NCBI GenBank assembly: GCA_029279945.1
Contig: JAJUHK010000004.1
Coordinates: forward strand, 79,278-143,277
Origin: Pseudidiomarina indica
GTDB taxonomy: Bacteria; Pseudomonadota; Gammaproteobacteria; Enterobacterales; Alteromonadaceae
Direction: 5' to 3'
Length of the DNA stretch: 64,000 nucleotides
In this document: positions 1-64,000 of the stretch, piece after piece
Position numbering within the stretch: position 1 is the first letter of the stretch
Layout of the letters: each line of letters begins with the position of its first letter
The notes under the pieces: model-generated
The model's input: only the letters and a program-made list of their open reading frames with translations
What the model was told of the DNA's origin: nothing
Database searches by the model: none
Translations under genes and position numbers: made by a program

Positions 1-1831
1 CATCTTTACTGTCGAGTTGCAAGTTGACCAGCACCGTATCCGAAACTTGCCAGTTCAGGCCAGTATTCGTTTGGTACTTAGGCGCGTGCGCCTGCTCGCG
101 TCCTTCCATATCAATACCGTCTTCGGTCACAAACCCTTGAATCTCACTATCTAACAGACCAATGTGAGTAAACCATTCCAACGATGGCGTAACTTGCCAT
201 TGGATATCAGCTTCAATACCACGGGTTGTACCTGCTGCGGCATTTTCTATATAGCCGATAAATGTTTGCGCTCGATTCACCCAGCTTTTTAGTTGGACGT
301 CGTCGCGGGTTTGGGTAAACAAAGCGATGTTCAGCGCCAGCGTATCATCATCATTGATATACTTATAACCCATTTCAACACTGGTTAAATATTCTGGTGT
401 AAAGCTAGCTCGTTGCAGTAAATAGTCTTCCAGTTCTGGATGATCTTTTGCTTTACCTAAGGCTTCCGCATTCACACCACCAGTTTTGTAACCCCGTGAC
501 CAAGTCACATAAGCTAATTGACCAATCGTAGGGAAGTAACTCAAGCTCATACGCCCACCCACCATAGTATCGCGTGGTTGTACATCAACTTGGTTGGTAT
601 CTAAGTAATCATTGCGATAGCGCTCGATGCGGCCACCTAAGGTCATTTGCCAGCGCTCAGCAAGGTAGTGGGTCAGTTCACCGTATAATGCCTGGCGTTG
701 GCTCTCATAATCACTTACAAACCAATCATTGGCGCCGGTATCCCAATTCATAAACTCACGGCGTAGTTGTTCATCACGCTGTAGACCATACCAACCAATG
801 ACCCAATCTGTATCAATACCCAACAAGCTTAACGGTTGCGTACTTAACCAACGCGCTTCTAAGCTATGGTCAGTGCGGTCACGCCAATATGCATCACGAG
901 AAGAATACTCCCAACCCGGAGCAATACCAACGTACGTCCAGTCTTCATCGAAGTTATAACGGGTATCGGCACTTAATACGCTATAGCTAAATTCAGCCTC
1001 ATAATTTGCGGCACCGGTGTAAGTTAGTGCAAAGCGCGCGGCCTTCATGGTTGCGTCATCTTCACCGGGCTCGTCAGATAATGTTTGCCGGGTGTTATCC
1101 AGTGAGAACGCATCATAACCGTTATCTTGGCGGTAAAAATGGGTCGTCGTGCGGAGTTGCCATGCATCCCCTAAATCAGTCCACAGGTTAAACCGCGCTG
1201 TCCGTTCATTGCGGGATTGCGTATCGTTGCGCTGCAGATAGGTATTTTCAATAAACCCGTCGTCTGCCTGTTGATAGTAGCTAAACCGAGCGCGTCCAAG
1301 TGCCCCTAACTCGCCACCCAGGGCAACCCCACCTTCCACACCGCCATAGTTAGCAGCGCCAAGTTGCCACATACCAGCAAACTGTGAGTTTGGCTGAGTA
1401 CTATCTAGCACCAGCATCCCAGCCATGCCGTCCGCACCAAACCGGCCACTCTGGGGGCCACGATATACTTCCACTTGACTAATATCGAACAATTGTGCCG
1501 CTTGACCTAACCCACTGTAGTTAATGCCATCGACTAGGATACCAACCGACGGATTAATTGGATCGACAAATTGGCTACGCTCGCCGACGCCACGAATTTG
1601 TATGAATCGAGCGCGGGAACTACCGCTAGAGAAATTCAAATTGGGAATACGGTTCAGCACTTCTTCCATATGGGTTCCATGACGCTCGTCAATTGCATCA
1701 CGAGTCATTACAGAAACACTGGTGGGTGCTTCATTCACATAGGTTGAACGATACTGACCTTGAACGGTGATTCGTTCGATGGAGTCTTCTGTAGCAAGTG
1801 ATGCTACCAAGAGTAAAACAGGTGATAACAT
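1..1831 (-). CDS. TonB-dependent outer-membrane receptor, C-terminus cut by window edge
   Basis: An open frame of 610 codons runs from the ATG at 1831 to the window edge without a stop. The N-terminus has a short hydrophobic leader (SPVLLLVASLA), then a TonB-box-like stretch (ESIERITVQGQ-like), then a plug domain with the usual landmarks: SVSVMTRDAI, a FIQIRGVGERS segment and VEVYRGPQSGRFGADGMAG. Aromatic-rich beta-strand sequence typical of the barrel follows. The start is chosen because GAGGAA lies seven bases upstream; a second ATG seven bases further up is out of frame. A TPP riboswitch lies immediately upstream, so the natural inference is outer-membrane import of thiamine or a thiamine precursor. 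The family and location are clear; the substrate is inferred only from the riboswitch. The last strands and the C-terminal aromatic residue are outside the window. Confidence 0.9.
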   Translation of the reverse strand, partial: MLSPVLLLVASLATEDSIERITVQGQYRSTYVNEAPTSVSVMTRDAIDERHGTHMEEVLNRIPNLNFSSGSSRARFIQIRGVGERSQFVDPINPSVGILVDGINYSGLGQAAQLFDISQVEVYRGPQSGRFGADGMAGMLVLDSTQPNSQFAGMWQLGAANYGGVEGGVALGGELGALGRARFSYYQQADDGFIENTYLQRNDTQSRNERTARFNLWTDLGDAWQLRTTTHFYRQDNGYDAFSLDNTRQTLSDEPGEDDATMKAARFALTYTGAANYEAEFSYSVLSADTRYNFDEDWTYVGIAPGWEYSSRDAYWRDRTDHSLEARWLSTQPLSLLGIDTDWVIGWYGLQRDEQLRREFMNWDTGANDWFVSDYESQRQALYGELTHYLAERWQMTLGGRIERYRNDYLDTNQVDVQPRDTMVGGRMSLSYFPTIGQLAYVTWSRGYKTGGVNAEALGKAKDHPELEDYLLQRASFTPEYLTSVEMGYKYINDDDTLALNIALFTQTRDDVQLKSWVNRAQTFIGYIENAAAGTTRGIEADIQWQVTPSLEWFTHIGLLDSEIQGFVTEDGIDMEGREQAHAPKYQTNTGLNWQVSDTVLVNLQLDSKD

Positions 1832-1895
1832 GGATCATTTCCTCACAACAAATCAGAAATAATCCGGTCGGGCAGGTTTTTGTAATGGAGTATTG

Positions 1896-1999
1896 AAGCT
1901 ACCATCCCTACGCCAGTATTAACCGGATCAGGTGCAAAGGGTTCACACAATGTGTATCTCAGCCGGATAAATCAGTTACTGAATTATCAGGCACCCCTT
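1896..1999 (-). promoter_or_regulatory. TPP (thiamine pyrophosphate) riboswitch
   Basis: On the minus strand the conserved THI-box elements occur in order: GGGGTGCC near 1999, GGCTGAGA near 1955-1965, GAACCCTTTGCACCTGATC, then GGTTAATACTGGCGTAGGGA. This is the full pattern of the pyrimidine- and pyrophosphate-sensing helices of the TPP aptamer. It sits about 65 bases upstream of the TonB receptor ATG. I see no strong intrinsic terminator between aptamer and start codon, so control of translation initiation is more likely than attenuation (inference). A TATACT hexamer at 2017-2022 is a candidate -10 box just upstream. Confidence 0.95.
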
Positions 2000-2032
2000 G
2001 GTATTCGTGCGCAGCTAGTATATCAGAATAAC

Positions 2033-2731
2033 TTAGATAGAGGCCAGTGCATCGCCATATAACTGTTCACTCGGTAGACCGCGCGCTTTAAATTCATCGC
2101 GAATCACGCGAACCATTTCAAACCGCCCAGCAACATAGATATCCGCTTCATGCAAATCAGTTTGTTCAGCAACGACCGCTTCATGAACTAAGCCCTGTGC
2201 TCCATGCCATAGTTCAGGCGCTTGCTCGACCACTGGACGATAATGAAAATGCTCATGGGCAGCAGCCAATTCGCGCAGGTGCTCATCGAAGTAGAGATCT
2301 TGAGGGCGGCGAGCACCCCAGTACAGCGTGACCGGCCGCACCGAGCCACTACGTAAATGAGCCTGTAAAATAGACCACGTGTAAGAAAACCCAGTACCAC
2401 CAGCAATCAATATAAGTGGGCGCTCACTATCACGACGTAACCATGCATCGCCAAGTGGCGCTTCAATAGTCACCACTCCTTCTTGCTGCATCCGCGAGAT
2501 CACTTCTTGGGCGTATGAGTTATCTGGCGTCGCACCAATATGTAACTCAATGGTCGTGGTGCGTGATGGGCAGGATGCTATTGAGAATGCTCTTTTATCG
2601 TGTTCTCCCATCACTACGTGGATATATTGCCCAGCCAAGAACTCAATCGGCTCGGGTAATCTCAAAATAACTTGGTAAACCTGTGTCGTAAGTGATTCGA
2701 GGGTCGTCACCTGACACACGAATTGCTTCAT
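2033..2731 (-). CDS. fre: NAD(P)H-flavin reductase (Fre/LuxG family)
   Basis: This 232-residue protein matches the usual length of E. coli Fre (233). It uses NAD(P)H to reduce free flavins in the cytosol. The N-terminal flavin-binding barrel carries RAFSIAS (family RxxS motif). The C-terminal NAD-binding domain has GGTGFSYTWSIL and YWGARRPQDLY. The frame can be read further upstream into ubiD, but the ATG giving MKQFVCQVTTLES matches the family N-terminus, so that start is used; it leaves a 16-base gap after ubiD. The ubiD-fre pair is conserved in gammaproteobacteria and makes biochemical sense: UbiD needs prenylated FMN, whose synthesis uses reduced FMN (known chemistry; the link here is inferred). 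Confidence 0.93.
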   Translation of the reverse strand: MKQFVCQVTTLESLTTQVYQVILRLPEPIEFLAGQYIHVVMGEHDKRAFSIASCPSRTTTIELHIGATPDNSYAQEVISRMQQEGVVTIEAPLGDAWLRRDSERPLILIAGGTGFSYTWSILQAHLRSGSVRPVTLYWGARRPQDLYFDEHLRELAAAHEHFHYRPVVEQAPELWHGAQGLVHEAVVAEQTDLHEADIYVAGRFEMVRVIRDEFKARGLPSEQLYGDALASI

Positions 2732-2747
2732 CAAAATGCTATTTCCT

Positions 2748-4214
2748 TTAAAGAATATCCAGTTCGTCCCACAGATCATCGATACGCTGTTTCACAGTAT
2801 CATCCATGACAATGGGCACGCCCCATTCCCGGTTCGTTTCACCTGGCCATTTGTTAGTTGCGTCCATGCCCATTTTAGAGCCAAGTCCAGATACTGGTGA
2901 CGCGAAATCCAAATAATCAATCGGGGTATTTTCAATCATGACAGTGTCACGGGCGGGGTCCATTCGGGTTGTCATCGCCCAAATCACATCCTTCCAATCG
3001 CGTGCGTTTACATCGTCATCGCACACAATAACAAACTTGGTATACATAAACTGCCGTAAAAAGCTCCACACCCCCATCATCACCCGCTTGGCGTGACCGG
3101 CGTACTGCTTCTTAATCGTCACCACTGCGACGCGATAGGAACAGCCTTCCGGCGGTAAATAAAAATCGATGATCTCCGGAAACTGTTTCTGTAACAAGGG
3201 CACAAATACTTCGTTGAGCGCAACCCCTAGTACGGCAGGTTCATCGGGCGGCCGGCCGGTATAGGTACTATGATAGATTGGCTGACGCCGCATCGTCATG
3301 TGAGTGACCGTAAAGACCGGGAACTCATCGACCTCATTGTAATATCCCGTATGATCACCATACGGGCCTTCTGGCGCCATTTCATCTGGGGCAATATAAC
3401 CTTCCAAAATAATTTCAGCATGCGCTGGCACCTGTAAATTATTGCTAATGCAGGAGACGACTTCCGTACGACCATCGCGCAATAAACCGGCAAAAGCATA
3501 TTCTGATAAGGTATCAGGGACAGGTGTTACCGCCCCTAAGATCGTTGCTGGATCAGCGCCAAGGGCTACCGCAACAGGAAAATTTTCACCTGGGTGCTGA
3601 CGCTTCCACTCATGAAAATCCAAAGCACCACCGCGGTGTGACAACCAACGCATAATAAGTTTGTTCGGCCCCAGTAATTGCTGCCGATAAATACCTAAAT
3701 TTTGCCGTTCTTTATGTGGCCCACGTGTAACGGTCAACCCCCAAGTAATCAGAGGAGCAACATCTCCCGGCCAACAATGCTGAATCGGGAGTTTGGTTAG
3801 ATCAATATCAGCGCCAATGAGCACAACCTCTTGGCAAGGTGCTTTTTTTAACACCTTAGGCGACATGCTCAATACTTTTTTATAAAGTGGCAACAGATTC
3901 AGTGCATCACGGAAACCTTTGGGCGGTTCAGGCTCTTTAAGAAACGCGAGCAGTTCGCCCACATCCCGCAATGCGTGAACTGACTCTTGCCCCATCCCAA
4001 GCGCAACTCGGTCGGGGGTACCAAATAAATTAGCAAGGACGGGAATGTCGTGACCTTTCACATTCTCAAACAACAATGCCGGCCCGTTTGCTTTCAACGT
4101 ACGGTCGGCAATTTCTGTCATCTCAAGGTAAGGATCGATTTCTTGCTGAATACGCTTCAGCTCACCACGGGCTTCTAGCTGGGCGATGAAATCTCGCAAA
4201 TCTTGGTATTTCAC
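2748..4214 (-). CDS. ubiD: 4-hydroxy-3-polyprenylbenzoate decarboxylase
   Basis: UbiD performs the prFMN-dependent decarboxylation step of ubiquinone biosynthesis. The 488 residues compare with 497 in E. coli. The N-terminus [20 protein letters not shown] is typical, and the catalytic region around [11 protein letters not shown], followed by NEVDEFPVF, is intact, as are the later [11 protein letters not shown] and DDDVNARDW segments. The gene is co-directional with fre downstream and rho upstream, with a short hairpin in the 77-base gap to rho. No irregularity is seen. Confidence 0.96.
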
Positions 4215-4249
4215 TCAGATTCTCGCTTTAAGACTCACCCGAGCTGCCT

Positions 4250-4274
4250 GAATACACACAGGTGACATGTATTC
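4250..4274 (-). terminator. Short hairpin after rho, weak terminator candidate
   Basis: GAATACA at 4250-4256 pairs with TGTATTC at 4268-4274 around an 11-base loop, 17 bases beyond the rho stop codon. No T-tract follows on the minus strand, so efficient intrinsic termination is doubtful. It could instead stabilise the rho mRNA 3' end. Confidence 0.3.
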
Positions 4275-4291
4275 AAACAGCTACACACCTA

Positions 4292-5557
4292 TTAGCTCTT
4301 CTGCCGTTTCATGGCCTCAAAGAACTCGTCGTTGGTTTTCGTCATTTGTAGTTTATCAATAAGGAATTCCATTGCTTCTGTTTCACCCATCGGATGAACA
4401 ATCTTGCGTAGAATCCACATTTTTTGCAGCTCATCTGGCGTGGTCAGTAACTCTTCGCGTCGCGTACCGGAACGGTTGTAGTCAATGGCTGGGAACACAC
4501 GTTTTTCCGCAATTTTACGGTTCAGATGCAGTTCCATATTACCGGTTCCTTTAAACTCTTCATAGATGACTTCATCCATTTTCGAGCCGGTATCGATTAG
4601 AGCGGTGGCGATGATGGTTAAACTCCCACCCTCTTCTACATTCCGAGCTGCACCAAAGAAACGTTTTGGCTTATGTAACGCATTTGCGTCCACACCGCCA
4701 GTTAACACTTTACCAGAGCTTGGAATAACCGTGTTGTACGCACGCGCGAGGCGAGTAATGGAGTCTAATAAAATGACAACATCTTTTTTATGCTCAACCA
4801 ATCGCTTGGCTTTCTCAATCACCATTTCAGCAACTTGCACGTGGCGGCTAGCAGGCTCGTCAAAAGTTGAAGCAACCACTTCACCTTTCACCAACCGTTG
4901 CATTTCAGTTACTTCTTCTGGCCGCTCATCAATCAGCAACACCATCAATACACACTCTGGGTGGTTAGCAGCAATTGATTGAGCAATGTTTTGCAACAAT
5001 AACGTTTTACCTGCTTTGGGCGGTGCAACGATCAACCCACGTTGGCCTTTCCCAATTGGTGCTGCTAAATCAAGCACACGCGCGGTAATGTCTTCAGTCG
5101 AGCCATTGCCACGTTCCATGCGCATGCGTTCGTCAGCATGTATTGGAGTGAGGTTTTCAAAGAGGATTTTATTGCGTGAGTTTTCGGGCTTGTCGAAGTT
5201 TACTTCGCGGATTTTTAGGAGAGCAAAATAACGTTCACCTTCTTTTGGAGGACGAATTTTGCCAGACACGGTATCACCGGTACGCAAGTTAAAGCGGCGA
5301 ATTTGACTGGGTGATACATAAATATCATCAGGACCAGCGAGGTAAGACGAGTCTGCAGACCGCAAGAAGCCGAAGCCATCTTGTAAAATCTCGAGCACAC
5401 CATCGCCGTAGATATCTTCGCCACTCTTTGAGTGTGCTTTCAAAATAGCGAAGATAATATCTTGTTTGCGCATCCGCGCCATGGACTCTAAGCCCATTGA
5501 TTCCGCAAGCTGAACAAGCTCGTTGACTGGTGTATTTTTTAATTCTGTTAGATTCAT
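4292..5557 (-). CDS. rho: Transcription termination factor Rho
   Basis: Rho is the hexameric RNA-DNA helicase that terminates transcription. The 421 residues match the standard 419-residue form with no large insertion. Domains in order: Rho N-terminal helical domain ([20 protein letters not shown]), the OSB cold-shock RNA-binding domain (DGFGFLRS), then the RecA-like motor with Walker [11 protein letters not shown], Walker [15 protein letters not shown], the Q-loop and the R-loop region near [13 protein letters not shown]. The C-terminus ends [10 protein letters not shown] as in enterics. The roughly 230-base leader to trxA (5558-5785) holds no convincing gene; in E. coli this interval autoregulates rho. 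Confidence 0.98.
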
Positions 5558-5785
5558 AGGGGGGTAATGACTTTTTTGGACAATGGAAATAATTACAGTT
5601 AATTCGTTTAAAATCAGTCGGATTGACTGTACGGCTACCGGAAGGCTGGTATCCTGAAGAAAAGTTACGGTTAGAAAAGTAACACTTTAAATGAAAAACG
5701 TCCAGTTTTTCATTATAAAATCTGCGAAAGCTTAGCAAAGGTTGCTGAAGATCAGCCTCAACAACCTGCTAATCGGTCACTACTG

Positions 5786-6112
5786 TTATAAATATTGATT
5801 GATAAAATCAGCTAACTGGGTTTTCGATAAAGCACCAACTTTAGTACCGACCAATTCACCATTTTTGAACATCAGTAGCGTTGGAATGCCACGAATGTTG
5901 TACTTAGGTGGAGTTTGGTTATTATGGTCTACATTCAGTTTAGCTACGGTGAGGCGATCACCATATTCGTTGGCAATGTCGTCCAAAATTGGTGCAATCA
6001 TTTTACATGGCCCGCACCACTCGGCCCAAAAATCTACCAATACTGGTTTGTCAGAATTAAGAACATCGTTCTCAAAACTTTCATCAGTTAGCTGAACAAT
6101 TTTGTCACTCAT
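5786..6112 (-). CDS. trxA: Thioredoxin 1
   Basis: Cytosolic disulfide reductase, 108 residues, standard length. The redox motif WCGPC lies in [15 protein letters not shown] and the cis-proline loop is [12 protein letters not shown]. It is divergent from rhlB and upstream of rho in the same order as in E. coli. No anomalies. Confidence 0.98.
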
Positions 6113-6201
6113 GATAATCTCCGCTGCTGAATACGCGTGAAATAATAAAAACCCTATTATTTCTGTTTTTGAATGTTAGCGCAAACTGATATGCTTACGC
6201 C

Positions 6202-7467
6202 ATGAGTAAAACACACTTAACAGAGACACGCTTTGCCGATCTCGACCTGCACCCGCAGGTATTGTCCGCACTGGAAAGTGCTGGATTTGAATATTGTACA
6301 CCGATTCAAGCATTGAGCTTACCGATTGCGTTAATCGGAAAAGACGTTGCAGGCCAAGCTCAAACGGGCACGGGTAAAACTTTGGCGTTCTTAATTGCAA
6401 CCTTTACCACGCTGCTCAATAACCCGCGAACCGGTGAACAACGTTACCCGCGCGCGCTTATTATGGCGCCAACACGTGAGCTCGCTATTCAGATTGCCCA
6501 CGACGCTGAACTCCTAGCGAAACACTGTGATATGCGTCTTGGTGTAGTATATGGGGGCGATGGGTACGAATCACAACGTCAGCAGCTCGAACAAGGCGTC
6601 GATATTTTGATCGGTACCACCGGACGCTTAATTGACTATTACAAACAAGGTATTTATCGCCTCGACAAAATCCAGACGGTGGTTCTTGATGAAGCGGATC
6701 GGATGTTCGATTTAGGCTTTATCAAAGACATCCGCTACATGTTCCATAAAATGCCGCCACCTAGTGAACGGCAAAGCTTATTGTTCTCCGCCACCTTATC
6801 ACAACGAGTGCAAGAGCTAGCCTACGAGCACATGAACTCACCCACCAAAGTTGAAGTGGAGCCTCTGCAAAAAACCGGTGAACGTATCACTGAAGAACTT
6901 TTTTATCCGTCAAAACAAGATAAAATTAAGTTATTGCTGACGCTTATTGAGGAAGACTGGCCAGATAAAGCCATTATTTTCGCGAACACTAAGCATACCT
7001 GTGAAAAAATCTTTAATTGGTTGGAAGCAGATAATCATCGGGTTGGCTTACTCACGGGCGATGTTCCGCAACGTAAACGGCTGAAAATTCTTGAGCAATT
7101 TACCAATGGTGAGCTCGATTTCTTAGTCGCTACTGACGTTGCTGCTCGTGGCTTACATATACCCGCAGTAAGTCATGTGTATAACTATGACCTGCCTGAT
7201 GATTTCGAAGATTATGTGCATCGGATTGGACGCACAGGTCGGGCTGGGGCCAGCGGTAAGGCGATTAACTTAGCTTGTGAAGAGTATGTTTATAACCTAC
7301 CAGCCATCGAAGAGTACATTGGCCATAGCATACCAGTCACGAAATACGACCCAGCCGCATTGCTCAGTGATCTTAAAGCGCCCAGTAATCATCGTCGCTC
7401 ACACGGTGGCCGGCGTGGCAATAATGCGCGGACAACACGTCGTGGACCACGTAAACCATCGAGGTAA
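6202..7467 (+). CDS. rhlB: ATP-dependent RNA helicase RhlB
   Basis: DEAD-box helicase of the RNA degradosome, 421 residues as in E. coli. Motifs in order: Q motif ([14 protein letters not shown]), Walker [41 protein letters not shown], then the second RecA domain with [12 protein letters not shown] and [10 protein letters not shown]. The tail is rich in Arg, Gly and Asn ([19 protein letters not shown]), consistent with RNA binding. It is followed after seven bases by the GppA-like gene. Confidence 0.96.
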
Positions 7468-7474
7468 ATGATAT

Positions 7475-8395
7475 ATGACCCAGGACCCACGCTTTGCCGC
7501 TATTGATATTGGTTCCAACAGTTTCCATTTAATCATTGCAACGGTAACGCGTGATGGTCAGTATCGTGTCTTGGGTCGTTATCGGCAAAAAGTTAGGCTC
7601 GCTGACGGCTTTGATAAACAGTTCAAAGTGAGTGATACCGCCATCCAACGCGGCCGCGAATGTCTTACTAGCTTTTCACGCTTACTAAAGGACATTCCGC
7701 CCCAACGCATTCGTTGTGTTGCCACTGCTACATTACGTAAAGCGGCAAATAGCGCCGAGTTATTGCGGCAGTTTGAAGATGCGTTACAACACCCCATTGA
7801 TGTTATTTCTGGTGAGGATGAAGCGCGCCTAATCTATCAAGGCGCAACACAACAACTTCGTCACAGTAAAGAGCACGTCTTAGTTCTAGATATTGGGGGT
7901 GCCAGCACCGAAATAATTTCTGGGCAGGGTGTCGAACCGAAGCATTTAATCAGCTTAGATATGGGTTGCGTTACCTGGCAAAATCGCTATTTTGCCGATC
8001 AGTCGATTAGCGAAAACGTGTGCCAACAGGCTATCGATGCTGCGTTAGCAGAGCTTCAACCCCATGCGGAACCATTTATTCAATCCAGTAAACGCCGCGT
8101 ATGTGGTACCTCAGGTATTTTTCGCACCTTGTATGATATGCGTAGCCGCGATCCTGACCAGCCGATGACGAGCAGATGGCTGCGCGATGTACTTCAAGCG
8201 GCCTGCCGATTAGGGCATGTGGATGCACTGAATAAGTTAGGGATCCGCCGTGACCGTCAAGCCGTATTTATCGGTGGCCTCTGTATCTTAATAGCACTCG
8301 TAGAAGGCTTAGGAATTACCGAAGTTGAAATTTCTGAAGGAGCATTGCGAGAGGGCTTGCTGGTCGACCTGCTCACCCAATCGCAATCATCATAG
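7475..8395 (+). CDS. gppA: Ppx/GppA-family phosphatase, single-domain form
   Basis: Exopolyphosphatase / guanosine pentaphosphatase family, expected to convert pppGpp to ppGpp or degrade polyphosphate in the cytosol. Motifs of the ASKHA fold are clear: DIGSNSFHLIIA, VATATLRKA, VLDIGGASTEII and CGTSGIF. At 306 residues it contains only the N-terminal phosphatase domain; E. coli GppA is about 494 residues and has an extra C-terminal HD-like domain. The frame ends cleanly with a stop four bases before the convergent hemB stop, so this is a short family member rather than an obvious truncation. Position behind rhlB supports GppA over Ppx. Confidence 0.85.
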   Translation: MTQDPRFAAIDIGSNSFHLIIATVTRDGQYRVLGRYRQKVRLADGFDKQFKVSDTAIQRGRECLTSFSRLLKDIPPQRIRCVATATLRKAANSAELLRQFEDALQHPIDVISGEDEARLIYQGATQQLRHSKEHVLVLDIGGASTEIISGQGVEPKHLISLDMGCVTWQNRYFADQSISENVCQQAIDAALAELQPHAEPFIQSSKRRVCGTSGIFRTLYDMRSRDPDQPMTSRWLRDVLQAACRLGHVDALNKLGIRRDRQAVFIGGLCILIALVEGLGITEVEISEGALREGLLVDLLTQSQSS

Positions 8396-8398
8396 CGG

Positions 8399-11214
<2,816 letters not shown>

Positions 11215-11221
11215 AGCGTCC

Positions 11222-12001
11222 CTATAACGAAAAAAAATCAATGCTGTTGCGCCATGTCAGCGCTGCGATATCCGCAACCTCTTGCTGTCTAAACTGTGCC
11301 AAAACCTTACCCACTTCCGGTAACAAATATGGTTCATTGTAGGCTGGCCGTGGGCGTATAGTGCGTGGCAGTAAATAAGGGGCGTCGGTTTCAACCAATA
11401 AACGAGCTGCTGGAATATCGTTCACCGCTTCTTGTAACTGTTGCCCTCGACGTTCATCGCACAGCCATCCAGTAATGCCTATATAACAACCAAGTTCGAG
11501 GTAACGTGCAAGCTCTTTCTTGCCACCAGTAAAACAGTGGGTCAACATTTTGGGAATATGGTCACGATAACGCTCAAGTAAATCACACTGTCGTTGTTGC
11601 GCATCACGTTCGTGCAAGTAGACGGGGAGTTCTAACTCAGCTGCTAATTGCAGTTGTGCTTCAAACACCTGTAATTGAATGTCTGGCGGTGAAAAATTAC
11701 GATTAAAATCAAGCCCACATTCGCCAATAGCGACCACTTGCGGATGTGCTGCAAGCTGTCGCAACTGCTCAATAAAATCAACAGGCGCTGTAGCTGCATC
11801 ATGAGGGTGAATACCTACGGTAGCCACTAAATGCTGCGGAAACTGCTCACACAAGGCAATAGCTTGAGCACTTTCACGCAAATTGGTGCCAATCACCAAC
11901 TGCCGTTCCACTCCTGCGGCTACGGCACGTTGAATAACTCCATCAATATCGCGATAGAGCTTAGGATTGGTTAAATTGACACCACAATCAAACCATCGCA
12001 T
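11222..12001 (-). CDS. tatD: TatD-family metal-dependent deoxyribonuclease
   Basis: The 259-residue TIM-barrel hydrolase has the metal ligands expected of TatD nucleases: a modified N-terminal motif (DCGVNLTN), GIHPHDA, GECGLDFNRN, HCFTGG and ETDAPYL. It lies downstream of tatABC as in E. coli but separated by one small exported protein. Its ATG overlaps the stop of that gene (TAATG), indicating coupling. TatD acts in DNA repair or degradation and is not required for Tat export (established for E. coli). Confidence 0.93.
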   Translation of the reverse strand: MRWFDCGVNLTNPKLYRDIDGVIQRAVAAGVERQLVIGTNLRESAQAIALCEQFPQHLVATVGIHPHDAATAPVDFIEQLRQLAAHPQVVAIGECGLDFNRNFSPPDIQLQVFEAQLQLAAELELPVYLHERDAQQRQCDLLERYRDHIPKMLTHCFTGGKKELARYLELGCYIGITGWLCDERRGQQLQEAVNDIPAARLLVETDAPYLLPRTIRPRPAYNEPYLLPEVGKVLAQFRQQEVADIAALTWRNSIDFFSL

Positions 12002-12495
12002 TACTTAATACGTCGAACTCGCGTACGCGCGTTTAGGTCGGTACGACCCAAATAGTAAGCACTTAGTGCACCGCGCTCGATAAAATAGTTCGCTTTCGGG
12101 TCAAATGGGAAACCTTCACTGCTTGTTTGCTGCCACACTTGGCCATCGCTAGTCTCAATTTGCAATAACCCACGCATATCTTTGGAATACCGCACCACCG
12201 TAATAGCAATACGACTTGGGGCGTTATCAGCGTCCGTGGTATCGGCAACATGCTCACGACCAAACTCTGCAACTGCTGATGATGCCGCAGCTGTATCTGC
12301 CTGTGTTGGCGCTGGACCTTGATAGGCAACTGCTTTGCCAGCTGCAAGATTATCGAAGCACACCAACCGCTCAAGCGGATTTTTAATTTGGGCACAGTAC
12401 CCAAGTTGTTCTTCGACCGATTGCGCATTGGCGGCAGTACTACCTAACAACAGGTACATAGGTAGTAAGCCAACCATCAACGACTGCTTTTTCAT
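12001..12495 (-). CDS. Small exported protein of unknown function between tatC and tatD
   Basis: From the ATG at 12495 (MKKQSLMVGLL) the protein is 164 residues. It has a clear Sec signal peptide ending at ANA-Q and a mature periplasmic domain. It carries two cysteines in the CAQIKNPLERLVCFDNLA segment, a motif I have seen in many uncharacterised proteobacterial exported proteins (C-x10-RLxCxD). A Thr/Ala-rich linker follows, then a beta-rich C-terminal part (ALSAYYLGRTDLNARTRVRRIK). The frame is open further upstream but would lose the signal peptide. It sits four bases after tatC and overlaps tatD by one base. No function can be assigned. Confidence 0.8.
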   Translation of the reverse strand: MKKQSLMVGLLPMYLLLGSTAANAQSVEEQLGYCAQIKNPLERLVCFDNLAAGKAVAYQGPAPTQADTAAASSAVAEFGREHVADTTDADNAPSRIAITVVRYSKDMRGLLQIETSDGQVWQQTSSEGFPFDPKANYFIERGALSAYYLGRTDLNARTRVRRIK

Positions 12496-12499
12496 AATA

Positions 12500-13237
12500 T
12501 TATCCCTGCGGTTGTTCTGATGTTGATTCAGGTGAATATAGACCTGCAATGAGCAAGCCAAGTTCAAATAAAAGACACATGGGTACTGCTAACAAAGTTT
12601 GCGAGATCACATCAGGTGGAGTTAGCAACATTCCCACGACAAAGGCACCGACGATAATATATGGTCGCTTAGCTCGCAAGGCTGCCACTGAGGTAACGCC
12701 AGTCCAGACCAGCAAAATAATGGCTATCGGGGTTTCAAATGCGATCCCAAACGCAACAAAAATGGTCAGTACAAAATCCAAATAAGCAGAGATATCAGTC
12801 GCCACCAATACACCTTCGGGCGCTGCTTTCACAAAGAAATTTAACGCGATCGGTAAGACGACAAAGTAAGCAAATGCCGCACCTGCATAAAATAACAACG
12901 TACTACTAAGCAGCAATGGCCATACCAACCGCTTTTCACGGCGATACAAGCCCGGTGCAATAAATGCCCAAAGCTGCCAGAGTAGATAAGGGACTGCAAT
13001 GGCAAGGGCGACCACAAAGGCTAATTTAAACGGTGTAAAAAACGGGGTGGCCACATCGGTGGCAATCATGGTAGCACCCTGTGGCAGACTCGACAGCAAG
13101 GGTTTGGCTAGGAGCTCATAGAGATCATCAGCAAAGATTGCCGTACCAATGAATACTAATCCAATCGCCACCACGCTGCGTAAAATTCGGCGACGAAACT
13201 CAAGCAGGTGGTCGAGTAAGGGTGATTCATGACTCAT
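12500..13237 (-). CDS. tatC: Sec-independent protein translocase TatC
   Basis: Polytopic core of the twin-arginine translocase, 245 residues with six predicted helices. The N-terminal PLLDHLLEFRRRILRS (HLxELRxR-type) twin-arginine recognition region and the conserved FxPFKLAFVVAL and ASxxF-like periplasmic segments are visible. It overlaps tatB by 11 bases. The tail after helix six is short and polar. Confidence 0.96.
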   Translation of the reverse strand: MSHESPLLDHLLEFRRRILRSVVAIGLVFIGTAIFADDLYELLAKPLLSSLPQGATMIATDVATPFFTPFKLAFVVALAIAVPYLLWQLWAFIAPGLYRREKRLVWPLLLSSTLLFYAGAAFAYFVVLPIALNFFVKAAPEGVLVATDISAYLDFVLTIFVAFGIAFETPIAIILLVWTGVTSVAALRAKRPYIIVGAFVVGMLLTPPDVISQTLLAVPMCLLFELGLLIAGLYSPESTSEQPQG

Positions 13238-13577
13238 AAGTATCGCTATCGCCCTTTGGTTTATTCACTGTCGGTTGATTAGACTTGGCATAAGGGCGTT
13301 GAACTTGCTCGGCAGCACCACGCAATTCAGCAATAGAACGTTGTAACTCAGGTGGTAAGTTATCCATTCCCAGCTCTTCTGCCTTGCGTAGATGCTCGTG
13401 CAACTCTTTAACGCGCAACTCGTGATTAAGTTCACTCTGCACTTGGCTGGTGAATTGACGCACAGCTCGCACACCACGTTGCAGCGCTCGCAAGGCGCCA
13501 GGTAGTCGTTCTGGACCAACAACCACTAATGCCAACAAAGCGCAAACAACGAGCTCCCAAAAGCCAATATCAAACAT
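13227..13577 (-). CDS. tatB: Sec-independent protein translocase TatB
   Basis: Single N-terminal helix followed by an amphipathic helix and an acidic/polar tail, 116 residues. MFDIGFWELVVCALLALVVV and then GPERLPGAL is the classical TatB start, with glutamate at position 8. It forms the substrate receptor with TatC. It follows tatA after two bases. Confidence 0.95.
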   Translation of the reverse strand: MFDIGFWELVVCALLALVVVGPERLPGALRALQRGVRAVRQFTSQVQSELNHELRVKELHEHLRKAEELGMDNLPPELQRSIAELRGAAEQVQRPYAKSNQPTVNKPKGDSDTYES

Positions 13578-13579
13578 GA

Positions 13580-13795
13580 TTAGTCACTATGTTGTTTCGA
13601 CTCGGCTGACTCTTTTTTTTGCGTTAACTCTGGTGCGTCTTTTGTAGCCGGTTCGGACTCATCAGAGACGGCTTTTTTAAAGCCTTTCACCGCTGACCCT
13701 AAATCACTACCAATACTACGCAACCGTTTGGTTCCAAACAGCAGCACCACAATGACTAATACAATAAGTAATTGCCAAATACTAATTCCACCCAT
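13580..13795 (-). CDS. tatA: Sec-independent protein translocase TatA
   Basis: Pore-forming subunit, 71 residues. [20 protein letters not shown], then [14 protein letters not shown] and FKKAVSDE give the hydrophobic helix, hinge and amphipathic helix of TatA. It ends in a charged Lys/Glu tail. It begins 12 bases after ubiB. Confidence 0.96.
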
Positions 13796-13807
13796 GTCAT
13801 TACCTCG

Positions 13808-15457
13808 TTACTTAATTCTCGCTCGGTACCACAAACCAACGCCGCAAAGTACCGTTGCCCCTGCTGCTAATGCAACCAACCAAGTGGGCTGGCGTGCGAC
13901 AAATAAAATCGTAGTACTTAATAATAATGCACCGCTAACAACAGCTAATGCTATCGTCCTAAGCTGTTGCTGTTGGTTATTACGAATGACTGTCAACAAA
14001 CGCTGCTGCTGCTCCATATGAGCCCGATGGTTGCGTAGCACATCGTAAAGTAAATTGGGCATTTCTGGCAGTTTTTCGCCCCAAAATGGTGCATTTTCTT
14101 TAATTGATCGTACCACCGCGCGCCAACCTAATTGCTCTTGCATCCACCGTTCTAAAAACGGCTTAGCGGTTTTCCATAAGTCCAGCTGCGGATAAAGAGT
14201 ACGCCCCAAGCCTTCCACGTACAATAGAGTTTTTTGCAATAATACCAGTTGCGGTTGTACTTCCATTTCAAAGCGACGGGCGGTGTTAAATAAATGCACC
14301 AACACATGGCCAAACGAGATTTCAGCGAGCGGTTTATTAAAAATAGGCTCACACACTGTGCGAATTGCCGATTCAAACTCTTCCACGTTTATGTGTGCAG
14401 GTACCCAACCGGAATCAACGTGTAGCTCAGCAACTTTGCGATAATCACGGTTAAAAAATGCAAGAAAGTTTTCTGCTAAATAGCGTTTATCATCGCGATT
14501 TAAGGTGCCGACAATACCAAAGTCGATACCTAAATAGCTTGGGTCACTCGGATTTTCTCGGGATACGAAAATGTTGCCAGGATGCATGTCAGCGTGGAAA
14601 AAACTGTCACGGAAGACTTGGGTGAAAAAGACTTCCACCCCCCGTTCCGCCAGTAATTTCATATTCACACCAAGCTCGGTTAACGTCTCTACATCGCTGA
14701 CTGGAATTCCATCAATGCGCTCCATCACCATCACATTGTGACGGCCATAATCGCTGTAGACTTTCGGAATGTACAATAATGGTGAGTTGTCAAAGTTACG
14801 TCGAAGCTGAATCGCATTACCAGCTTCACGTAGCAAATCCAACTCATCAAGTAGTGTTTTTCGGTACTCGTTCACCACTTCTTCAGGTTTAAGGCGCCGA
14901 CCGTCGGGTAAATGACGTGCAATCACTCGTGCTAACGTTTCCATTAACCGTAGATCAGCATCAATCGCGGCACGGATATCAGGACGGATAACCTTAATCA
15001 CCACGGCAGTGCCTGCATCGGGGCCACTTTTTAAGGTAGCGGTGTGTACTTGCGCGATTGAGGCAGACGCTAGCGGTTGTACGGAAAAATCAGCAAAAAC
15101 TTCAGCGATATCGCGCACCCCTAGTGCCTGCTCAATCAACTGTTGTGCTTGCTCACCGGGGAAAGCTTTGACTTTGTCTTGCAACATCGCCAATTCGTTG
15201 GCAATATCTGCGGGCAATAAATCGCGACGAGTGGACAGCATCTGGCCGAGTTTAATCCACACTGGACCGAGTGATTCTAATGCTAAGCGCAATCGGGTAC
15301 CGGGGGCTTTATCACGATGCTGATTGCGGATCCAAAATAAGCCAAAACGCCCGGCTCTTAACGTCCAAGGTAACCAGCGCGCAGGAACAATTTCATCCAA
15401 GCCATAGCTGAGGAAGGTTCGAGTGATTTGATACACACGACGAATGCGTTGACTCAC
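13808..15457 (-). CDS. ubiB: UbiB, ADCK/ABC1-family kinase-like ubiquinone biosynthesis protein
   Basis: The 549-residue atypical kinase-like protein is needed for ubiquinone assembly. It has the family KxGQ motif ([14 protein letters not shown]), the ATP-site AxAS motif ([11 protein letters not shown]), the catalytic [11 protein letters not shown] and GIDFGIVG (DFG) segments, and two C-terminal membrane helices. The start is GTG, giving [10 protein letters not shown], and overlaps the ubiJ stop as GTGA. This supports translational coupling in ubiE-ubiJ-ubiB. Confidence 0.96.
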
Positions 15458-16080
15458 GATATATTTCCTTTCCAGCTAGTTGCCCGCACTGTTTGCAGGT
15501 CACGCTCCATGCGGTCACAGCGCGCTCGCAGCTGTTGAATCTGTTGCTGAAATAATTCAAATTCCGCACGACTGACCAATATTTGCTTTTCTTCAATCAG
15601 GACATCACGAACCCAAGCTTGTTGATCAGCTAAGGTCTGTTCCAGCCATTTCCGACCGCGCTGGAACGCTTGGCTTAAAAAGTATGCCGGCACATCGCCA
15701 ATTCGCTGCGATAGTTGCTCTTCCCAATCAATATCAAGCTCGGTAAATAATCGGCTTAGGCGCTGCGCCAACATGGGATCACCTTCAATGTCCAGCGCCC
15801 CAGCCTTAATCAAGCGCGTAATATTTGCCGTATCGCGCAGCTCTGGTAACACTGCGAGCCGAGTGATGATATGGCAATCAACAGCATCATTATCGACCCA
15901 ACTCATCAAGATGCGATCAGCCACAACAGTCACCGTCAACGGTTGACCCAATTCACTGAGGGTAACTCGCACGCGGGTATCTGCCAACTGCTGTAAGCGT
16001 TCAGCTGAACTATCGTCGAGGCTAATAATATGGTTTGTAAAACCCTCGACCACTATGGTGGGGAGAACGCGCCAAACCAT
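15454..16080 (-). CDS. ubiJ: UbiJ, SCP2-domain ubiquinone biosynthesis accessory factor
   Basis: UbiJ organises the soluble Ubi complex and binds the isoprenoid tail through an N-terminal SCP2 lipid-binding fold (about residues 10-110, with [12 protein letters not shown] at its end). A C-terminal helical/coiled-coil region follows ([20 protein letters not shown]). At 208 residues it matches the family. Its ATG shares one base with the ubiE stop (TAATG). Identification rests on both sequence and the invariant ubiE-J-B order. Confidence 0.93.
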
Positions 16081-16835
16081 TAGAATTTGAATCCTCGATG
16101 TAGCGCAACAATCCCGCCAGTCAAATTATCGTAGGTCACCATGTCGTAACCAGCTTGTTCCATCATCCCCTTCAATGTTTCCTGATCGGGGTGCATCCGA
16201 ATCGACTCTGCCAAGTATTGATAACTATCGGCATCACCAGCAACGATTTGCCCCATTTTCGGTAACACCTTGAATGAGTAAAAATCATACGCTTGGTTGA
16301 GTAACGGCTGAATCGGCTTGGAAAACTCTAAAACCAGTAACCGGCCACCTGGCTTTAACACGCGAAACATGGATTCCAACGCCCGCTGTTTATCGGTCAC
16401 ATTCCGTAAACCAAAGGCTATGGTAATGATGTCAAAACTATCATCAGCGAATGGTAATTCTTCAGCGTTAGCTTGCACGTAGCGCACATTACCCACGATA
16501 CCACGATTACGCAGTTTATCGCGCCCAACTTCTAGCATAGCGCTGTTAATATCAGCCAATACCACTTCACCGGTAGGACCAACTCGGCGCGAGAATTGCG
16601 CCGTTAAATCACCGGTACCACCGGCAATATCGAGCACCCGCATACCACTTCTAACACCACTACAATCAATGGTATAGCGCTTCCACAAGCGATGAATCCC
16701 AAACGACATTAAATCATTCATGACATCGTATTTTTGCGCCACTGAGTGGAACACGTTAGCGACCATATGTTGCTTTTCCGACTTAGCAACCTGTTTGTAC
16801 CCGAAATCTATTGTTTCTTGATTGGAGTCTTTCAT
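16080..16835 (-). CDS. ubiE: Ubiquinone/menaquinone biosynthesis C-methyltransferase UbiE
   Basis: SAM-dependent C-methyltransferase. The ATG at 16835 ([17 protein letters not shown]) gives 251 residues, identical to the E. coli length; an in-frame ATG nine codons upstream is not used in the family. Motif I is [12 protein letters not shown], then FGLRNVTDK and [16 protein letters not shown]. First gene of the ubi-tat run. Confidence 0.97.
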
Positions 16836-16877
16836 GATTAAACCTTTTAATGCATCTGCCATTAGTGTACTACGAAA

Positions 16878-18959
16878 TCACACTTGCGCGTAGTGATCAC
16901 GTCGAGGTAACCAACGTTCGATCAATGCTTCGGCAGTTTGTGGATAGTGCTCCCACAGACGCAATGCTAGCTGATGCGCGGTAGCCACCAAGTCGCCATG
17001 CTTAGTTAAGTCCGCCACCTTCATTTCAGCGATACCCGTTTGCCGTTGTCCCAACAATTCACCGGGACCGCGCAATTCCAAATCACGCTGGGCAATCACA
17101 AATCCGTCATTGCTTTCCCGCAACACTGCTAACCGCTGCATAGCAGTTTTTGAAAGCGGCGCATGATACAACAGGACACAGTGACTCGCGGTAGCACCTC
17201 TACCAACGCGCCCACGCAACTGGTGCAGTTGCGCTAAACCGAGGCGCTCGGGGTTCTCAATGATCATTAAACTGGCATTAGGAACATCAACACCAACCTC
17301 AATTACTGTCGTCGCGACCAACAAATCTAACTCATGCGCTTTAAACGCCTGCATGACTGCTTCTTTTTCTGTACTTTTCAGCCGTCCATGCACCAAGCCA
17401 ATCCGTAGTTCAGGTAACATCTGCTGTAATTGTTGAGCGGTATCTTCTGCCGCCTGACATTGCAACACCTCTGACTCTTCAATGAGCGTACAGACCCAGT
17501 ACGCTTGCGAGCCCTGCTCACGACACACATGAAGCACCCTCTCGATAACATCTGCCCGGCGGGTATCAGGTATGGCTACGGTAGTCACTGGCGTGCGGCC
17601 GGGGGGCAGTTCATCAATGATAGACGTAGCTAAATCGGCATAGGCTGTCATCGCTAATGTGCGTGGAATGGGGGTTGCAGTCATAATCAATTGATGCGGT
17701 TGGTAACCTTGGGTCACGCCTTTTTGCCGTAACTCAAGCCGCTGGTGAACACCAAAGCGGTGCTGCTCATCGATAATCACTAATGCCAAACGGTGGTATT
17801 CCACATCCGCTTGAAATAAAGCGTGGGTACCCACGACCACTTGGATCTGCCCAGCTTTTAATTGGTTTAAGGTTTCGAGTCTATCTTTCGCGCGTTGCTT
17901 GCCAGCGAGCCAACCGACTTGGATCCCAAGTGGTTCAAACCATTGTCCGAATGTCAGCGCATGTTGCTCTGCTAAAATTTCAGTGGGTGCCATAATGGCC
18001 ACTTGAAACCCGTGGCCAACGGCAGTGAGTGCGGCTAAAGCGGCAACCAAAGTTTTACCTGACCCGACATCCCCCTGCACTAGCCGCATCATGGGATAAT
18101 CGCGTGTGAGATCCTGCTGAATTTCGGTGGTTACACGCTGCTGCGCAGCGGTGGGGGTAAAGGGCAGCTGCGCTAAAAACTGCTGTTGTAAAGAACAATT
18201 TATGGGCATCGGGTAGGCTCGATGGGCCTGTTTTACCGCTCGTAGTTTCAATAAGCTCAGTTGATGCGCCAACAGCTCTTCAGTAGCTAAACGCTTTTGC
18301 GCAGGGTGAGTCCCATCCAATAACTGCGCTTGATTCACATCCACTGGCGGCCGGTGCAATAACCGAATAGCAGCCACCAAACTCATCCCTTCCGGCTGTA
18401 ACGCAGGAGGTAACAACTCCGCTATCGTTTGCTCATTCAAGTAAGTTAGCGCTTGCTCACTGAGCTTGCGCAATGTCGCCTGATGAACTCCCTCAGTGGC
18501 TGGATAAACAGGTGTTAAGGTGTCATCGAGATTAATTTCGGCCCCTGGTTTGAGGATTTTATATTCAGGGTGAATCATATCCGGACCCTGCAATCCGGAC
18601 CGCACCTCACCAAACAGTTGCAACCGGGTACCAGCTGCAAGTTGTTTGAGTTGTGCAGCAGAGAATTGAAAAAAGACCACGTTCAAAACGCCGGTGTCAT
18701 CACGCACGCGCACTTTTAATAACCGCCGACGGCCATAGCTAATCTCGCTACTAACTACCTCGGCGATTACGGTCGCACTGGTGCCCGGCACTAAAGTGGC
18801 GATAGGATATACCCGAGAACGATCTTCATAACGCAGCGGTAGGTGGAACAATACATCTTGTACCGACACCAACCCCAACTTACCAAGTCGCTCTGCGAGC
18901 TTGTCGCCAACGCCTTTTAAGGTCGTGATAGGTATTCGATGTAAGCTACCAGTGGTCAT
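16878..18959 (-). CDS. recG: ATP-dependent DNA helicase RecG
   Basis: Branched-DNA helicase acting on stalled forks and recombination intermediates. Starting at 18959 (MTTGSLHRIPITTLKGVG) it has 693 residues, the E. coli length; the frame reads further upstream into trmH but that part is not conserved. It has the wedge/OB domain at the N-terminus, Walker A GDVGSGKT, DEQHRFGVHQR, TATPIPRTLA and the C-terminal QLRGRVGRG. The ATG overlaps the trmH stop as ATGA. Confidence 0.97.
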   Translation of the reverse strand: MTTGSLHRIPITTLKGVGDKLAERLGKLGLVSVQDVLFHLPLRYEDRSRVYPIATLVPGTSATVIAEVVSSEISYGRRRLLKVRVRDDTGVLNVVFFQFSAAQLKQLAAGTRLQLFGEVRSGLQGPDMIHPEYKILKPGAEINLDDTLTPVYPATEGVHQATLRKLSEQALTYLNEQTIAELLPPALQPEGMSLVAAIRLLHRPPVDVNQAQLLDGTHPAQKRLATEELLAHQLSLLKLRAVKQAHRAYPMPINCSLQQQFLAQLPFTPTAAQQRVTTEIQQDLTRDYPMMRLVQGDVGSGKTLVAALAALTAVGHGFQVAIMAPTEILAEQHALTFGQWFEPLGIQVGWLAGKQRAKDRLETLNQLKAGQIQVVVGTHALFQADVEYHRLALVIIDEQHRFGVHQRLELRQKGVTQGYQPHQLIMTATPIPRTLAMTAYADLATSIIDELPPGRTPVTTVAIPDTRRADVIERVLHVCREQGSQAYWVCTLIEESEVLQCQAAEDTAQQLQQMLPELRIGLVHGRLKSTEKEAVMQAFKAHELDLLVATTVIEVGVDVPNASLMIIENPERLGLAQLHQLRGRVGRGATASHCVLLYHAPLSKTAMQRLAVLRESNDGFVIAQRDLELRGPGELLGQRQTGIAEMKVADLTKHGDLVATAHQLALRLWEHYPQTAEALIERWLPRRDHYAQV

Positions 18960-19642
18960 GGTTTCGCGCTCCGTATTTGCTCCCACCAACGCGCATCCGC
19001 ATTTATTTCGCCCTGCTCGTTTAACGGTGGATATGGAATATTGTTTAAGCGACACAACCGCGCAAAAATGGGATGGCCGCCTTCAAACAGTACCCGTTGC
19101 CGTTCTATTTCGGACAACGTTGGACGTTGATAGTAACCCGCAGCCTCACGCTGACGCTGTGCCTCATACAAAATCACCGCTGCTGCTACCGACACATTTA
19201 ACGACTCGGCCATACCCACCATCGGAACTTTAATATGGTAATCAGCGGCGGCAATTGCTGCAGGAGTAACACCACGGCGTTCTTGTCCCAAAATAATCAC
19301 CGTTGGTTTGGTGTAATCCACACTCCGAAAATCCACTGCTTCTGGAGACAAGTGGGTAACCAAAACCTGTTGATCTTGTGCACGAAAATGTTCAAGTGCT
19401 GGCTCTAAGCCATCATGATGAATGACTTTGACCCATTTCTCACTGCCTACTGCAGCACCTCGACTAAGACGAAATTGTTCGTCGTACCAGACCGCATGCA
19501 CTTCGTGCAAGCCGACTGCGTCAGCCGTCCGCACTAAGGCGTTCAGATTATGATTTTTATGGACACTTTCTAAACATAACGTAAGATCTGGCTGTCGTTG
19601 ATCCAATAGCTGAGAGATTCGTGCAAAACGCTCCGGCGACAT
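18956..19642 (-). CDS. trmH: tRNA (Gm18) 2'-O-methyltransferase TrmH
   Basis: SpoU-family knotted methyltransferase for guanosine-18 of tRNA. From the ATG at 19642 (MSPERFARISQLLDQRQPDL) it has 228 residues (229 in E. coli). The SPOUT motifs are NLNALVRTADAVG, ILGQERRGVTP and IKVPMVGMAESLNVSVAAAV. In E. coli this gene lies between spoT and recG; here the recG link is kept (ATGA overlap) but the spoT link is broken. Confidence 0.96.
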   Translation of the reverse strand: MSPERFARISQLLDQRQPDLTLCLESVHKNHNLNALVRTADAVGLHEVHAVWYDEQFRLSRGAAVGSEKWVKVIHHDGLEPALEHFRAQDQQVLVTHLSPEAVDFRSVDYTKPTVIILGQERRGVTPAAIAAADYHIKVPMVGMAESLNVSVAAAVILYEAQRQREAAGYYQRPTLSEIERQRVLFEGGHPIFARLCRLNNIPYPPLNEQGEINADARWWEQIRSAKP

Positions 19643-19690
19643 GATGAATTCCAACACACTCCAATGATAAATTAAGGCAAGTATAACGGC

Positions 19691-20335
19691 ATGCGTAAGT
19701 TAACCCTAGTGTTTGAACACCCTGATTTCTATATCATCGATAAACCAACAGGAGCGCCAATGCATGCCAATGACAACGAAAAAAGCGTCGTGCACCAGCT
19801 CAGTGCGCAGTTGAACGAACCGCTATGGCCGGTTCATCGGCTCGATACTCCCACTTCTGGGGCGCTCATGGTGGCACGTAGCGCCGCTGCAGCTGCCGCA
19901 CTTGGCCACTTATTCGAACACCAACAAATCACGAAATACTATCTTGCTATTGCCGCTGGCAAACCAAAAAAGAAGCAAGGCACCATTCGTGGTGATATGC
20001 AAAAAATACGACGTGGCAATTGGCGCTTATTGCACCAATACGATAACCCAGCGGTGACCCACTTCATCAGTTATTCACTGATTCCTGGCTATCGTTATTA
20101 TGTGCTAAACCCGGTAACTGGACGCACCCATCAATTGCGTGTTGCACTAAAAAGTTTAGGTACCCCAATTTGTGGTGATGACCGCTACGGTGGCGAGCCT
20201 ATGGAGCATTTACACTTACACGCTTGGCGTCTGCAATTTGTCTATCTCGAGCAATGCTTCGATATTTCTGTACCATGGCCTCAGTACGGCCTGTTCATTG
20301 AATTACCTGAATACATAGCAATTCCCAAAAAATAG
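19691..20335 (+). CDS. RluA-family RNA pseudouridine synthase, short form
   Basis: The 214-residue protein has the pseudouridine synthase catalytic motif HRLDTPTSGALMVAR with the essential Asp, plus GRTHQLRVALKSLGTPICGD. It lacks an N-terminal S4 domain. It resembles the compact group sometimes annotated as TIGR01621 or TruC-like, but target RNA position cannot be told from sequence. Divergent from trmH with only 48 bases between starts. Confidence 0.85.
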   Translation: MRKLTLVFEHPDFYIIDKPTGAPMHANDNEKSVVHQLSAQLNEPLWPVHRLDTPTSGALMVARSAAAAAALGHLFEHQQITKYYLAIAAGKPKKKQGTIRGDMQKIRRGNWRLLHQYDNPAVTHFISYSLIPGYRYYVLNPVTGRTHQLRVALKSLGTPICGDDRYGGEPMEHLHLHAWRLQFVYLEQCFDISVPWPQYGLFIELPEYIAIPKK

Positions 20336-20392
20336 CGGCATACTCAAAGCAGTAGTGTTCACAAATTGTCCGACTGCAACAAGGGAATTACT

Positions 20393-21691
20393 ATGGTTAA
20401 ACTTTCTATCCAACGCTTAGCATTATTCGCAGCAGCGAGCCTGCTCACGACGACGGCCTATGCGCAGACACCTGTCTCCATCAGTGCCGAACTTGAGCAA
20501 AAGGTGATTGACTGGCGCCGTGACATTCACCAGCATCCAGAGCTAGGGAATCGTGAATTTCGTACAGCTAAATTGGTTGCTGAACACCTCGAAAAACTAG
20601 GTTTAGAGGTTGAAACCGGTATTGCCTATACCGGTGTGGTCGGATTTCTAAAAGGTAGTAAGCCCGGCCCTACCGTTGCATTACGAGCCGACATGGATGC
20701 CTTACCAGTAACAGAACGTACCGATGTTTCCTTTGCATCTAAGGTGGTAACAGAATATCGCGGTAAAGAAGTTGGTGTGATGCACGCTTGCGGCCATGAT
20801 ATTCACGTAGCGATGTTGATGGGTGCCGCAGAACAGCTCGCCGCCATGCGTGATGAACTAGCTGGCAATGTACTGTTTATCTTCCAACCAGCCGAAGAAG
20901 GGGCTCCTCCTGGTGAGGAAGGTGGTGCCGAACTCATGCTAAAAGAAGGTATTTTCAACAAATACAAACCAGAAGCGGTATTTGGCATTCACGTCTGGTC
21001 AGCAGGGAACACTGGCTATATTGGTTATCGTGAAGGCCCACTCATGGCGTCTTCCGATCGCTTTGAAATTTTTGTCAAAGGCAGACAAACGCACGGTTCA
21101 CGCCCTTGGGCAGGAATCGACCCCATCGTTGCAGCGGGGCAAATTATTACCAATACCCAAAGCATCGTAGCGCGCCAAATTGACATTTCCAAAGCGCCAG
21201 CGGTTATTAGTTTTGGTGTTGTGGAAGGTGGTGTACGGAATAACATTATTCCCGATCAAGTGTATCTAGAAGGCACTATCCGAAACTTTGATATGGATAA
21301 TCGGGCGAAAATCTTTAAGCATTTGGCCACCACCGCTGAAATGACTGCAAAAGCCTCAGGTGCTGAAGCTGATGTCCATATTCATGAGGGGTACCCAGTG
21401 ACAATCAATAACCCAGAACTCACTCGAAAAATGCTGCCTACCATGCAGCGTGTAGCGGGTGCCGACAAAGTACTCGTCGGTGATTTGGTTACAGGTGCGG
21501 AAGACTTCTCATTTTATGCGTTAGAAGTACCTGGACTGTTTGTCTTTTTAGGTGTCACCCCACCAGAGCAAGACGCACTCAAAGCACCAAGCAACCATTC
21601 GCCATATTTCTACGCCGATGAAGCTGCCTTTAAAACGGGCACTGAACTATTCATCAACTGGGTATTAGATTACGCCAATACCAGCAAATAA
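20393..21691 (+). CDS. Exported M20-family amidohydrolase
   Basis: M20D-type metallohydrolase (N-acyl amino acid / hippurate hydrolase-like). The ATG at 20393 is preceded by AAGGGA and starts a Sec signal peptide (MVKLSIQRLALFAAASLL, cleavage after AYA-Q). Zinc-site motifs: WRRDIHQHPELG, ALRADMDALPV, HACGHDIHVAML and FQPAEEGAPPGEEGG, with the late His/Glu segment TGAEDFSFYA. The enzyme is therefore likely periplasmic and releases amino acids or acids from acylated substrates; precise substrate unknown. 432 residues, complete. Confidence 0.9.
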   Translation: MVKLSIQRLALFAAASLLTTTAYAQTPVSISAELEQKVIDWRRDIHQHPELGNREFRTAKLVAEHLEKLGLEVETGIAYTGVVGFLKGSKPGPTVALRADMDALPVTERTDVSFASKVVTEYRGKEVGVMHACGHDIHVAMLMGAAEQLAAMRDELAGNVLFIFQPAEEGAPPGEEGGAELMLKEGIFNKYKPEAVFGIHVWSAGNTGYIGYREGPLMASSDRFEIFVKGRQTHGSRPWAGIDPIVAAGQIITNTQSIVARQIDISKAPAVISFGVVEGGVRNNIIPDQVYLEGTIRNFDMDNRAKIFKHLATTAEMTAKASGAEADVHIHEGYPVTINNPELTRKMLPTMQRVAGADKVLVGDLVTGAEDFSFYALEVPGLFVFLGVTPPEQDALKAPSNHSPYFYADEAAFKTGTELFINWVLDYANTSK

Positions 21692-21700
21692 GTGGTCGTT

Positions 21701-21727
21701 GACGCCCATCCAATATGGGCGGGCGTC
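21701..21727. terminator. Hairpin between convergent genes, likely bidirectional terminator
   Basis: GACG/CGTC and CCCAT/ATGGG form a nested stem around CCAAT in the 51-base gap between the amidohydrolase and acyl-CoA ligase stops. A weak T-containing stretch (ATTGTT) follows on the plus strand. Confidence 0.5.
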
Positions 21728-21742
21728 ATTGTTACCGCGCTC

Positions 21743-23392
21743 TTAGTGTTTCGCTAATAATTCTCGAATGACTTTCTTATCAATTTTACCAACACTCGTG
21801 CGTGGTATTTCAGCCACTACCTTAACGGAATCTGGAATGGCCCATTTCTCGATCAACCCTTGCGCTACATAGGTTTGCATGTGCTCAACAATGTCCTCGT
21901 AGCTGACGTCAGCGCCAGAACGAAGGGTCACAATTGCATGTGGACGTTCGCCCCAAGCATCGTCGGGTAACCCTACCACTGCAGCAAGTTCAACTGCGGG
22001 GTGTTGGCTAATCAAATTTTCGATATCTAGTGACGATACCCACTCACCGCCAGTTTTAATCACATCTTTTATCCGATCGCGGATCTGTAATGTAAATGAT
22101 TCATCAATAGTGCCAACATCACCGGTGCGCATCCAGCCACCTTCCCATAATTCGTCACTTTGCTCTGGGGCATGGAGATACCCTTGTGTAAGCCATGGAG
22201 TGCGTACGACAACTTCACCCAGACTTTCACCATCATGGGGTAGGAAGCGGCCATTCTCATCAATGATACGCATGTTTACCAACGGCACTGGGCGACCAGT
22301 TTTGGTGCGTAACGCCACTTGTTCTTCAGTACTCAACTCAGCTGCATTCACTGGCATCCAGGTCGTGCTTAGGAGCGGGCAAGTTTCCGACATACCATAA
22401 CCGGTATAGATTTCGATACCACGTGCTAACGCAGCTTGCGCTAAGCCTGCCGTCAGTGCACTACCACCGATCAATACCTGCCAGCCACTTAAATCAATAG
22501 CTTTCGCTTGTTCGCTACTTAAAATCATCTGCAAGATTGTGGGTACGCAGTGCGAGAAAGTCACTTTTTCAGTGACAAAGAGTTTTAGCAAAGTAGCGGG
22601 TTCATAACGCCCCGGATACACCTGTTTAATCCCCAGCATAGTCGCAGCGTACGGCACTCCCCATGCGTGCACGTGGAACATCGGGGTAATCGGCATATAC
22701 ACGCTGGCAACATGCATCAACTGCATATTCTTATTGATCGACATAGTAGCAGCCAATGCCATGGTATGGAGGACTAACTGACGATGTGAAAAATACACCC
22801 CTTTGGGCTTACCTGTGGTGCCGGTGGTGTAGAACATGGTAGCGACTGCATTTTCATCAAAATCAGGGAAGTCAAAGTCACTATCTGCCTGCTGCAATAA
22901 ACTTTCGTACTCACCTAACGTGGCTAATGGAGCTGCCGGTGGTGTCTCAGCATCACTCAGTTGGATATAACCAGTCACGGTAGTGAGTTCGCCTTGCAGC
23001 TTCGCAAGAAGCGGCAGAAAATCATCGTGCGCCAACACCAGTTTATCTTCCGCATGATTCATTGTGTAGACGATTTGTTCGGGTGCTAGACGCACGTTTA
23101 CCGTATGTAATACTGCACCAATCATGGGAATGGCAAAGAAGCATTCTAAATAACGCGGCGTATCCCAATCGAGTACGGCCACCACATCACCAGCTTTCAC
23201 TCCAGCAGCTGTCAACATGGACGCGAGCCGATGGACGCGTTCAATAAATTCAGGATAACGATAGCGCCGACCGTTGTTGCCACCAACGATTTCGTTATCG
23301 CCTGCGTAACGTTCGCTCGAGAGTAATAATTGCTTAATGAGCAGTGGAAACTGATAGGCTTCATCAGCTGGCTTTAGAACTTTCACAGACAT
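21743..23392 (-). CDS. AMP-forming acyl-CoA synthetase (fatty acid-CoA ligase)
   Basis: ANL-superfamily ligase of 549 residues that activates a carboxylic acid with ATP and transfers it to CoA. A-motifs are intact: YTTGTTGKPKGVYFSHRQ (phosphate loop), GYGMSETCPL, GWMRTGDVG, and the C-terminal lysine region RTSVGKIDKKVIRELL. Closest architecture is the medium/long-chain FadD-like group used in beta-oxidation. No signal peptide; cytosolic. Monocistronic as far as can be seen. Confidence 0.9.
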   Translation of the reverse strand: MSVKVLKPADEAYQFPLLIKQLLLSSERYAGDNEIVGGNNGRRYRYPEFIERVHRLASMLTAAGVKAGDVVAVLDWDTPRYLECFFAIPMIGAVLHTVNVRLAPEQIVYTMNHAEDKLVLAHDDFLPLLAKLQGELTTVTGYIQLSDAETPPAAPLATLGEYESLLQQADSDFDFPDFDENAVATMFYTTGTTGKPKGVYFSHRQLVLHTMALAATMSINKNMQLMHVASVYMPITPMFHVHAWGVPYAATMLGIKQVYPGRYEPATLLKLFVTEKVTFSHCVPTILQMILSSEQAKAIDLSGWQVLIGGSALTAGLAQAALARGIEIYTGYGMSETCPLLSTTWMPVNAAELSTEEQVALRTKTGRPVPLVNMRIIDENGRFLPHDGESLGEVVVRTPWLTQGYLHAPEQSDELWEGGWMRTGDVGTIDESFTLQIRDRIKDVIKTGGEWVSSLDIENLISQHPAVELAAVVGLPDDAWGERPHAIVTLRSGADVSYEDIVEHMQTYVAQGLIEKWAIPDSVKVVAEIPRTSVGKIDKKVIRELLAKH

Positions 23393-23431
23393 GGCGAGTT
23401 CCTTAGGTTCTGAATAATTATTGGTGGGCTA

Positions 23432-24370
23432 TTACGTCGCCCACTTCTCATCTTTAGTGAATGCTACTGTGAGCCACCAGCGAAACCCAAGCGGGCGTAT
23501 TTTTTCAAAAATTTGCTCGCGGATTTCATCTTGGCGTAATAGGGTGACGGTATAATCATCCTCGCGCACAACAAAATCGATTTCTAAAAATACCGTTCGC
23601 CCGACTTTTTGAATACGTACTACGGCTGCTTCGAAATTATTGTCTTCCTTAATTTGCTGAACCATAAGGTTCAACTTCTTCACCATTTTTCCTTTCGGTT
23701 GGAACCCAATGAGTTCCTTGGCACTTTGGATAAGACCACGCAATGGTGTTGCAATAAATGCCATGGATGCAATCAGCACTAATAATGGGTCAATATAAGG
23801 TACCCAATGCTTTAAGTCGATCCACCACAACCCTAATGCTATGAGAAATCCGATAAAGATACCACCACTTAGCATAGTGTCGAGAAACCACTCATGCTGC
23901 TCAGACTTCACTAAATCTGATTGCAGGTTGTTGGCAGCGTGCTTGAAATAAATATAGATGCCAGAGCACACCAACGTGGAAAACACTGAATAGACTAATG
24001 CCACTCCTAGGTTAACGTCACTCCCCCCTTGTACCAGTTCCAGTGCAGCACTAAATGCTGAGACCAAACAGAGTACAATCAACGTGAGATATTTTATCCC
24101 AACCAAAAATGGTTCAATGGCGCTTTTGCCGTAAGGGAAGGACGGATTATCCTCAGTATTAACGCTGCGCAGCGCCATTAGGGATAAATAAGACAACAGC
24201 AGGCTGATACCTGAATACAAGCCATCAAATAACACCACTGCTGAGCGGGTTAACAACCCCACCACAATACCTGACACCGTAAAAAACAATGATGCTAATA
24301 CGGAAAAAGACAGCAATTGGCGTTCCAGCTCAGGATCTAATTGTCGATGCTGCATAAGTTTTTGGTCCAT
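23432..24370 (-). CDS. Cation diffusion facilitator-type transporter
   Basis: Predicted divalent-cation/H+ antiporter of 312 residues. Six hydrophobic helices occupy about residues 20-215. Metal-site-like residues are present in helix 2 (VVLFDGLYSG) and helix 5 (SEQHEWFLDT), followed by a cytosolic C-terminal domain. Helix 2 has a single Asp rather than the full HxxxD/DxxxD pair of ZitB, so the metal is uncertain. Confidence 0.78.
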   Translation of the reverse strand: MDQKLMQHRQLDPELERQLLSFSVLASLFFTVSGIVVGLLTRSAVVLFDGLYSGISLLLSYLSLMALRSVNTEDNPSFPYGKSAIEPFLVGIKYLTLIVLCLVSAFSAALELVQGGSDVNLGVALVYSVFSTLVCSGIYIYFKHAANNLQSDLVKSEQHEWFLDTMLSGGIFIGFLIALGLWWIDLKHWVPYIDPLLVLIASMAFIATPLRGLIQSAKELIGFQPKGKMVKKLNLMVQQIKEDNNFEAAVVRIQKVGRTVFLEIDFVVREDDYTVTLLRQDEIREQIFEKIRPLGFRWWLTVAFTKDEKWAT

Positions 24371-24502
24371 AAGGGATGTTACCTACTATAGTGCATATGA
24401 TTTCACCCTGCCTAGTCAATACAAAAATCCAATGCTTGCACCTTAGAATAAAGACATATACACTTCTGGACGTCTAAAAAATATCACTGAGGTATGCTTT
24501 CC

Positions 24503-25831
24503 ATGACACAACCAGCAAGTGCCAAAGCGCTTCTGCCACTTGGCCTCTTTCTTGCGCTATTTCTTGGCACTGGAATCTATTTTCAGTTGTCTGGCGTGGA
24601 TTTTGCTTTCTACCAGCTTCCTAGCCCTGTTGCTATTTTACCTGCAATTATGATGGCGGTTTTACTGAGTAAGGAAACGTTGAATGACAGCATTAATACC
24701 TTCGTGAAAGGGGTTGGCGACAGTAATATCATTACCATGTGTATGATTTATTTATTGGCTGGCGCGTTCTCTACAGTTGCAGCGGCAACAGGCGGGGTTG
24801 ATGCTATGGTGTCCTTAGGATTACAAATCATCCCACCACAACTACTATTGCCGGGTATTTTCGTTATTGCAGCCGTGATCTCCACCGCGATGGGCACCTC
24901 CATGGGTACTTTAGCAGCGTTAGCACCTGTTGCGCTTGGGTTAGGGCAAGCCGCTGGGATTGATTTGGCGGTACTCGCCGGCGTGCTCGTTGGTGGAGCC
25001 ATGTTTGGTGATAACTTGTCGTTTATTTCAGATACCACCATTGCTGCTACTCGTACGCAAGGCTGTGAGATGCGCGATAAATTCAAAGCAAACCTTAAAA
25101 TTGCCGCACCTGCCGCCGTGCTTACATTAATCTGGCTCACCACCTATGACAGCGGCACCAGCACAATTGCGGCACCTAGCGCGAATTTGTGGCTTAGCCT
25201 GCCGTACTTTTTGATCATCGCGCTGGCACTGTTAGGATTGAATGTTTTTGCAGTACTTGGCTTAGGGATTTTGATTGCCGCGCTGTTTGGCTTAGTGTTT
25301 AGTGATTATCACGTTAGCACCTTAAGTTCTGATATCTATACGGGCTTCACCAGTATGCAGGAAATCTTCCTATTATCATTACTCATTGGTGGATTATCAG
25401 CGCTGATCCGCCAACAAGGTGGTTTACAATATCTGGCCAACACTGTCAGCAACACCAGCAAACGCTTATTTAAGCAACCGCAGCAACGAGCTGCTGTAGG
25501 AATTGCCGCGCTCACCAGTTTAACCAACGTCGCCGTCGCTAATAACACGGTGTCGATTATTCTAACGGGTGAAGTCGCCAAGCAGCTTGCTAGCGAAGGC
25601 AATTTAGCACCTCGACAAAGTGCCAGTTTACTGGATGTGTTTGCGTGTGTGGTGCAAGGCATTTTGCCTTATGGTGCGCAGGCGCTACTGCTTGGAGCAA
25701 GTTTTGGAATCTCGCCACTATCAGTAAGTTTGCATACCAGCTACTGCTTTATCTTGGCCGGTGTCGCTGGTGCAATGATTATCTGGCGTAAACCACTAGA
25801 AGCAGCTCACGCCAGTGTCGTGACTCATTAG
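24503..25831 (+). CDS. NhaC-family Na+/H+ antiporter
   Basis: The 442-residue polytopic protein has about 11 hydrophobic helices. It carries the family [22 protein letters not shown] segment and [20 protein letters not shown], the signature of NhaC/Mrp-unrelated antiporters. The second in-frame ATG is preferred because AGG sits ten bases upstream, whereas it is one base from the first ATG. Its stop overlaps the ridA stop on the other strand by four bases. Likely role is sodium export in a saline habitat (inference). Confidence 0.85.
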
Positions 25832-26220
25832 TTGGTGCTGGGCAGTTCCATCACTCCATCTATTTCAATTTGCGCGCCTTTTGGTAGAGCTTTCACGCCA
25901 ATTGCGGCGCGCGCAGGGTAAGGTGCTGCAAAATACTCAGCCATCACTTCATTGACAATCGGGAAGTTGCCCAAGTCGGTTAGGTAAATCTGTACTTTCA
26001 CCATATCCTGTAATTCACCACCAGCGGCCTCGCACACAGCGCTTAAGTTGTTGAACACTTGCACCGCCTGCTCGCGGAAATCGTCACTCACCATCTCCAT
26101 GGTTGCTGGCACCAATGGGATCTGGCCCGACAAATACACGGTAGTACCAATTTTGACCGCTTGTGAATAGGTGCCTATCGCCGCTGGTGCTTGTTCGGTA
26201 TTAATAATTACTTTTGCCAT
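25828..26220 (-). CDS. ridA: RidA enamine/imine deaminase
   Basis: The 130-residue trimeric deaminase detoxifies reactive 2-aminoacrylate from PLP enzymes. Motifs are [24 protein letters not shown], the catalytic Arg in [21 protein letters not shown]. It follows spoT after four bases, an arrangement also seen in other gammaproteobacteria. Confidence 0.94.
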
Positions 26221-26224
26221 AGTG

Positions 26225-28339
26225 TTACTTCCTTAACCGCCACACGCGCTGCACATTCGGCATTTTTCGAATATGCCGAATCACATCGGCGAGCTGCTTT
26301 CTATCTCGTACAAACAATGCGACATCAATGTAATAAATATTCGCATCGACTTCTTCAGTTTTTAGCCCATGAATATTACAACCGGTGCTTGAAATAGAGG
26401 CTGTTAATTTTGCTAACGCACCCTGATGGTTAACAATCTCGACCCGCACTTCACTAATAAACTCAGCTTCACTATTCGGCTCCCATTGTACTGGGAAATA
26501 GCGGCCCGGCTCATCTTCATGACCACGCACATTCTTACATTCTTTACGGTGGACCACTAACCCTTTGCCTGGGCTAACATGGGTAATAATATCGTCACCT
26601 GGAATTGGGCGGCAACATTTTGCAAAGCTGACTAATAGTCCTTCTGCCCCACGAATCGACAAGGTCGTTTTATTCGCCCCTGCCGATTGGTCATCATTGA
26701 GCTGAGAGAACTCACCTAACAGGCGTTTGGCGATGGCGATGGACATCATGTTCCCCAGCCCGATCTCGCGTAGCAAGTTAGGTACATCTTTGAGCTTCAC
26801 TTCTTTTAGTACCCGGGCAAAATCTTCGGCTGGAATATCATCGAAATTGACTGGCCCAAGTGCGGCGCGAAGTAAGCGTTCACCAAGCTGCTCGGCTTCA
26901 CGTGATTCCTGCCCTTTCAAATACTGGCGAATCTTAGCGCGCGCTTTGGCGGTCACCGCAAAATTCAACCACGCAATATTGGGGCGTGACCCAGGCGCAG
27001 TTTTGATTTCAACGGTTTGCCCAGTCTCGAGTGGCTTGGACAACGATGACACCCGATGATTAATGCGTGCGCCAATACAGGTGTTACCAATATCCGTATG
27101 TACCGCATAAGCAAAGTCGACAGGGGTTGCGCCTTGCGGTAATTCAATAATGCGCCCCTCTGGCGTAAACACGTAAATTTCTTCTGGGAACAGCTCAGAC
27201 TTAACGTTCTCAATAAACTCCACCGTATTCCCAGTGCTTTGTTGCAGCTCCAACAAGCTTTGCATCCAGCGGCGGGCACGTACTTGCGCTGTCGTACCTG
27301 TGCTTTCATCTGTTTTATAGAGCCAATGCGCCGCAACTCCGCGGTCCGCCATCAGGTTCATTTCTTCGGTACGAATTTGCACTTCCACCGGTATACCATG
27401 CGGCCCTTTTAAACTCGTATGCAGCGACTGATAGCCATTTGATTTAGGGATGGCGATATAATCTTTAAACCGTGTTTCTATAGGTTTATATAGGTTATGT
27501 AGCGCGCCTAACACGCGATAGCAGGTATCGAGCTCATCCACGATCACCCGAAACGCATAGATATCCATCACCTGTTCAAACTTCAGCTCTTTTTGCTTCA
27601 TCTTCTGATAAATGCTGTACAGGTGCTTCTCACGCCCAATCACTCGGGCTTTGATACCTACATCTTTCAGCCGCTTTTCAATCTCAGACTGAACACGTTC
27701 GACCAACTCACGGCGATTGCCACGCGCTTTTTTAACTTCTGATTCAAGCAGTTTTGCCCGCCACGGATGCAGCGCATGAAAACCCAACAATTCAAGTTCA
27801 TTTTTAATATCATGGATACCAAGGCGGTGGGCTAGCGGGGCATAAATTTCAAGGGTTTCACGGGCAATGCGGCGGCGTTTATCGGGGCGTAAATGGCTGA
27901 TGGTGCGCATGTTATGGGTTCGATCAGCTAATTTAATCAGGATAACCCGAATATCCTGAACCATCGCCATGATCATCTTGCGGAAGTTCTCGGTTTGCAT
28001 TTCCTCTTTCGAGTTAAATTGCAACTTATCGAGTTTAGAGACACCCTCAACTAAATCCGCCACCGTTGAACCAAATTGTTCGGCGAGATCTTCTTGCGTG
28101 TATTGGGTATCTTCAATAACATCATGTAGCAGAGCTGCCATGATGGTTTCGTGATCAAGGCGCATATCTGCCAGCAAGCTGGCCACTGCAACCGGATGGG
28201 TAATATATGGTTCACCGCTATGGCGTTTTTGGTGTTTGTGACCGTCAGCAGCAAGTTTGTATGCCGCAGCAGCGAGTTCCACCTGTTCCGGTGGTAAATA
28301 CTCGCTTAACTGTTGACGAAGGCCTTCAAACAAATACAC
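26225..28339 (-). CDS. spoT: Bifunctional (p)ppGpp synthase/hydrolase SpoT
   Basis: The 704-residue stringent-response enzyme matches E. coli SpoT length. HD hydrolase domain ([19 protein letters not shown]) is intact; the synthetase domain has [21 protein letters not shown] ([15 protein letters not shown]) and C-terminal ACT ([20 protein letters not shown]) domains follow. The intact HD box argues for SpoT rather than RelA. It is the third gene of gmk-rpoZ-spoT-ridA. Confidence 0.97.
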
Positions 28340-28344
28340 CCGTC

Positions 28345-28620
28345 TTACTCAAGCCCACGAAGTACATCAACTGCGGCCAATTCTTTGGCGTCTTTTTGCG
28401 CCATTTCTTGGCGCTCTTCCGCATCTAAGCGTTCTGCATCAATATGACCAGCCTCAATTTCACGCAACGCTACAACGGTTGGTTTCTCATTATTTTTCCA
28501 CAGAACTAAAGGTTCTTTACCTTGATTTGCCAGTTGACGAGCACGGCGTGCTGCCACCAACACTAAGTCAAAGCGATTGCCAATTCGCTCTACAGCTTCT
28601 TCCACAGTTACGCGAGCCAT
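28345..28620 (-). CDS. rpoZ: RNA polymerase omega subunit
   Basis: The 91-residue protein begins [20 protein letters not shown], the standard omega start, and carries [17 protein letters not shown]. It aids assembly of the beta-prime subunit and ppGpp sensing. It lies five bases before spoT. Confidence 0.97.
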
Positions 28621-28667
28621 CGATTACTCCAATAAAATGTGCCAAATGGGTCAAGAATTATACGGAT

Positions 28668-29309
28668 TTAGCCGTCATTCGCCAAGAGATCTTTAAGTTT
28701 AACGGCATGGCGCACTTGCTGCAAGGGCACCCGCAACCGCTGGGCAAACACAATATGCTCGAGTTGTGCCAATGTTTGCTCAAATTTATCGTTTACGAGT
28801 AGGTAATCAAATTCATGATAATGCGACATCTCAGCCTGTGCTTGAGCCATCCGCGCATGAATAACCTCTTCACTATCTTGGCCACGTAACCGCAGCCGCT
28901 CTGCTAATACGTCGAGGCTGGGCGGCATTATAAAAATTGATTGCACTTCTGGGTGTGCGGCACGCACTTGCCGTGCACCTTGCCAATCAATATCCAAAAA
29001 CACGTCGATCCCTTGCGCCAAGGTCTGCTCAATATAGGTTCGCGATGTGCCGTAATAGTTACCGAATACTTGTGCCCATTCATAAAACTCGTTAGCAGCA
29101 ATTTTCCGCTGAAATTCGGCTTCGGTAAGGAAGTGGTAATGCACACCGTCAACCTCACCAGGACGTGGTGCACGCGTTGTGCACGAGACCGACACTTGCA
29201 TACTATCTTGCGAATGACGTTCAAGTAACGCACGAATTAAACTCGACTTGCCTGCGCCACTTGGTGCAGCCAAAATAAATAAATTGCCGGTTGCGATTGA
29301 TGTTGTCAT
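28668..29309 (-). CDS. gmk: Guanylate kinase
   Basis: Phosphorylates GMP to GDP. 213 residues with P-loop [31 protein letters not shown] and [12 protein letters not shown]. First gene of the gmk-rpoZ-spoT unit, divergent from lemA. Confidence 0.97.
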
Positions 29310-29390
29310 GAATTTTTACAGAGTTTTGCTTGCTAATAACAGCAAAGCATAGCATGTTGGATAACCAAATAACTAGAGTGGAGAATGGAG

Positions 29391-29984
29391 ATGACCACAG
29401 GCTGGATTATTCTTATTGTTGTAGCAGTTATCGTTATTTACATCATTAGCGTCTATAACAAGCTGGTACGCCTGAAAAACCAGTTTGAAAATGCCTTCGC
29501 ACAAATCGAAGTGCAACTCAAACGTCGTTATGACCTCATTCCTAATTTAGTTGAAACGGCGAAAGCCTATATGAGCCATGAACGCGACACCCTTGAAGCA
29601 GTCATTGCAGCGCGTAACCAAGCTGCCGCGGCACTCCCACAAGCGGCCCAGGATCCAACCAATGCACAGGCGATGCAGCAACTAGGTGGTGCAGAAACTG
29701 CCCTCGGCAGCGCATTGGGTCGTCTCAACGTGGTCATGGAAGCTTACCCTGATTTGAAAGCCAACCAAAACATGATGCAGCTTAGTGAAGAGTTAACCAG
29801 TACTGAAAACCGGGTAGCCTTCGCGCGGCAGGCATATAATGATGCAGTCATGGCTTACAACACCTATCGTCAATCGTTCCCCCCAATTGCTATCGCGGGC
29901 ATGGTGGGACATGGTAGCCAAGCGAACTTACTTGAATTTGCTGATAGCGCCGCCATTCAGGCTGCACCAAAAGTACAATTTTAA
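29391..29984 (+). CDS. LemA family membrane-anchored protein
   Basis: One N-terminal helix (MTTGWIILIVVAVIVIYI) then a helical LemA domain with KNQFENAFAQIEVQLKRR, YDLIPNLVETAKAY and ELTSTENRVAFARQAYND. The start is the second of two close ATGs because GGAG lies seven bases upstream. LemA proteins have no firm function; pairing with an M48 protease is recurrent, as here (gap 12 bases). Confidence 0.92.
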   Translation: MTTGWIILIVVAVIVIYIISVYNKLVRLKNQFENAFAQIEVQLKRRYDLIPNLVETAKAYMSHERDTLEAVIAARNQAAAALPQAAQDPTNAQAMQQLGGAETALGSALGRLNVVMEAYPDLKANQNMMQLSEELTSTENRVAFARQAYNDAVMAYNTYRQSFPPIAIAGMVGHGSQANLLEFADSAAIQAAPKVQF

Positions 29985-29996
29985 AGGTAGTCGCGC

Positions 29997-31616
29997 GTGG
30001 TCAACTTTTTTGAGCACCAGCAACAAGCGAAACGCAACACCACCTTACTTGTGGTGTTGTTCACCATTGCTTTTTGTATCTTGATTGGCCTAACGGCACT
30101 GCTCACCGCAGCCGTGGTTGGTGGCATTGAACTAGAGCAGAACGATACCTTCCAAATCCACTGGCAACCGGTCGCCACCACTGTCGCTATTGTGGCTACT
30201 GGTATTCTATTAACCATGTTGTTCAAATGGAGTCAATTACGACCAGGTGGCCATGTGGTTGCAGAACACCTAGGTGGTGTGCGCATCCACCCTGACACTC
30301 AAGATCCCGTGGAGCGTCGGGTATTAAACGTGGTTGAGGAAATGGCGATTGCCGCTAATATGCCCGTCCCAAGTGTTTATATTCTGCCTGATGAACAGGG
30401 TATTAATGCGTTTGCGGCCGGCTACGAGACCAAAGATGCGGTCATTGGACTAACCCGAGGAGCTATCGAAACCTTTACGCGGGAACAATTGCAAGCAGTT
30501 GTTGCCCACGAATTCAGTCATATTCTAAATGGTGACATGCGGCTGAACATTCGCCTCATTGCGGCATTAGCTGGAATTTTAGTGATTGCACACTGTGGTC
30601 GCTTGTTACTCCATGCAGGTGGTTCACGCTCACGCAGCTCGCGTGATCAGCAAAACTTGCTACCGTTACTAGGCCTAGCGTTAATGGTACTGGGCTTCAC
30701 CGGTGTGTTGTTTGGCAACTTAATCAAAGCAGCCGTCAGCCGGCAGCGAGAATACTTAGCTGATGCTGCGGCCGTACAATTCACTCGAAATCCAGAAGCA
30801 CTTGGTACCGCCTTGCAACAAATCGGGGCGCGCCAACACGGCAGCAAAATAGCACATAAGAATGCCGATGAGGCTGCCCATTTATTCTTCGGCCAAGCCT
30901 TAAGCTCGTGGTTTACTCTGACGGCAACTCATCCGCCGTTGCACAAACGAATCAAACGGGTGATGCCGCATTGGGATGGCCGTTATCCTGAACCACAACA
31001 AGCTATGTTGCAACCCGCAAGCACATCAACGTCACGCCCTTCAGCTATTGAACGCTTAGCACGGCTTGCCCTACCCGTAATTCTTATGGAGCAGGTACGA
31101 ACCCCAAGCCGAGCACCGCTCGTTATCCAACAGTTACTCGATAACGAGCCTACGATTCGCGTCTTGAATCACGAACAACAGCTGGCACTCGTTGAGTTGG
31201 CCATTCCTGCATTGCGGTTACTGGCTGACAGTGAGCGCCAACAACTACTAACCTTGTTAGAACAACGCGCCAATAAGCAGGACTTATTCCATTGGTGTTT
31301 GTATCAGCTCGTCGCACGCCAGTTAGATGACAGTAAGCGGTTTAAGCAACTGTTAACTGAGGGCGACCCTAAAGCGATAACAGTGGCAGCATTACAGCAC
31401 GCAGAATTACAGCAACCGATTGCCTTTACACAGGTAGAGCAGGCTCTAAACAGTTGCAAGCGCTGGCCTCCGCAGCAGAAACAAGAGCTGGTACAAGAAT
31501 GGCTCAATACTGTTACTGCTGATCAGAAAATTTCGATGACAGAGCGCACACTCGTTGCCACGCTGTGCGCCTGTATTGAAGTGCCATTACCCGACGAACT
31601 ACTACAGCCTCATTGA
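29997..31616 (+). CDS. Membrane M48-family zinc metalloprotease with long C-terminal extension
   Basis: HtpX-like protease: two N-terminal helices, zinc motif HEFSHILNGD, two further helices and the third ligand in the REYLADAAAVQF segment. The first ~340 residues cover the protease; a further ~200-residue helical C-terminal part has no motif I recognise. GTG start 12 bases after lemA with AAAGG upstream. Likely membrane protein quality control. Confidence 0.9.
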   Translation: MVNFFEHQQQAKRNTTLLVVLFTIAFCILIGLTALLTAAVVGGIELEQNDTFQIHWQPVATTVAIVATGILLTMLFKWSQLRPGGHVVAEHLGGVRIHPDTQDPVERRVLNVVEEMAIAANMPVPSVYILPDEQGINAFAAGYETKDAVIGLTRGAIETFTREQLQAVVAHEFSHILNGDMRLNIRLIAALAGILVIAHCGRLLLHAGGSRSRSSRDQQNLLPLLGLALMVLGFTGVLFGNLIKAAVSRQREYLADAAAVQFTRNPEALGTALQQIGARQHGSKIAHKNADEAAHLFFGQALSSWFTLTATHPPLHKRIKRVMPHWDGRYPEPQQAMLQPASTSTSRPSAIERLARLALPVILMEQVRTPSRAPLVIQQLLDNEPTIRVLNHEQQLALVELAIPALRLLADSERQQLLTLLEQRANKQDLFHWCLYQLVARQLDDSKRFKQLLTEGDPKAITVAALQHAELQQPIAFTQVEQALNSCKRWPPQQKQELVQEWLNTVTADQKISMTERTLVATLCACIEVPLPDELLQPH

Positions 31617-32581
31617 CGTTGCTGGTTCAACCACGGATAAATTATGTCATGCAGCTCGCCATTTATAATGGTGAGTAAGAAATGGTGCCGCTGCGGTAAT
31701 TCCTTAATAGTCACCGAGCTTGATTGCAGCGGCATATAATAATCGTAGGGAGCTACCGGATCAGCGTTACTCGCAATGATTAACGTCGGTACGCGAAAAT
31801 CCTCCAGCAACTGGTGTATATCTAATTCTCTGGCATCAATGCCCCGCTTCGCTAGGGTATTACGAACCCCTTCGCGCACTGAGTCATCACCAATAATTTT
31901 GCTGAGTCGGCGGAAACTCATTTTGGCGACTTCAGCAGCGGCGTCTTCAAACTGCCGCATTGGACCAAACAGTACGATCCCACTAATATCATCGCGTTGC
32001 TTCGCCAAATGAACTGCGGCAACCGCCCCCATCGAATAGCCAGAAATATACAGCGGATGCGGCCGTTCACGCGCAGGTAAGGAATCAATCAACGCGAGTA
32101 GCACGTCAACATCTTCTACGCCAAATCCAGGTTCATCATGAGTTGACGCACCATGACCTTTCAAGTCTGGCACTATCACATGAAAACCCAAAAACCGATA
32201 GTAATTTGCCAACCACAACATGGCTTCCTTACTACCACCGTATCCATGTAATAAAATCATGGTGCCGCGATGCACTTCAGGGACTTGGTCCCGATCCAAG
32301 GTTAAGTCATAGGTGAGGGTATCGTTGCTTGCGACCACACTAAAATCAAATTCATAGGACTCAAGTTCAAGGTTATCTGGTGCATAGATATAGCCAGTAC
32401 ACCCTTCTAGATAAGGCATACAAAACTGCCGGATCTGCCCGCCTGCTTCTTTGACCGCTTCTTCAACACCTGTATAGGTAATACCACTATGAGCACGGCT
32501 CGATAAAGTCATTTCAACGTATGTTGCACACCCCTGCAAACAGGCCAGTAAAAATAAACCAATCCCTATTGTGCGTTTCAT
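31610..32581 (-). CDS. Alpha/beta-hydrolase lipoprotein
   Basis: A 323-residue protein with a lipoprotein signal (MKRTIGIGLFLLACLQGCA, acylated Cys in LQGC). The hydrolase core has the oxyanion HGYGG segment, nucleophile elbow SGYSMGAV, acid SNADPVAPYD and terminal His QRHHFLL. The substrate is unknown. It converges with the protease gene and their stop regions overlap by seven bases. Confidence 0.87.
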   Translation of the reverse strand: MKRTIGIGLFLLACLQGCATYVEMTLSSRAHSGITYTGVEEAVKEAGGQIRQFCMPYLEGCTGYIYAPDNLELESYEFDFSVVASNDTLTYDLTLDRDQVPEVHRGTMILLHGYGGSKEAMLWLANYYRFLGFHVIVPDLKGHGASTHDEPGFGVEDVDVLLALIDSLPARERPHPLYISGYSMGAVAAVHLAKQRDDISGIVLFGPMRQFEDAAAEVAKMSFRRLSKIIGDDSVREGVRNTLAKRGIDARELDIHQLLEDFRVPTLIIASNADPVAPYDYYMPLQSSSVTIKELPQRHHFLLTIINGELHDIIYPWLNQQRQ

Positions 32582-32781
32582 TTGTATCCTCAGTAATGAA
32601 TTTGTAGTGGCAGTGCGTTATTGCGCTATCGGCTGATGATACCACGTCTATTTTGCGCACCAATAGTCTTTACACGGTGAAATAAAGGCTTCTTCGACCG
32701 TGAATTTTTTGTATAACAACGCAGTACCTGCGATAATCTCAAGCAGCACTTAGTAAACCGAGTTAAGATGAGCGAATTACC

Positions 32782-33267
32782 ATGCCAAGTTTTGATATTG
32801 TTTCAGAAATCAACAAAGTAGAACTGCGTAACGCGGTTGATAACGCCTCGCGTGAACTTGCCACCCGCTTTGATTTTCGGGGCGTTGAGGCGAGTATTGA
32901 ACTACAAGACTTAACCGTGACCTTAACCTCAGAATCTGAGTTCCAAGTCCGTCAATTACAAGATATTTTCAGCAACCACTGCGCCAAACGTAATATCAGC
33001 ATGGCTGGCATAGATATACCTGATACACCAACTCACAGTGGTAAGACGTATTCATTAGCCTTGACCTTTAAGCAGGGTATTGACCAGCCACTTGCTAAAG
33101 AAATCATCAAAAAAATTAAAGATAGTAAGTTGAAAGTTCAAGCATCAATTCAGGGTGATAAAATTCGTGTCAACGGCAAGAAGCGAGACGATTTGCAAGA
33201 GACCATTGCCCTATTGCGGCAAGCTGATATTGAGTTACCGCTGCAATTTGAAAATTTCCGTGATTAA
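32782..33267 (+). CDS. yajQ: YajQ family nucleotide-binding protein
   Basis: 161 residues (UPF0234). [20 protein letters not shown] and [16 protein letters not shown] are hallmark segments of the two-RRM-like fold. Some family members bind c-di-GMP (established for a Xanthomonas homologue). The 200 bases before it contain no gene; an inverted A/T-rich promoter-like stretch only. Confidence 0.94.
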
Positions 33268-33291
33268 ACCATCACTGTAAGGATGCAATCG

Positions 33292-34581
33292 ATGACGACA
33301 CACTGGCAACAACGACGGTCTAAAATACCACTACAACGCCCGGGAGATTTACGCACCCCATGGCAGCGAGACCGTGCTCGTGTTCTGCATTCTGCAGCGT
33401 TCCGTCGATTGCAATCCAAAACCCAGATCATGAACGTGGGCGAAAATGATTTTTATCGTACGCGTCTCACCCATAGTTTAGAAGCAGCACAAATCGGTGC
33501 ATCGTTGATCAATCAGCTCCAGCAGGTCTGTACTGACATTGAAGTAGCCCACTTACCCGACTGGAACTTGATGGAAACACTGTGTTTAGCACATGACATC
33601 GGGCATCCCCCGTTTGGCCATGGTGGTGAAGCAGCGCTGCACTATAAAATGTTGTCATCTGGCGGTTTTGAAGGTAATGGCCAAACCTTTCGGATTGTCG
33701 GCAAGCTCGAAGCATACCACCCTCAACATGGGATGGACTTAACCCGCCGAACGTTGCTGGGCTTACTGAAATATCCAGTACTGATGCCAGCACTTACCGC
33801 GCCAGATACCCCTAAACCAACAGGTAGCTTGAATCGTTGGAAGCCGCCCAAAGCACTTTTTCAATGCGATGCCGATTTGCTTGATTGGGTGTTAGCACCA
33901 TTGTCGACTAATGATCGTGCCTTGTTTCAAACCGTCGAGCAACTACCGCAAGCACCATGGCAAAAGTCACGCTATAAGTCGCTCGATGCCTCACTGATGG
34001 AATTGGCTGATGATATCGCCTATGGCGTTCATGATTTAGAAGATGCAGTCGTCACCGGTACCTTAAGTGCAGCCCAATGGTACTCGCATGTTGACGCCGT
34101 TATCGCACAATTGCCTGCAGATTTAGCCAAGCTCATGGAACAACTGAGTGAGCAACTCTTTGCTCGCGAGCATCACCTACGGAAAAATGCTATTGGTGCC
34201 TTAGTTAATATCTTCGTCACCACAGTGCGTTTGGAAGAAGTCTTGCCCGCTGCGCAAGAGCCATTAATACGCTATAACGCGACCTTACCAGAAGCTGAAG
34301 CCTTTTTACTAAAAAGCTTGAAAGATGTGGTGTTTGAGCACGTCATCAATGATCCAGCCATTCAGCAACTACGATTCCGCAGTCAAAATATGCTGTTCGA
34401 TCTGTTTAGCGCATTACAGACTGATCCACTGCGCTTGTTACCACGTAACACCCAGGAACGTTGGCGCAAAGCTTATGAAGAGCTGGGGCAAGTGGCTGCC
34501 GATCGCGCGTTGTGTGATTATGTAGCAGGCATGACCGACGACTACGCTGAACGCATGTACCGCAACCTATTTGTTGTTTAA
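33292..34581 (+). CDS. dgt: dGTP triphosphohydrolase family protein
   Basis: HD-superfamily dNTP triphosphohydrolase of 429 residues. HD ligands: RLTHSLEAAQIG, LAHDIGHPPFGHGGE and ELADDIAYGVHDLED. The ATG at 33292 is chosen because AAGG lies nine bases upstream. Family members hydrolyse dGTP to deoxyguanosine plus triphosphate; some limit phage replication by depleting dGTP (established), though here it sits in core context after yajQ. Confidence 0.92.
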   Translation: MTTHWQQRRSKIPLQRPGDLRTPWQRDRARVLHSAAFRRLQSKTQIMNVGENDFYRTRLTHSLEAAQIGASLINQLQQVCTDIEVAHLPDWNLMETLCLAHDIGHPPFGHGGEAALHYKMLSSGGFEGNGQTFRIVGKLEAYHPQHGMDLTRRTLLGLLKYPVLMPALTAPDTPKPTGSLNRWKPPKALFQCDADLLDWVLAPLSTNDRALFQTVEQLPQAPWQKSRYKSLDASLMELADDIAYGVHDLEDAVVTGTLSAAQWYSHVDAVIAQLPADLAKLMEQLSEQLFAREHHLRKNAIGALVNIFVTTVRLEEVLPAAQEPLIRYNATLPEAEAFLLKSLKDVVFEHVINDPAIQQLRFRSQNMLFDLFSALQTDPLRLLPRNTQERWRKAYEELGQVAADRALCDYVAGMTDDYAERMYRNLFVV

Positions 34582-34592
34582 CCTCAATCAAA

Positions 34593-35588
34593 TCAAGGGT
34601 TTTCTTTATTAAAACAACAGTCTTTGGCAATTTCGAAACTTCGTAAACGCTGCTCATGATCATAGGCATGGCAGGTTAACATCACTTCATCTACCCCTGT
34701 TGCCGCCACAAAATCACGTAGGTATTGATGCACCTGCTCAGCGGTCCCCATCGCCGTGTACTTCAAGGCATGATTCGCTGCAGCCAATGCTGCAGGGTCA
34801 ACACGGTTTTCAATATCATCGACAGGCGCTGCTAATGGCCCTGGATTTCCTTGGCGCAAGGCGATAAATTGCAGCTGCATCGAGCTTTTCAAGCGTTTCG
34901 CAGCTTGCTCACTATCCGCAGCAAACACATTAATCGCTGCCATAGCATAAGGTTTCTCGAGGTATTGCGAAGGCTTAAAGTTCGCCCGATAAGCCTCCAG
35001 TGCCACCTGCAGATAATCGGGGGCAAAATGCGAGGCAAACGCGTAAGGTAACCCTAAATGAGCGGCTAATTGGGCACCGAATAAACTTGAGCTAAGAATC
35101 CATACCGGCACTTTACTGCCCATGCCCGGCACCGCTTTAATGGCTTGACCGGGCTTTGGATCATCTAGATATGCCAACAATTCTTGCACATCATTGGGGA
35201 AACTATCAGCACTCTCGTACGTACGCCGTAACGCTCGAAGTGTGGCACCATCAGTACCTGGAGCTCGACCTAACCCTAGGTCAACACGGTTTGGAAATAG
35301 TGCAGCTAACGTACCAAACTGTTCCGCCACAATTAAGGGCGCGTGATTGGGTAACATGATGCCACCAGCGCCAATGCGAATAGTTTTGGTGTGAGCGCCT
35401 ACATACGCCAATGCAACGGCGGTTGCAGCACTCGCAATACCTGTCATGTTGTGATGTTCTGCCATCCAAAATCGATGATATCCCCAGCGCTCGGCGTGTT
35501 GTGCCAACTCAACTGAATGTCGCAGCGATTCACCCGCATGACTGCCTTCAGTTATTGGGGCTAAATCTAATATAGAGAGTATTGCCAC
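34593..35588 (-). CDS. LLM-class flavin-dependent oxidoreductase (luciferase-like, YhbW type)
   Basis: 331 residues with the bacterial luciferase-like TIM barrel. Landmarks are [53 protein letters not shown] and [11 protein letters not shown]. Uses FMNH2 or F420-like cofactor in other members; substrate unknown. Its stop is 11 bases from the dGTPase stop (convergent). Confidence 0.87.
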
Positions 35589-35672
35589 AACCGTTCCTTA
35601 AACTACAGTTTGATGAAATATGGTAGTATGTTAACAAAATCGGCCAAGAAAAGATAAATGAAGGAATAATCA

Positions 35673-36128
35673 ATGCAGTATTGGCTCATGAAAACCGAAC
35701 CTGAAGAATGCAGTATTGATGACTTTGCAAAAGACCCCAGTGCCGTCATCATGTGGGATGGCGTACGCAACTACCAAGCCCGTAACTTTATGCGCACTAT
35801 GGCCATTGGTGATGAGGTCTTTATCTACCACTCTCGCTGCGCCAATATAGGGATTGCTGGTATTGTGCGGGTGACACGGATGGCTTATCCCGACCCAACA
35901 CAGTTTGATACCAACGCCCCTTATTTTGACCCTAAGAGCACCCCTGATAAGCCGCGCTGGGACGCCGTTGACTTACAATTTGTGCGTAAATTCACTCGCG
36001 TCATTGCACTAGATGAATTAAAGAATGAACCAGCGCTAGCGAACAATCCGGTGGTAAGAAAAGGCAATCGCCTTAGTGTGATTCCAGTCACCAAAGATGA
36101 ACGGGATGCTATTTTAGCTTTGCTTTAA
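35673..36128 (+). CDS. EVE-domain protein
   Basis: 151-residue PUA-like EVE domain: MQYWLMKTEPEECSIDDF, WDGVRNYQARNFMRTM, GDEVFIYHSR and the KFTRVIALDELK segment. EVE domains bind modified bases in RNA or DNA. RBS AAGGAA lies seven bases upstream. Confidence 0.92.
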   Translation: MQYWLMKTEPEECSIDDFAKDPSAVIMWDGVRNYQARNFMRTMAIGDEVFIYHSRCANIGIAGIVRVTRMAYPDPTQFDTNAPYFDPKSTPDKPRWDAVDLQFVRKFTRVIALDELKNEPALANNPVVRKGNRLSVIPVTKDERDAILALL

Positions 36129-36266
36129 GTGCGCGCAATTACGCCCATGTACCTTGCAATAATACAGCGCATCATCAGCCATTTTGAGCAGACGCTCTGC
36201 GCTGTATTCACCACTGTTCAACACACCAACGCCACCACATCCGACGCTCGTCGCGCTCATTTAAAA
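36114..36266 (-). pseudogene. C-terminal remnant of a GGDEF domain
   Basis: On the minus strand a short frame reads VGCGGVGVLNSGEYSAERLL followed by KMADDALYYCKVHGRN, the unmistakable end of a GGDEF domain (S-x-E-x-LL-x-x-AD-x-ALY-x-x-K-x-x-GRN). The stop lies inside the EVE gene 3' end. Nothing recognisable as the GGEEF core is found upstream. A decayed or truncated diguanylate cyclase gene. Confidence 0.7.
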
Positions 36267-36378
36267 TAGGCACCAAAAACGTGCGAAACAAGTTTAATTC
36301 AGCTCCGTGATAATTAGCTCCGCTTCATATATTTGGCACAACTTTACTTTTTTGCCAATTGAATTTAATTCATACCTT

Positions 36379-37259
36379 CTATTCGTCGGTGGTACGGTAA
36401 CGCACATGCCCGATAAAACTACGAGCGACAGGACCCAATACTTCCGCATCACGGAAGTTTAAATAGAAGTTATTAGAGCGGGTAGCACCACGCTGCAGCT
36501 GAATCGGCACCAATTGCCCATACTGCAAATGCTCTGCGATAGAACGCTGCGGCAACCACGCAAAGCCAAGGTTGTTCTGAATCAATTCAATGGATGTCGC
36601 TAGATGGGTCACCGTCCAACGCTGTTCGGAGCCAAGCCAACCTACATCGGTTTTGCTATCAACACCCGAATCGCGTAGCACAATTTGGCGATGATGCTTC
36701 AAATCTTGTGGGGAGACATTCGATTTGTGCGCCAATGGATGTTCCGCACCACACACAGCGATAAAATTGATGCGACAAATATCCTCACTCAACTCATTGG
36801 CAAGCGTAAATGGCGAAATCGCGATATCTGCCATCCCTTTATTGAGAAGCTCATTAGCCCCCGTTAAAATAGTTTCGATGACTTCCATATGGACCAATGG
36901 AAACTCGTCTGACACGGCAACCAACGATTGATACAACACGTCTTTGGGGAAAGCTTCATCAACGGCAACGGTGAGCCGTGATTCGACGCCCTGTTTTAGG
37001 TTCTGTGCAACGTTCTCAAAACGTTCAGCTTCAGCAAGCAGATAATTGACACGCCGAAGTAATTGCTCACCCACCTGAGTTAACCGAGTTTTCCGGCCTT
37101 GCACCTCGACTAAAGTCACCCCAAGCACATCTTCCAGCTTAGACCTGCATGATGCACGGTGGATTGACTTTTATGAATGTGATCGGCAGCCTGTTGGAAA
37201 CCGCCAAAATCAGCGACAGCTTTAAACATTCGCCATTGCTCTATGGTTGAACGTGCCAC
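36379..37259 (-). pseudogene. LysR-family transcriptional regulator, frameshifted in the HTH
   Basis: The GTG at 37259 opens a typical LysR HTH (WRMFKAVADFGGFQQAADHI, then HKSQSTVHHA). The frame then hits a stop near 37130. The remainder continues in another frame from KLEDVLGVTLVEVQGRKTRL to the C-terminal effector-binding domain (249 residues in the longest piece). One missing base near 37141-37149 restores VHHAVxKLED. The full product would be about 293 residues. Either a recent pseudogene or a sequencing error. It lies downstream of katG and is not recognisably OxyR. Confidence 0.85.
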
Positions 37260-37308
37260 CTAACTCATCCTCGCAACTAAAACTAATCAACAACCGATCA
37301 ATGACATA

Positions 37309-37336
37309 AAAAAGGGAGCTTGTCGCTCCCTTTTTG
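37309..37336. terminator. Intrinsic terminator after katG
   Basis: GGGAGC pairs with GCTCCC across a five-base loop and is flanked by A- and T-runs on both sides. It serves katG (minus) and could also work on the other strand. Confidence 0.88.
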
Positions 37337-37349
37337 TCATCTAACTAGG

Positions 37350-39611
<2,262 letters not shown>

Positions 39612-39704
39612 CTATAGTAGGAATACTCGATTTCGCTAGCCAGGCGGTAACTAAAAAATTCGATTAGGGTAATAGAGTCTATTGATTTACAGGTAAAAAA
39701 TTAA

Positions 39705-40139
39705 CTATTTCCCGTATTTTAGGTAAGCCATCAGAGCTTCACGGTCAGCTTCTTTCGAAAGGCCGATGTAGGGCATACACATGTCGGGAATCATCTGCTG
39801 CGGTGTTTCAATCCATTGTGCGAGTGTCGCTTCATCCCACACAATATGGGCGTAGTCATTCAGGTATTCAGGGAAAGCATAACCGTCGACCTGGCCGAGT
39901 GGTCGGCCGATAACGTTGGCCAAATGCGGACCAAAAAATTGGCTTTTGTCGGGATCCATACTGTGACACGCAGCACAACGGTACTTAAATACTTTGGCGC
40001 CACGCTCAATCAATTCTGGATCAAAACGCACTGTGGGTAACTCATTGACTGGGGTTGTTGTTACAGATTGACAGCCCACTACGGCAAATGCCATCAGTAA
40101 CACACCGAAAAAACTGCTCCTGATCACAACATTCCTCAT
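39705..40139 (-). CDS. Class I cytochrome c lipoprotein
   Basis: 144-residue protein with lipoprotein signal (LLMAFAVVGCQ). One heme site CAACH in KVFKYRCAACHSMDP, and the distal Met in DMCMPYIGL. The fold GPHLANVIGRPLGQ is that of small c-type electron carriers. It lies upstream of katG in the same direction, with 132 bases between them, so could be separately transcribed. Electron donor role for a periplasmic peroxidase is speculative. Confidence 0.9.
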   Translation of the reverse strand: MRNVVIRSSFFGVLLMAFAVVGCQSVTTTPVNELPTVRFDPELIERGAKVFKYRCAACHSMDPDKSQFFGPHLANVIGRPLGQVDGYAFPEYLNDYAHIVWDEATLAQWIETPQQMIPDMCMPYIGLSKEADREALMAYLKYGK

Positions 40140-40260
40140 TCTCAGCTCAGTGAACGGTGCTATTATATCGTATCATTCGCGTAAGCTCGATAATCCCACT
40201 AGAATTATGCGTACTTTGCTTCAAACTGGTTCAATATTAACGTGATTTGACGAGAACAAG

Positions 40261-40890
40261 ATGCCATTACATGTCATTCAACATCCACTGGTGCAACACA
40301 AGCTTGGTCTGATGCGTGAGGCGAGCATCTCCACCAAAGCATTTCGCGAATTAACAAATGAAATGGGGACATTTCTAACCTATGAGGCGACCCAAGATTT
40401 CCCATTAGAACGCCACACCATCACCAATAGGAGTGGTTATCTAATTGAAATTAAACGTGTAAAAGGTAAAAAGGTCACCTTGGTGCCAATCCTAAGAGCA
40501 GGTTTAGGCATGTTAGGCGGGGTTTCGGATTTGATCCCAAACGCCAAAATTAGCATGGTGGGTTTGTATCGTGATGAAGAAACCTTGCAACCGGAGTCTT
40601 ATTTTGAACGCTTAGTACACGATATCGATCAACGTACTGCGTTAGTGTTGGACCCCATGCTCGCCACCGGCGGCTCCATGGTCGCCACCATTGAGCTACT
40701 GAAACGCCATGGCTGCACCGATATTCGGGTTTTATCTATTATCGCAGCACCCGAAGGTGTGGATAAAGTACTTAATGCGCACCCGGATATCCACATTTAT
40801 GTCGCTGCAGTGGATTCACATTTGGATGAAAATGGCTATATTGTGCCCGGTTTAGGCGATGCGGGTGACAAGATTTTTGGCACCCGTTAA
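40261..40890 (+). CDS. upp: Uracil phosphoribosyltransferase
   Basis: Uracil + PRPP to UMP. 209 residues with [27 protein letters not shown] loop [11 protein letters not shown] and C-terminal [11 protein letters not shown]. Usual length; standard family member. Confidence 0.97.
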
Positions 40891-40905
40891 TCTGTAACGA
40901 CTGAG

Positions 40906-42144
40906 TTATTGTTGCAGCAGTGGTGCTAACACAGCTCCATCGCCATCAATCTCACTCATCAATTCCAGCCCCAGCAACTGCGCTACGAACGGGTAAATAT
41001 GGATGTTGCTGAAGCGGGTTAGCGCCACATCGGTGCGAATGCCTGCGCCCGCTACGATAAAGATACCATCCATTTCACGGCTAGAATGGTAGCCGTGAGT
41101 GCCTCCATCACGACGTTGCGCAGGTGGTGCCTGGGTAAAAGTGACCGGCGCTTGCGTACCTAAGACAATTGCCGCCTGACGAGGGCTAGGGGTAACCCCA
41201 AGAGTAGCCAGCTGTTGCGCTGACTCGACCTGATAACGACCACGTGCCTGCTGCTGTAACCGCTCGCGTACCGCTTCTATATGCGCAGCAGTGGTCGATG
41301 GTTTTGCGTACAGCAACAGCCGTGTTTGTGCATTCACGATTTCAAATTGATCAGCAGGAATATTGAGAGCATCAACTGCAATCATGTCCTTCGCTGTAAT
41401 TGCTGACATCCCGTGGTCTGAAACTAATATCAGCGTCACCGGTATCGTTACTTCTTTTTGAATACGCCGCCATAATTCGCCAATCAATTCATCAACGTGT
41501 GCTACTGCTTTGCGCACTTGTACCGATTCTGGCCCAAACCGATGACCCATGGTATCAACTATAGAGAAGTAGCCTAACACCAGCCGTGGGCGAGCTGCTT
41601 CTGGTAGTTTCAGCCAATCAATCATTTGTTGCACACGTTGTCGATTTGGCGCGGGTGTACTGTAATTGTAAAAATAAGTTGGTGTGCGCCCGTTGATACG
41701 AGCTTCTGATTCTGGCCAGAAAAACGTAGCAGCTTTTACCCCTTGGAATTCTGCCAAGTTCCACAGCGGCACCGTGGTAAGCCAGGTGCTATCTTTCACT
41801 CCGTCACCCATGCTGTAATGCTGTTGTCGTTCAGTATCATAAAAACGGTTATCGACAATACCATGGTTCGCCGGATACTGACCGGTCACAATCGAGAGAT
41901 GATTGGGGAAAGTTTTAGCCGGATAAACCGGTATCAAGCCTTCAGCTCGAACACCCTGGGTAGCAATGCGCGAGATGTTCGGTGCTTCATGTAACTCAAG
42001 GTAGTCATGGCGAAAGCCGTCAATTGAAATTAATACCACCGCATTGTTATTACGCAGCACCTGGGCGGATGCAACAGATACAACGCCTAATCCCCCAGCA
42101 AGAACTATAAAGAATACCGCGATTAGTACGGTAAATCGTCTCAT
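40906..42144 (-). CDS. Secreted nucleotide pyrophosphatase/phosphodiesterase-like enzyme (alkaline phosphatase superfamily)
   Basis: 412-residue protein with an N-terminal signal peptide (ends ASA-Q). Two-metal site residues are all seen: VLISIDGFRHDYL (Asp), nucleophile Thr in PAKTFPNHLS, DTMGHRFGPE (Asp, His), SDHGM (Asp-His) and GTHGYHS (His). Resembles the NPP family that cleaves nucleotides and related phosphodiesters. Periplasmic or outer; probably scavenging phosphate or nucleosides, in step with upp next door (inference). Confidence 0.88.
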   Translation of the reverse strand: MRRFTVLIAVFFIVLAGGLGVVSVASAQVLRNNNAVVLISIDGFRHDYLELHEAPNISRIATQGVRAEGLIPVYPAKTFPNHLSIVTGQYPANHGIVDNRFYDTERQQHYSMGDGVKDSTWLTTVPLWNLAEFQGVKAATFFWPESEARINGRTPTYFYNYSTPAPNRQRVQQMIDWLKLPEAARPRLVLGYFSIVDTMGHRFGPESVQVRKAVAHVDELIGELWRRIQKEVTIPVTLILVSDHGMSAITAKDMIAVDALNIPADQFEIVNAQTRLLLYAKPSTTAAHIEAVRERLQQQARGRYQVESAQQLATLGVTPSPRQAAIVLGTQAPVTFTQAPPAQRRDGGTHGYHSSREMDGIFIVAGAGIRTDVALTRFSNIHIYPFVAQLLGLELMSEIDGDGAVLAPLLQQ

Positions 42145-42235
42145 GGCATACTCTCGTTGTTATACTAATAGAACCAATCAGCGTTAAGTTTACCATGGCT
42201 TAATGACAAAAAAATGAAAATGCAGGAGCGTCATC

Positions 42236-43030
42236 ATGAAGCAAATTTTATATATCGCCCACGGCGGTGGCCCTATGCCTCTCCTTGGCGATGCGAGTCA
42301 CGCAGATATGGTGACGCAATTACAAGCCATCACTCAACAAATTCCGTCCCCAAGTGCCATTTTAGTGATCAGTGCGCATTGGGAAACTGATGTCCCCCAC
42401 GTCACCACAGGCGTTGCTCCTGAGTTGCTCTATGATTACTATGGATTTCCGCCAGAATCATACGAAATTCAATACCCGTGCCAGGGCTCACCAGAGCTTG
42501 CCAATAAAGTCATCAGCGCCGTTGCCCAAGCCCAATTTTCCGTGCAAGGTGAACCAACGCGCGGCTTTGACCATGGCATGTTCGTACCGCTAAAAATCAT
42601 GTATCCGGACGCGACGATTCCATGCGTGCAGCTGTCGTTATTAAATTCTTTAGATGCGGCAGCGCATATACGCTTAGGGCAAGCACTACAAACCATTGAG
42701 CATGATGGTTTGCTGATTTTAGGGTCAGGCTTCTCATTTCATAATATGCGAGCATTTTTTACCCCAGACCAGGCGTCTGCAAACGAAAAAAATGCAGCTT
42801 TTCAGGCGTGGTTAGAAGATGTTTGTAGCTCAACTACAATCACTGAAACTGAGCGTCAGCAAGCGCTGATTAACTGGTCACAAGCGCCTCATGCACAGTT
42901 CTGCCACCCCCGCGAAGAGCATTTGCTACCCTTACACGTTTGTTATGGGGCGGCCGGCAAAGCCTGTGATGAGGCACTGACCGTGCATGCGCTACACAAA
43001 GAGTCGCGCATGTTTTATTGGCGACAGTAA
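42236..43030 (+). CDS. Class III extradiol ring-cleavage dioxygenase, DODA type (YgiD-like)
   Basis: 264 residues of the LigB/DODA fold. Metal-site motifs are IAHGGGPMPLLGD, ISAHWETD and GFDHGMFVPLKIMYP, with the late His in GSGFSFHNMR. E. coli homologue YgiD opens the DOPA ring; here substrate not provable. RBS GGAG ten bases upstream. Confidence 0.88.
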   Translation: MKQILYIAHGGGPMPLLGDASHADMVTQLQAITQQIPSPSAILVISAHWETDVPHVTTGVAPELLYDYYGFPPESYEIQYPCQGSPELANKVISAVAQAQFSVQGEPTRGFDHGMFVPLKIMYPDATIPCVQLSLLNSLDAAAHIRLGQALQTIEHDGLLILGSGFSFHNMRAFFTPDQASANEKNAAFQAWLEDVCSSTTITETERQQALINWSQAPHAQFCHPREEHLLPLHVCYGAAGKACDEALTVHALHKESRMFYWRQ

Positions 43031-43046
43031 GCGCGTCGAAGGGCGC

Positions 43047-44906
43047 TTACTGTGCTTGTGCTGACTGAATATACTCGTCAACGAACTGCTCGAGAATATT
43101 CAGCGGCACTGGACCATTAGCCAACACCACATCGTGGAACTGGCGGATATCAAACCGATCACCAAGTTCTTGTTTTGCTTTCTCGCGTAATTCAAGAATT
43201 TTCAACATGCCAATTTTGTAGGCTGTTGCTTGGCTTGGCATCACAATATGACGCTCCACCATTTTGCGTGCATCAGCTTCAGCATTTGGGGTATTTTTCA
43301 CGTAAAACTCGATACCTTGCTCACGCGTCCATTGCTTGGCATGAATACCAGTATCTACCACCAAGCGTACCGCTCGCCATAACTCCATCGCTAACCGACC
43401 AAAATCAGAATACGGATCTTGGTAGAAACCAATTTCTTTTGGCAGCAATTCGGTATACAAGCCCCAACCCTCGGTATAAGCGGTATAGCGCCCAAATTTA
43501 CGGAACGATGGAATACCTTCAAGCTCTTGTTGAATCGCCAACTGCATATGATGCCCTGGAATACCTTCATGATAAGCGAGCGCTTCCATCTGATAGCTTG
43601 GCATCGAGGCCATATCATACAGGTTGGCGTAGTATACACCCGGACGGCTGCCATCCATGGAAGGTGGTTGGTAGAACGCTTTTCCTGCAGATTTTTCACG
43701 GAATGGTTCGACCGCTTTCACAATCAAGTCAGCTTTTGGCTTGGTAATGAACAGCTCATCTAAACGTCCACGCATCACATCAATCAGTGCAGTCGCATCA
43801 GCAATGTACTGCTCGCGGCCTTCTGCCGTGTCAGGATAGACAAACTCGTCGTTATTACGCATATATTCGAAGAAGTCTTGTAACGTGCCTTCGAAGTTCA
43901 CTTGTGCCATGATGCCACGCATTTCATCATGAATCCGGGCTACTTCTTGTAAACCTATCTCATGAATTTCGCTGGCGGTTAAATTGGTTGTCGTGGTGCG
44001 TTTTAAGGCATTGTTGTAAAACGCTTCACCATCGGGAAATTTCCACACGCCATCACGCGTATCGGCCTGCTGCTCTAACTCTTGCAAAGTTTCAATTAAG
44101 CCTTCGTAGGCCGGCTTCACCGATTCCAGTAACGCTGTCGTAGCCGCGCTTATTAGACCCTCGTACTGACTCTGATCAATATCTAAACGCATAACTTTTT
44201 TGGTGAAGTCAGCGAACAGAACACTCGACTCACCCTCGTCAAATGGCGCACCAGAGATGATGTTTCTGCTGTCACTAATGGCATACGGATACACAAACTT
44301 AGGTGCCATAATACCTTTCTCAGCACGTATTTTGAGGTTTTCCGCCAACTGTTCAAATAACAGTGGTAATGCATTCAAACGTGCAATATAAGCCTCTGCA
44401 TCCGTTACATCATCGATGCGGTGCTGATTGATAAGCATCGATGCTACTCCCGAATGCATACCAAACATTTGGTTCACTGGGTAGCTGTAATGACGCCATT
44501 TAAAATCTTCAATTTCATTCTCTAACCGTTGCTTCATCAGCAGCCAGCTCACGTAGGTTTGCTTATCGAGTTTAGCTGGATCAATTGCTAAGACTTTTTC
44601 TAAATGGGCTTTCGCAATCTCCAACTCTTCCTCTGCTACCGCATCAGAAAGATCGTCCCACTTATCTTGGTCATCTTTAATGCCCAAATACGATTGGAAC
44701 ATTGGGCTACGCATGACCCCATCCATGAAAATTTCTTCGAATAACTCATTCGCTTTAGCGGATTCAGCCTGAATATCAGCAACACTTACGACTGCATTTT
44801 CAACCGTAGTACCCGTTTGTTGTGTCATGTTCTGAGGAGCCTCAGAGCAGGCGGTTGTCAGTAGCAATAAAGATACAGCGACAGCGGCTGGTTTTAATGG
44901 AAACAT
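43047..44906 (-). CDS. DUF885 lipoprotein, predicted metallopeptidase-like
   Basis: 619 residues with lipoprotein signal (LLLLTTACSE). The DUF885 signature YHEGIPGHHMQLA, a zinc-like HExxxHH motif, and FGRYTAYTEGWGLYTE are present. Related proteins are abundant in peptide-degrading marine gammaproteobacteria. Enzymatic activity in the family is poorly defined. Confidence 0.88.
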   Translation of the reverse strand: MFPLKPAAVAVSLLLLTTACSEAPQNMTQQTGTTVENAVVSVADIQAESAKANELFEEIFMDGVMRSPMFQSYLGIKDDQDKWDDLSDAVAEEELEIAKAHLEKVLAIDPAKLDKQTYVSWLLMKQRLENEIEDFKWRHYSYPVNQMFGMHSGVASMLINQHRIDDVTDAEAYIARLNALPLLFEQLAENLKIRAEKGIMAPKFVYPYAISDSRNIISGAPFDEGESSVLFADFTKKVMRLDIDQSQYEGLISAATTALLESVKPAYEGLIETLQELEQQADTRDGVWKFPDGEAFYNNALKRTTTTNLTASEIHEIGLQEVARIHDEMRGIMAQVNFEGTLQDFFEYMRNNDEFVYPDTAEGREQYIADATALIDVMRGRLDELFITKPKADLIVKAVEPFREKSAGKAFYQPPSMDGSRPGVYYANLYDMASMPSYQMEALAYHEGIPGHHMQLAIQQELEGIPSFRKFGRYTAYTEGWGLYTELLPKEIGFYQDPYSDFGRLAMELWRAVRLVVDTGIHAKQWTREQGIEFYVKNTPNAEADARKMVERHIVMPSQATAYKIGMLKILELREKAKQELGDRFDIRQFHDVVLANGPVPLNILEQFVDEYIQSAQAQ

Positions 44907-45057
44907 GGATGTTCTCCTCGTGTTCTGTTGTTATCGTTAAAGTCGTATCCTTATGGTACCAACTTTCGTCATTTTCACCACAATTAACCTAAACTATTGC
45001 TTATTAACCACAGAAGCGTTAAAACGAAAGTATCATTGACTGTTAAGGGAAGTCGTC

Positions 45058-47169
45058 ATGTCAGTAACCCAATCAATACCTCACCGCTGGACGTTCACCC
45101 GGCTTGGTGGGTTTAACCAAGTTGTTCTACACAAAGCTGATGATATTCGTTACTTACATCAACTTGACCCGAAGTTATGGGTTTCGCTGGCGTGCCCGAC
45201 GACCGGCCTGTACTTTGATAAACAAACACTGAAGTACCTCGATCGCGATGGTGACGGTCGAATTCGCTTGCCAGAAGTCATTCAGGTCACCAACTGGGTT
45301 TCCCGTGTATTGCATAATCCGGGCTTGATTTTAGAACCCAAGGACACCATCCGCCTCGCTGATCTGAACACTGATGATGCTGATGGAGCAGCCATTCACG
45401 CTGCAGCCTTACGCTTACTGGAATTGTTAGGGAAAGCTGATGCGGGTGAAATTTCCTTAGCCGACGTCACCAATCAGCAAAACATTCTGGCCAACGCACG
45501 CTTCAACGGCGATGGCATAATCACCCCCAGCACCGCCGAAGACGAAACGCTCCAGCACGTGATTCAAATTATTGTTGCAAACTCAGCAATGGTCACTGAT
45601 GCCTCGGGGCAAGCTGGTGTAAATGAAGCCATCGTGAATCAGTTTTACAGTGATGTGAAAGCGCGGTTAGCTTGGTTAGCCGCTGCCCAGCCAGGTTGGG
45701 TGCCTGATGGTGTAGATGGCCAGCGTGCCGCAGAAGCGCTTAGTGCAGTCCGCAGTAAAATTGATGATTACTTCAGCCGCTGCCGTGCAGCCCAGTACGA
45801 CCCTCGCGCTGCAGAAAAATTAAATCGCGCTAGCGGTGATTGGAGCTCCATTGCCGCGCAAGATATTTCCGAAACCTGTGTAGAAATGGCTGAGTTTCCC
45901 TTAGCCATCATCACCCCAACGAATGAATTATCATTGGTTCGTGGCTTGAACCCGGCGTGGGAATCTCGCGTAAACATGTTACACGACGCGGTCATTAAGC
46001 CGGTGTTGGGCGATATAGAAATCCTCACCTATGAGCAATGGAATAACCTCAAAGCACGTTTTGATGACTACCAAAATTGGCTCAACGGAGAAGCAGGACA
46101 GCTCGTTAGCGCCCTCAATTCAGATGAATTACAAGCACTGTTGGATAACAACAGTCAATCCGCTATTTTGGAACTAATCCAACAAGACTTAGCCGTCCGC
46201 CCATTAGTAGATGCCATGAATAAAGTGGAAGAGCTTCTGCGCTATCGGTTGCACTTAAAAACCTTGTTGAACAATTTTGTCAGTTTACCTGATTTCTTCG
46301 ATCGTGATACCCGGGCGATATTTGAAGCTGGGGTGCTATACCTTGATGGTCGGGCTTGTGAGCTTACCTTAGAAGTAACTGATGCAGCCAAGCATGCCAC
46401 CTTCGGTGGGTTGAGTCGCTGTTATCTAGCCTACTGCACCTGCACCCGAAAAGATGGCACAACCAAGGAAATTGTAGCAGCCTTTACGGAAGGGCCTCAT
46501 GATTTCCTGATTGTCGGCAGAAATGGGGTATTTTTCGACCGCAACGGTCAGGACTGGGATGCTACCATTACCAAAGTCGTTGAAAACCCAATTAGCGTCA
46601 TGCAAGCCTTCTTCTCGCCTTATAAAAAGCTCATCCGCTTTATTGAAAAGCAAGCTGAGAAGAGTGCTCAGGAAGCCGAAAGTGCATCAGAAACAAAACT
46701 TCAAGAGCAATCAACTAAAGCATTAACGACTGACCCAGAACAAACACCGCCGACTAAACCCAAATTCGATATCGGCGTACTAGCTGCCTTAGGTGTTGCT
46801 GTGGGTGGTATTGCCACTGCTTTAGGGCTCATGTTACAAGCCTTGTTTGATCTGGGCTGGTTGATGCCTGTCGGTATCTTCGGCTTGGCTTTATTAGTCA
46901 GCGCCCCGTCGATGTTTATCGCGTGGCTCAAGCTACGTCAACGCTCATTAGCACCATTGTTAGATGCCTCTGGTTGGGCATTAAACACCAATATTAGAAT
47001 CAACTCGTTCTTTGGTAGCCGCCTTACTAAAGTTGCGCATATACCCAAAGGCTCGCAACGCATTATCACCCGCCACGCTGCTCCCAAGCGACGGTGGCCA
47101 GCCGTCGTTGCCATGCTTATTCTGGTTGGTATTGCCGCCGCGGTATGGTGGTATCTAACACGAGTGTAG
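45058..47169 (+). CDS. Large EF-hand-like membrane protein of unknown function
   Basis: 703 residues. The N-terminal region (1-90) carries FTRLGGFNQVVLHKADDIRY and a calcium-loop-like segment DRDGDGRIRLPEV; a second partial one at NARFNGDGIITPS. A long helical middle follows, then an acidic/polar linker (about 535-565), two hydrophobic helices (about 570-630) and a last C-terminal helix (MLILVGIAAAVWWYL). Predicted inner-membrane anchored. RBS AAGGGA upstream. I do not recognise a characterised family. Confidence 0.8.
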   Translation: MSVTQSIPHRWTFTRLGGFNQVVLHKADDIRYLHQLDPKLWVSLACPTTGLYFDKQTLKYLDRDGDGRIRLPEVIQVTNWVSRVLHNPGLILEPKDTIRLADLNTDDADGAAIHAAALRLLELLGKADAGEISLADVTNQQNILANARFNGDGIITPSTAEDETLQHVIQIIVANSAMVTDASGQAGVNEAIVNQFYSDVKARLAWLAAAQPGWVPDGVDGQRAAEALSAVRSKIDDYFSRCRAAQYDPRAAEKLNRASGDWSSIAAQDISETCVEMAEFPLAIITPTNELSLVRGLNPAWESRVNMLHDAVIKPVLGDIEILTYEQWNNLKARFDDYQNWLNGEAGQLVSALNSDELQALLDNNSQSAILELIQQDLAVRPLVDAMNKVEELLRYRLHLKTLLNNFVSLPDFFDRDTRAIFEAGVLYLDGRACELTLEVTDAAKHATFGGLSRCYLAYCTCTRKDGTTKEIVAAFTEGPHDFLIVGRNGVFFDRNGQDWDATITKVVENPISVMQAFFSPYKKLIRFIEKQAEKSAQEAESASETKLQEQSTKALTTDPEQTPPTKPKFDIGVLAALGVAVGGIATALGLMLQALFDLGWLMPVGIFGLALLVSAPSMFIAWLKLRQRSLAPLLDASGWALNTNIRINSFFGSRLTKVAHIPKGSQRIITRHAAPKRRWPAVVAMLILVGIAAAVWWYLTRV

Positions 47170-47177
47170 CAACCAAC

Positions 47178-50100
47178 TTATTCCTTATCAGGTTTAAAGC
47201 GGCGCTCAACCCACTGATAAAAGACGGGGATAAAGAAGATTGAGACGAATGTTGCCAACAACATTCCACCAACCACCCCAACACCAACAGCATTACGTGC
47301 CGCTGCGCCAGCACCGGCACTGTATACCAGCGGAATCGTACCGAAGATAAAGGCCAGCGACGTCATTAGGATAGGACGGAACCGCTGCCGACAAGCTTCC
47401 AATACTGCATCAAAAATCGACATATCACGCGCACGGTTCAGCACTGCGAATTCGGCAATAAGAATGGCATTTTTCGCCGCAAGGCCGACCAACACTAACA
47501 TCCCAACTTGGAAATAAATGTTGTTTTGCATACCTGCTAACCAAGTCGCAAGTGCCGCACCGAAAGCAGCGAACGGCACCGCCGTGAGTACCACTAGCGG
47601 TAATGTCCAACGTTCGTACTGCGCAGCGAGCAACAAGAACACAATCAAGATACCAAACAAGAATGCGGCAGCACCGGTGCCACTACTAGCTTGTTCCTGC
47701 TGCGAAGCACCAGTCCAGAATAACTGATAGCCGAGTTGTGGCGGAAATAACTCGTCAGCCACCTCTTGCAGTGCTGCAATTGCTTGTCCGGTGGAGTACC
47801 CTGGCGCCGGCTCGCCAATAATTCGAGCTGCCGGGCGATTATTGTACCGATGCACCGTATCAGGGCCTGTCGTACGTTCCAAACTCACAATAGTATTGAG
47901 TGGCACCATTTTGCCATCCGACGAGCGCACAAAAGTGGTCGCGAGATCTTCAGGGCCTGCCCGATAAGTAGATTCCGCACTCATGTATACCCGCCACGTA
48001 CGCCCTAGGTAGTTAAAATCATTCACGTATGAGCGACCGTAGACACGGTTCATCGCAGCGAAAATGTCGCTGATTTTGATCCCCATTGATTTAGCGCGTT
48101 CACGGTCAACAATAGCCGTATAGCGCGGAACATCGAGGTTTAACGTAGTGCGAACACCTTGTAGTTCTGGACGTGTATTTGCTGCATCGGTTAACCGCTG
48201 CACTTGCTCCATCAAATCATCCAAATCACCTTCCAGCGTCACCACCACGTAAGCCTCAATCCCACCGGTTGTGGAAATACCGGAAATAGGTGGTGGGTTA
48301 AATGCTCGAATCACAGCTTCAGGATATTTTTCGCCTAACTGATTCACGTACTGTGCAAAGCCTTGGCTGCTTTCTCGCTTAAGATCACGCTCGTCCCAAG
48401 GTTTCAGCGTAATAAAACTCGCACCTACGTTAGGACGGGTGTTGCCGTTAACTATGTCATAGCCAATAAACGTCAATGCACTTTCTACAATCGGCTCGTT
48501 ACGCAACACTTGGTTCCAGCCAATCGAAAATTCACGCGTACGCTCAAGCGCTGCACCTTCATCTAATTGATGCGAAACCAAAATGTAACCTTGGTCTTCT
48601 TCTGGTACCAAGCCTCCAGGCAGTCGGGCAAAAATGGTGTAGGCTAAAGCTGCCACGATACCGAAAATAATCACCGCTAAACCAGTGCGCTTCAACATAA
48701 AGCGTACGCCGTTGGTGTAACCTGCAGTCATCCGTTCGAAGAAGTCATTAAACCACTGCAAGAATTTGGGTGGATCTTCTGGTTTCGGCTTCAAAATTCG
48801 CGCACACAGCGCTGGCGACAAGGTCAAGGCAACAATACCTGAAATCACCACAGAAACAGCAATGGTCAACGCAAACTGCTGGTACATCACCCCAGCTAGC
48901 CCGCCTAAGAAAGCCACTGGAATAAACACCGCAACCAATACCAGCACCATGGTAATAATTGGGCCAGATACCTCTTTCATCGCTTGGTGAGCTGCATCTT
49001 TAGGTGACAACCCTTCTTCCCGCATCAACCGCTCAACGTTTTCCAAAACCACAATGGCATCGTCAACCACAATCCCAATGGACAGCACCACTGCTAGTAA
49101 TGTCAGCAAGTTCACACTAAAGCCAAACATATACATTCCAGCAAATGCACCAATCAGCGAGACCGGGATCGCCACCAACGGGATCAGCGTAGCGCGCCAG
49201 CGTTGTAAGAACAGATAAATCACCGCGATGACCAAAATCAACGCTTCGATTAACGTTTGTAGCACCTGTTGAATCGAGACTTTTACGAACTCAGTGGTAT
49301 CAAAAGCGATGTTATAACCTACGCCGTCTGGAAAGTTCTTACTCATGCGCTCCATGACTTCATCGACCGCTTCAGAAACTTCCAAGGCATTGGCCCCCGG
49401 GCGCAAGTTGATCCCAATAGGCACCACGGTTTCACCATTTTGGATGGCGTCAAAGTTATAGTTCGAAGCGCCCAATTCCACACGGGCAACATCAGCCAAA
49501 CGAACCACTGAACCGTCAGGATTAGCGCGCAGGATTATATTTTCAAACTGCTCGGGTGACGAAAAACGCCCTTCGGTACCAATGGGTAAGCTAATTTCTT
49601 GCGGGTTTTCGGGGTTTGGTGCATCACCAAAACGCCCCGCTGAAAACATATTGTTTTGTTCGCTGATGGCGTCAGCAACATCACTGGGCACCAACCCATA
49701 GTTGGCCAACTGGTCAGGTCGTAGCCAAATCCGCATAGCGTACGTCTTGGAGCTAAAGAAGGTTGCCGAAGCAACCCCATTGATACGGCTAAGCTCATCT
49801 TGCACCGTTAGGGTAGCGTAGTTGTTTAAAAACAGTGAATCGCGGCTACCATCAGGTGAGGTGATAGCCACAATCTTTAAAATGGCCGAAGATTCTTTAC
49901 TAATTTGTACTCCCGAACGCTGCACTTCTTCAGGCAAACGGCTCATTGCGCGCTGCACCGCAGCGTCAACATCAATAGCCGCTTGGTCAACGTCGGTACC
50001 TACTTCAAACACCACGCGAATACTGACTGAGCCACTATCATCAGACGATGACGTCATGTACAGCATGTTTTCAGTACCATCAATATAAAGCTCTAATGGC

Positions 50101-50291
50101 GCTGCCACCGCTTCTGATGCAGCCTGTGCAGTAGCGCCCGCATAATTAGCACTCACCACCACTTGCGGCGGTACGATTTGCGGATACTGCTGAATGGGCA
50201 GGCTACGTAATGCCAACAAGCCTGCCAGTACGATCAGAATGGATAGTACGGCTGCCGTAACGGGACGGCGAATAAAGACATGTGAAATCAT
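47178..50291 (-). CDS. RND multidrug efflux permease (HAE1/AcrB family)
   Basis: The 1037-residue inner-membrane pump has 12 helices. Proton-relay residues are intact: Asp-Asp in GIVVDDAIVVLENVERLM and Lys in GLAAKNAILIAEFA. N-terminus MISHVFIRRPVTAAVLSILI is typical. ATG overlaps the stop of the periplasmic adaptor gene (ATGA). Expected to export drugs or detergents with an outer-membrane channel encoded elsewhere. Confidence 0.95.
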   Translation of the reverse strand: MISHVFIRRPVTAAVLSILIVLAGLLALRSLPIQQYPQIVPPQVVVSANYAGATAQAASEAVAAPLELYIDGTENMLYMTSSSDDSGSVSIRVVFEVGTDVDQAAIDVDAAVQRAMSRLPEEVQRSGVQISKESSAILKIVAITSPDGSRDSLFLNNYATLTVQDELSRINGVASATFFSSKTYAMRIWLRPDQLANYGLVPSDVADAISEQNNMFSAGRFGDAPNPENPQEISLPIGTEGRFSSPEQFENIILRANPDGSVVRLADVARVELGASNYNFDAIQNGETVVPIGINLRPGANALEVSEAVDEVMERMSKNFPDGVGYNIAFDTTEFVKVSIQQVLQTLIEALILVIAVIYLFLQRWRATLIPLVAIPVSLIGAFAGMYMFGFSVNLLTLLAVVLSIGIVVDDAIVVLENVERLMREEGLSPKDAAHQAMKEVSGPIITMVLVLVAVFIPVAFLGGLAGVMYQQFALTIAVSVVISGIVALTLSPALCARILKPKPEDPPKFLQWFNDFFERMTAGYTNGVRFMLKRTGLAVIIFGIVAALAYTIFARLPGGLVPEEDQGYILVSHQLDEGAALERTREFSIGWNQVLRNEPIVESALTFIGYDIVNGNTRPNVGASFITLKPWDERDLKRESSQGFAQYVNQLGEKYPEAVIRAFNPPPISGISTTGGIEAYVVVTLEGDLDDLMEQVQRLTDAANTRPELQGVRTTLNLDVPRYTAIVDRERAKSMGIKISDIFAAMNRVYGRSYVNDFNYLGRTWRVYMSAESTYRAGPEDLATTFVRSSDGKMVPLNTIVSLERTTGPDTVHRYNNRPAARIIGEPAPGYSTGQAIAALQEVADELFPPQLGYQLFWTGASQQEQASSGTGAAAFLFGILIVFLLLAAQYERWTLPLVVLTAVPFAAFGAALATWLAGMQNNIYFQVGMLVLVGLAAKNAILIAEFAVLNRARDMSIFDAVLEACRQRFRPILMTSLAFIFGTIPLVYSAGAGAAARNAVGVGVVGGMLLATFVSIFFIPVFYQWVERRFKPDKE

Positions 50292-51421
50292 TCGTCAGCT
50301 ACCTTTTCCGCGCGCACTTTTGCGCCTGGCTGTAACAGTGACAGACCCTCCACGACCACGCGGTCACCTATCGCTAGGCCTTGTTCAATGAGTTGTCGGT
50401 TACCGACTCGTACACCAAGTACCACTTCACGCGGCTGCACGGTCTCATTGGCATCCACAATGTAGACCACCGAATGTTTACCCGACTGCATCACCGCCCG
50501 CTGCGGAACCGCAATAGCGTTGGTAACATCAATACGCGGTAACTGCACCCGTACAAACTGCCCCGGGAGTAATACCATATCAGGGTTTGGGATCACCGCC
50601 CGCGCTTCAATCGTGCCAGTCTCGCGATTAACCGTACGGCTCACGAAATCAATGTAACCATCGAGTGGGTGAACTGTGCCATCTTGTAAGATAAGTTTTG
50701 CGCTAGGCATGCTATCAGCAGTGCCATCGACAGAGGTGTTGGCCAACAGGTAACGTGCTGCAATATCATTCTCGCCCACCGAAAAATTCACATAAAGTGG
50801 GTCAAGCCGCGTAATTGTCGCTAGGATTTCGCCTTCTTTAACAATATTACCGGGCGAGACTTTTTCACGACTAGCCACACCGTCAATAGGTGCGCGTACC
50901 TCGGTGTAGCCAAACCGTAGTTCAGCATCACGGACACTCGCTTGGGCTGCAGCTAACTCAGCTTCAGCATGTTCATAAGTGGATTGGGCTTTATCACGGT
51001 CACGACCACTAATTGCGCCATCAGAAAATAGGTTTTCAACCCGCTCCCAGTCGCGCTTTGCGGCATTATAGGTTGCCTCAGCACTGGTTAAGTCAGAACG
51101 AGCTCGTTGTAGCTCAACTTCATACGGTGCTTTTTCGATACTGAACATCAATTGGTTCTTAGTAACGAATTGGCCTTCTTCAAATTTACGCGATTCCAGT
51201 AAACCTTCGACCCGCGCGCGCACTTCAGATACCATAGAGCCTTCGGTATTGCCTGGGAAAGTGCGCTCAAGCTGCAGGTGCTCGGCTTGCGCTTCAACAA
51301 CCAGCACACGCGGCAGCGTCACTGGATTTTCTTGTAACGATGCGTCGCTTTCAGAGCAAGCGCTCAAGCTTAGAAGTAAGCCAGCTGTTATTGTAAGTTG
51401 AATGATGGATTTAGTGCTCAT
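50288..51421 (-). CDS. RND efflux periplasmic adaptor lipoprotein (AcrA/MexA family)
   Basis: 377 residues, lipoprotein signal (LLLSLSACSE). Lipoyl half-motifs (VRARVEGLLESRKFEEGQFV; YTEVRAPIDGVASREKVSPG), alpha-hairpin in between, beta-barrel and membrane-proximal domains. First gene of the adaptor-pump pair; no TetR or other local regulator is adjacent. Confidence 0.94.
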   Translation of the reverse strand: MSTKSIIQLTITAGLLLSLSACSESDASLQENPVTLPRVLVVEAQAEHLQLERTFPGNTEGSMVSEVRARVEGLLESRKFEEGQFVTKNQLMFSIEKAPYEVELQRARSDLTSAEATYNAAKRDWERVENLFSDGAISGRDRDKAQSTYEHAEAELAAAQASVRDAELRFGYTEVRAPIDGVASREKVSPGNIVKEGEILATITRLDPLYVNFSVGENDIAARYLLANTSVDGTADSMPSAKLILQDGTVHPLDGYIDFVSRTVNRETGTIEARAVIPNPDMVLLPGQFVRVQLPRIDVTNAIAVPQRAVMQSGKHSVVYIVDANETVQPREVVLGVRVGNRQLIEQGLAIGDRVVVEGLSLLQPGAKVRAEKVADE

Positions 51422-51557
51422 GTTGCTTCCTTAGCAAACGTACTCTTATGCGACAGTCTACCGAGCAAATGCGCTCAATGCCGTTGAATTTACGGCGCCT
51501 TTACAAAAAACATTTACAATCTAAAGATGCAGACTTTGGTGATGAGGACAGTGACTT

Positions 51558-52001
51558 ATGAAAATCTGGGTAGATGCTGACGCTTGTCCAAGCGTCATCA
51601 AAGAGATTTTGTATCGTGCCGCAGAGCGTAAACAACTCACCTTAACGCTCGTCGCTAACCAGTTATTACGCACACCTCCTTCAAAATACATTCGTAGCTT
51701 AAAAGTAGCACAAGGATTTGATGTTGCCGATAACGAGATAGTACGTCTATGCGAAGCTGGCGACTTAGTGATCACCGCGGACATCCCCCTTGCAGCAGAA
51801 ATTATCGCTAAAGGCGGCCTCGTATTAACCCCAAGGGGTGAACGATTAAGCAACGACAACATTGGTGAGCGCCTGAATATACGCGACTTTATGGACACCA
51901 TGCGCAGCAGCGGTGCCGCTACCGGCGGCCCACCACCCCTACATCAGCGCGATCGCATGGCATTCGCCAACGCACTGGATAGGGTGTTGGCGGACAGGTA
52001 A
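51558..52001 (+). CDS. yaiI: YaiI/YqxD family protein (UPF0178, NYN-like)
   Basis: 147 residues beginning [18 protein letters not shown], with [12 protein letters not shown] and [20 protein letters not shown]-like nuclease fold by family; biochemical activity unproven. Confidence 0.93.
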
Positions 52002-52004
52002 AGC

Positions 52005-52808
52005 TCAGCAGCCTGTGTATTCCTTAGCCAAGCATTCACTGGCGAGGTTCTGGGCTTCAACAATTTGCGCTTGCGTCATTTTCTGTGCAACTTGCTCTCT
52101 GCCTTCACGCGCTTCACTGTCACCTTGTGCAGCCGCCAAATTAAACCACATATGCGCATATATATCACTCTGAGGAACACCACGACCCTCACTATACATA
52201 ATCGCTAAATTAAGCTGTGCATCGATATCACCTTGCTCTGCAGCCAATATGAACCACTTGGCTGCCTCGGTGTAACTTTGTGGTACACCGCGACCTTCAT
52301 CGTACATAACCCCTAAATTATACTGAGCGTATGAATCCCCTTGATCTGCAGCCATTCTGAACCACTTCGCTGCCTCAATATCGCTTTGGCGTATGCCGCG
52401 CCCATCTGCATACATAAACCCTAAATTAGATTGCGCATAAGCTTGGCCCTTAGCTGCAGCCAGCTTGTACCACTTCACCGCTTCGACATCACTTTGTGGA
52501 ACCCCGCGACCTTCAGCGTACATCACACCGATAATATATTGCGCATCAGCATTACCTTGCTCGGCCGCTCGTTTGAACCACTTGGCTGCTTTTGTATCAC
52601 TTTGCGGCAAATCGTGGCCTTCATCGTACATGATCGCCAACGCCACCTGTGCCTTGTCGTTGCCATTATCAGCTAGGATACACAGATGTTTGACATCCTC
52701 GTTGCTAGCATTTGCACAATCACTAGCATCCGTATCAGCAAATGCAGTACCTGCTAGCCCAAACAGCACCAGCATTCCCATCACAAAATTCATTTTCAGT
52801 TGCGACAT
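52005..52808 (-). CDS. Exported Sel1-repeat protein
   Basis: 267 residues: signal peptide (ends AFA-D) then about five Sel1 repeats of 36 residues (pattern DAQYxxGVMYxEGRGVPQSDxEAAKWFxLAAxQG), and a terminal Cys. Repeat solenoids mediate protein contacts. The repeats are also visible at DNA level. RBS GAGGG is seven bases before the ATG. It is the last core-like gene before the mobile element. Confidence 0.93.
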   Translation of the reverse strand: MSQLKMNFVMGMLVLFGLAGTAFADTDASDCANASNEDVKHLCILADNGNDKAQVALAIMYDEGHDLPQSDTKAAKWFKRAAEQGNADAQYIIGVMYAEGRGVPQSDVEAVKWYKLAAAKGQAYAQSNLGFMYADGRGIRQSDIEAAKWFRMAADQGDSYAQYNLGVMYDEGRGVPQSYTEAAKWFILAAEQGDIDAQLNLAIMYSEGRGVPQSDIYAHMWFNLAAAQGDSEAREGREQVAQKMTQAQIVEAQNLASECLAKEYTGC

Positions 52809-52966
52809 TTTTTATCCCTCAGCTAATGGGTTATTTTTCTGTAGCACAAACATATAATAGCCAAACTCACCTAAATAACGCTCGAAGTAAATCAAAATCG
52901 CTGCCCGATCCCCGACGTTCTAGACTCTTGAAGACCATCATAAAGTCGGCCATGTATTGTTCTTGT

Positions 52967-53197
52967 TCATTCATGTTTTTGTATAACCATTTTTAAGGTA
53001 ACCGTAACAGCCAATCCCATAAATGGGTACTTACCTAGGGTCATTTCACGGCGCTTACCATGGACAGTGTAACGATACGACCAGTAAGAATGGCCCTTTT
53101 TGGGCGCCACGAAATAAAGCCCAAGACCATCTGCGAATTTACCGTTTTGCTTTGAACGATCCAGTGCTGCAATTTTTGTAGCAGTAAGCGCTGCCAT
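52967..53197 (-). pseudogene. Truncated tyrosine integrase (DUF4102 arm-binding domain only)
   Basis: 76 residues reading NGKFADGLGLYFVAPKKG, then YWSYRYTVHGKRREMTLGKY, the N-terminal domain of P4/prophage-type integrases. After GKYPFMGLA the family sequence is lost and a stop follows, with no catalytic Arg/His/Tyr domain. It marks the left end of an integrated element whose original integrase has decayed. Confidence 0.87.
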
Positions 53198-53233
53198 GGT
53201 GTGTACCTCTTTTTAATCTATGGCTAGAAAGGT

Positions 53234-53504
53234 ACTCACCATTCTGGTTTTTCACAACTGTTTCATACTCACCGCCGCACTCACCGCAAAACTGCTACGC
53301 AACGGAAAAACCAGGAAGCCCCAGAAACAACAATGCCCTTTATTTAAAAGGGCTTTGGAAGCATCAGGGAAATATCAGACAGCGTAGAGAAAATTATTCA
53401 ATATTCTGGATCTGCTTATTGATTAATTCTTAATATCATATTAAATCAAATAGTTATTAGTTTATCAGCATGCTTATTGAATAAGACTGAACAAAAGACT
53501 CACC
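53234..53504. repeat. Four direct ACTCACC repeats beside the integrase remnant
   Basis: ACTCACC occurs at 53234, 53267, 53279 and 53498; two copies extend to ACTCACCATTC. All lie just upstream of the integrase start, where arm-type integrase sites are expected. Whether they bind integrase is an inference. Confidence 0.55.
53335..53356 (+). terminator. Hairpin with T-run, possible terminator
   Basis: GCCCTTT pairs with AAAGGGC across ATTTA, followed by TTT on the plus strand. It lies in the 405-base gap between the integrase remnant and herA, which contains no gene. Confidence 0.45.
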
Positions 53505-53602
53505 ATTCAAGCCCGCCCAGCTTTGTTGATAAGATTCAATTTTCGAGCCGAATACTTAGTTTGTTTTTACATTCGCCATTCAGCTCATACAACAAATAGC
53601 TC

Positions 53603-55345
53603 TTATTTACTTTGATAACGCCACTTCCGAACTACCGCGCTAATTTGGCCTATGGTCAATGCCTCACTTTGCCAGCCCTTGTCAAAATCAACGTCATTTG
53701 ATCTGGGTAATTGATCCTCAGACAAACTTCGAATCATGACTCTAGTAGGTAACGTGGCTGCTTGACCAACAAAGATAGCTTCCTGACGTCTTAAACCTGA
53801 AAGCATTTTTGTTAAGCCGGACATCGAATCCGGTAACACACTGCGAACATGCTCGCGGTCGGCATCATTAGTTATTCGAAGTACTATCCATGAATTACAT
53901 TGCGACAGAACAGTCGCTTCAACTTCACTCGGCCTTTGCGAGACTAATAATAGACCTACGCCATACTTTCGGCCTTCCTTGGCAATTCGACGAACTGCAG
54001 ATTGAGCAGCCTCATACTGTGCCTCACCACGATTTGGTACGTATCGGTGTGCCTCTTCACACACCAAAAGTACAGGACTATTTTGCCGTTCGGCCTCGGT
54101 TTGCCAGACTTTAAGTTGAAACACGATTCTAGCGATGGCAGCGCTAGCTACACCAGCCACTTCATTAGGTACACCAGACAAGTCAACAATTTGCACTGTG
54201 GTTTGCTGCGTTAAGAATTGATTGACGATTGTTGGTAATGGATCTTCAGCTTCATCCCAACTTTCCATCATAAACTTGAGCCGACCGTCTTTTAGCAAGG
54301 AATCAATCTTTCGAATGACTTTATTGTAATCTTCGTGATCTTTTTGAGCTTTATTTGATGGTCGCTGCTGATTAATTGCTCCAATTAATCCTTCTGTATA
54401 CAGCTCATCGTCTTTTTTGCCAAAATTATCCAGCCCACTACTGTCACCGATAACATAAGGGATTGGTGAATCAACTGTCAGCAAGCTCCTATCAAGCCCT
54501 AATTTTTCAGCGGCTTCCTCACGAGCAGCAATCAGAGCATTCTTAACAATGTTTGATTGTGACGTTGCTGCAAACTCAGTCTTGCCGATAAACAAGCTCA
54601 GTGACTCTTCTAAATCGAGTAACCAATACGGTAGTTTCAGTGATCCCTCATCTGTCGATAAGCGTCGGTGTGCTGGAAACGCCTTACCATATTCATTATG
54701 TGGGTCGAGGATAATAATTTGCGGATGCCAGTGTTCATGACTGGCTATCTGGCCACGTTCGAGAATACTGTGAATAACTGCCGCAACAGTGCCTGATTTA
54801 CCGGCTCCGGTGGAACCAAGAATGGCAGTATGTTTGCCTAGCAACTCGTTAAGCTCTGCGTAACAAGGGGCACCGCCTGATCCAACATGCTCGCCAAGTT
54901 GAATAACGGCACCTTTGGCGTCACCGTAAATAAACCTAAGCTCTGATTTGGGTGTCAGGTAAATGGTTTGCTGTGGCAGTGGGTAAGTGGCAACACCGCG
55001 CTCAAACTCGAGGGTAAATTCATCCTCTCCCTTCTTGCGCCATTCACCCTCACCAAACAAATCTGCTTCAATAATACGTTCATCAGAAGAGGCAACAGGC
55101 AAACCCTTTTCTATCTGATAATCGGCCTTCATGCGCAGCCGGCTCACTAAGCCATAAATAGAACGGTAACCAAAATGGATTTTGATAATTGAACCAAACT
55201 GTCCAATAGGGTAGTTCTCACCTGCAAAAACTCGAGAAAGATCTGAAATAGCCGGGTCTAGCTCGGCGATAATACGTGATCCATCGACTTCGATAATTTT
55301 TCCGATAGATAGATTCTTAATGGGTTTTATATACTTATTATCCAT
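53603..55345 (-). CDS. herA: HerA-type ATPase of a SIR2-HerA defence module
   Basis: 580 residues from the ATG at 55345, preceded by AAGGAGGT at seven bases. The N-terminal HAS-barrel-like region (about 10-100) is followed by the FtsK/HerA motor: Walker A GSTGAGKSGT near residue 180, LDPHNEY, Walker B LLVCEEAHRYVP and LVSQRPSEV. The gene starts one base after the SIR2 stop, so the two are one translational unit. Paired SIR2/HerA proteins form a large complex that degrades NAD+ and DNA upon phage infection (established for SIR2-HerA, also called Nezha). Confidence 0.93.
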   Translation of the reverse strand: MDNKYIKPIKNLSIGKIIEVDGSRIIAELDPAISDLSRVFAGENYPIGQFGSIIKIHFGYRSIYGLVSRLRMKADYQIEKGLPVASSDERIIEADLFGEGEWRKKGEDEFTLEFERGVATYPLPQQTIYLTPKSELRFIYGDAKGAVIQLGEHVGSGGAPCYAELNELLGKHTAILGSTGAGKSGTVAAVIHSILERGQIASHEHWHPQIIILDPHNEYGKAFPAHRRLSTDEGSLKLPYWLLDLEESLSLFIGKTEFAATSQSNIVKNALIAAREEAAEKLGLDRSLLTVDSPIPYVIGDSSGLDNFGKKDDELYTEGLIGAINQQRPSNKAQKDHEDYNKVIRKIDSLLKDGRLKFMMESWDEAEDPLPTIVNQFLTQQTTVQIVDLSGVPNEVAGVASAAIARIVFQLKVWQTEAERQNSPVLLVCEEAHRYVPNRGEAQYEAAQSAVRRIAKEGRKYGVGLLLVSQRPSEVEATVLSQCNSWIVLRITNDADREHVRSVLPDSMSGLTKMLSGLRRQEAIFVGQAATLPTRVMIRSLSEDQLPRSNDVDFDKGWQSEALTIGQISAVVRKWRYQSK

Positions 55346-55346
55346 G

Positions 55347-56486
55347 TCAAATACCTCCTTCAAGAATCTCAGTTAGGTTTTCAAATTTCCACCATTCAAT
55401 ACTATTGACAGATAAGGCCTTCTTCTCTGCGTGGAAAAAACCTTTGTCGGCAAAAATAAGTACTTGTTCGTTGATTGAATTATCTTCATACCAAGTCTGC
55501 AACACACCGCTAGGTTCGTCGTCGCTGGTAAACGCAATCACAGTCAAATCACCGTTTGAAGCTCTCAGGCCACGCTCAATTTCAAGATTGATATGCGCAT
55601 CACCAAAGCTATAGCCAGTGATCAGTAAAACACGTTGGCTTCCACCTTTTGGAGTTAAAACCGCTCTCGCTCGATGCAGTAAGTTTGCATAGGGGTCGAG
55701 CTGAGTTTCACGATACTTAGTCGATGCAGGCCAAATCATAATCTTTGTGGGCTGCTCTTGGTTGCGCTTCAAATGCGGAGCAATTCGTAACGGAGTGAAT
55801 GAAGAAGAATGTTCTGCCCAATTGATTGAACCATGCAATTTAAATACACGTGCGTCCAAATGACCATGTTCAAACGTTGAAGGGTTCCACCATCCTGATA
55901 CACCACCTTCCAAGCCATCGGCGTACCGAAGTTGAGAGAGCGCTAGAGCGTCTTCTATTAACGTATCGTAGTTCATCACCAGGTAATCAATAGTACTGTA
56001 GTTATCTTTGCCATCTCGAAGAGGCCGGTGAAGAGCCTGCACAAAACGTTCATGCATAGCTGAATCAACTTCAATATTAATCTCGTCAAAAATCGCGAGT
56101 TTTATCTCTTTGATGGTCTGTATTAGCTGGTCTTTACTGTATTCCACACCATCAATATCAACCGTACTATTTGGAACATTACGGTTAGCTCTGCGAGCCG
56201 TAATGGCAAGCCAATCAACAAGCTCGCTTAAATAATCTTCTATATGCGAAGCCGGATTTGCCCCAGCAAAAAAATTTTGTATGGCAGTCAAAATTTGTTT
56301 TGAGTCGTCAGAGAGCTCTGCACTTTGTAGCACCCTTTCGGTAAGATGACCTGTCAATGGTAACCCTGCGCAAGAACTAGCCCCAGCGCCAAGCAAAATA
56401 GCCTTAGAGTGTGAGAGTAGCTCTTCAAGTTTGTTGATTGCCTCTTTAAACTCTTTTTGTTCAAACACAGTGGCGTTGAATGCCAT
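55347..56486 (-). CDS. SIR2-domain NADase of a SIR2-HerA defence module
   Basis: 379 residues. Sirtuin-type NAD site: GAGASSCAGLPLT (residues 33-45), NYDTLIEDALALS, catalytic His in FKLHGSINW, and ITGYSFGDAHIN near the C-terminus. Strong ribosome-binding site GGAGGG before the ATG. In defence contexts such domains hydrolyse NAD+ to stop phage growth. Lies upstream of herA with one base between. Confidence 0.93.
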   Translation of the reverse strand: MAFNATVFEQKEFKEAINKLEELLSHSKAILLGAGASSCAGLPLTGHLTERVLQSAELSDDSKQILTAIQNFFAGANPASHIEDYLSELVDWLAITARRANRNVPNSTVDIDGVEYSKDQLIQTIKEIKLAIFDEINIEVDSAMHERFVQALHRPLRDGKDNYSTIDYLVMNYDTLIEDALALSQLRYADGLEGGVSGWWNPSTFEHGHLDARVFKLHGSINWAEHSSSFTPLRIAPHLKRNQEQPTKIMIWPASTKYRETQLDPYANLLHRARAVLTPKGGSQRVLLITGYSFGDAHINLEIERGLRASNGDLTVIAFTSDDEPSGVLQTWYEDNSINEQVLIFADKGFFHAEKKALSVNSIEWWKFENLTEILEGGI

Positions 56487-56495
56487 ACTCCCTCC

Positions 56496-56612
56496 TTAGA
56501 TTTTACCTTTAAAGGCTGAATCGAGAATTGATGCTTTCCGGCGCTGCATCGTTATTATTTTCTCAGAAATTTCAGTTTTTTTTCTGTGCTGCGGCAGGGG
56601 CTTTGCTGTCAA
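56496..56612 (-). CDS. Possible 38-residue protein upstream of SIR2
   Basis: A TTG start preceded at seven bases by GGGAGG opens a short basic peptide ending RRKASILDSAFKGKI. Its stop is nine bases before the SIR2 start. The tail recalls the C-terminus of type I specificity subunits, so it could be a gene relic rather than a real small protein. No homologue recognised. Confidence 0.35.
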   Translation of the reverse strand: MTAKPLPQHRKKTEISEKIITMQRRKASILDSAFKGKI

Positions 56613-56636
56613 GTTGCTTCCTCCCGTTGTCAGAAA

Positions 56637-56774
56637 TTAATAAAGATAACCAGTCTCAAGCTCCGAGGATGAAATACCAATAAAACTATCTGGAGAGCAT
56701 GCACCCGTCCGAAAATCTGCGGCTGGAAGAGCGGGACCAATATAATTTGCCCTAGTATCAGCCTTTGACGGCAT
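56637..56774 (-). CDS. Possible 45-residue ORF in the same frame, remnant or leader
   Basis: ATG with GGAG seven bases upstream; reads SKADTRANYIGPAL and ends ELETGYLY. It is in frame with the 38-residue ORF, separated only by a stop at 56637-56639, which suggests a single degraded gene. Bases 56775-56926 hold nothing else I can see. Confidence 0.25.
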   Translation of the reverse strand: MPSKADTRANYIGPALPAADFRTGACSPDSFIGISSSELETGYLY

Positions 56775-56926
56775 CCCTGCGCTCCATGTTCACTAATCCA
56801 AGTCGGACCTAACCTCTCCCAAATAGCCTTGGTTGGGGAAACGTAATGATTTTAAAATTGTAACTTATAACGTACATTATCAGAGTTTGTTGATAATTTG
56901 GATATTGAAGAATCAAAAGGCAAAAA

Positions 56927-57595
56927 ATGCATCCAGAACTGAGGAACGTTCACGAAAATATGAAAAACCTTGGGCTAGGAGCATTAGCGCATGCTAATTG
57001 GCACGGGAATTTTCATAGCTTCGAGAACGACAAATGGTACGAACTCTCAATTTTACAAGCTGCGCATGCCGCTGAAATTCTAATAAAAGCGCGCATCGCC
57101 CAAGAACATCCCTTACTTATATTCGAGCAAATCCCGCGCTCCACACAGGTCGACACAGAGTTTTTAGACTTCACATCATTAACGTCAAAAGCTAAGACTA
57201 TACAGTATGCGGATTTGCCGGAGCGGCTTTGGGCTACCACCGGAATTAAACTGCCCAATGTGGAGCTATTTAAAGCTTTCGGTGCTATTCGGAATTCAAT
57301 TCAACATTTCGCAACCCCCGGTGATTTCGAACACAGCACAAATGACCTCATTTACGAGGTAATTGATCCATTCATCAACGATTGCTGGGGCCTTTATGCA
57401 ATAGATTATTGTGAAGACCATGAACCTTACATATATCTGATTGAAGGGCTTATAAGAGGAGGTACTGAGTTTTTGGTCTCCCCGGAGAGTATAGATAGCT
57501 TGCAATATGTAGATTTTAATTGGCCTGCTAATAATTATAGAAATAAGATGAATAGGCGCTTCAAAGAAGCTGGCTATATCGGGCCTAAGCTTTGA
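56927..57595 (+). CDS. HEPN-like domain protein
   Basis: 222 residues, unrecognised by name. Helical N-terminal half with QAAHAAEILIKARIAQEHPL; then AIRNSIQHFATP, which gives R-x4-H, the catalytic signature of HEPN RNases. The C-terminal half is acidic and aromatic. AAAAGG is present upstream. Located in a defence cluster divergent from SIR2-HerA. Possible toxin or effector; function is inference. Confidence 0.7.
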   Translation: MHPELRNVHENMKNLGLGALAHANWHGNFHSFENDKWYELSILQAAHAAEILIKARIAQEHPLLIFEQIPRSTQVDTEFLDFTSLTSKAKTIQYADLPERLWATTGIKLPNVELFKAFGAIRNSIQHFATPGDFEHSTNDLIYEVIDPFINDCWGLYAIDYCEDHEPYIYLIEGLIRGGTEFLVSPESIDSLQYVDFNWPANNYRNKMNRRFKEAGYIGPKL

Positions 57596-57692
57596 GAAAA
57601 CATGTATATTGCGCTGCGCTGTTCATAATTTGATCATTTTTGGCTTTCAGAATAGATTAGGAGACTTATGTGCAGCGAATAAGGAGATCACC

Positions 57693-57944
57693 ATGAAATG
57701 CCAAAACTGCGATAAATCCCTGAAAATAAGCCAATACAAACACAACGATACTTGGAAATCCTGTCCGAAATGTTCTCAAGCGAACGGGCAAATGCATGTA
57801 TTTTATCGATACCCCGACAAATTTGGCACCACCCCTCAACGTTCATCACCTGCACACCCGGAAGGTGCACAAAGCTATTGCACCTGCTGCAGAGGTGATA
57901 AGGTGGCAGATCTAACTCACGCTCGAACATGCGACCACGTTTAA
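57693..57944 (+). CDS. Small zinc-ribbon-type protein
   Basis: 83 residues from the ATG at 57693, chosen for AAGGAG upstream. Two Cys pairs near the N-terminus (MKCQNCDKSL, WKSCPKCSQ) and a second set (SYCTCCRGDK, ARTCDHV). Eight bases ahead of the methyltransferase, so probably co-transcribed. Function unknown. Confidence 0.65.
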   Translation: MKCQNCDKSLKISQYKHNDTWKSCPKCSQANGQMHVFYRYPDKFGTTPQRSSPAHPEGAQSYCTCCRGDKVADLTHARTCDHV

Positions 57945-57952
57945 GGAAATAA

Positions 57953-58627
57953 ATGAATCTATTTAGACAAGATGCCGTCGATTGGCTCCGAACACTACCG
58001 TCTGACTCAATCGATCTTGTCGTCACTGACCCACCTTATGAATCTCTAGAAAAACATAGAGCGGTAGGCACAACTACTCGCTTGAGTCATAGCAAAAGTT
58101 CAAGTAATAACTGGTTTCGTATTTTCCCGAACGAACGTTTTCCCGAGCTGGTCAGTGAAATATATCGAGTCCTGAAAAATAACCGTCACTTTTATTTATT
58201 CTGTGATCAAGAAACGATGTTTGTCATTAAACCTATAGCTGAGGCCGCAGGCTTTAGATTTTGGAAGCCCTTGGTTTGGGATAAGCAGGCAATTGGAATG
58301 GGCTACCATTATCGCGCCCGATATGAATTCATCCTTTTCTTCGAAAAGGGAAAGCGAAAGCTTAATGATTTAGGCATGCCTGATGTCCTCGAAGAGAAGC
58401 GTGTCTGGCGAGGCTACCCAACAGAGAAACCGGTAAGTTTAATTGAAAAGCTGATTACTCAAAGTACTCAGCTTGGTGAAACTGTCTGCGACCCATTCTT
58501 CGGCTCTGGATCTTCTCTGATCGCAGCCACTAACTTAGATAGAGCCGCCTTAGGTAACGATATTGCCGACGATGCACATGACTACATAGGCAAGCGTCAA
58601 ATGGGTAAAACCGTTTCGGTTAAGTGA
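57953..58627 (+). CDS. DNA adenine/cytosine-N methyltransferase, beta class
   Basis: 224 residues. Catalytic DPPY motif at residues about 24-30 (DLVVTDPPYESLE) precedes the SAM-binding motif DPFFGSGSSLIAATN near the C-terminus, the beta-class order. Length suits a compact phage/plasmid enzyme. No restriction endonuclease is recognised next to it. RBS AAGGAA, four bases spacer. Confidence 0.92.
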   Translation: MNLFRQDAVDWLRTLPSDSIDLVVTDPPYESLEKHRAVGTTTRLSHSKSSSNNWFRIFPNERFPELVSEIYRVLKNNRHFYLFCDQETMFVIKPIAEAAGFRFWKPLVWDKQAIGMGYHYRARYEFILFFEKGKRKLNDLGMPDVLEEKRVWRGYPTEKPVSLIEKLITQSTQLGETVCDPFFGSGSSLIAATNLDRAALGNDIADDAHDYIGKRQMGKTVSVK

Positions 58628-58691
58628 TGCCTACCTACCTCTCAATTTCCACTTCGAAAACTAATTATGAAGGCTAGGCGGAATTCAAGAA

Positions 58692-59957
58692 TCAGCTGAA
58701 ATCATCAAGTTTCTTATTAAGTTTGCCCCAAAGCGGCTTAAGCTGACGCTTTATCGCTTTTGACTGCATTTTATCGGCAGCTCGTAACCCATAGCGAATG
58801 AAATTGCGGTTACCTAAATGACTGTACCGCTCGTATAACTTCTTTTTTCTGAGGCGCGCTTTTTCATCTTTTTCTAATTGGCTATTTAGTGTCCTAGATA
58901 CCAGTCGAATAGCCTTATTCATTCGGCCCGAAAACTTCGCCAATGCTGCTGAGCGCAACAAAATTCTCTGCCCATCAAATGTAAAACCTAAGTACTGAAG
59001 AGGTGCGTTCGCTTTCAAAAGCCCACCATATCGCCAAAAGCGTCTTACTTCGGTCTTCTTGGGATTTATGACGACACCTAATTTAGTAAGCTCAGAGTCA
59101 GCTTGTGACTCCACACGCGCTTCGCATCCACGCTTAACGATAAAAAGCATATCGTCACAGTACCTACGATAGCTGCCGCCGCACTCTTTAGCTAAGACTT
59201 TCATTTGCTGGTCAAAATCTATCATGTAGATGTTCGACAGTAACGCGCTTATTGGCGTACCTTGAGGTATCCCAAAGCTTTTTTCATTGGTAGTAATTAA
59301 GCCAGAATCACGGACTCGCGCTCTAAACTCAGCAGCTTCACAGATCCTTTGTCGGCCATTCCATGGATTACTTGGTGAGATCTGAAAAGCTTTATAAACC
59401 GCGTCACGATTGCAAAATGAAAACTTTGTGAGTGACTTATATACTGCGTAATGATCATTCGGAAGTGTCTCTTCGCTAAGGACATCACACCAGGACTTTT
59501 TTAAATGCTGATGATTCAACGTATCGAAGAATTTTGAGATATCAATTGCTACCGCCGAGCAGCGGCCCATATTACTGATCTCTGTGAAGGCATCACGTGC
59601 AAATTCGATATTCGATTTACGGAGCTTTCTGAAGGCTAGAACGCATTCTGATAGTTCAAGACTAGCTAACTTTCTCTCGTAGGCTTCAGCTAGTTGATTA
59701 GCGTAAAAGGAATATATCTGAGAATCCGCATGCGCAGCATAAGAAATAGGCCGAATTTTTGGTTCCGGCTTTAACTTACCATCTGCACTACGTCTGAGTT
59801 TTTTCGAGATGACTTCGTACCGAAGCAATGGGTAAAAGGCGTGTTTGGAGACAGCTTTAGTATTTCTGACTAGCTTAGCTGCTCTGGCTGCACCAATCGG
59901 TGCATCAAAGTGAAGGTAACCTCGCTTTTTATACCAAGCAGGTTCATCCTTTGACAT
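58692..59957 (-). CDS. drt2: Reverse transcriptase of DRT2 type
   Basis: 421 residues from the ATG at 59957 (RBS AAAGGA at seven bases). N-terminal segment WYKKRGYLHFDAPIG; RT motifs AIDISKFFDTLNH (metal Asp), GIPQGTPISALLSNIYM, YRRYCDDMLFIV (YxDD with Cys), then PKKTEVRRF and LQYLGFTFDG. No maturase X, HNH or integrase domain, so it is neither group II intron nor transposon RT. It is preceded on its own strand by a structured non-coding region with neo architecture. DRT2 RTs make concatemeric cDNA from that RNA and defend against phage (established). Confidence 0.9.
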   Translation of the reverse strand: MSKDEPAWYKKRGYLHFDAPIGAARAAKLVRNTKAVSKHAFYPLLRYEVISKKLRRSADGKLKPEPKIRPISYAAHADSQIYSFYANQLAEAYERKLASLELSECVLAFRKLRKSNIEFARDAFTEISNMGRCSAVAIDISKFFDTLNHQHLKKSWCDVLSEETLPNDHYAVYKSLTKFSFCNRDAVYKAFQISPSNPWNGRQRICEAAEFRARVRDSGLITTNEKSFGIPQGTPISALLSNIYMIDFDQQMKVLAKECGGSYRRYCDDMLFIVKRGCEARVESQADSELTKLGVVINPKKTEVRRFWRYGGLLKANAPLQYLGFTFDGQRILLRSAALAKFSGRMNKAIRLVSRTLNSQLEKDEKARLRKKKLYERYSHLGNRNFIRYGLRAADKMQSKAIKRQLKPLWGKLNKKLDDFS

Positions 59958-60077
59958 GCAAGAATCCTTTTGCAAAACCCAAAACGGCTTAGACTGTGGC
60001 CATCCGGTACCGTCTTGGGCTTAACAAACGTAGTTGTTACGTATACTTAGCGCTTATGCGCCGGGCCACTCATATGT

Positions 60078-60209
60078 CACATATGATGTATAATATCATT
60101 GCGTCACAGGGAACTATCGGCATGTTTCAGCTAATCGTTATGTGCGGCTGCTCAAGGCATGTGGTCACCAGTTATGGTTGCTGGTTCCAATTGCTACTTG
60201 ACAGCTTGT
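60078..60209 (+). other. neo: 132-nt neo repeat unit (cDNA-sense, endless ORF on concatenation)
   Basis: The unit spans one ACA-to-ACA interval. In the genome this plus frame is open from 59996 but stops at TGA 60209-60211. Joining base 60209 to 60078 turns that stop into TCA and keeps the frame (132 = 44 x 3), so a tandem cDNA is an ORF without a stop. Translation can start at ATG 60122, with AGGGA nine bases upstream. The repeated peptide begins SHMMYNII and ends CWFQLLLDSL; it is hydrophobic with three Cys. The unit is not expected to be expressed from the chromosome. Confidence 0.82.
60089..60203 (+). promoter_or_regulatory. Split promoter halves that unite only in tandem cDNA
   Basis: TTGACA (60198-60203) lies after TATAAT (60089-60094) in the genome. 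Across a repeat junction they become TTGACA, 17 bases, TATAAT, the ideal sigma-70 promoter. The predicted transcription start falls about 20 bases before the neo ATG. Confidence 0.82.
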
Positions 60210-60302
60210 GATACACCTCCGACTCTACAGACGGAGCACCACCATAGTATCTTCAATGTATGGTTAATGCAATTAACATAATATCTACACGGAATCGGGA
60301 TC

Positions 60303-60716
60303 ATGGAAGAGCGAAGCGTTACTATTTACAAACTTTTTATCGACGCTAACAATAAGTTTGATCAGTTTATTTTGGCGATGTTAGTAACTTTGTTGACCTA
60401 TTTAATGACAACTATCCAGCTAGCGCCGATAGGGCTAAATTCATCAACAGTGGCTCTCGTGTCTTTAATTTTTATAGGGCTAGCTGTAATTTTCGGCTTT
60501 AAAAGAATTGAGTCAAACATTACTTTGCAACGCCTCAATCATGAGGCTTTGCATTACTCAGAGATTGAGAATCGCTACCGGGCCAAAACATTTAAAAAAG
60601 CCATGCCTGCGCGAGCGAGGTTTGCCAAATCCTTTTATCATCTTCGTAATGCATTTATACTCTTGGGACTAACTGCATATATATCCTCAAAAATTCTTGC
60701 CGCCTACCAGATATAA
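60303..60716 (+). CDS. Small membrane protein of unknown function beside the RT system
   Basis: 137 residues, three predicted helices (about 20-40, 50-66, 115-132) with a basic cytosolic loop between the second and third. Divergent from the ncRNA. No homologue recognised. Could be an accessory of the RT system or an unrelated cargo gene. Confidence 0.65.
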   Translation: MEERSVTIYKLFIDANNKFDQFILAMLVTLLTYLMTTIQLAPIGLNSSTVALVSLIFIGLAVIFGFKRIESNITLQRLNHEALHYSEIENRYRAKTFKKAMPARARFAKSFYHLRNAFILLGLTAYISSKILAAYQI

Positions 60717-60729
60717 CAATATGGATCGC

Positions 60730-60942
60730 TCAGTTAGCTTCTTTCCATTTCATGGTCTCCGACAAAAGCCACCTTTTCTGTGACCCTACTCGATAAACCG
60801 GTGGCGTTTTGCCTTGGCGCTCTAGCCGCCACCAAGTGGTACGGCTGATACCAGTGATTTCTGCGCGCAGTTTTTCATCAATGTATTGATCAAACGGCGC
60901 TGACAGTGATGTTTGAGTTCGCTTTTTAATTTGTTGGGACAT
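60730..60942 (-). CDS. AlpA-like HTH regulator
   Basis: 70 residues from MSQQIKKRT. HTH segment EITGISRTTWWRLERQGKTPP and then RVGSQKRWLLSE match the AlpA/MerR-like prophage regulators. Overlaps the upstream excisionase-like gene by 17 bases. Confidence 0.75.
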   Translation of the reverse strand: MSQQIKKRTQTSLSAPFDQYIDEKLRAEITGISRTTWWRLERQGKTPPVYRVGSQKRWLLSETMKWKEAN

Positions 60943-61165
60943 AGCTCTTTTGAATCCATGCGTCAACTTCAGAGCGTTTGAACATTACGCGCTTACTGGG
61001 TTTGAAATGCGGAATTTCTTTTCGGTGCGTGAGCTTGTAAATGGCAGATCGAGATAGCCCCAAATATTTCGCACACTCATCAGCCGTCATGTACTCCTTA
61101 GTTACCAACTGTACTTTCTTCAGTTCTGTCATTGCCTGGCTAATTAGCTTTAATTCTGGCGACAT
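60926..61165 (-). CDS. Excisionase-family HTH protein
   Basis: 79 residues from MSPELKLIS; AGGAG eight bases upstream decides the start. YMTADECAKYLGLSRSAIYK, then LTHRKEIPHFKPSKRVMF and RSEVDAWIQKS is the standard excisionase/HTH_17 domain. Likely controls element excision or expression together with the AlpA-like gene. Confidence 0.82.
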   Translation of the reverse strand: MSPELKLISQAMTELKKVQLVTKEYMTADECAKYLGLSRSAIYKLTHRKEIPHFKPSKRVMFKRSEVDAWIQKSYVPTN

Positions 61166-61195
61166 CGGCATTCTCCTCATGTGTCGGGCTTTCAA

Positions 61196-61578
61196 TCAAT
61201 GCCACTATCTTACCTTTGGTTGCTCCTATACCACCGGTCTCTAGCTTCCCATTTTGGGCAGTTAGAGCTGTTTACCCCTATTTTTTATTCACAACTCAGC
61301 GCAGCTAATAATTGTATATTTGTATTTTTAATTGATTTAATTGGTGTAAGAACTTCATCTAGCTACAACGTTCGAGAACATTGGGCGTGCACAAGTTAAA
61401 AGCTTTATTTTGATAGGTGCATGCACGTGTTTTATGAATAAGAGTACGCATCGCAGTAGGTAAACGCACGCACCACGTCGGGTTATCTCAACGACTTAAT
61501 CAACGGTCTATTCAGTAATTGCAGGCATTCGTGATTAACCTAGTGACTTTGAAGGCAGAAACACGTGGATAAAATGGC
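61196..61578. other. Intergenic stretch downstream of repA, no gene seen
   Basis: A/T-rich interval of 383 bases. It includes a GTGCATGCAC palindrome near 61421-61432 and the predicted promoter region for the excisionase gene. Nothing coding seen. Confidence 0.5.
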
Positions 61579-62535
61579 TTATTCAACACTAGCTGTGGAA
61601 AGCTTTGTAGCGGCGGGACCAGGCGGTACATGCGGCTGATAGCGTTTCAACACCAATACATCTGACTCGCATATAACTTTACCGTTTATCGCTGGATATG
61701 CCAGTGCCACCAGCACCAATTGTCGCTTAAAATGCTGTTTAAATGCCGCTAGGTTTTGATTACTCGCAAACTGCCGGTGCAGCTGAAGCCAGCTAACACG
61801 AGTAACCTGCTTTTTTAACGATACAGCTCTCCACGCCAGCCACGTATACAGATCGAACGCAAACGGTGTTTGGATGAGCGCATCAACAGCGCTCTTATTC
61901 AGCGGTGTTAGTGAATGGAAGATTTGATGTTTAACCGGCTCTGAAAGTTGAGGCAATGCCGTAGTTGGGTACCGCAGGCCTGACCGCTCAAATAAGGGAG
62001 CGGCGCTTATGACCGTTTGTTGGTCCCGTGATACCGTCAATGTCATCTCAAAGAGAGCCTGTAACTGAACTTTCAAACGCTTTACGTCTGCTCCACTGGT
62101 ACCGAGGCCTAATGCTTTCAGTAAAGAAGCTTGAGATTTCGGGAAATTGATAATGCCACTGCGAGAGATATGATTGGCGATGTAGAAAAGAATGCGTCTA
62201 GCGATAGTGCCATAAGGTAGATGGCTTGTTGTACTCAATTGCATCGATATCTTGCCGGAGTCACGAAAGAACAGCTTTTGCTCTGTGCTCGCCATCGGAA
62301 GTGACAACTGGCAGAACAGACTAGGGTAATACACAATCTCGGGCTCGCCATTTTGCGCGTTAAGTAGCTTAACTATCCGTTCAAGCTTTTTACTGTTATT
62401 TCCGCTCCAACCCAAGTTTATTACCCCGACATCGTATCTCATGATTAATGTTTGAAGACGGTTATTGTTGATCAGCTTGGGAAGTAGCCACGTCTGTGTT
62501 CGTGTCCAATTTGGGCGATTACAGCCCTCTAGCAT
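61579..62535 (-). CDS. repA: Plasmid-type RepA replication initiator
   Basis: 318 residues. The segment SHLPYGTIARRILFYIANHI with following FPKSQASLLKALGLGTSGAD and RLKVQLQALFEM matches the RepA_C plasmid initiator pattern (LPYGxxxRxLLxW...; LGL...G...LRxQMxRLF). No good ribosome-binding site precedes the first ATG; a later ATG at about 62439 is an alternative. Its presence suggests the element can replicate or derives from a plasmid. Confidence 0.72.
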   Translation of the reverse strand: MLEGCNRPNWTRTQTWLLPKLINNNRLQTLIMRYDVGVINLGWSGNNSKKLERIVKLLNAQNGEPEIVYYPSLFCQLSLPMASTEQKLFFRDSGKISMQLSTTSHLPYGTIARRILFYIANHISRSGIINFPKSQASLLKALGLGTSGADVKRLKVQLQALFEMTLTVSRDQQTVISAAPLFERSGLRYPTTALPQLSEPVKHQIFHSLTPLNKSAVDALIQTPFAFDLYTWLAWRAVSLKKQVTRVSWLQLHRQFASNQNLAAFKQHFKRQLVLVALAYPAINGKVICESDVLVLKRYQPHVPPGPAATKLSTASVE

Positions 62536-62578
62536 CAGATTTTTTCTTTTGATTACTTAGCACTTTTCAAACCTTGGG

Positions 62579-62598
62579 AACTTTCACATGTGAAAGTT
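62579..62598. promoter_or_regulatory. Perfect 20-bp palindrome upstream of repA
   Basis: AACTTTCACATGTGAAAGTT, fully self-complementary, lies 44 bases upstream of repA and about 80 bases before the divergent membrane gene. Candidate operator for RepA autoregulation or part of an origin. Confidence 0.55.
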
Positions 62599-62677
62599 TT
62601 GGCACTGCTCGTTGACTGAAACGTTGCATTTTTGCGCACTCTGATATGCTTATTGTGGAGCTAGGGGAGGACGAGCA

Positions 62678-63058
62678 GTGCTGAAAAAATACTGGATTTG
62701 GACATCGGCGGGATTATTAATACTAGGTAGCATTGAAGCTTGGTTATCTGGTTTTAGTTATATTCCGTTCGCTTGCGTATTAGCGGTGATGAACAGTGTG
62801 GTTGCGTTGGTGATTAAAGGACTTGCAACCTTCTTTCGCGCTTTGCGGAAACTTTTTTCTCCGATCAACTATGAGCCCTTACTTATTTCTAGTGACTTTC
62901 AATATAACGCTTCTGAAAGCCATCGAAATAATTCACATAGCGCCTTTAATGATTCTCTCGACCCGAATAATCCGGACAATTGGTTTGATGACTTCCATTT
63001 CGACCCAATATTCAACCACACCCATCCACTTCACGATTTGTACGACGATTTTCGATAG
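62678..63058 (+). CDS. Small membrane protein with Asp/Asn/His-rich tail
   Basis: 126 residues, GTG start after GGGGAGG (seven bases). Two hydrophobic helices (about 8-25, 29-50), basic segment, then a polar tail with DPNNPDNWFDDFHFDPIF and HTHPLHDLYDDF. Unknown function; typical of conjugative-element cargo. Confidence 0.65.
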   Translation: MLKKYWIWTSAGLLILGSIEAWLSGFSYIPFACVLAVMNSVVALVIKGLATFFRALRKLFSPINYEPLLISSDFQYNASESHRNNSHSAFNDSLDPNNPDNWFDDFHFDPIFNHTHPLHDLYDDFR

Positions 63059-63361
63059 GTAATTTCTATTGGAAAAGACTGTTATGGATAGGATATCCCA
63101 CTTCCCACATTAGTCTGGCAGACGGCACTCTATTTCCGCCAGACGTTGTCGCGTGGCTGCTTGGAGCAGGCTGCTAACTTCCCACATCAGCTAAGTTACT
63201 GGAAAGGGATTGGGGAGTTCCCCTTCATACTCGGTTGATAGCTGTTGGGAAATTAATTCATAGCAACCGGCTAGAACTGACCAAAACAGGCAATTAGCGG
63301 TGCGCGCTTCCGCCGTCGTTCACCTTAGGATTTTCAACGTTCATACATACAGGAGAAAAAC
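63059..63361. other. Repeat-rich intergenic region, candidate oriT
   Basis: 303 bases without a gene. Contains the 11-bp direct repeat ACTTCCCACAT (63100, 63177), an inverted repeat GTCTGGC/GCCAGAC (63113-63119, 63138-63144), and a GGGGA-GT-TCCCC hairpin at 63212-63223. In SXT-type elements the oriT lies just upstream of mobI; the same position here is suggestive only. Confidence 0.35.
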
Positions 63362-63922
63362 ATGAACTTTGAAGACCTAATTCAAGCGTGGCAAGCAAAG
63401 ATGCGTACTGCCGATACAAACTTGGTTAATCAGGCATTTGCCAATAGTCGCGATTTTGCCAAACACACCCATGATATGTGTCGTGTTGACCAGGTTCGAT
63501 TAGCTTATATAGCCAATCGTGCAGCTGATCACTTTTGGATTCATAATCGAGCCCACCGAACGACTGCAAGCGAAGGTTTTCCCAGCCATTATGGTTGCCG
63601 AGTCCGGCTAGCGGCGCCGAAATTCGAACTCAGTTGGTATTACAACCAGTTTAAAAAGAAGAACGACGGCAGCGGCAAACACAACGTCATAAGCCATTAC
63701 CTGCCCAAAGAAGGACGGTACGGCTACTTCGCCAATCGTTTCAGAAAAGCACACGATTGGGAGCTCCCCATCATTTTGGACACCGAATACGCCTTTAATC
63801 TGTGCCGTCGTATCAATCACAACCTGACGACTATTCGGCGTAAAACGCTAATGAACATTCGCCTGCTGGAATCATTAGAGCGGCACCTAGGTGAATTGGA
63901 GGGGCCGCGCCATGAGCAATAA
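63362..63922 (+). CDS. Element protein of unknown function, possibly MobI-like
   Basis: 186 residues, RBS AGGAGAAA upstream. Segments: VNQAFANSRDFAKHTHDMCR, HYGCRVRLAAPKFELSWYYN and RFRKAHDWELPIILDTEYAF. I do not recognise it with certainty; general pattern (W-rich beta core then helical tail with WE and E) recalls MobI mobilisation proteins. Its stop overlaps the next start. Confidence 0.55.
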   Translation: MNFEDLIQAWQAKMRTADTNLVNQAFANSRDFAKHTHDMCRVDQVRLAYIANRAADHFWIHNRAHRTTASEGFPSHYGCRVRLAAPKFELSWYYNQFKKKNDGSGKHNVISHYLPKEGRYGYFANRFRKAHDWELPIILDTEYAFNLCRRINHNLTTIRRKTLMNIRLLESLERHLGELEGPRHEQ

Positions 63923-64000
63923 TTACCAGTTTCTTAGTTTACAGCGGGTACCCATATTTGGAGGCTTTGAGCCAGCGCCAAGTGAGTTAAGCTATGTTGA
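63912..64000 (+). CDS. Start of an unidentified gene, cut by window edge
   Basis: ATG at 63912 overlaps the end of the preceding gene by 11 bases. About 29 codons visible, starting MSNNYQFLSLQRVPIFGG. Too short to identify. Confidence 0.45.
   Translation, partial: MSNNYQFLSLQRVPIFGGFEPAPSELSYV

Follow-up and report, generated by a model that had tools for sequence, protein, structure and literature searches.

The locus described here raises the question of whether a reverse transcriptase (RT) and the folded non-coding region in front of it constitute a complete DRT2 system and, if so, whether a readable neo gene could be assembled from it. In DRT2 systems an upstream ncRNA is copied by template jumping into a concatemeric cDNA that encodes neo, according to the available parts of two reports (PMC11100668, a preprint, and PMC12039810). 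The window, i.e., the entire 64,000-nt stretch of DNA that was analysed (contig positions 79278–143277), ends together with its contig, C4. We conclude, with a probability of about 0.88, that it carries a DRT2 (UG2) system consisting of an RT and its own upstream ncRNA, with a predicted anti-phage function, in which a 132-nt template is likely to be copied into concatemeric neo cDNA. At the level of sequence the RT family, the parts of the ncRNA, the ACA pair, the junction promoter, the AGGGA and ATG elements and the open frame are all demonstrably present, and the locus is apparently intact, with a readable neo gene.

Identity of the reverse transcriptase

The RT gene is as follows.

58692..59957 (stop codon included), minus strand: Drt2 (UG2) reverse transcriptase, 421 aa, with the catalytic motif YCDD

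The profile search against DRT2 (UG2) that accompanied the original prediction as a proposal was carried out, and on sequence the RT belongs to Drt2/UG2 by three libraries. PADLOC identifies it as Drt2 at 618.9 and 522.7 bits, compared with 88 bits for the best non-Drt2 family, and the NCBIfam Drt2 model matches at 563.4 bits, above its curated cut-off of 390. The alignment with the DRT2 protein of Klebsiella (PDB: 9c0i; the available part of PMC12039810 gives 9c0i and 9c0j as the DRT2 structure codes) extends over residues 1–415 (E value 6.2e-130). RVT_1 is the sole Pfam domain, with no additional domain, and the YCDD motif was found, in agreement with the earlier description of a YCDD enzyme lacking intron or mobile domains. 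In the list of open reading frames the RT frame reaches a TTG at 59975, but the ATG at 59957 is where both the match to the family and the protein of Klebsiella begin. That the gene encodes an RT of a different class, whether group II intron, retron or CRISPR-associated, behind a leader folded by chance, has a practically negligible probability: such families also score, at low bits, but Drt2 leads the best other family by more than 500 bits, the group II maturase model reaches 83.3 bits, far under its cut-off of 300, and the ncRNA scaffold is matched by a covariance model.

The upstream non-coding RNA

The ncRNA and its two structured ends are placed as follows.

about 60237–59970, minus strand: DRT2 ncRNA, with ends set by comparison (alignment with 19 other loci)
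60217..60236, minus strand: SL1, the 5' handle hairpin; 89.5% of cells paired, double-sided changes in 4 of 5 pairs
59970..60077, minus strand: 3' scaffold with a pseudoknot (GUGGCC with GGCCAC) and a tower hairpin, placed by covariance model and compensatory changes

DNA homology to three Idiomarina-type loci ends at 60238, 60255 and 60274. The extent first suggested, 59975–60237, fits the comparison at 60237, while its other limit drops about 5 nt of the 3' end.

A covariance model was built from 14 scaffold sequences, none of them of the Idiomarina type and four derived from viral contigs without an assigned host. Its consensus structure comprises 18 pairs and leaves out the pseudoknot. In the 64 kb searched the model matches 59970–60075 at 50.5 bits (E value 1.7e-8), so that the covariance search envisaged with the original prediction recovered the scaffold from a model without Idiomarina-type sequences. 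Among 17 other sources, six (L026, L009, L004, L003, L022 and L014) are matched at an E value of 0.0006 or better and one (L103) weakly, while in the remaining ten nothing is matched at E values up to 1. The sole other hit in the window (55769–55892; 20.8 bits, E value 0.015) lies antisense in a SIR2 gene and is probably due to chance, and the same holds for a similarly weak additional match in L003 (20.5 bits, E value 0.024). Rfam models at gathering thresholds do not match the ncRNA region; their sole match in the window is a TPP riboswitch (1888–2008, minus strand; 82.6 bits).

The structure evaluated in the 20-row alignment comprised SL1, SL2, the pseudoknot, two hairpins and the tower. 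The pseudoknot is paired in 89.2% of cells, with double changes in 4 of 6 pairs, and the tower in 91.6%, with double changes in 7 of 9. SL2, the basal stem around the template in the published jumping model, is the weak helix: the window allows 4 pairs, and across the alignment 63.8% of cells are paired, with no double change. Overall, 83.6% of cells are paired versus 69.7% in shuffles, a figure that is favoured because the structure was drawn from the window, itself one of the aligned sequences. The covariation score is 0.477 versus 0.240 in shuffles, none of 500 of which scored as high, and versus 0.084–0.159 when the partners are slid. Two overall measures of covariation are unremarkable against the shuffles, i.e., the number of pairs with a double change (36/500) and that of further pair types (358/500). 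The predicted fold of 59970–60290 has a z-score of -2.59, with 2 of 100 shuffles equally good; taken alone this is weak evidence, the covariance match and the compensatory changes being the stronger. These two results uphold the proposal of a folded non-coding region directly upstream of the RT on the same strand.

Template, junction promoter and neo frame

Within the ncRNA, the following elements describe a template and, on the opposite strand, the gene that would arise from it.

60207..60209, minus strand: ACA-1, the 5' end of the template; ACA in 19 of 20 alignment rows, AUA in L016
60075..60077, minus strand: ACA-2, the predicted jump acceptor in the right arm of SL2; ACA in the same columns of 18 of 20 rows (window included), AUA in L016 and L019
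60078..60209, minus strand: template region, 132 nt (44 codons), from ACA-1 to the base before ACA-2
60080..60084, minus strand: predicted primer-binding site AUAUG, placed by position from published template bases 142–146 of 148
60078..60209, plus strand: neo repeat unit, a 44-residue repeat, stop-free only if joined head to tail
60198..60203, plus strand: predicted neo promoter, -35 element TTGACA, 17 nt from the -10 element across the junction
60089..60094, plus strand: predicted neo promoter, -10 element TATAAT, from sequence
60108..60112, plus strand: predicted neo ribosome-binding site AGGGA, 13 nt after the -10 element
60122..60124, plus strand: predicted neo start codon ATG, from sequence

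The segment 60078–60209 is bounded by the only pair of ACA motifs here that gives a full junction promoter. Joined head to tail, it yields TTGACA-17-TATAAT, which agrees with the sigma-70 promoter at 12 of 12 positions. In the genome the open stretch of the plus-strand frame is confined to 59993–60208, between a TAG (59990–59992) and a TGA (60209–60211). At the head-to-tail junction this TGA becomes TCA, and one frame stays open throughout. The earlier statement that the complement of the folded region is an open frame is accordingly correct for 59993–60208, though not for the region as a whole, and it takes head-to-tail joining of the 132-nt unit to make the frame endless. The 132-nt repeat itself, which had also been proposed, finds support both in the alignment with related loci and in the junction promoter.

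The role of chance was assessed in 2000 dinucleotide shuffles of 280 nt, considering ACA-to-ACA units of 100–140 nt. A perfect junction promoter occurred in none of them, one with a single mismatch in 1 and one with two mismatches in 22. Some open unit was present in 641 of the 2000, and the open frame was rejected as evidence in its own right. Because open units are that common in shuffles, it is the promoter and the comparison among loci that carry the case.

A jump acceptor at the ACA at 60089 would give a repeat of 120 nt, as in Klebsiella, and this unit is likewise a multiple of three and open. Its best junction promoter, however, has three mismatches and is displaced, compared with none for the 132-nt unit, its cut falls at the -10 element, and the alignment sets the ACA at 60077, not that at 60089, against the ACA-2 of the relatives. 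We regard the shorter repeat as highly improbable and retain the 132-nt unit. Folding of the template upon itself was considered as a trait common to these loci and rejected, the z-score for the window being -2.39 and that for L015 0.07.

As far as the accessible parts of PMC11100668 and PMC12039810 describe it, the Klebsiella system (KpnDRT2) resembles the window in having an upstream ncRNA with a 5' handle, template, pseudoknot and tower, two ACA motifs, a junction promoter with a spacing of 17 bp, a ribosome-binding site 13 nt downstream of the -10 element, and a stop-free repeat whose length is a multiple of three. It differs in the primer site, AUAUC (from the GATAT primer) rather than the AUAUG predicted here, and in its repeat of 120 nt versus 132 nt (44 codons). 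Most repeats in the available text of PMC12039810 are of 117 nt and several of 111 or 129 nt; the window's 132 nt exceeds this published range of 111–129.

Comparison with other DRT2 loci

In 20 of 31 loci, the window included, the best ACA pair has a junction promoter of at most two mismatches. For 18 of these 20 (window included) the unit has a length divisible by three and a single open frame, the lengths being 132 (4 loci), 129 (1), 123 (2), 120 (5), 117 (5) and 111 nt (1); the independent cases are fewer than 18 because four are of the near-identical Idiomarina type. In L014 units of 129 and 134 nt tie at one mismatch. The two exceptions, L016 and L019, have open 111-nt units once AUA is accepted in place of ACA. 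At their jump sites AUA replaces one ACA (L019) or both (L016), the junction promoter being otherwise kept, and the two loci provide a natural experiment on the ACA pairing rule. The remaining 11 loci are without such a unit; one of them (L022) is cut by a contig end and ten are distant Drt2-like loci, and because of the latter not all RTs matched by the family models can be said to have this architecture. From a scan of viral contigs (best 80 of 96) L022–L031 were tried, and L028, which is partial, was dropped; a scan of genome contigs with a single protein gave only 2 loci.

Drt2 was found in 3 of 26 genomes of the host genus. The loci of Idiomarina ramblicola (L003), I. loihiensis (L004) and genome G220 (L009) have a 132-nt unit as in the window, and their RTs are 95%, 87% and 84% identical to that of the window, respectively. 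A second type from the same family or order (L006, L008 and L015) has 120-nt units, with a Neo of different sequence and length, and RTs only 50–51% identical to the window's. In L008 an internal TAA interrupts the RT frame beside an open 120-nt neo unit. A tree of the ncRNA handle and scaffold groups the Idiomarina type with this second type (support 100/99). The RT tree places the Idiomarina clade near L020 with no firm support; since the ncRNA grouping remains compatible with the RT data (p-AU 0.342), separate histories of ncRNA and RT were discarded and no swap between the two is claimed.

The original prediction knew of no description of such a system in this host lineage, which is only partly correct. 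NCBI already lists the I. ramblicola protein as "antiviral reverse transcriptase Drt2", while our search of the literature found no paper pairing Idiomarina with DRT2, nor with ArfA, a ribosome-rescue factor considered below, and just two in which DRT2 and ArfA occur together. The present analysis contributes a readable neo gene with a 132-nt repeat from a host that is probably an Idiomarina.

Edges of the module and its neighbourhood

Homology blocks were determined by comparison of four 20-kb stretches. The block common to the window and I. ramblicola (G188) extends over 53404–60255 (6.9 kb; 95.7%), that with I. loihiensis (G1020) over 57614–60238 (2.6 kb; 85.4%), and that with G220 over 58690–60274 (84.7%). 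Because the last contains the RT and the ncRNA only, the pair can occur without the window's neighbours (SIR2, HerA, methylase).

On the minus strand, 53603–56486 holds a SIR2-domain gene followed by a gene for a HerA/DUF87 ATPase, a pair that is anti-phage-like, scores under the NCBIfam anti-phage cut-offs and falls inside the block common with I. ramblicola. On the plus strand, convergent with the RT, 57609–58627 encodes a small cysteine-rich protein and an N6/N4 DNA methylase, which also adjoin Drt2 in I. ramblicola and I. loihiensis and are absent from the G220 block. The methylase (57953–58627) was rejected as part of the system, as G220 has only RT and ncRNA in common with the window. 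Divergent from the ncRNA, 60303–60716 (plus strand) encodes a 137-aa protein with two membrane helices discerned by eye and weak family matches only. This protein was also set aside as a component: among the loci compared it has no match beyond the window's own genome, and it lies outside the G220 block. Further on, 60926–63922 contains an HTH_17-type regulator, a RepA_C-like protein that scores below its cut-off and, where the contig ends, MobI; it is perhaps the edge of a mobile element.

Conservation of the template

When the window is compared with I. loihiensis (L004), 195 of the 1266 sites of the RT coding DNA are different (15.4%), with a pS of 0.458 and a pN of 0.069. The template has no difference in 132 sites, compared with 4 differences in 108 sites of the scaffold and 2 in 29 sites of the handle (Fisher test of the template: p 8.3e-10 against the RT, p 0.017 against the rest of the ncRNA). 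In the other five pairs the template does not differ significantly from the rest of the ncRNA (p 0.066 to 0.33), and for this reason the sequence data are only suggestive of a template that evolves more slowly than the scaffold. In the only other pair of similar distance, L025 and L026, identity is 82% for the RT DNA, 88% for the template and 95% for the scaffold, and in the available part of PMC12039810 the template tends to vary more than any other part across 42 relatives.

The RT data bear on whether the locus might be a relic, with RT and ncRNA intact but neither expressed nor defending any more. A simple scan of the ncRNA's own strand gave no promoter for it, as a relic might have it. 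Against this, the RT frame is open with a pN well under its pS in the comparison with L004, and the ncRNA is kept in all four Idiomarina-type loci even though the DNA flanking it upstream in the window does not resemble that in the other three (L003, L004 and G220). Loss of function appears very unlikely, and we continue to read the locus as an apparently intact system.

Within neo, which has 26.7 silent sites, about 12 changes would be predicted between the window and L004, and none was seen. Among the four Idiomarina-type templates three sites vary, all of them amino-acid changing, and no silent site does; judged on these sequences, such a pattern is not the usual mark of selection at the protein level. 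Either promoter, RNA folding and coding together freeze the template, or the nucleic acid itself matters more here.

Ribosome rescue and release of Neo

ArfA-mediated release of Neo has been proposed from the induction of ArfA, in the available part of the preprint PMC11100668, while that of PMC12039810 leaves tmRNA, ArfA or hairpin read-through as routes. ArfA is thus a host feature proposed in the former (as far as its accessible text goes) and not a defining part of DRT2.

In the window's genome (G000) no match to ArfA (PF03889) was found, even at E values up to 1, and none of the 26 genomes of the genus, three of which are less than 90% complete, has a match over the cut-off; sub-threshold matches occur in 10 of the 26, with E values of 0.058 or worse. 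With the ArfA of a genome of the same family as query, nothing was found in G000, and matches in 7 of the 26 genomes have E values of 0.21 or worse. The window's host, without detectable ArfA, is in this respect unlike DRT2 as modelled in E. coli hosts. In a broader set of 18 genomes found to carry DRT2, 14 were tested, and ArfA is present in six and gave no match in eight.

Six of these eight genomes have a third frame with an RF-1 domain, 139–159 aa long and of ArfB size, putatively ArfB on the basis of that size. Another, G713, has one long RF-1-domain frame plus one of 188 aa. In G000 the RF-1-domain frames comprise only the two long release factors, and the ArfB-like protein of G220 gives only weak matches to these two (E values 0.10 and 0.21). 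A tmRNA is present in G000, so that of the three rescue systems sought just this one was found, although the assembly, in 28 contigs and with completeness given as 99.96%, may lack a small gene. Because no ArfA was found in the genus, Neo would have to leave the ribosome by another route in this host.

Proposed mechanism and implications

By analogy with the Klebsiella system, the ncRNA and the RT would form a single RNP, with a short DNA primer set on the AUAUG site. Phage infection would trigger copying from the ACA-2 end towards ACA-1, whereupon the 3' TGT of the cDNA would re-pair with ACA-2 and allow the next round, giving rise to concatemers in a rolling-circle manner. A second cDNA strand would then be made, and host RNA polymerase would transcribe neo from the junction promoter. 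The product, Neo, would be an endless series of 44-codon repeats that halts growth, so that the phage fails. Its release in this host may depend on tmRNA, in relatives possibly on ArfB, or on stops arising from read-through at the hairpin ends of the cDNA.

The conservation of the template and the survey of rescue factors together raise the alternative that the concatemeric nucleic acid or its transcript is what acts, through trapping of ribosomes or depletion of tmRNA on stop-less messages, the released Neo being unimportant in this host. The template is identical to that of I. loihiensis over 132 nt despite the divergence of the RT, including the silent sites of neo, and the host genus lacks an ArfA over the cut-off, as the window's genome lacks a match to ArfB. 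On the other side, 18 of the 20 loci with a junction promoter retain a multiple of three with one open frame, a ribosome-binding site and a start codon are present, and promoter, ACA motifs and RNA folding also constrain silent sites. In the Klebsiella system, moreover, stop codons in neo abolish defence whereas silent changes preserve it, according to the available part of PMC12039810. We judge this alternative decidedly unlikely and favour a DRT2 system that acts through neo. A specific form of the idea, unlikely as well though slightly less so, is that stop-less messages of 44-codon repeats might overload tmRNA, the transcript itself arresting the cells with no need for an ArfA-released Neo. 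If true, it would account for the freezing of the template in its nucleotide sequence.

The value of this locus for the DRT2 family lies in its longer repeat, its frozen template and its natural host without detectable ArfA. The comparison names natural DRT2 hosts in which ArfA is not detectable, and it is there that the release of a protein from a stop-less message, as posited for DRT2, is directly testable.
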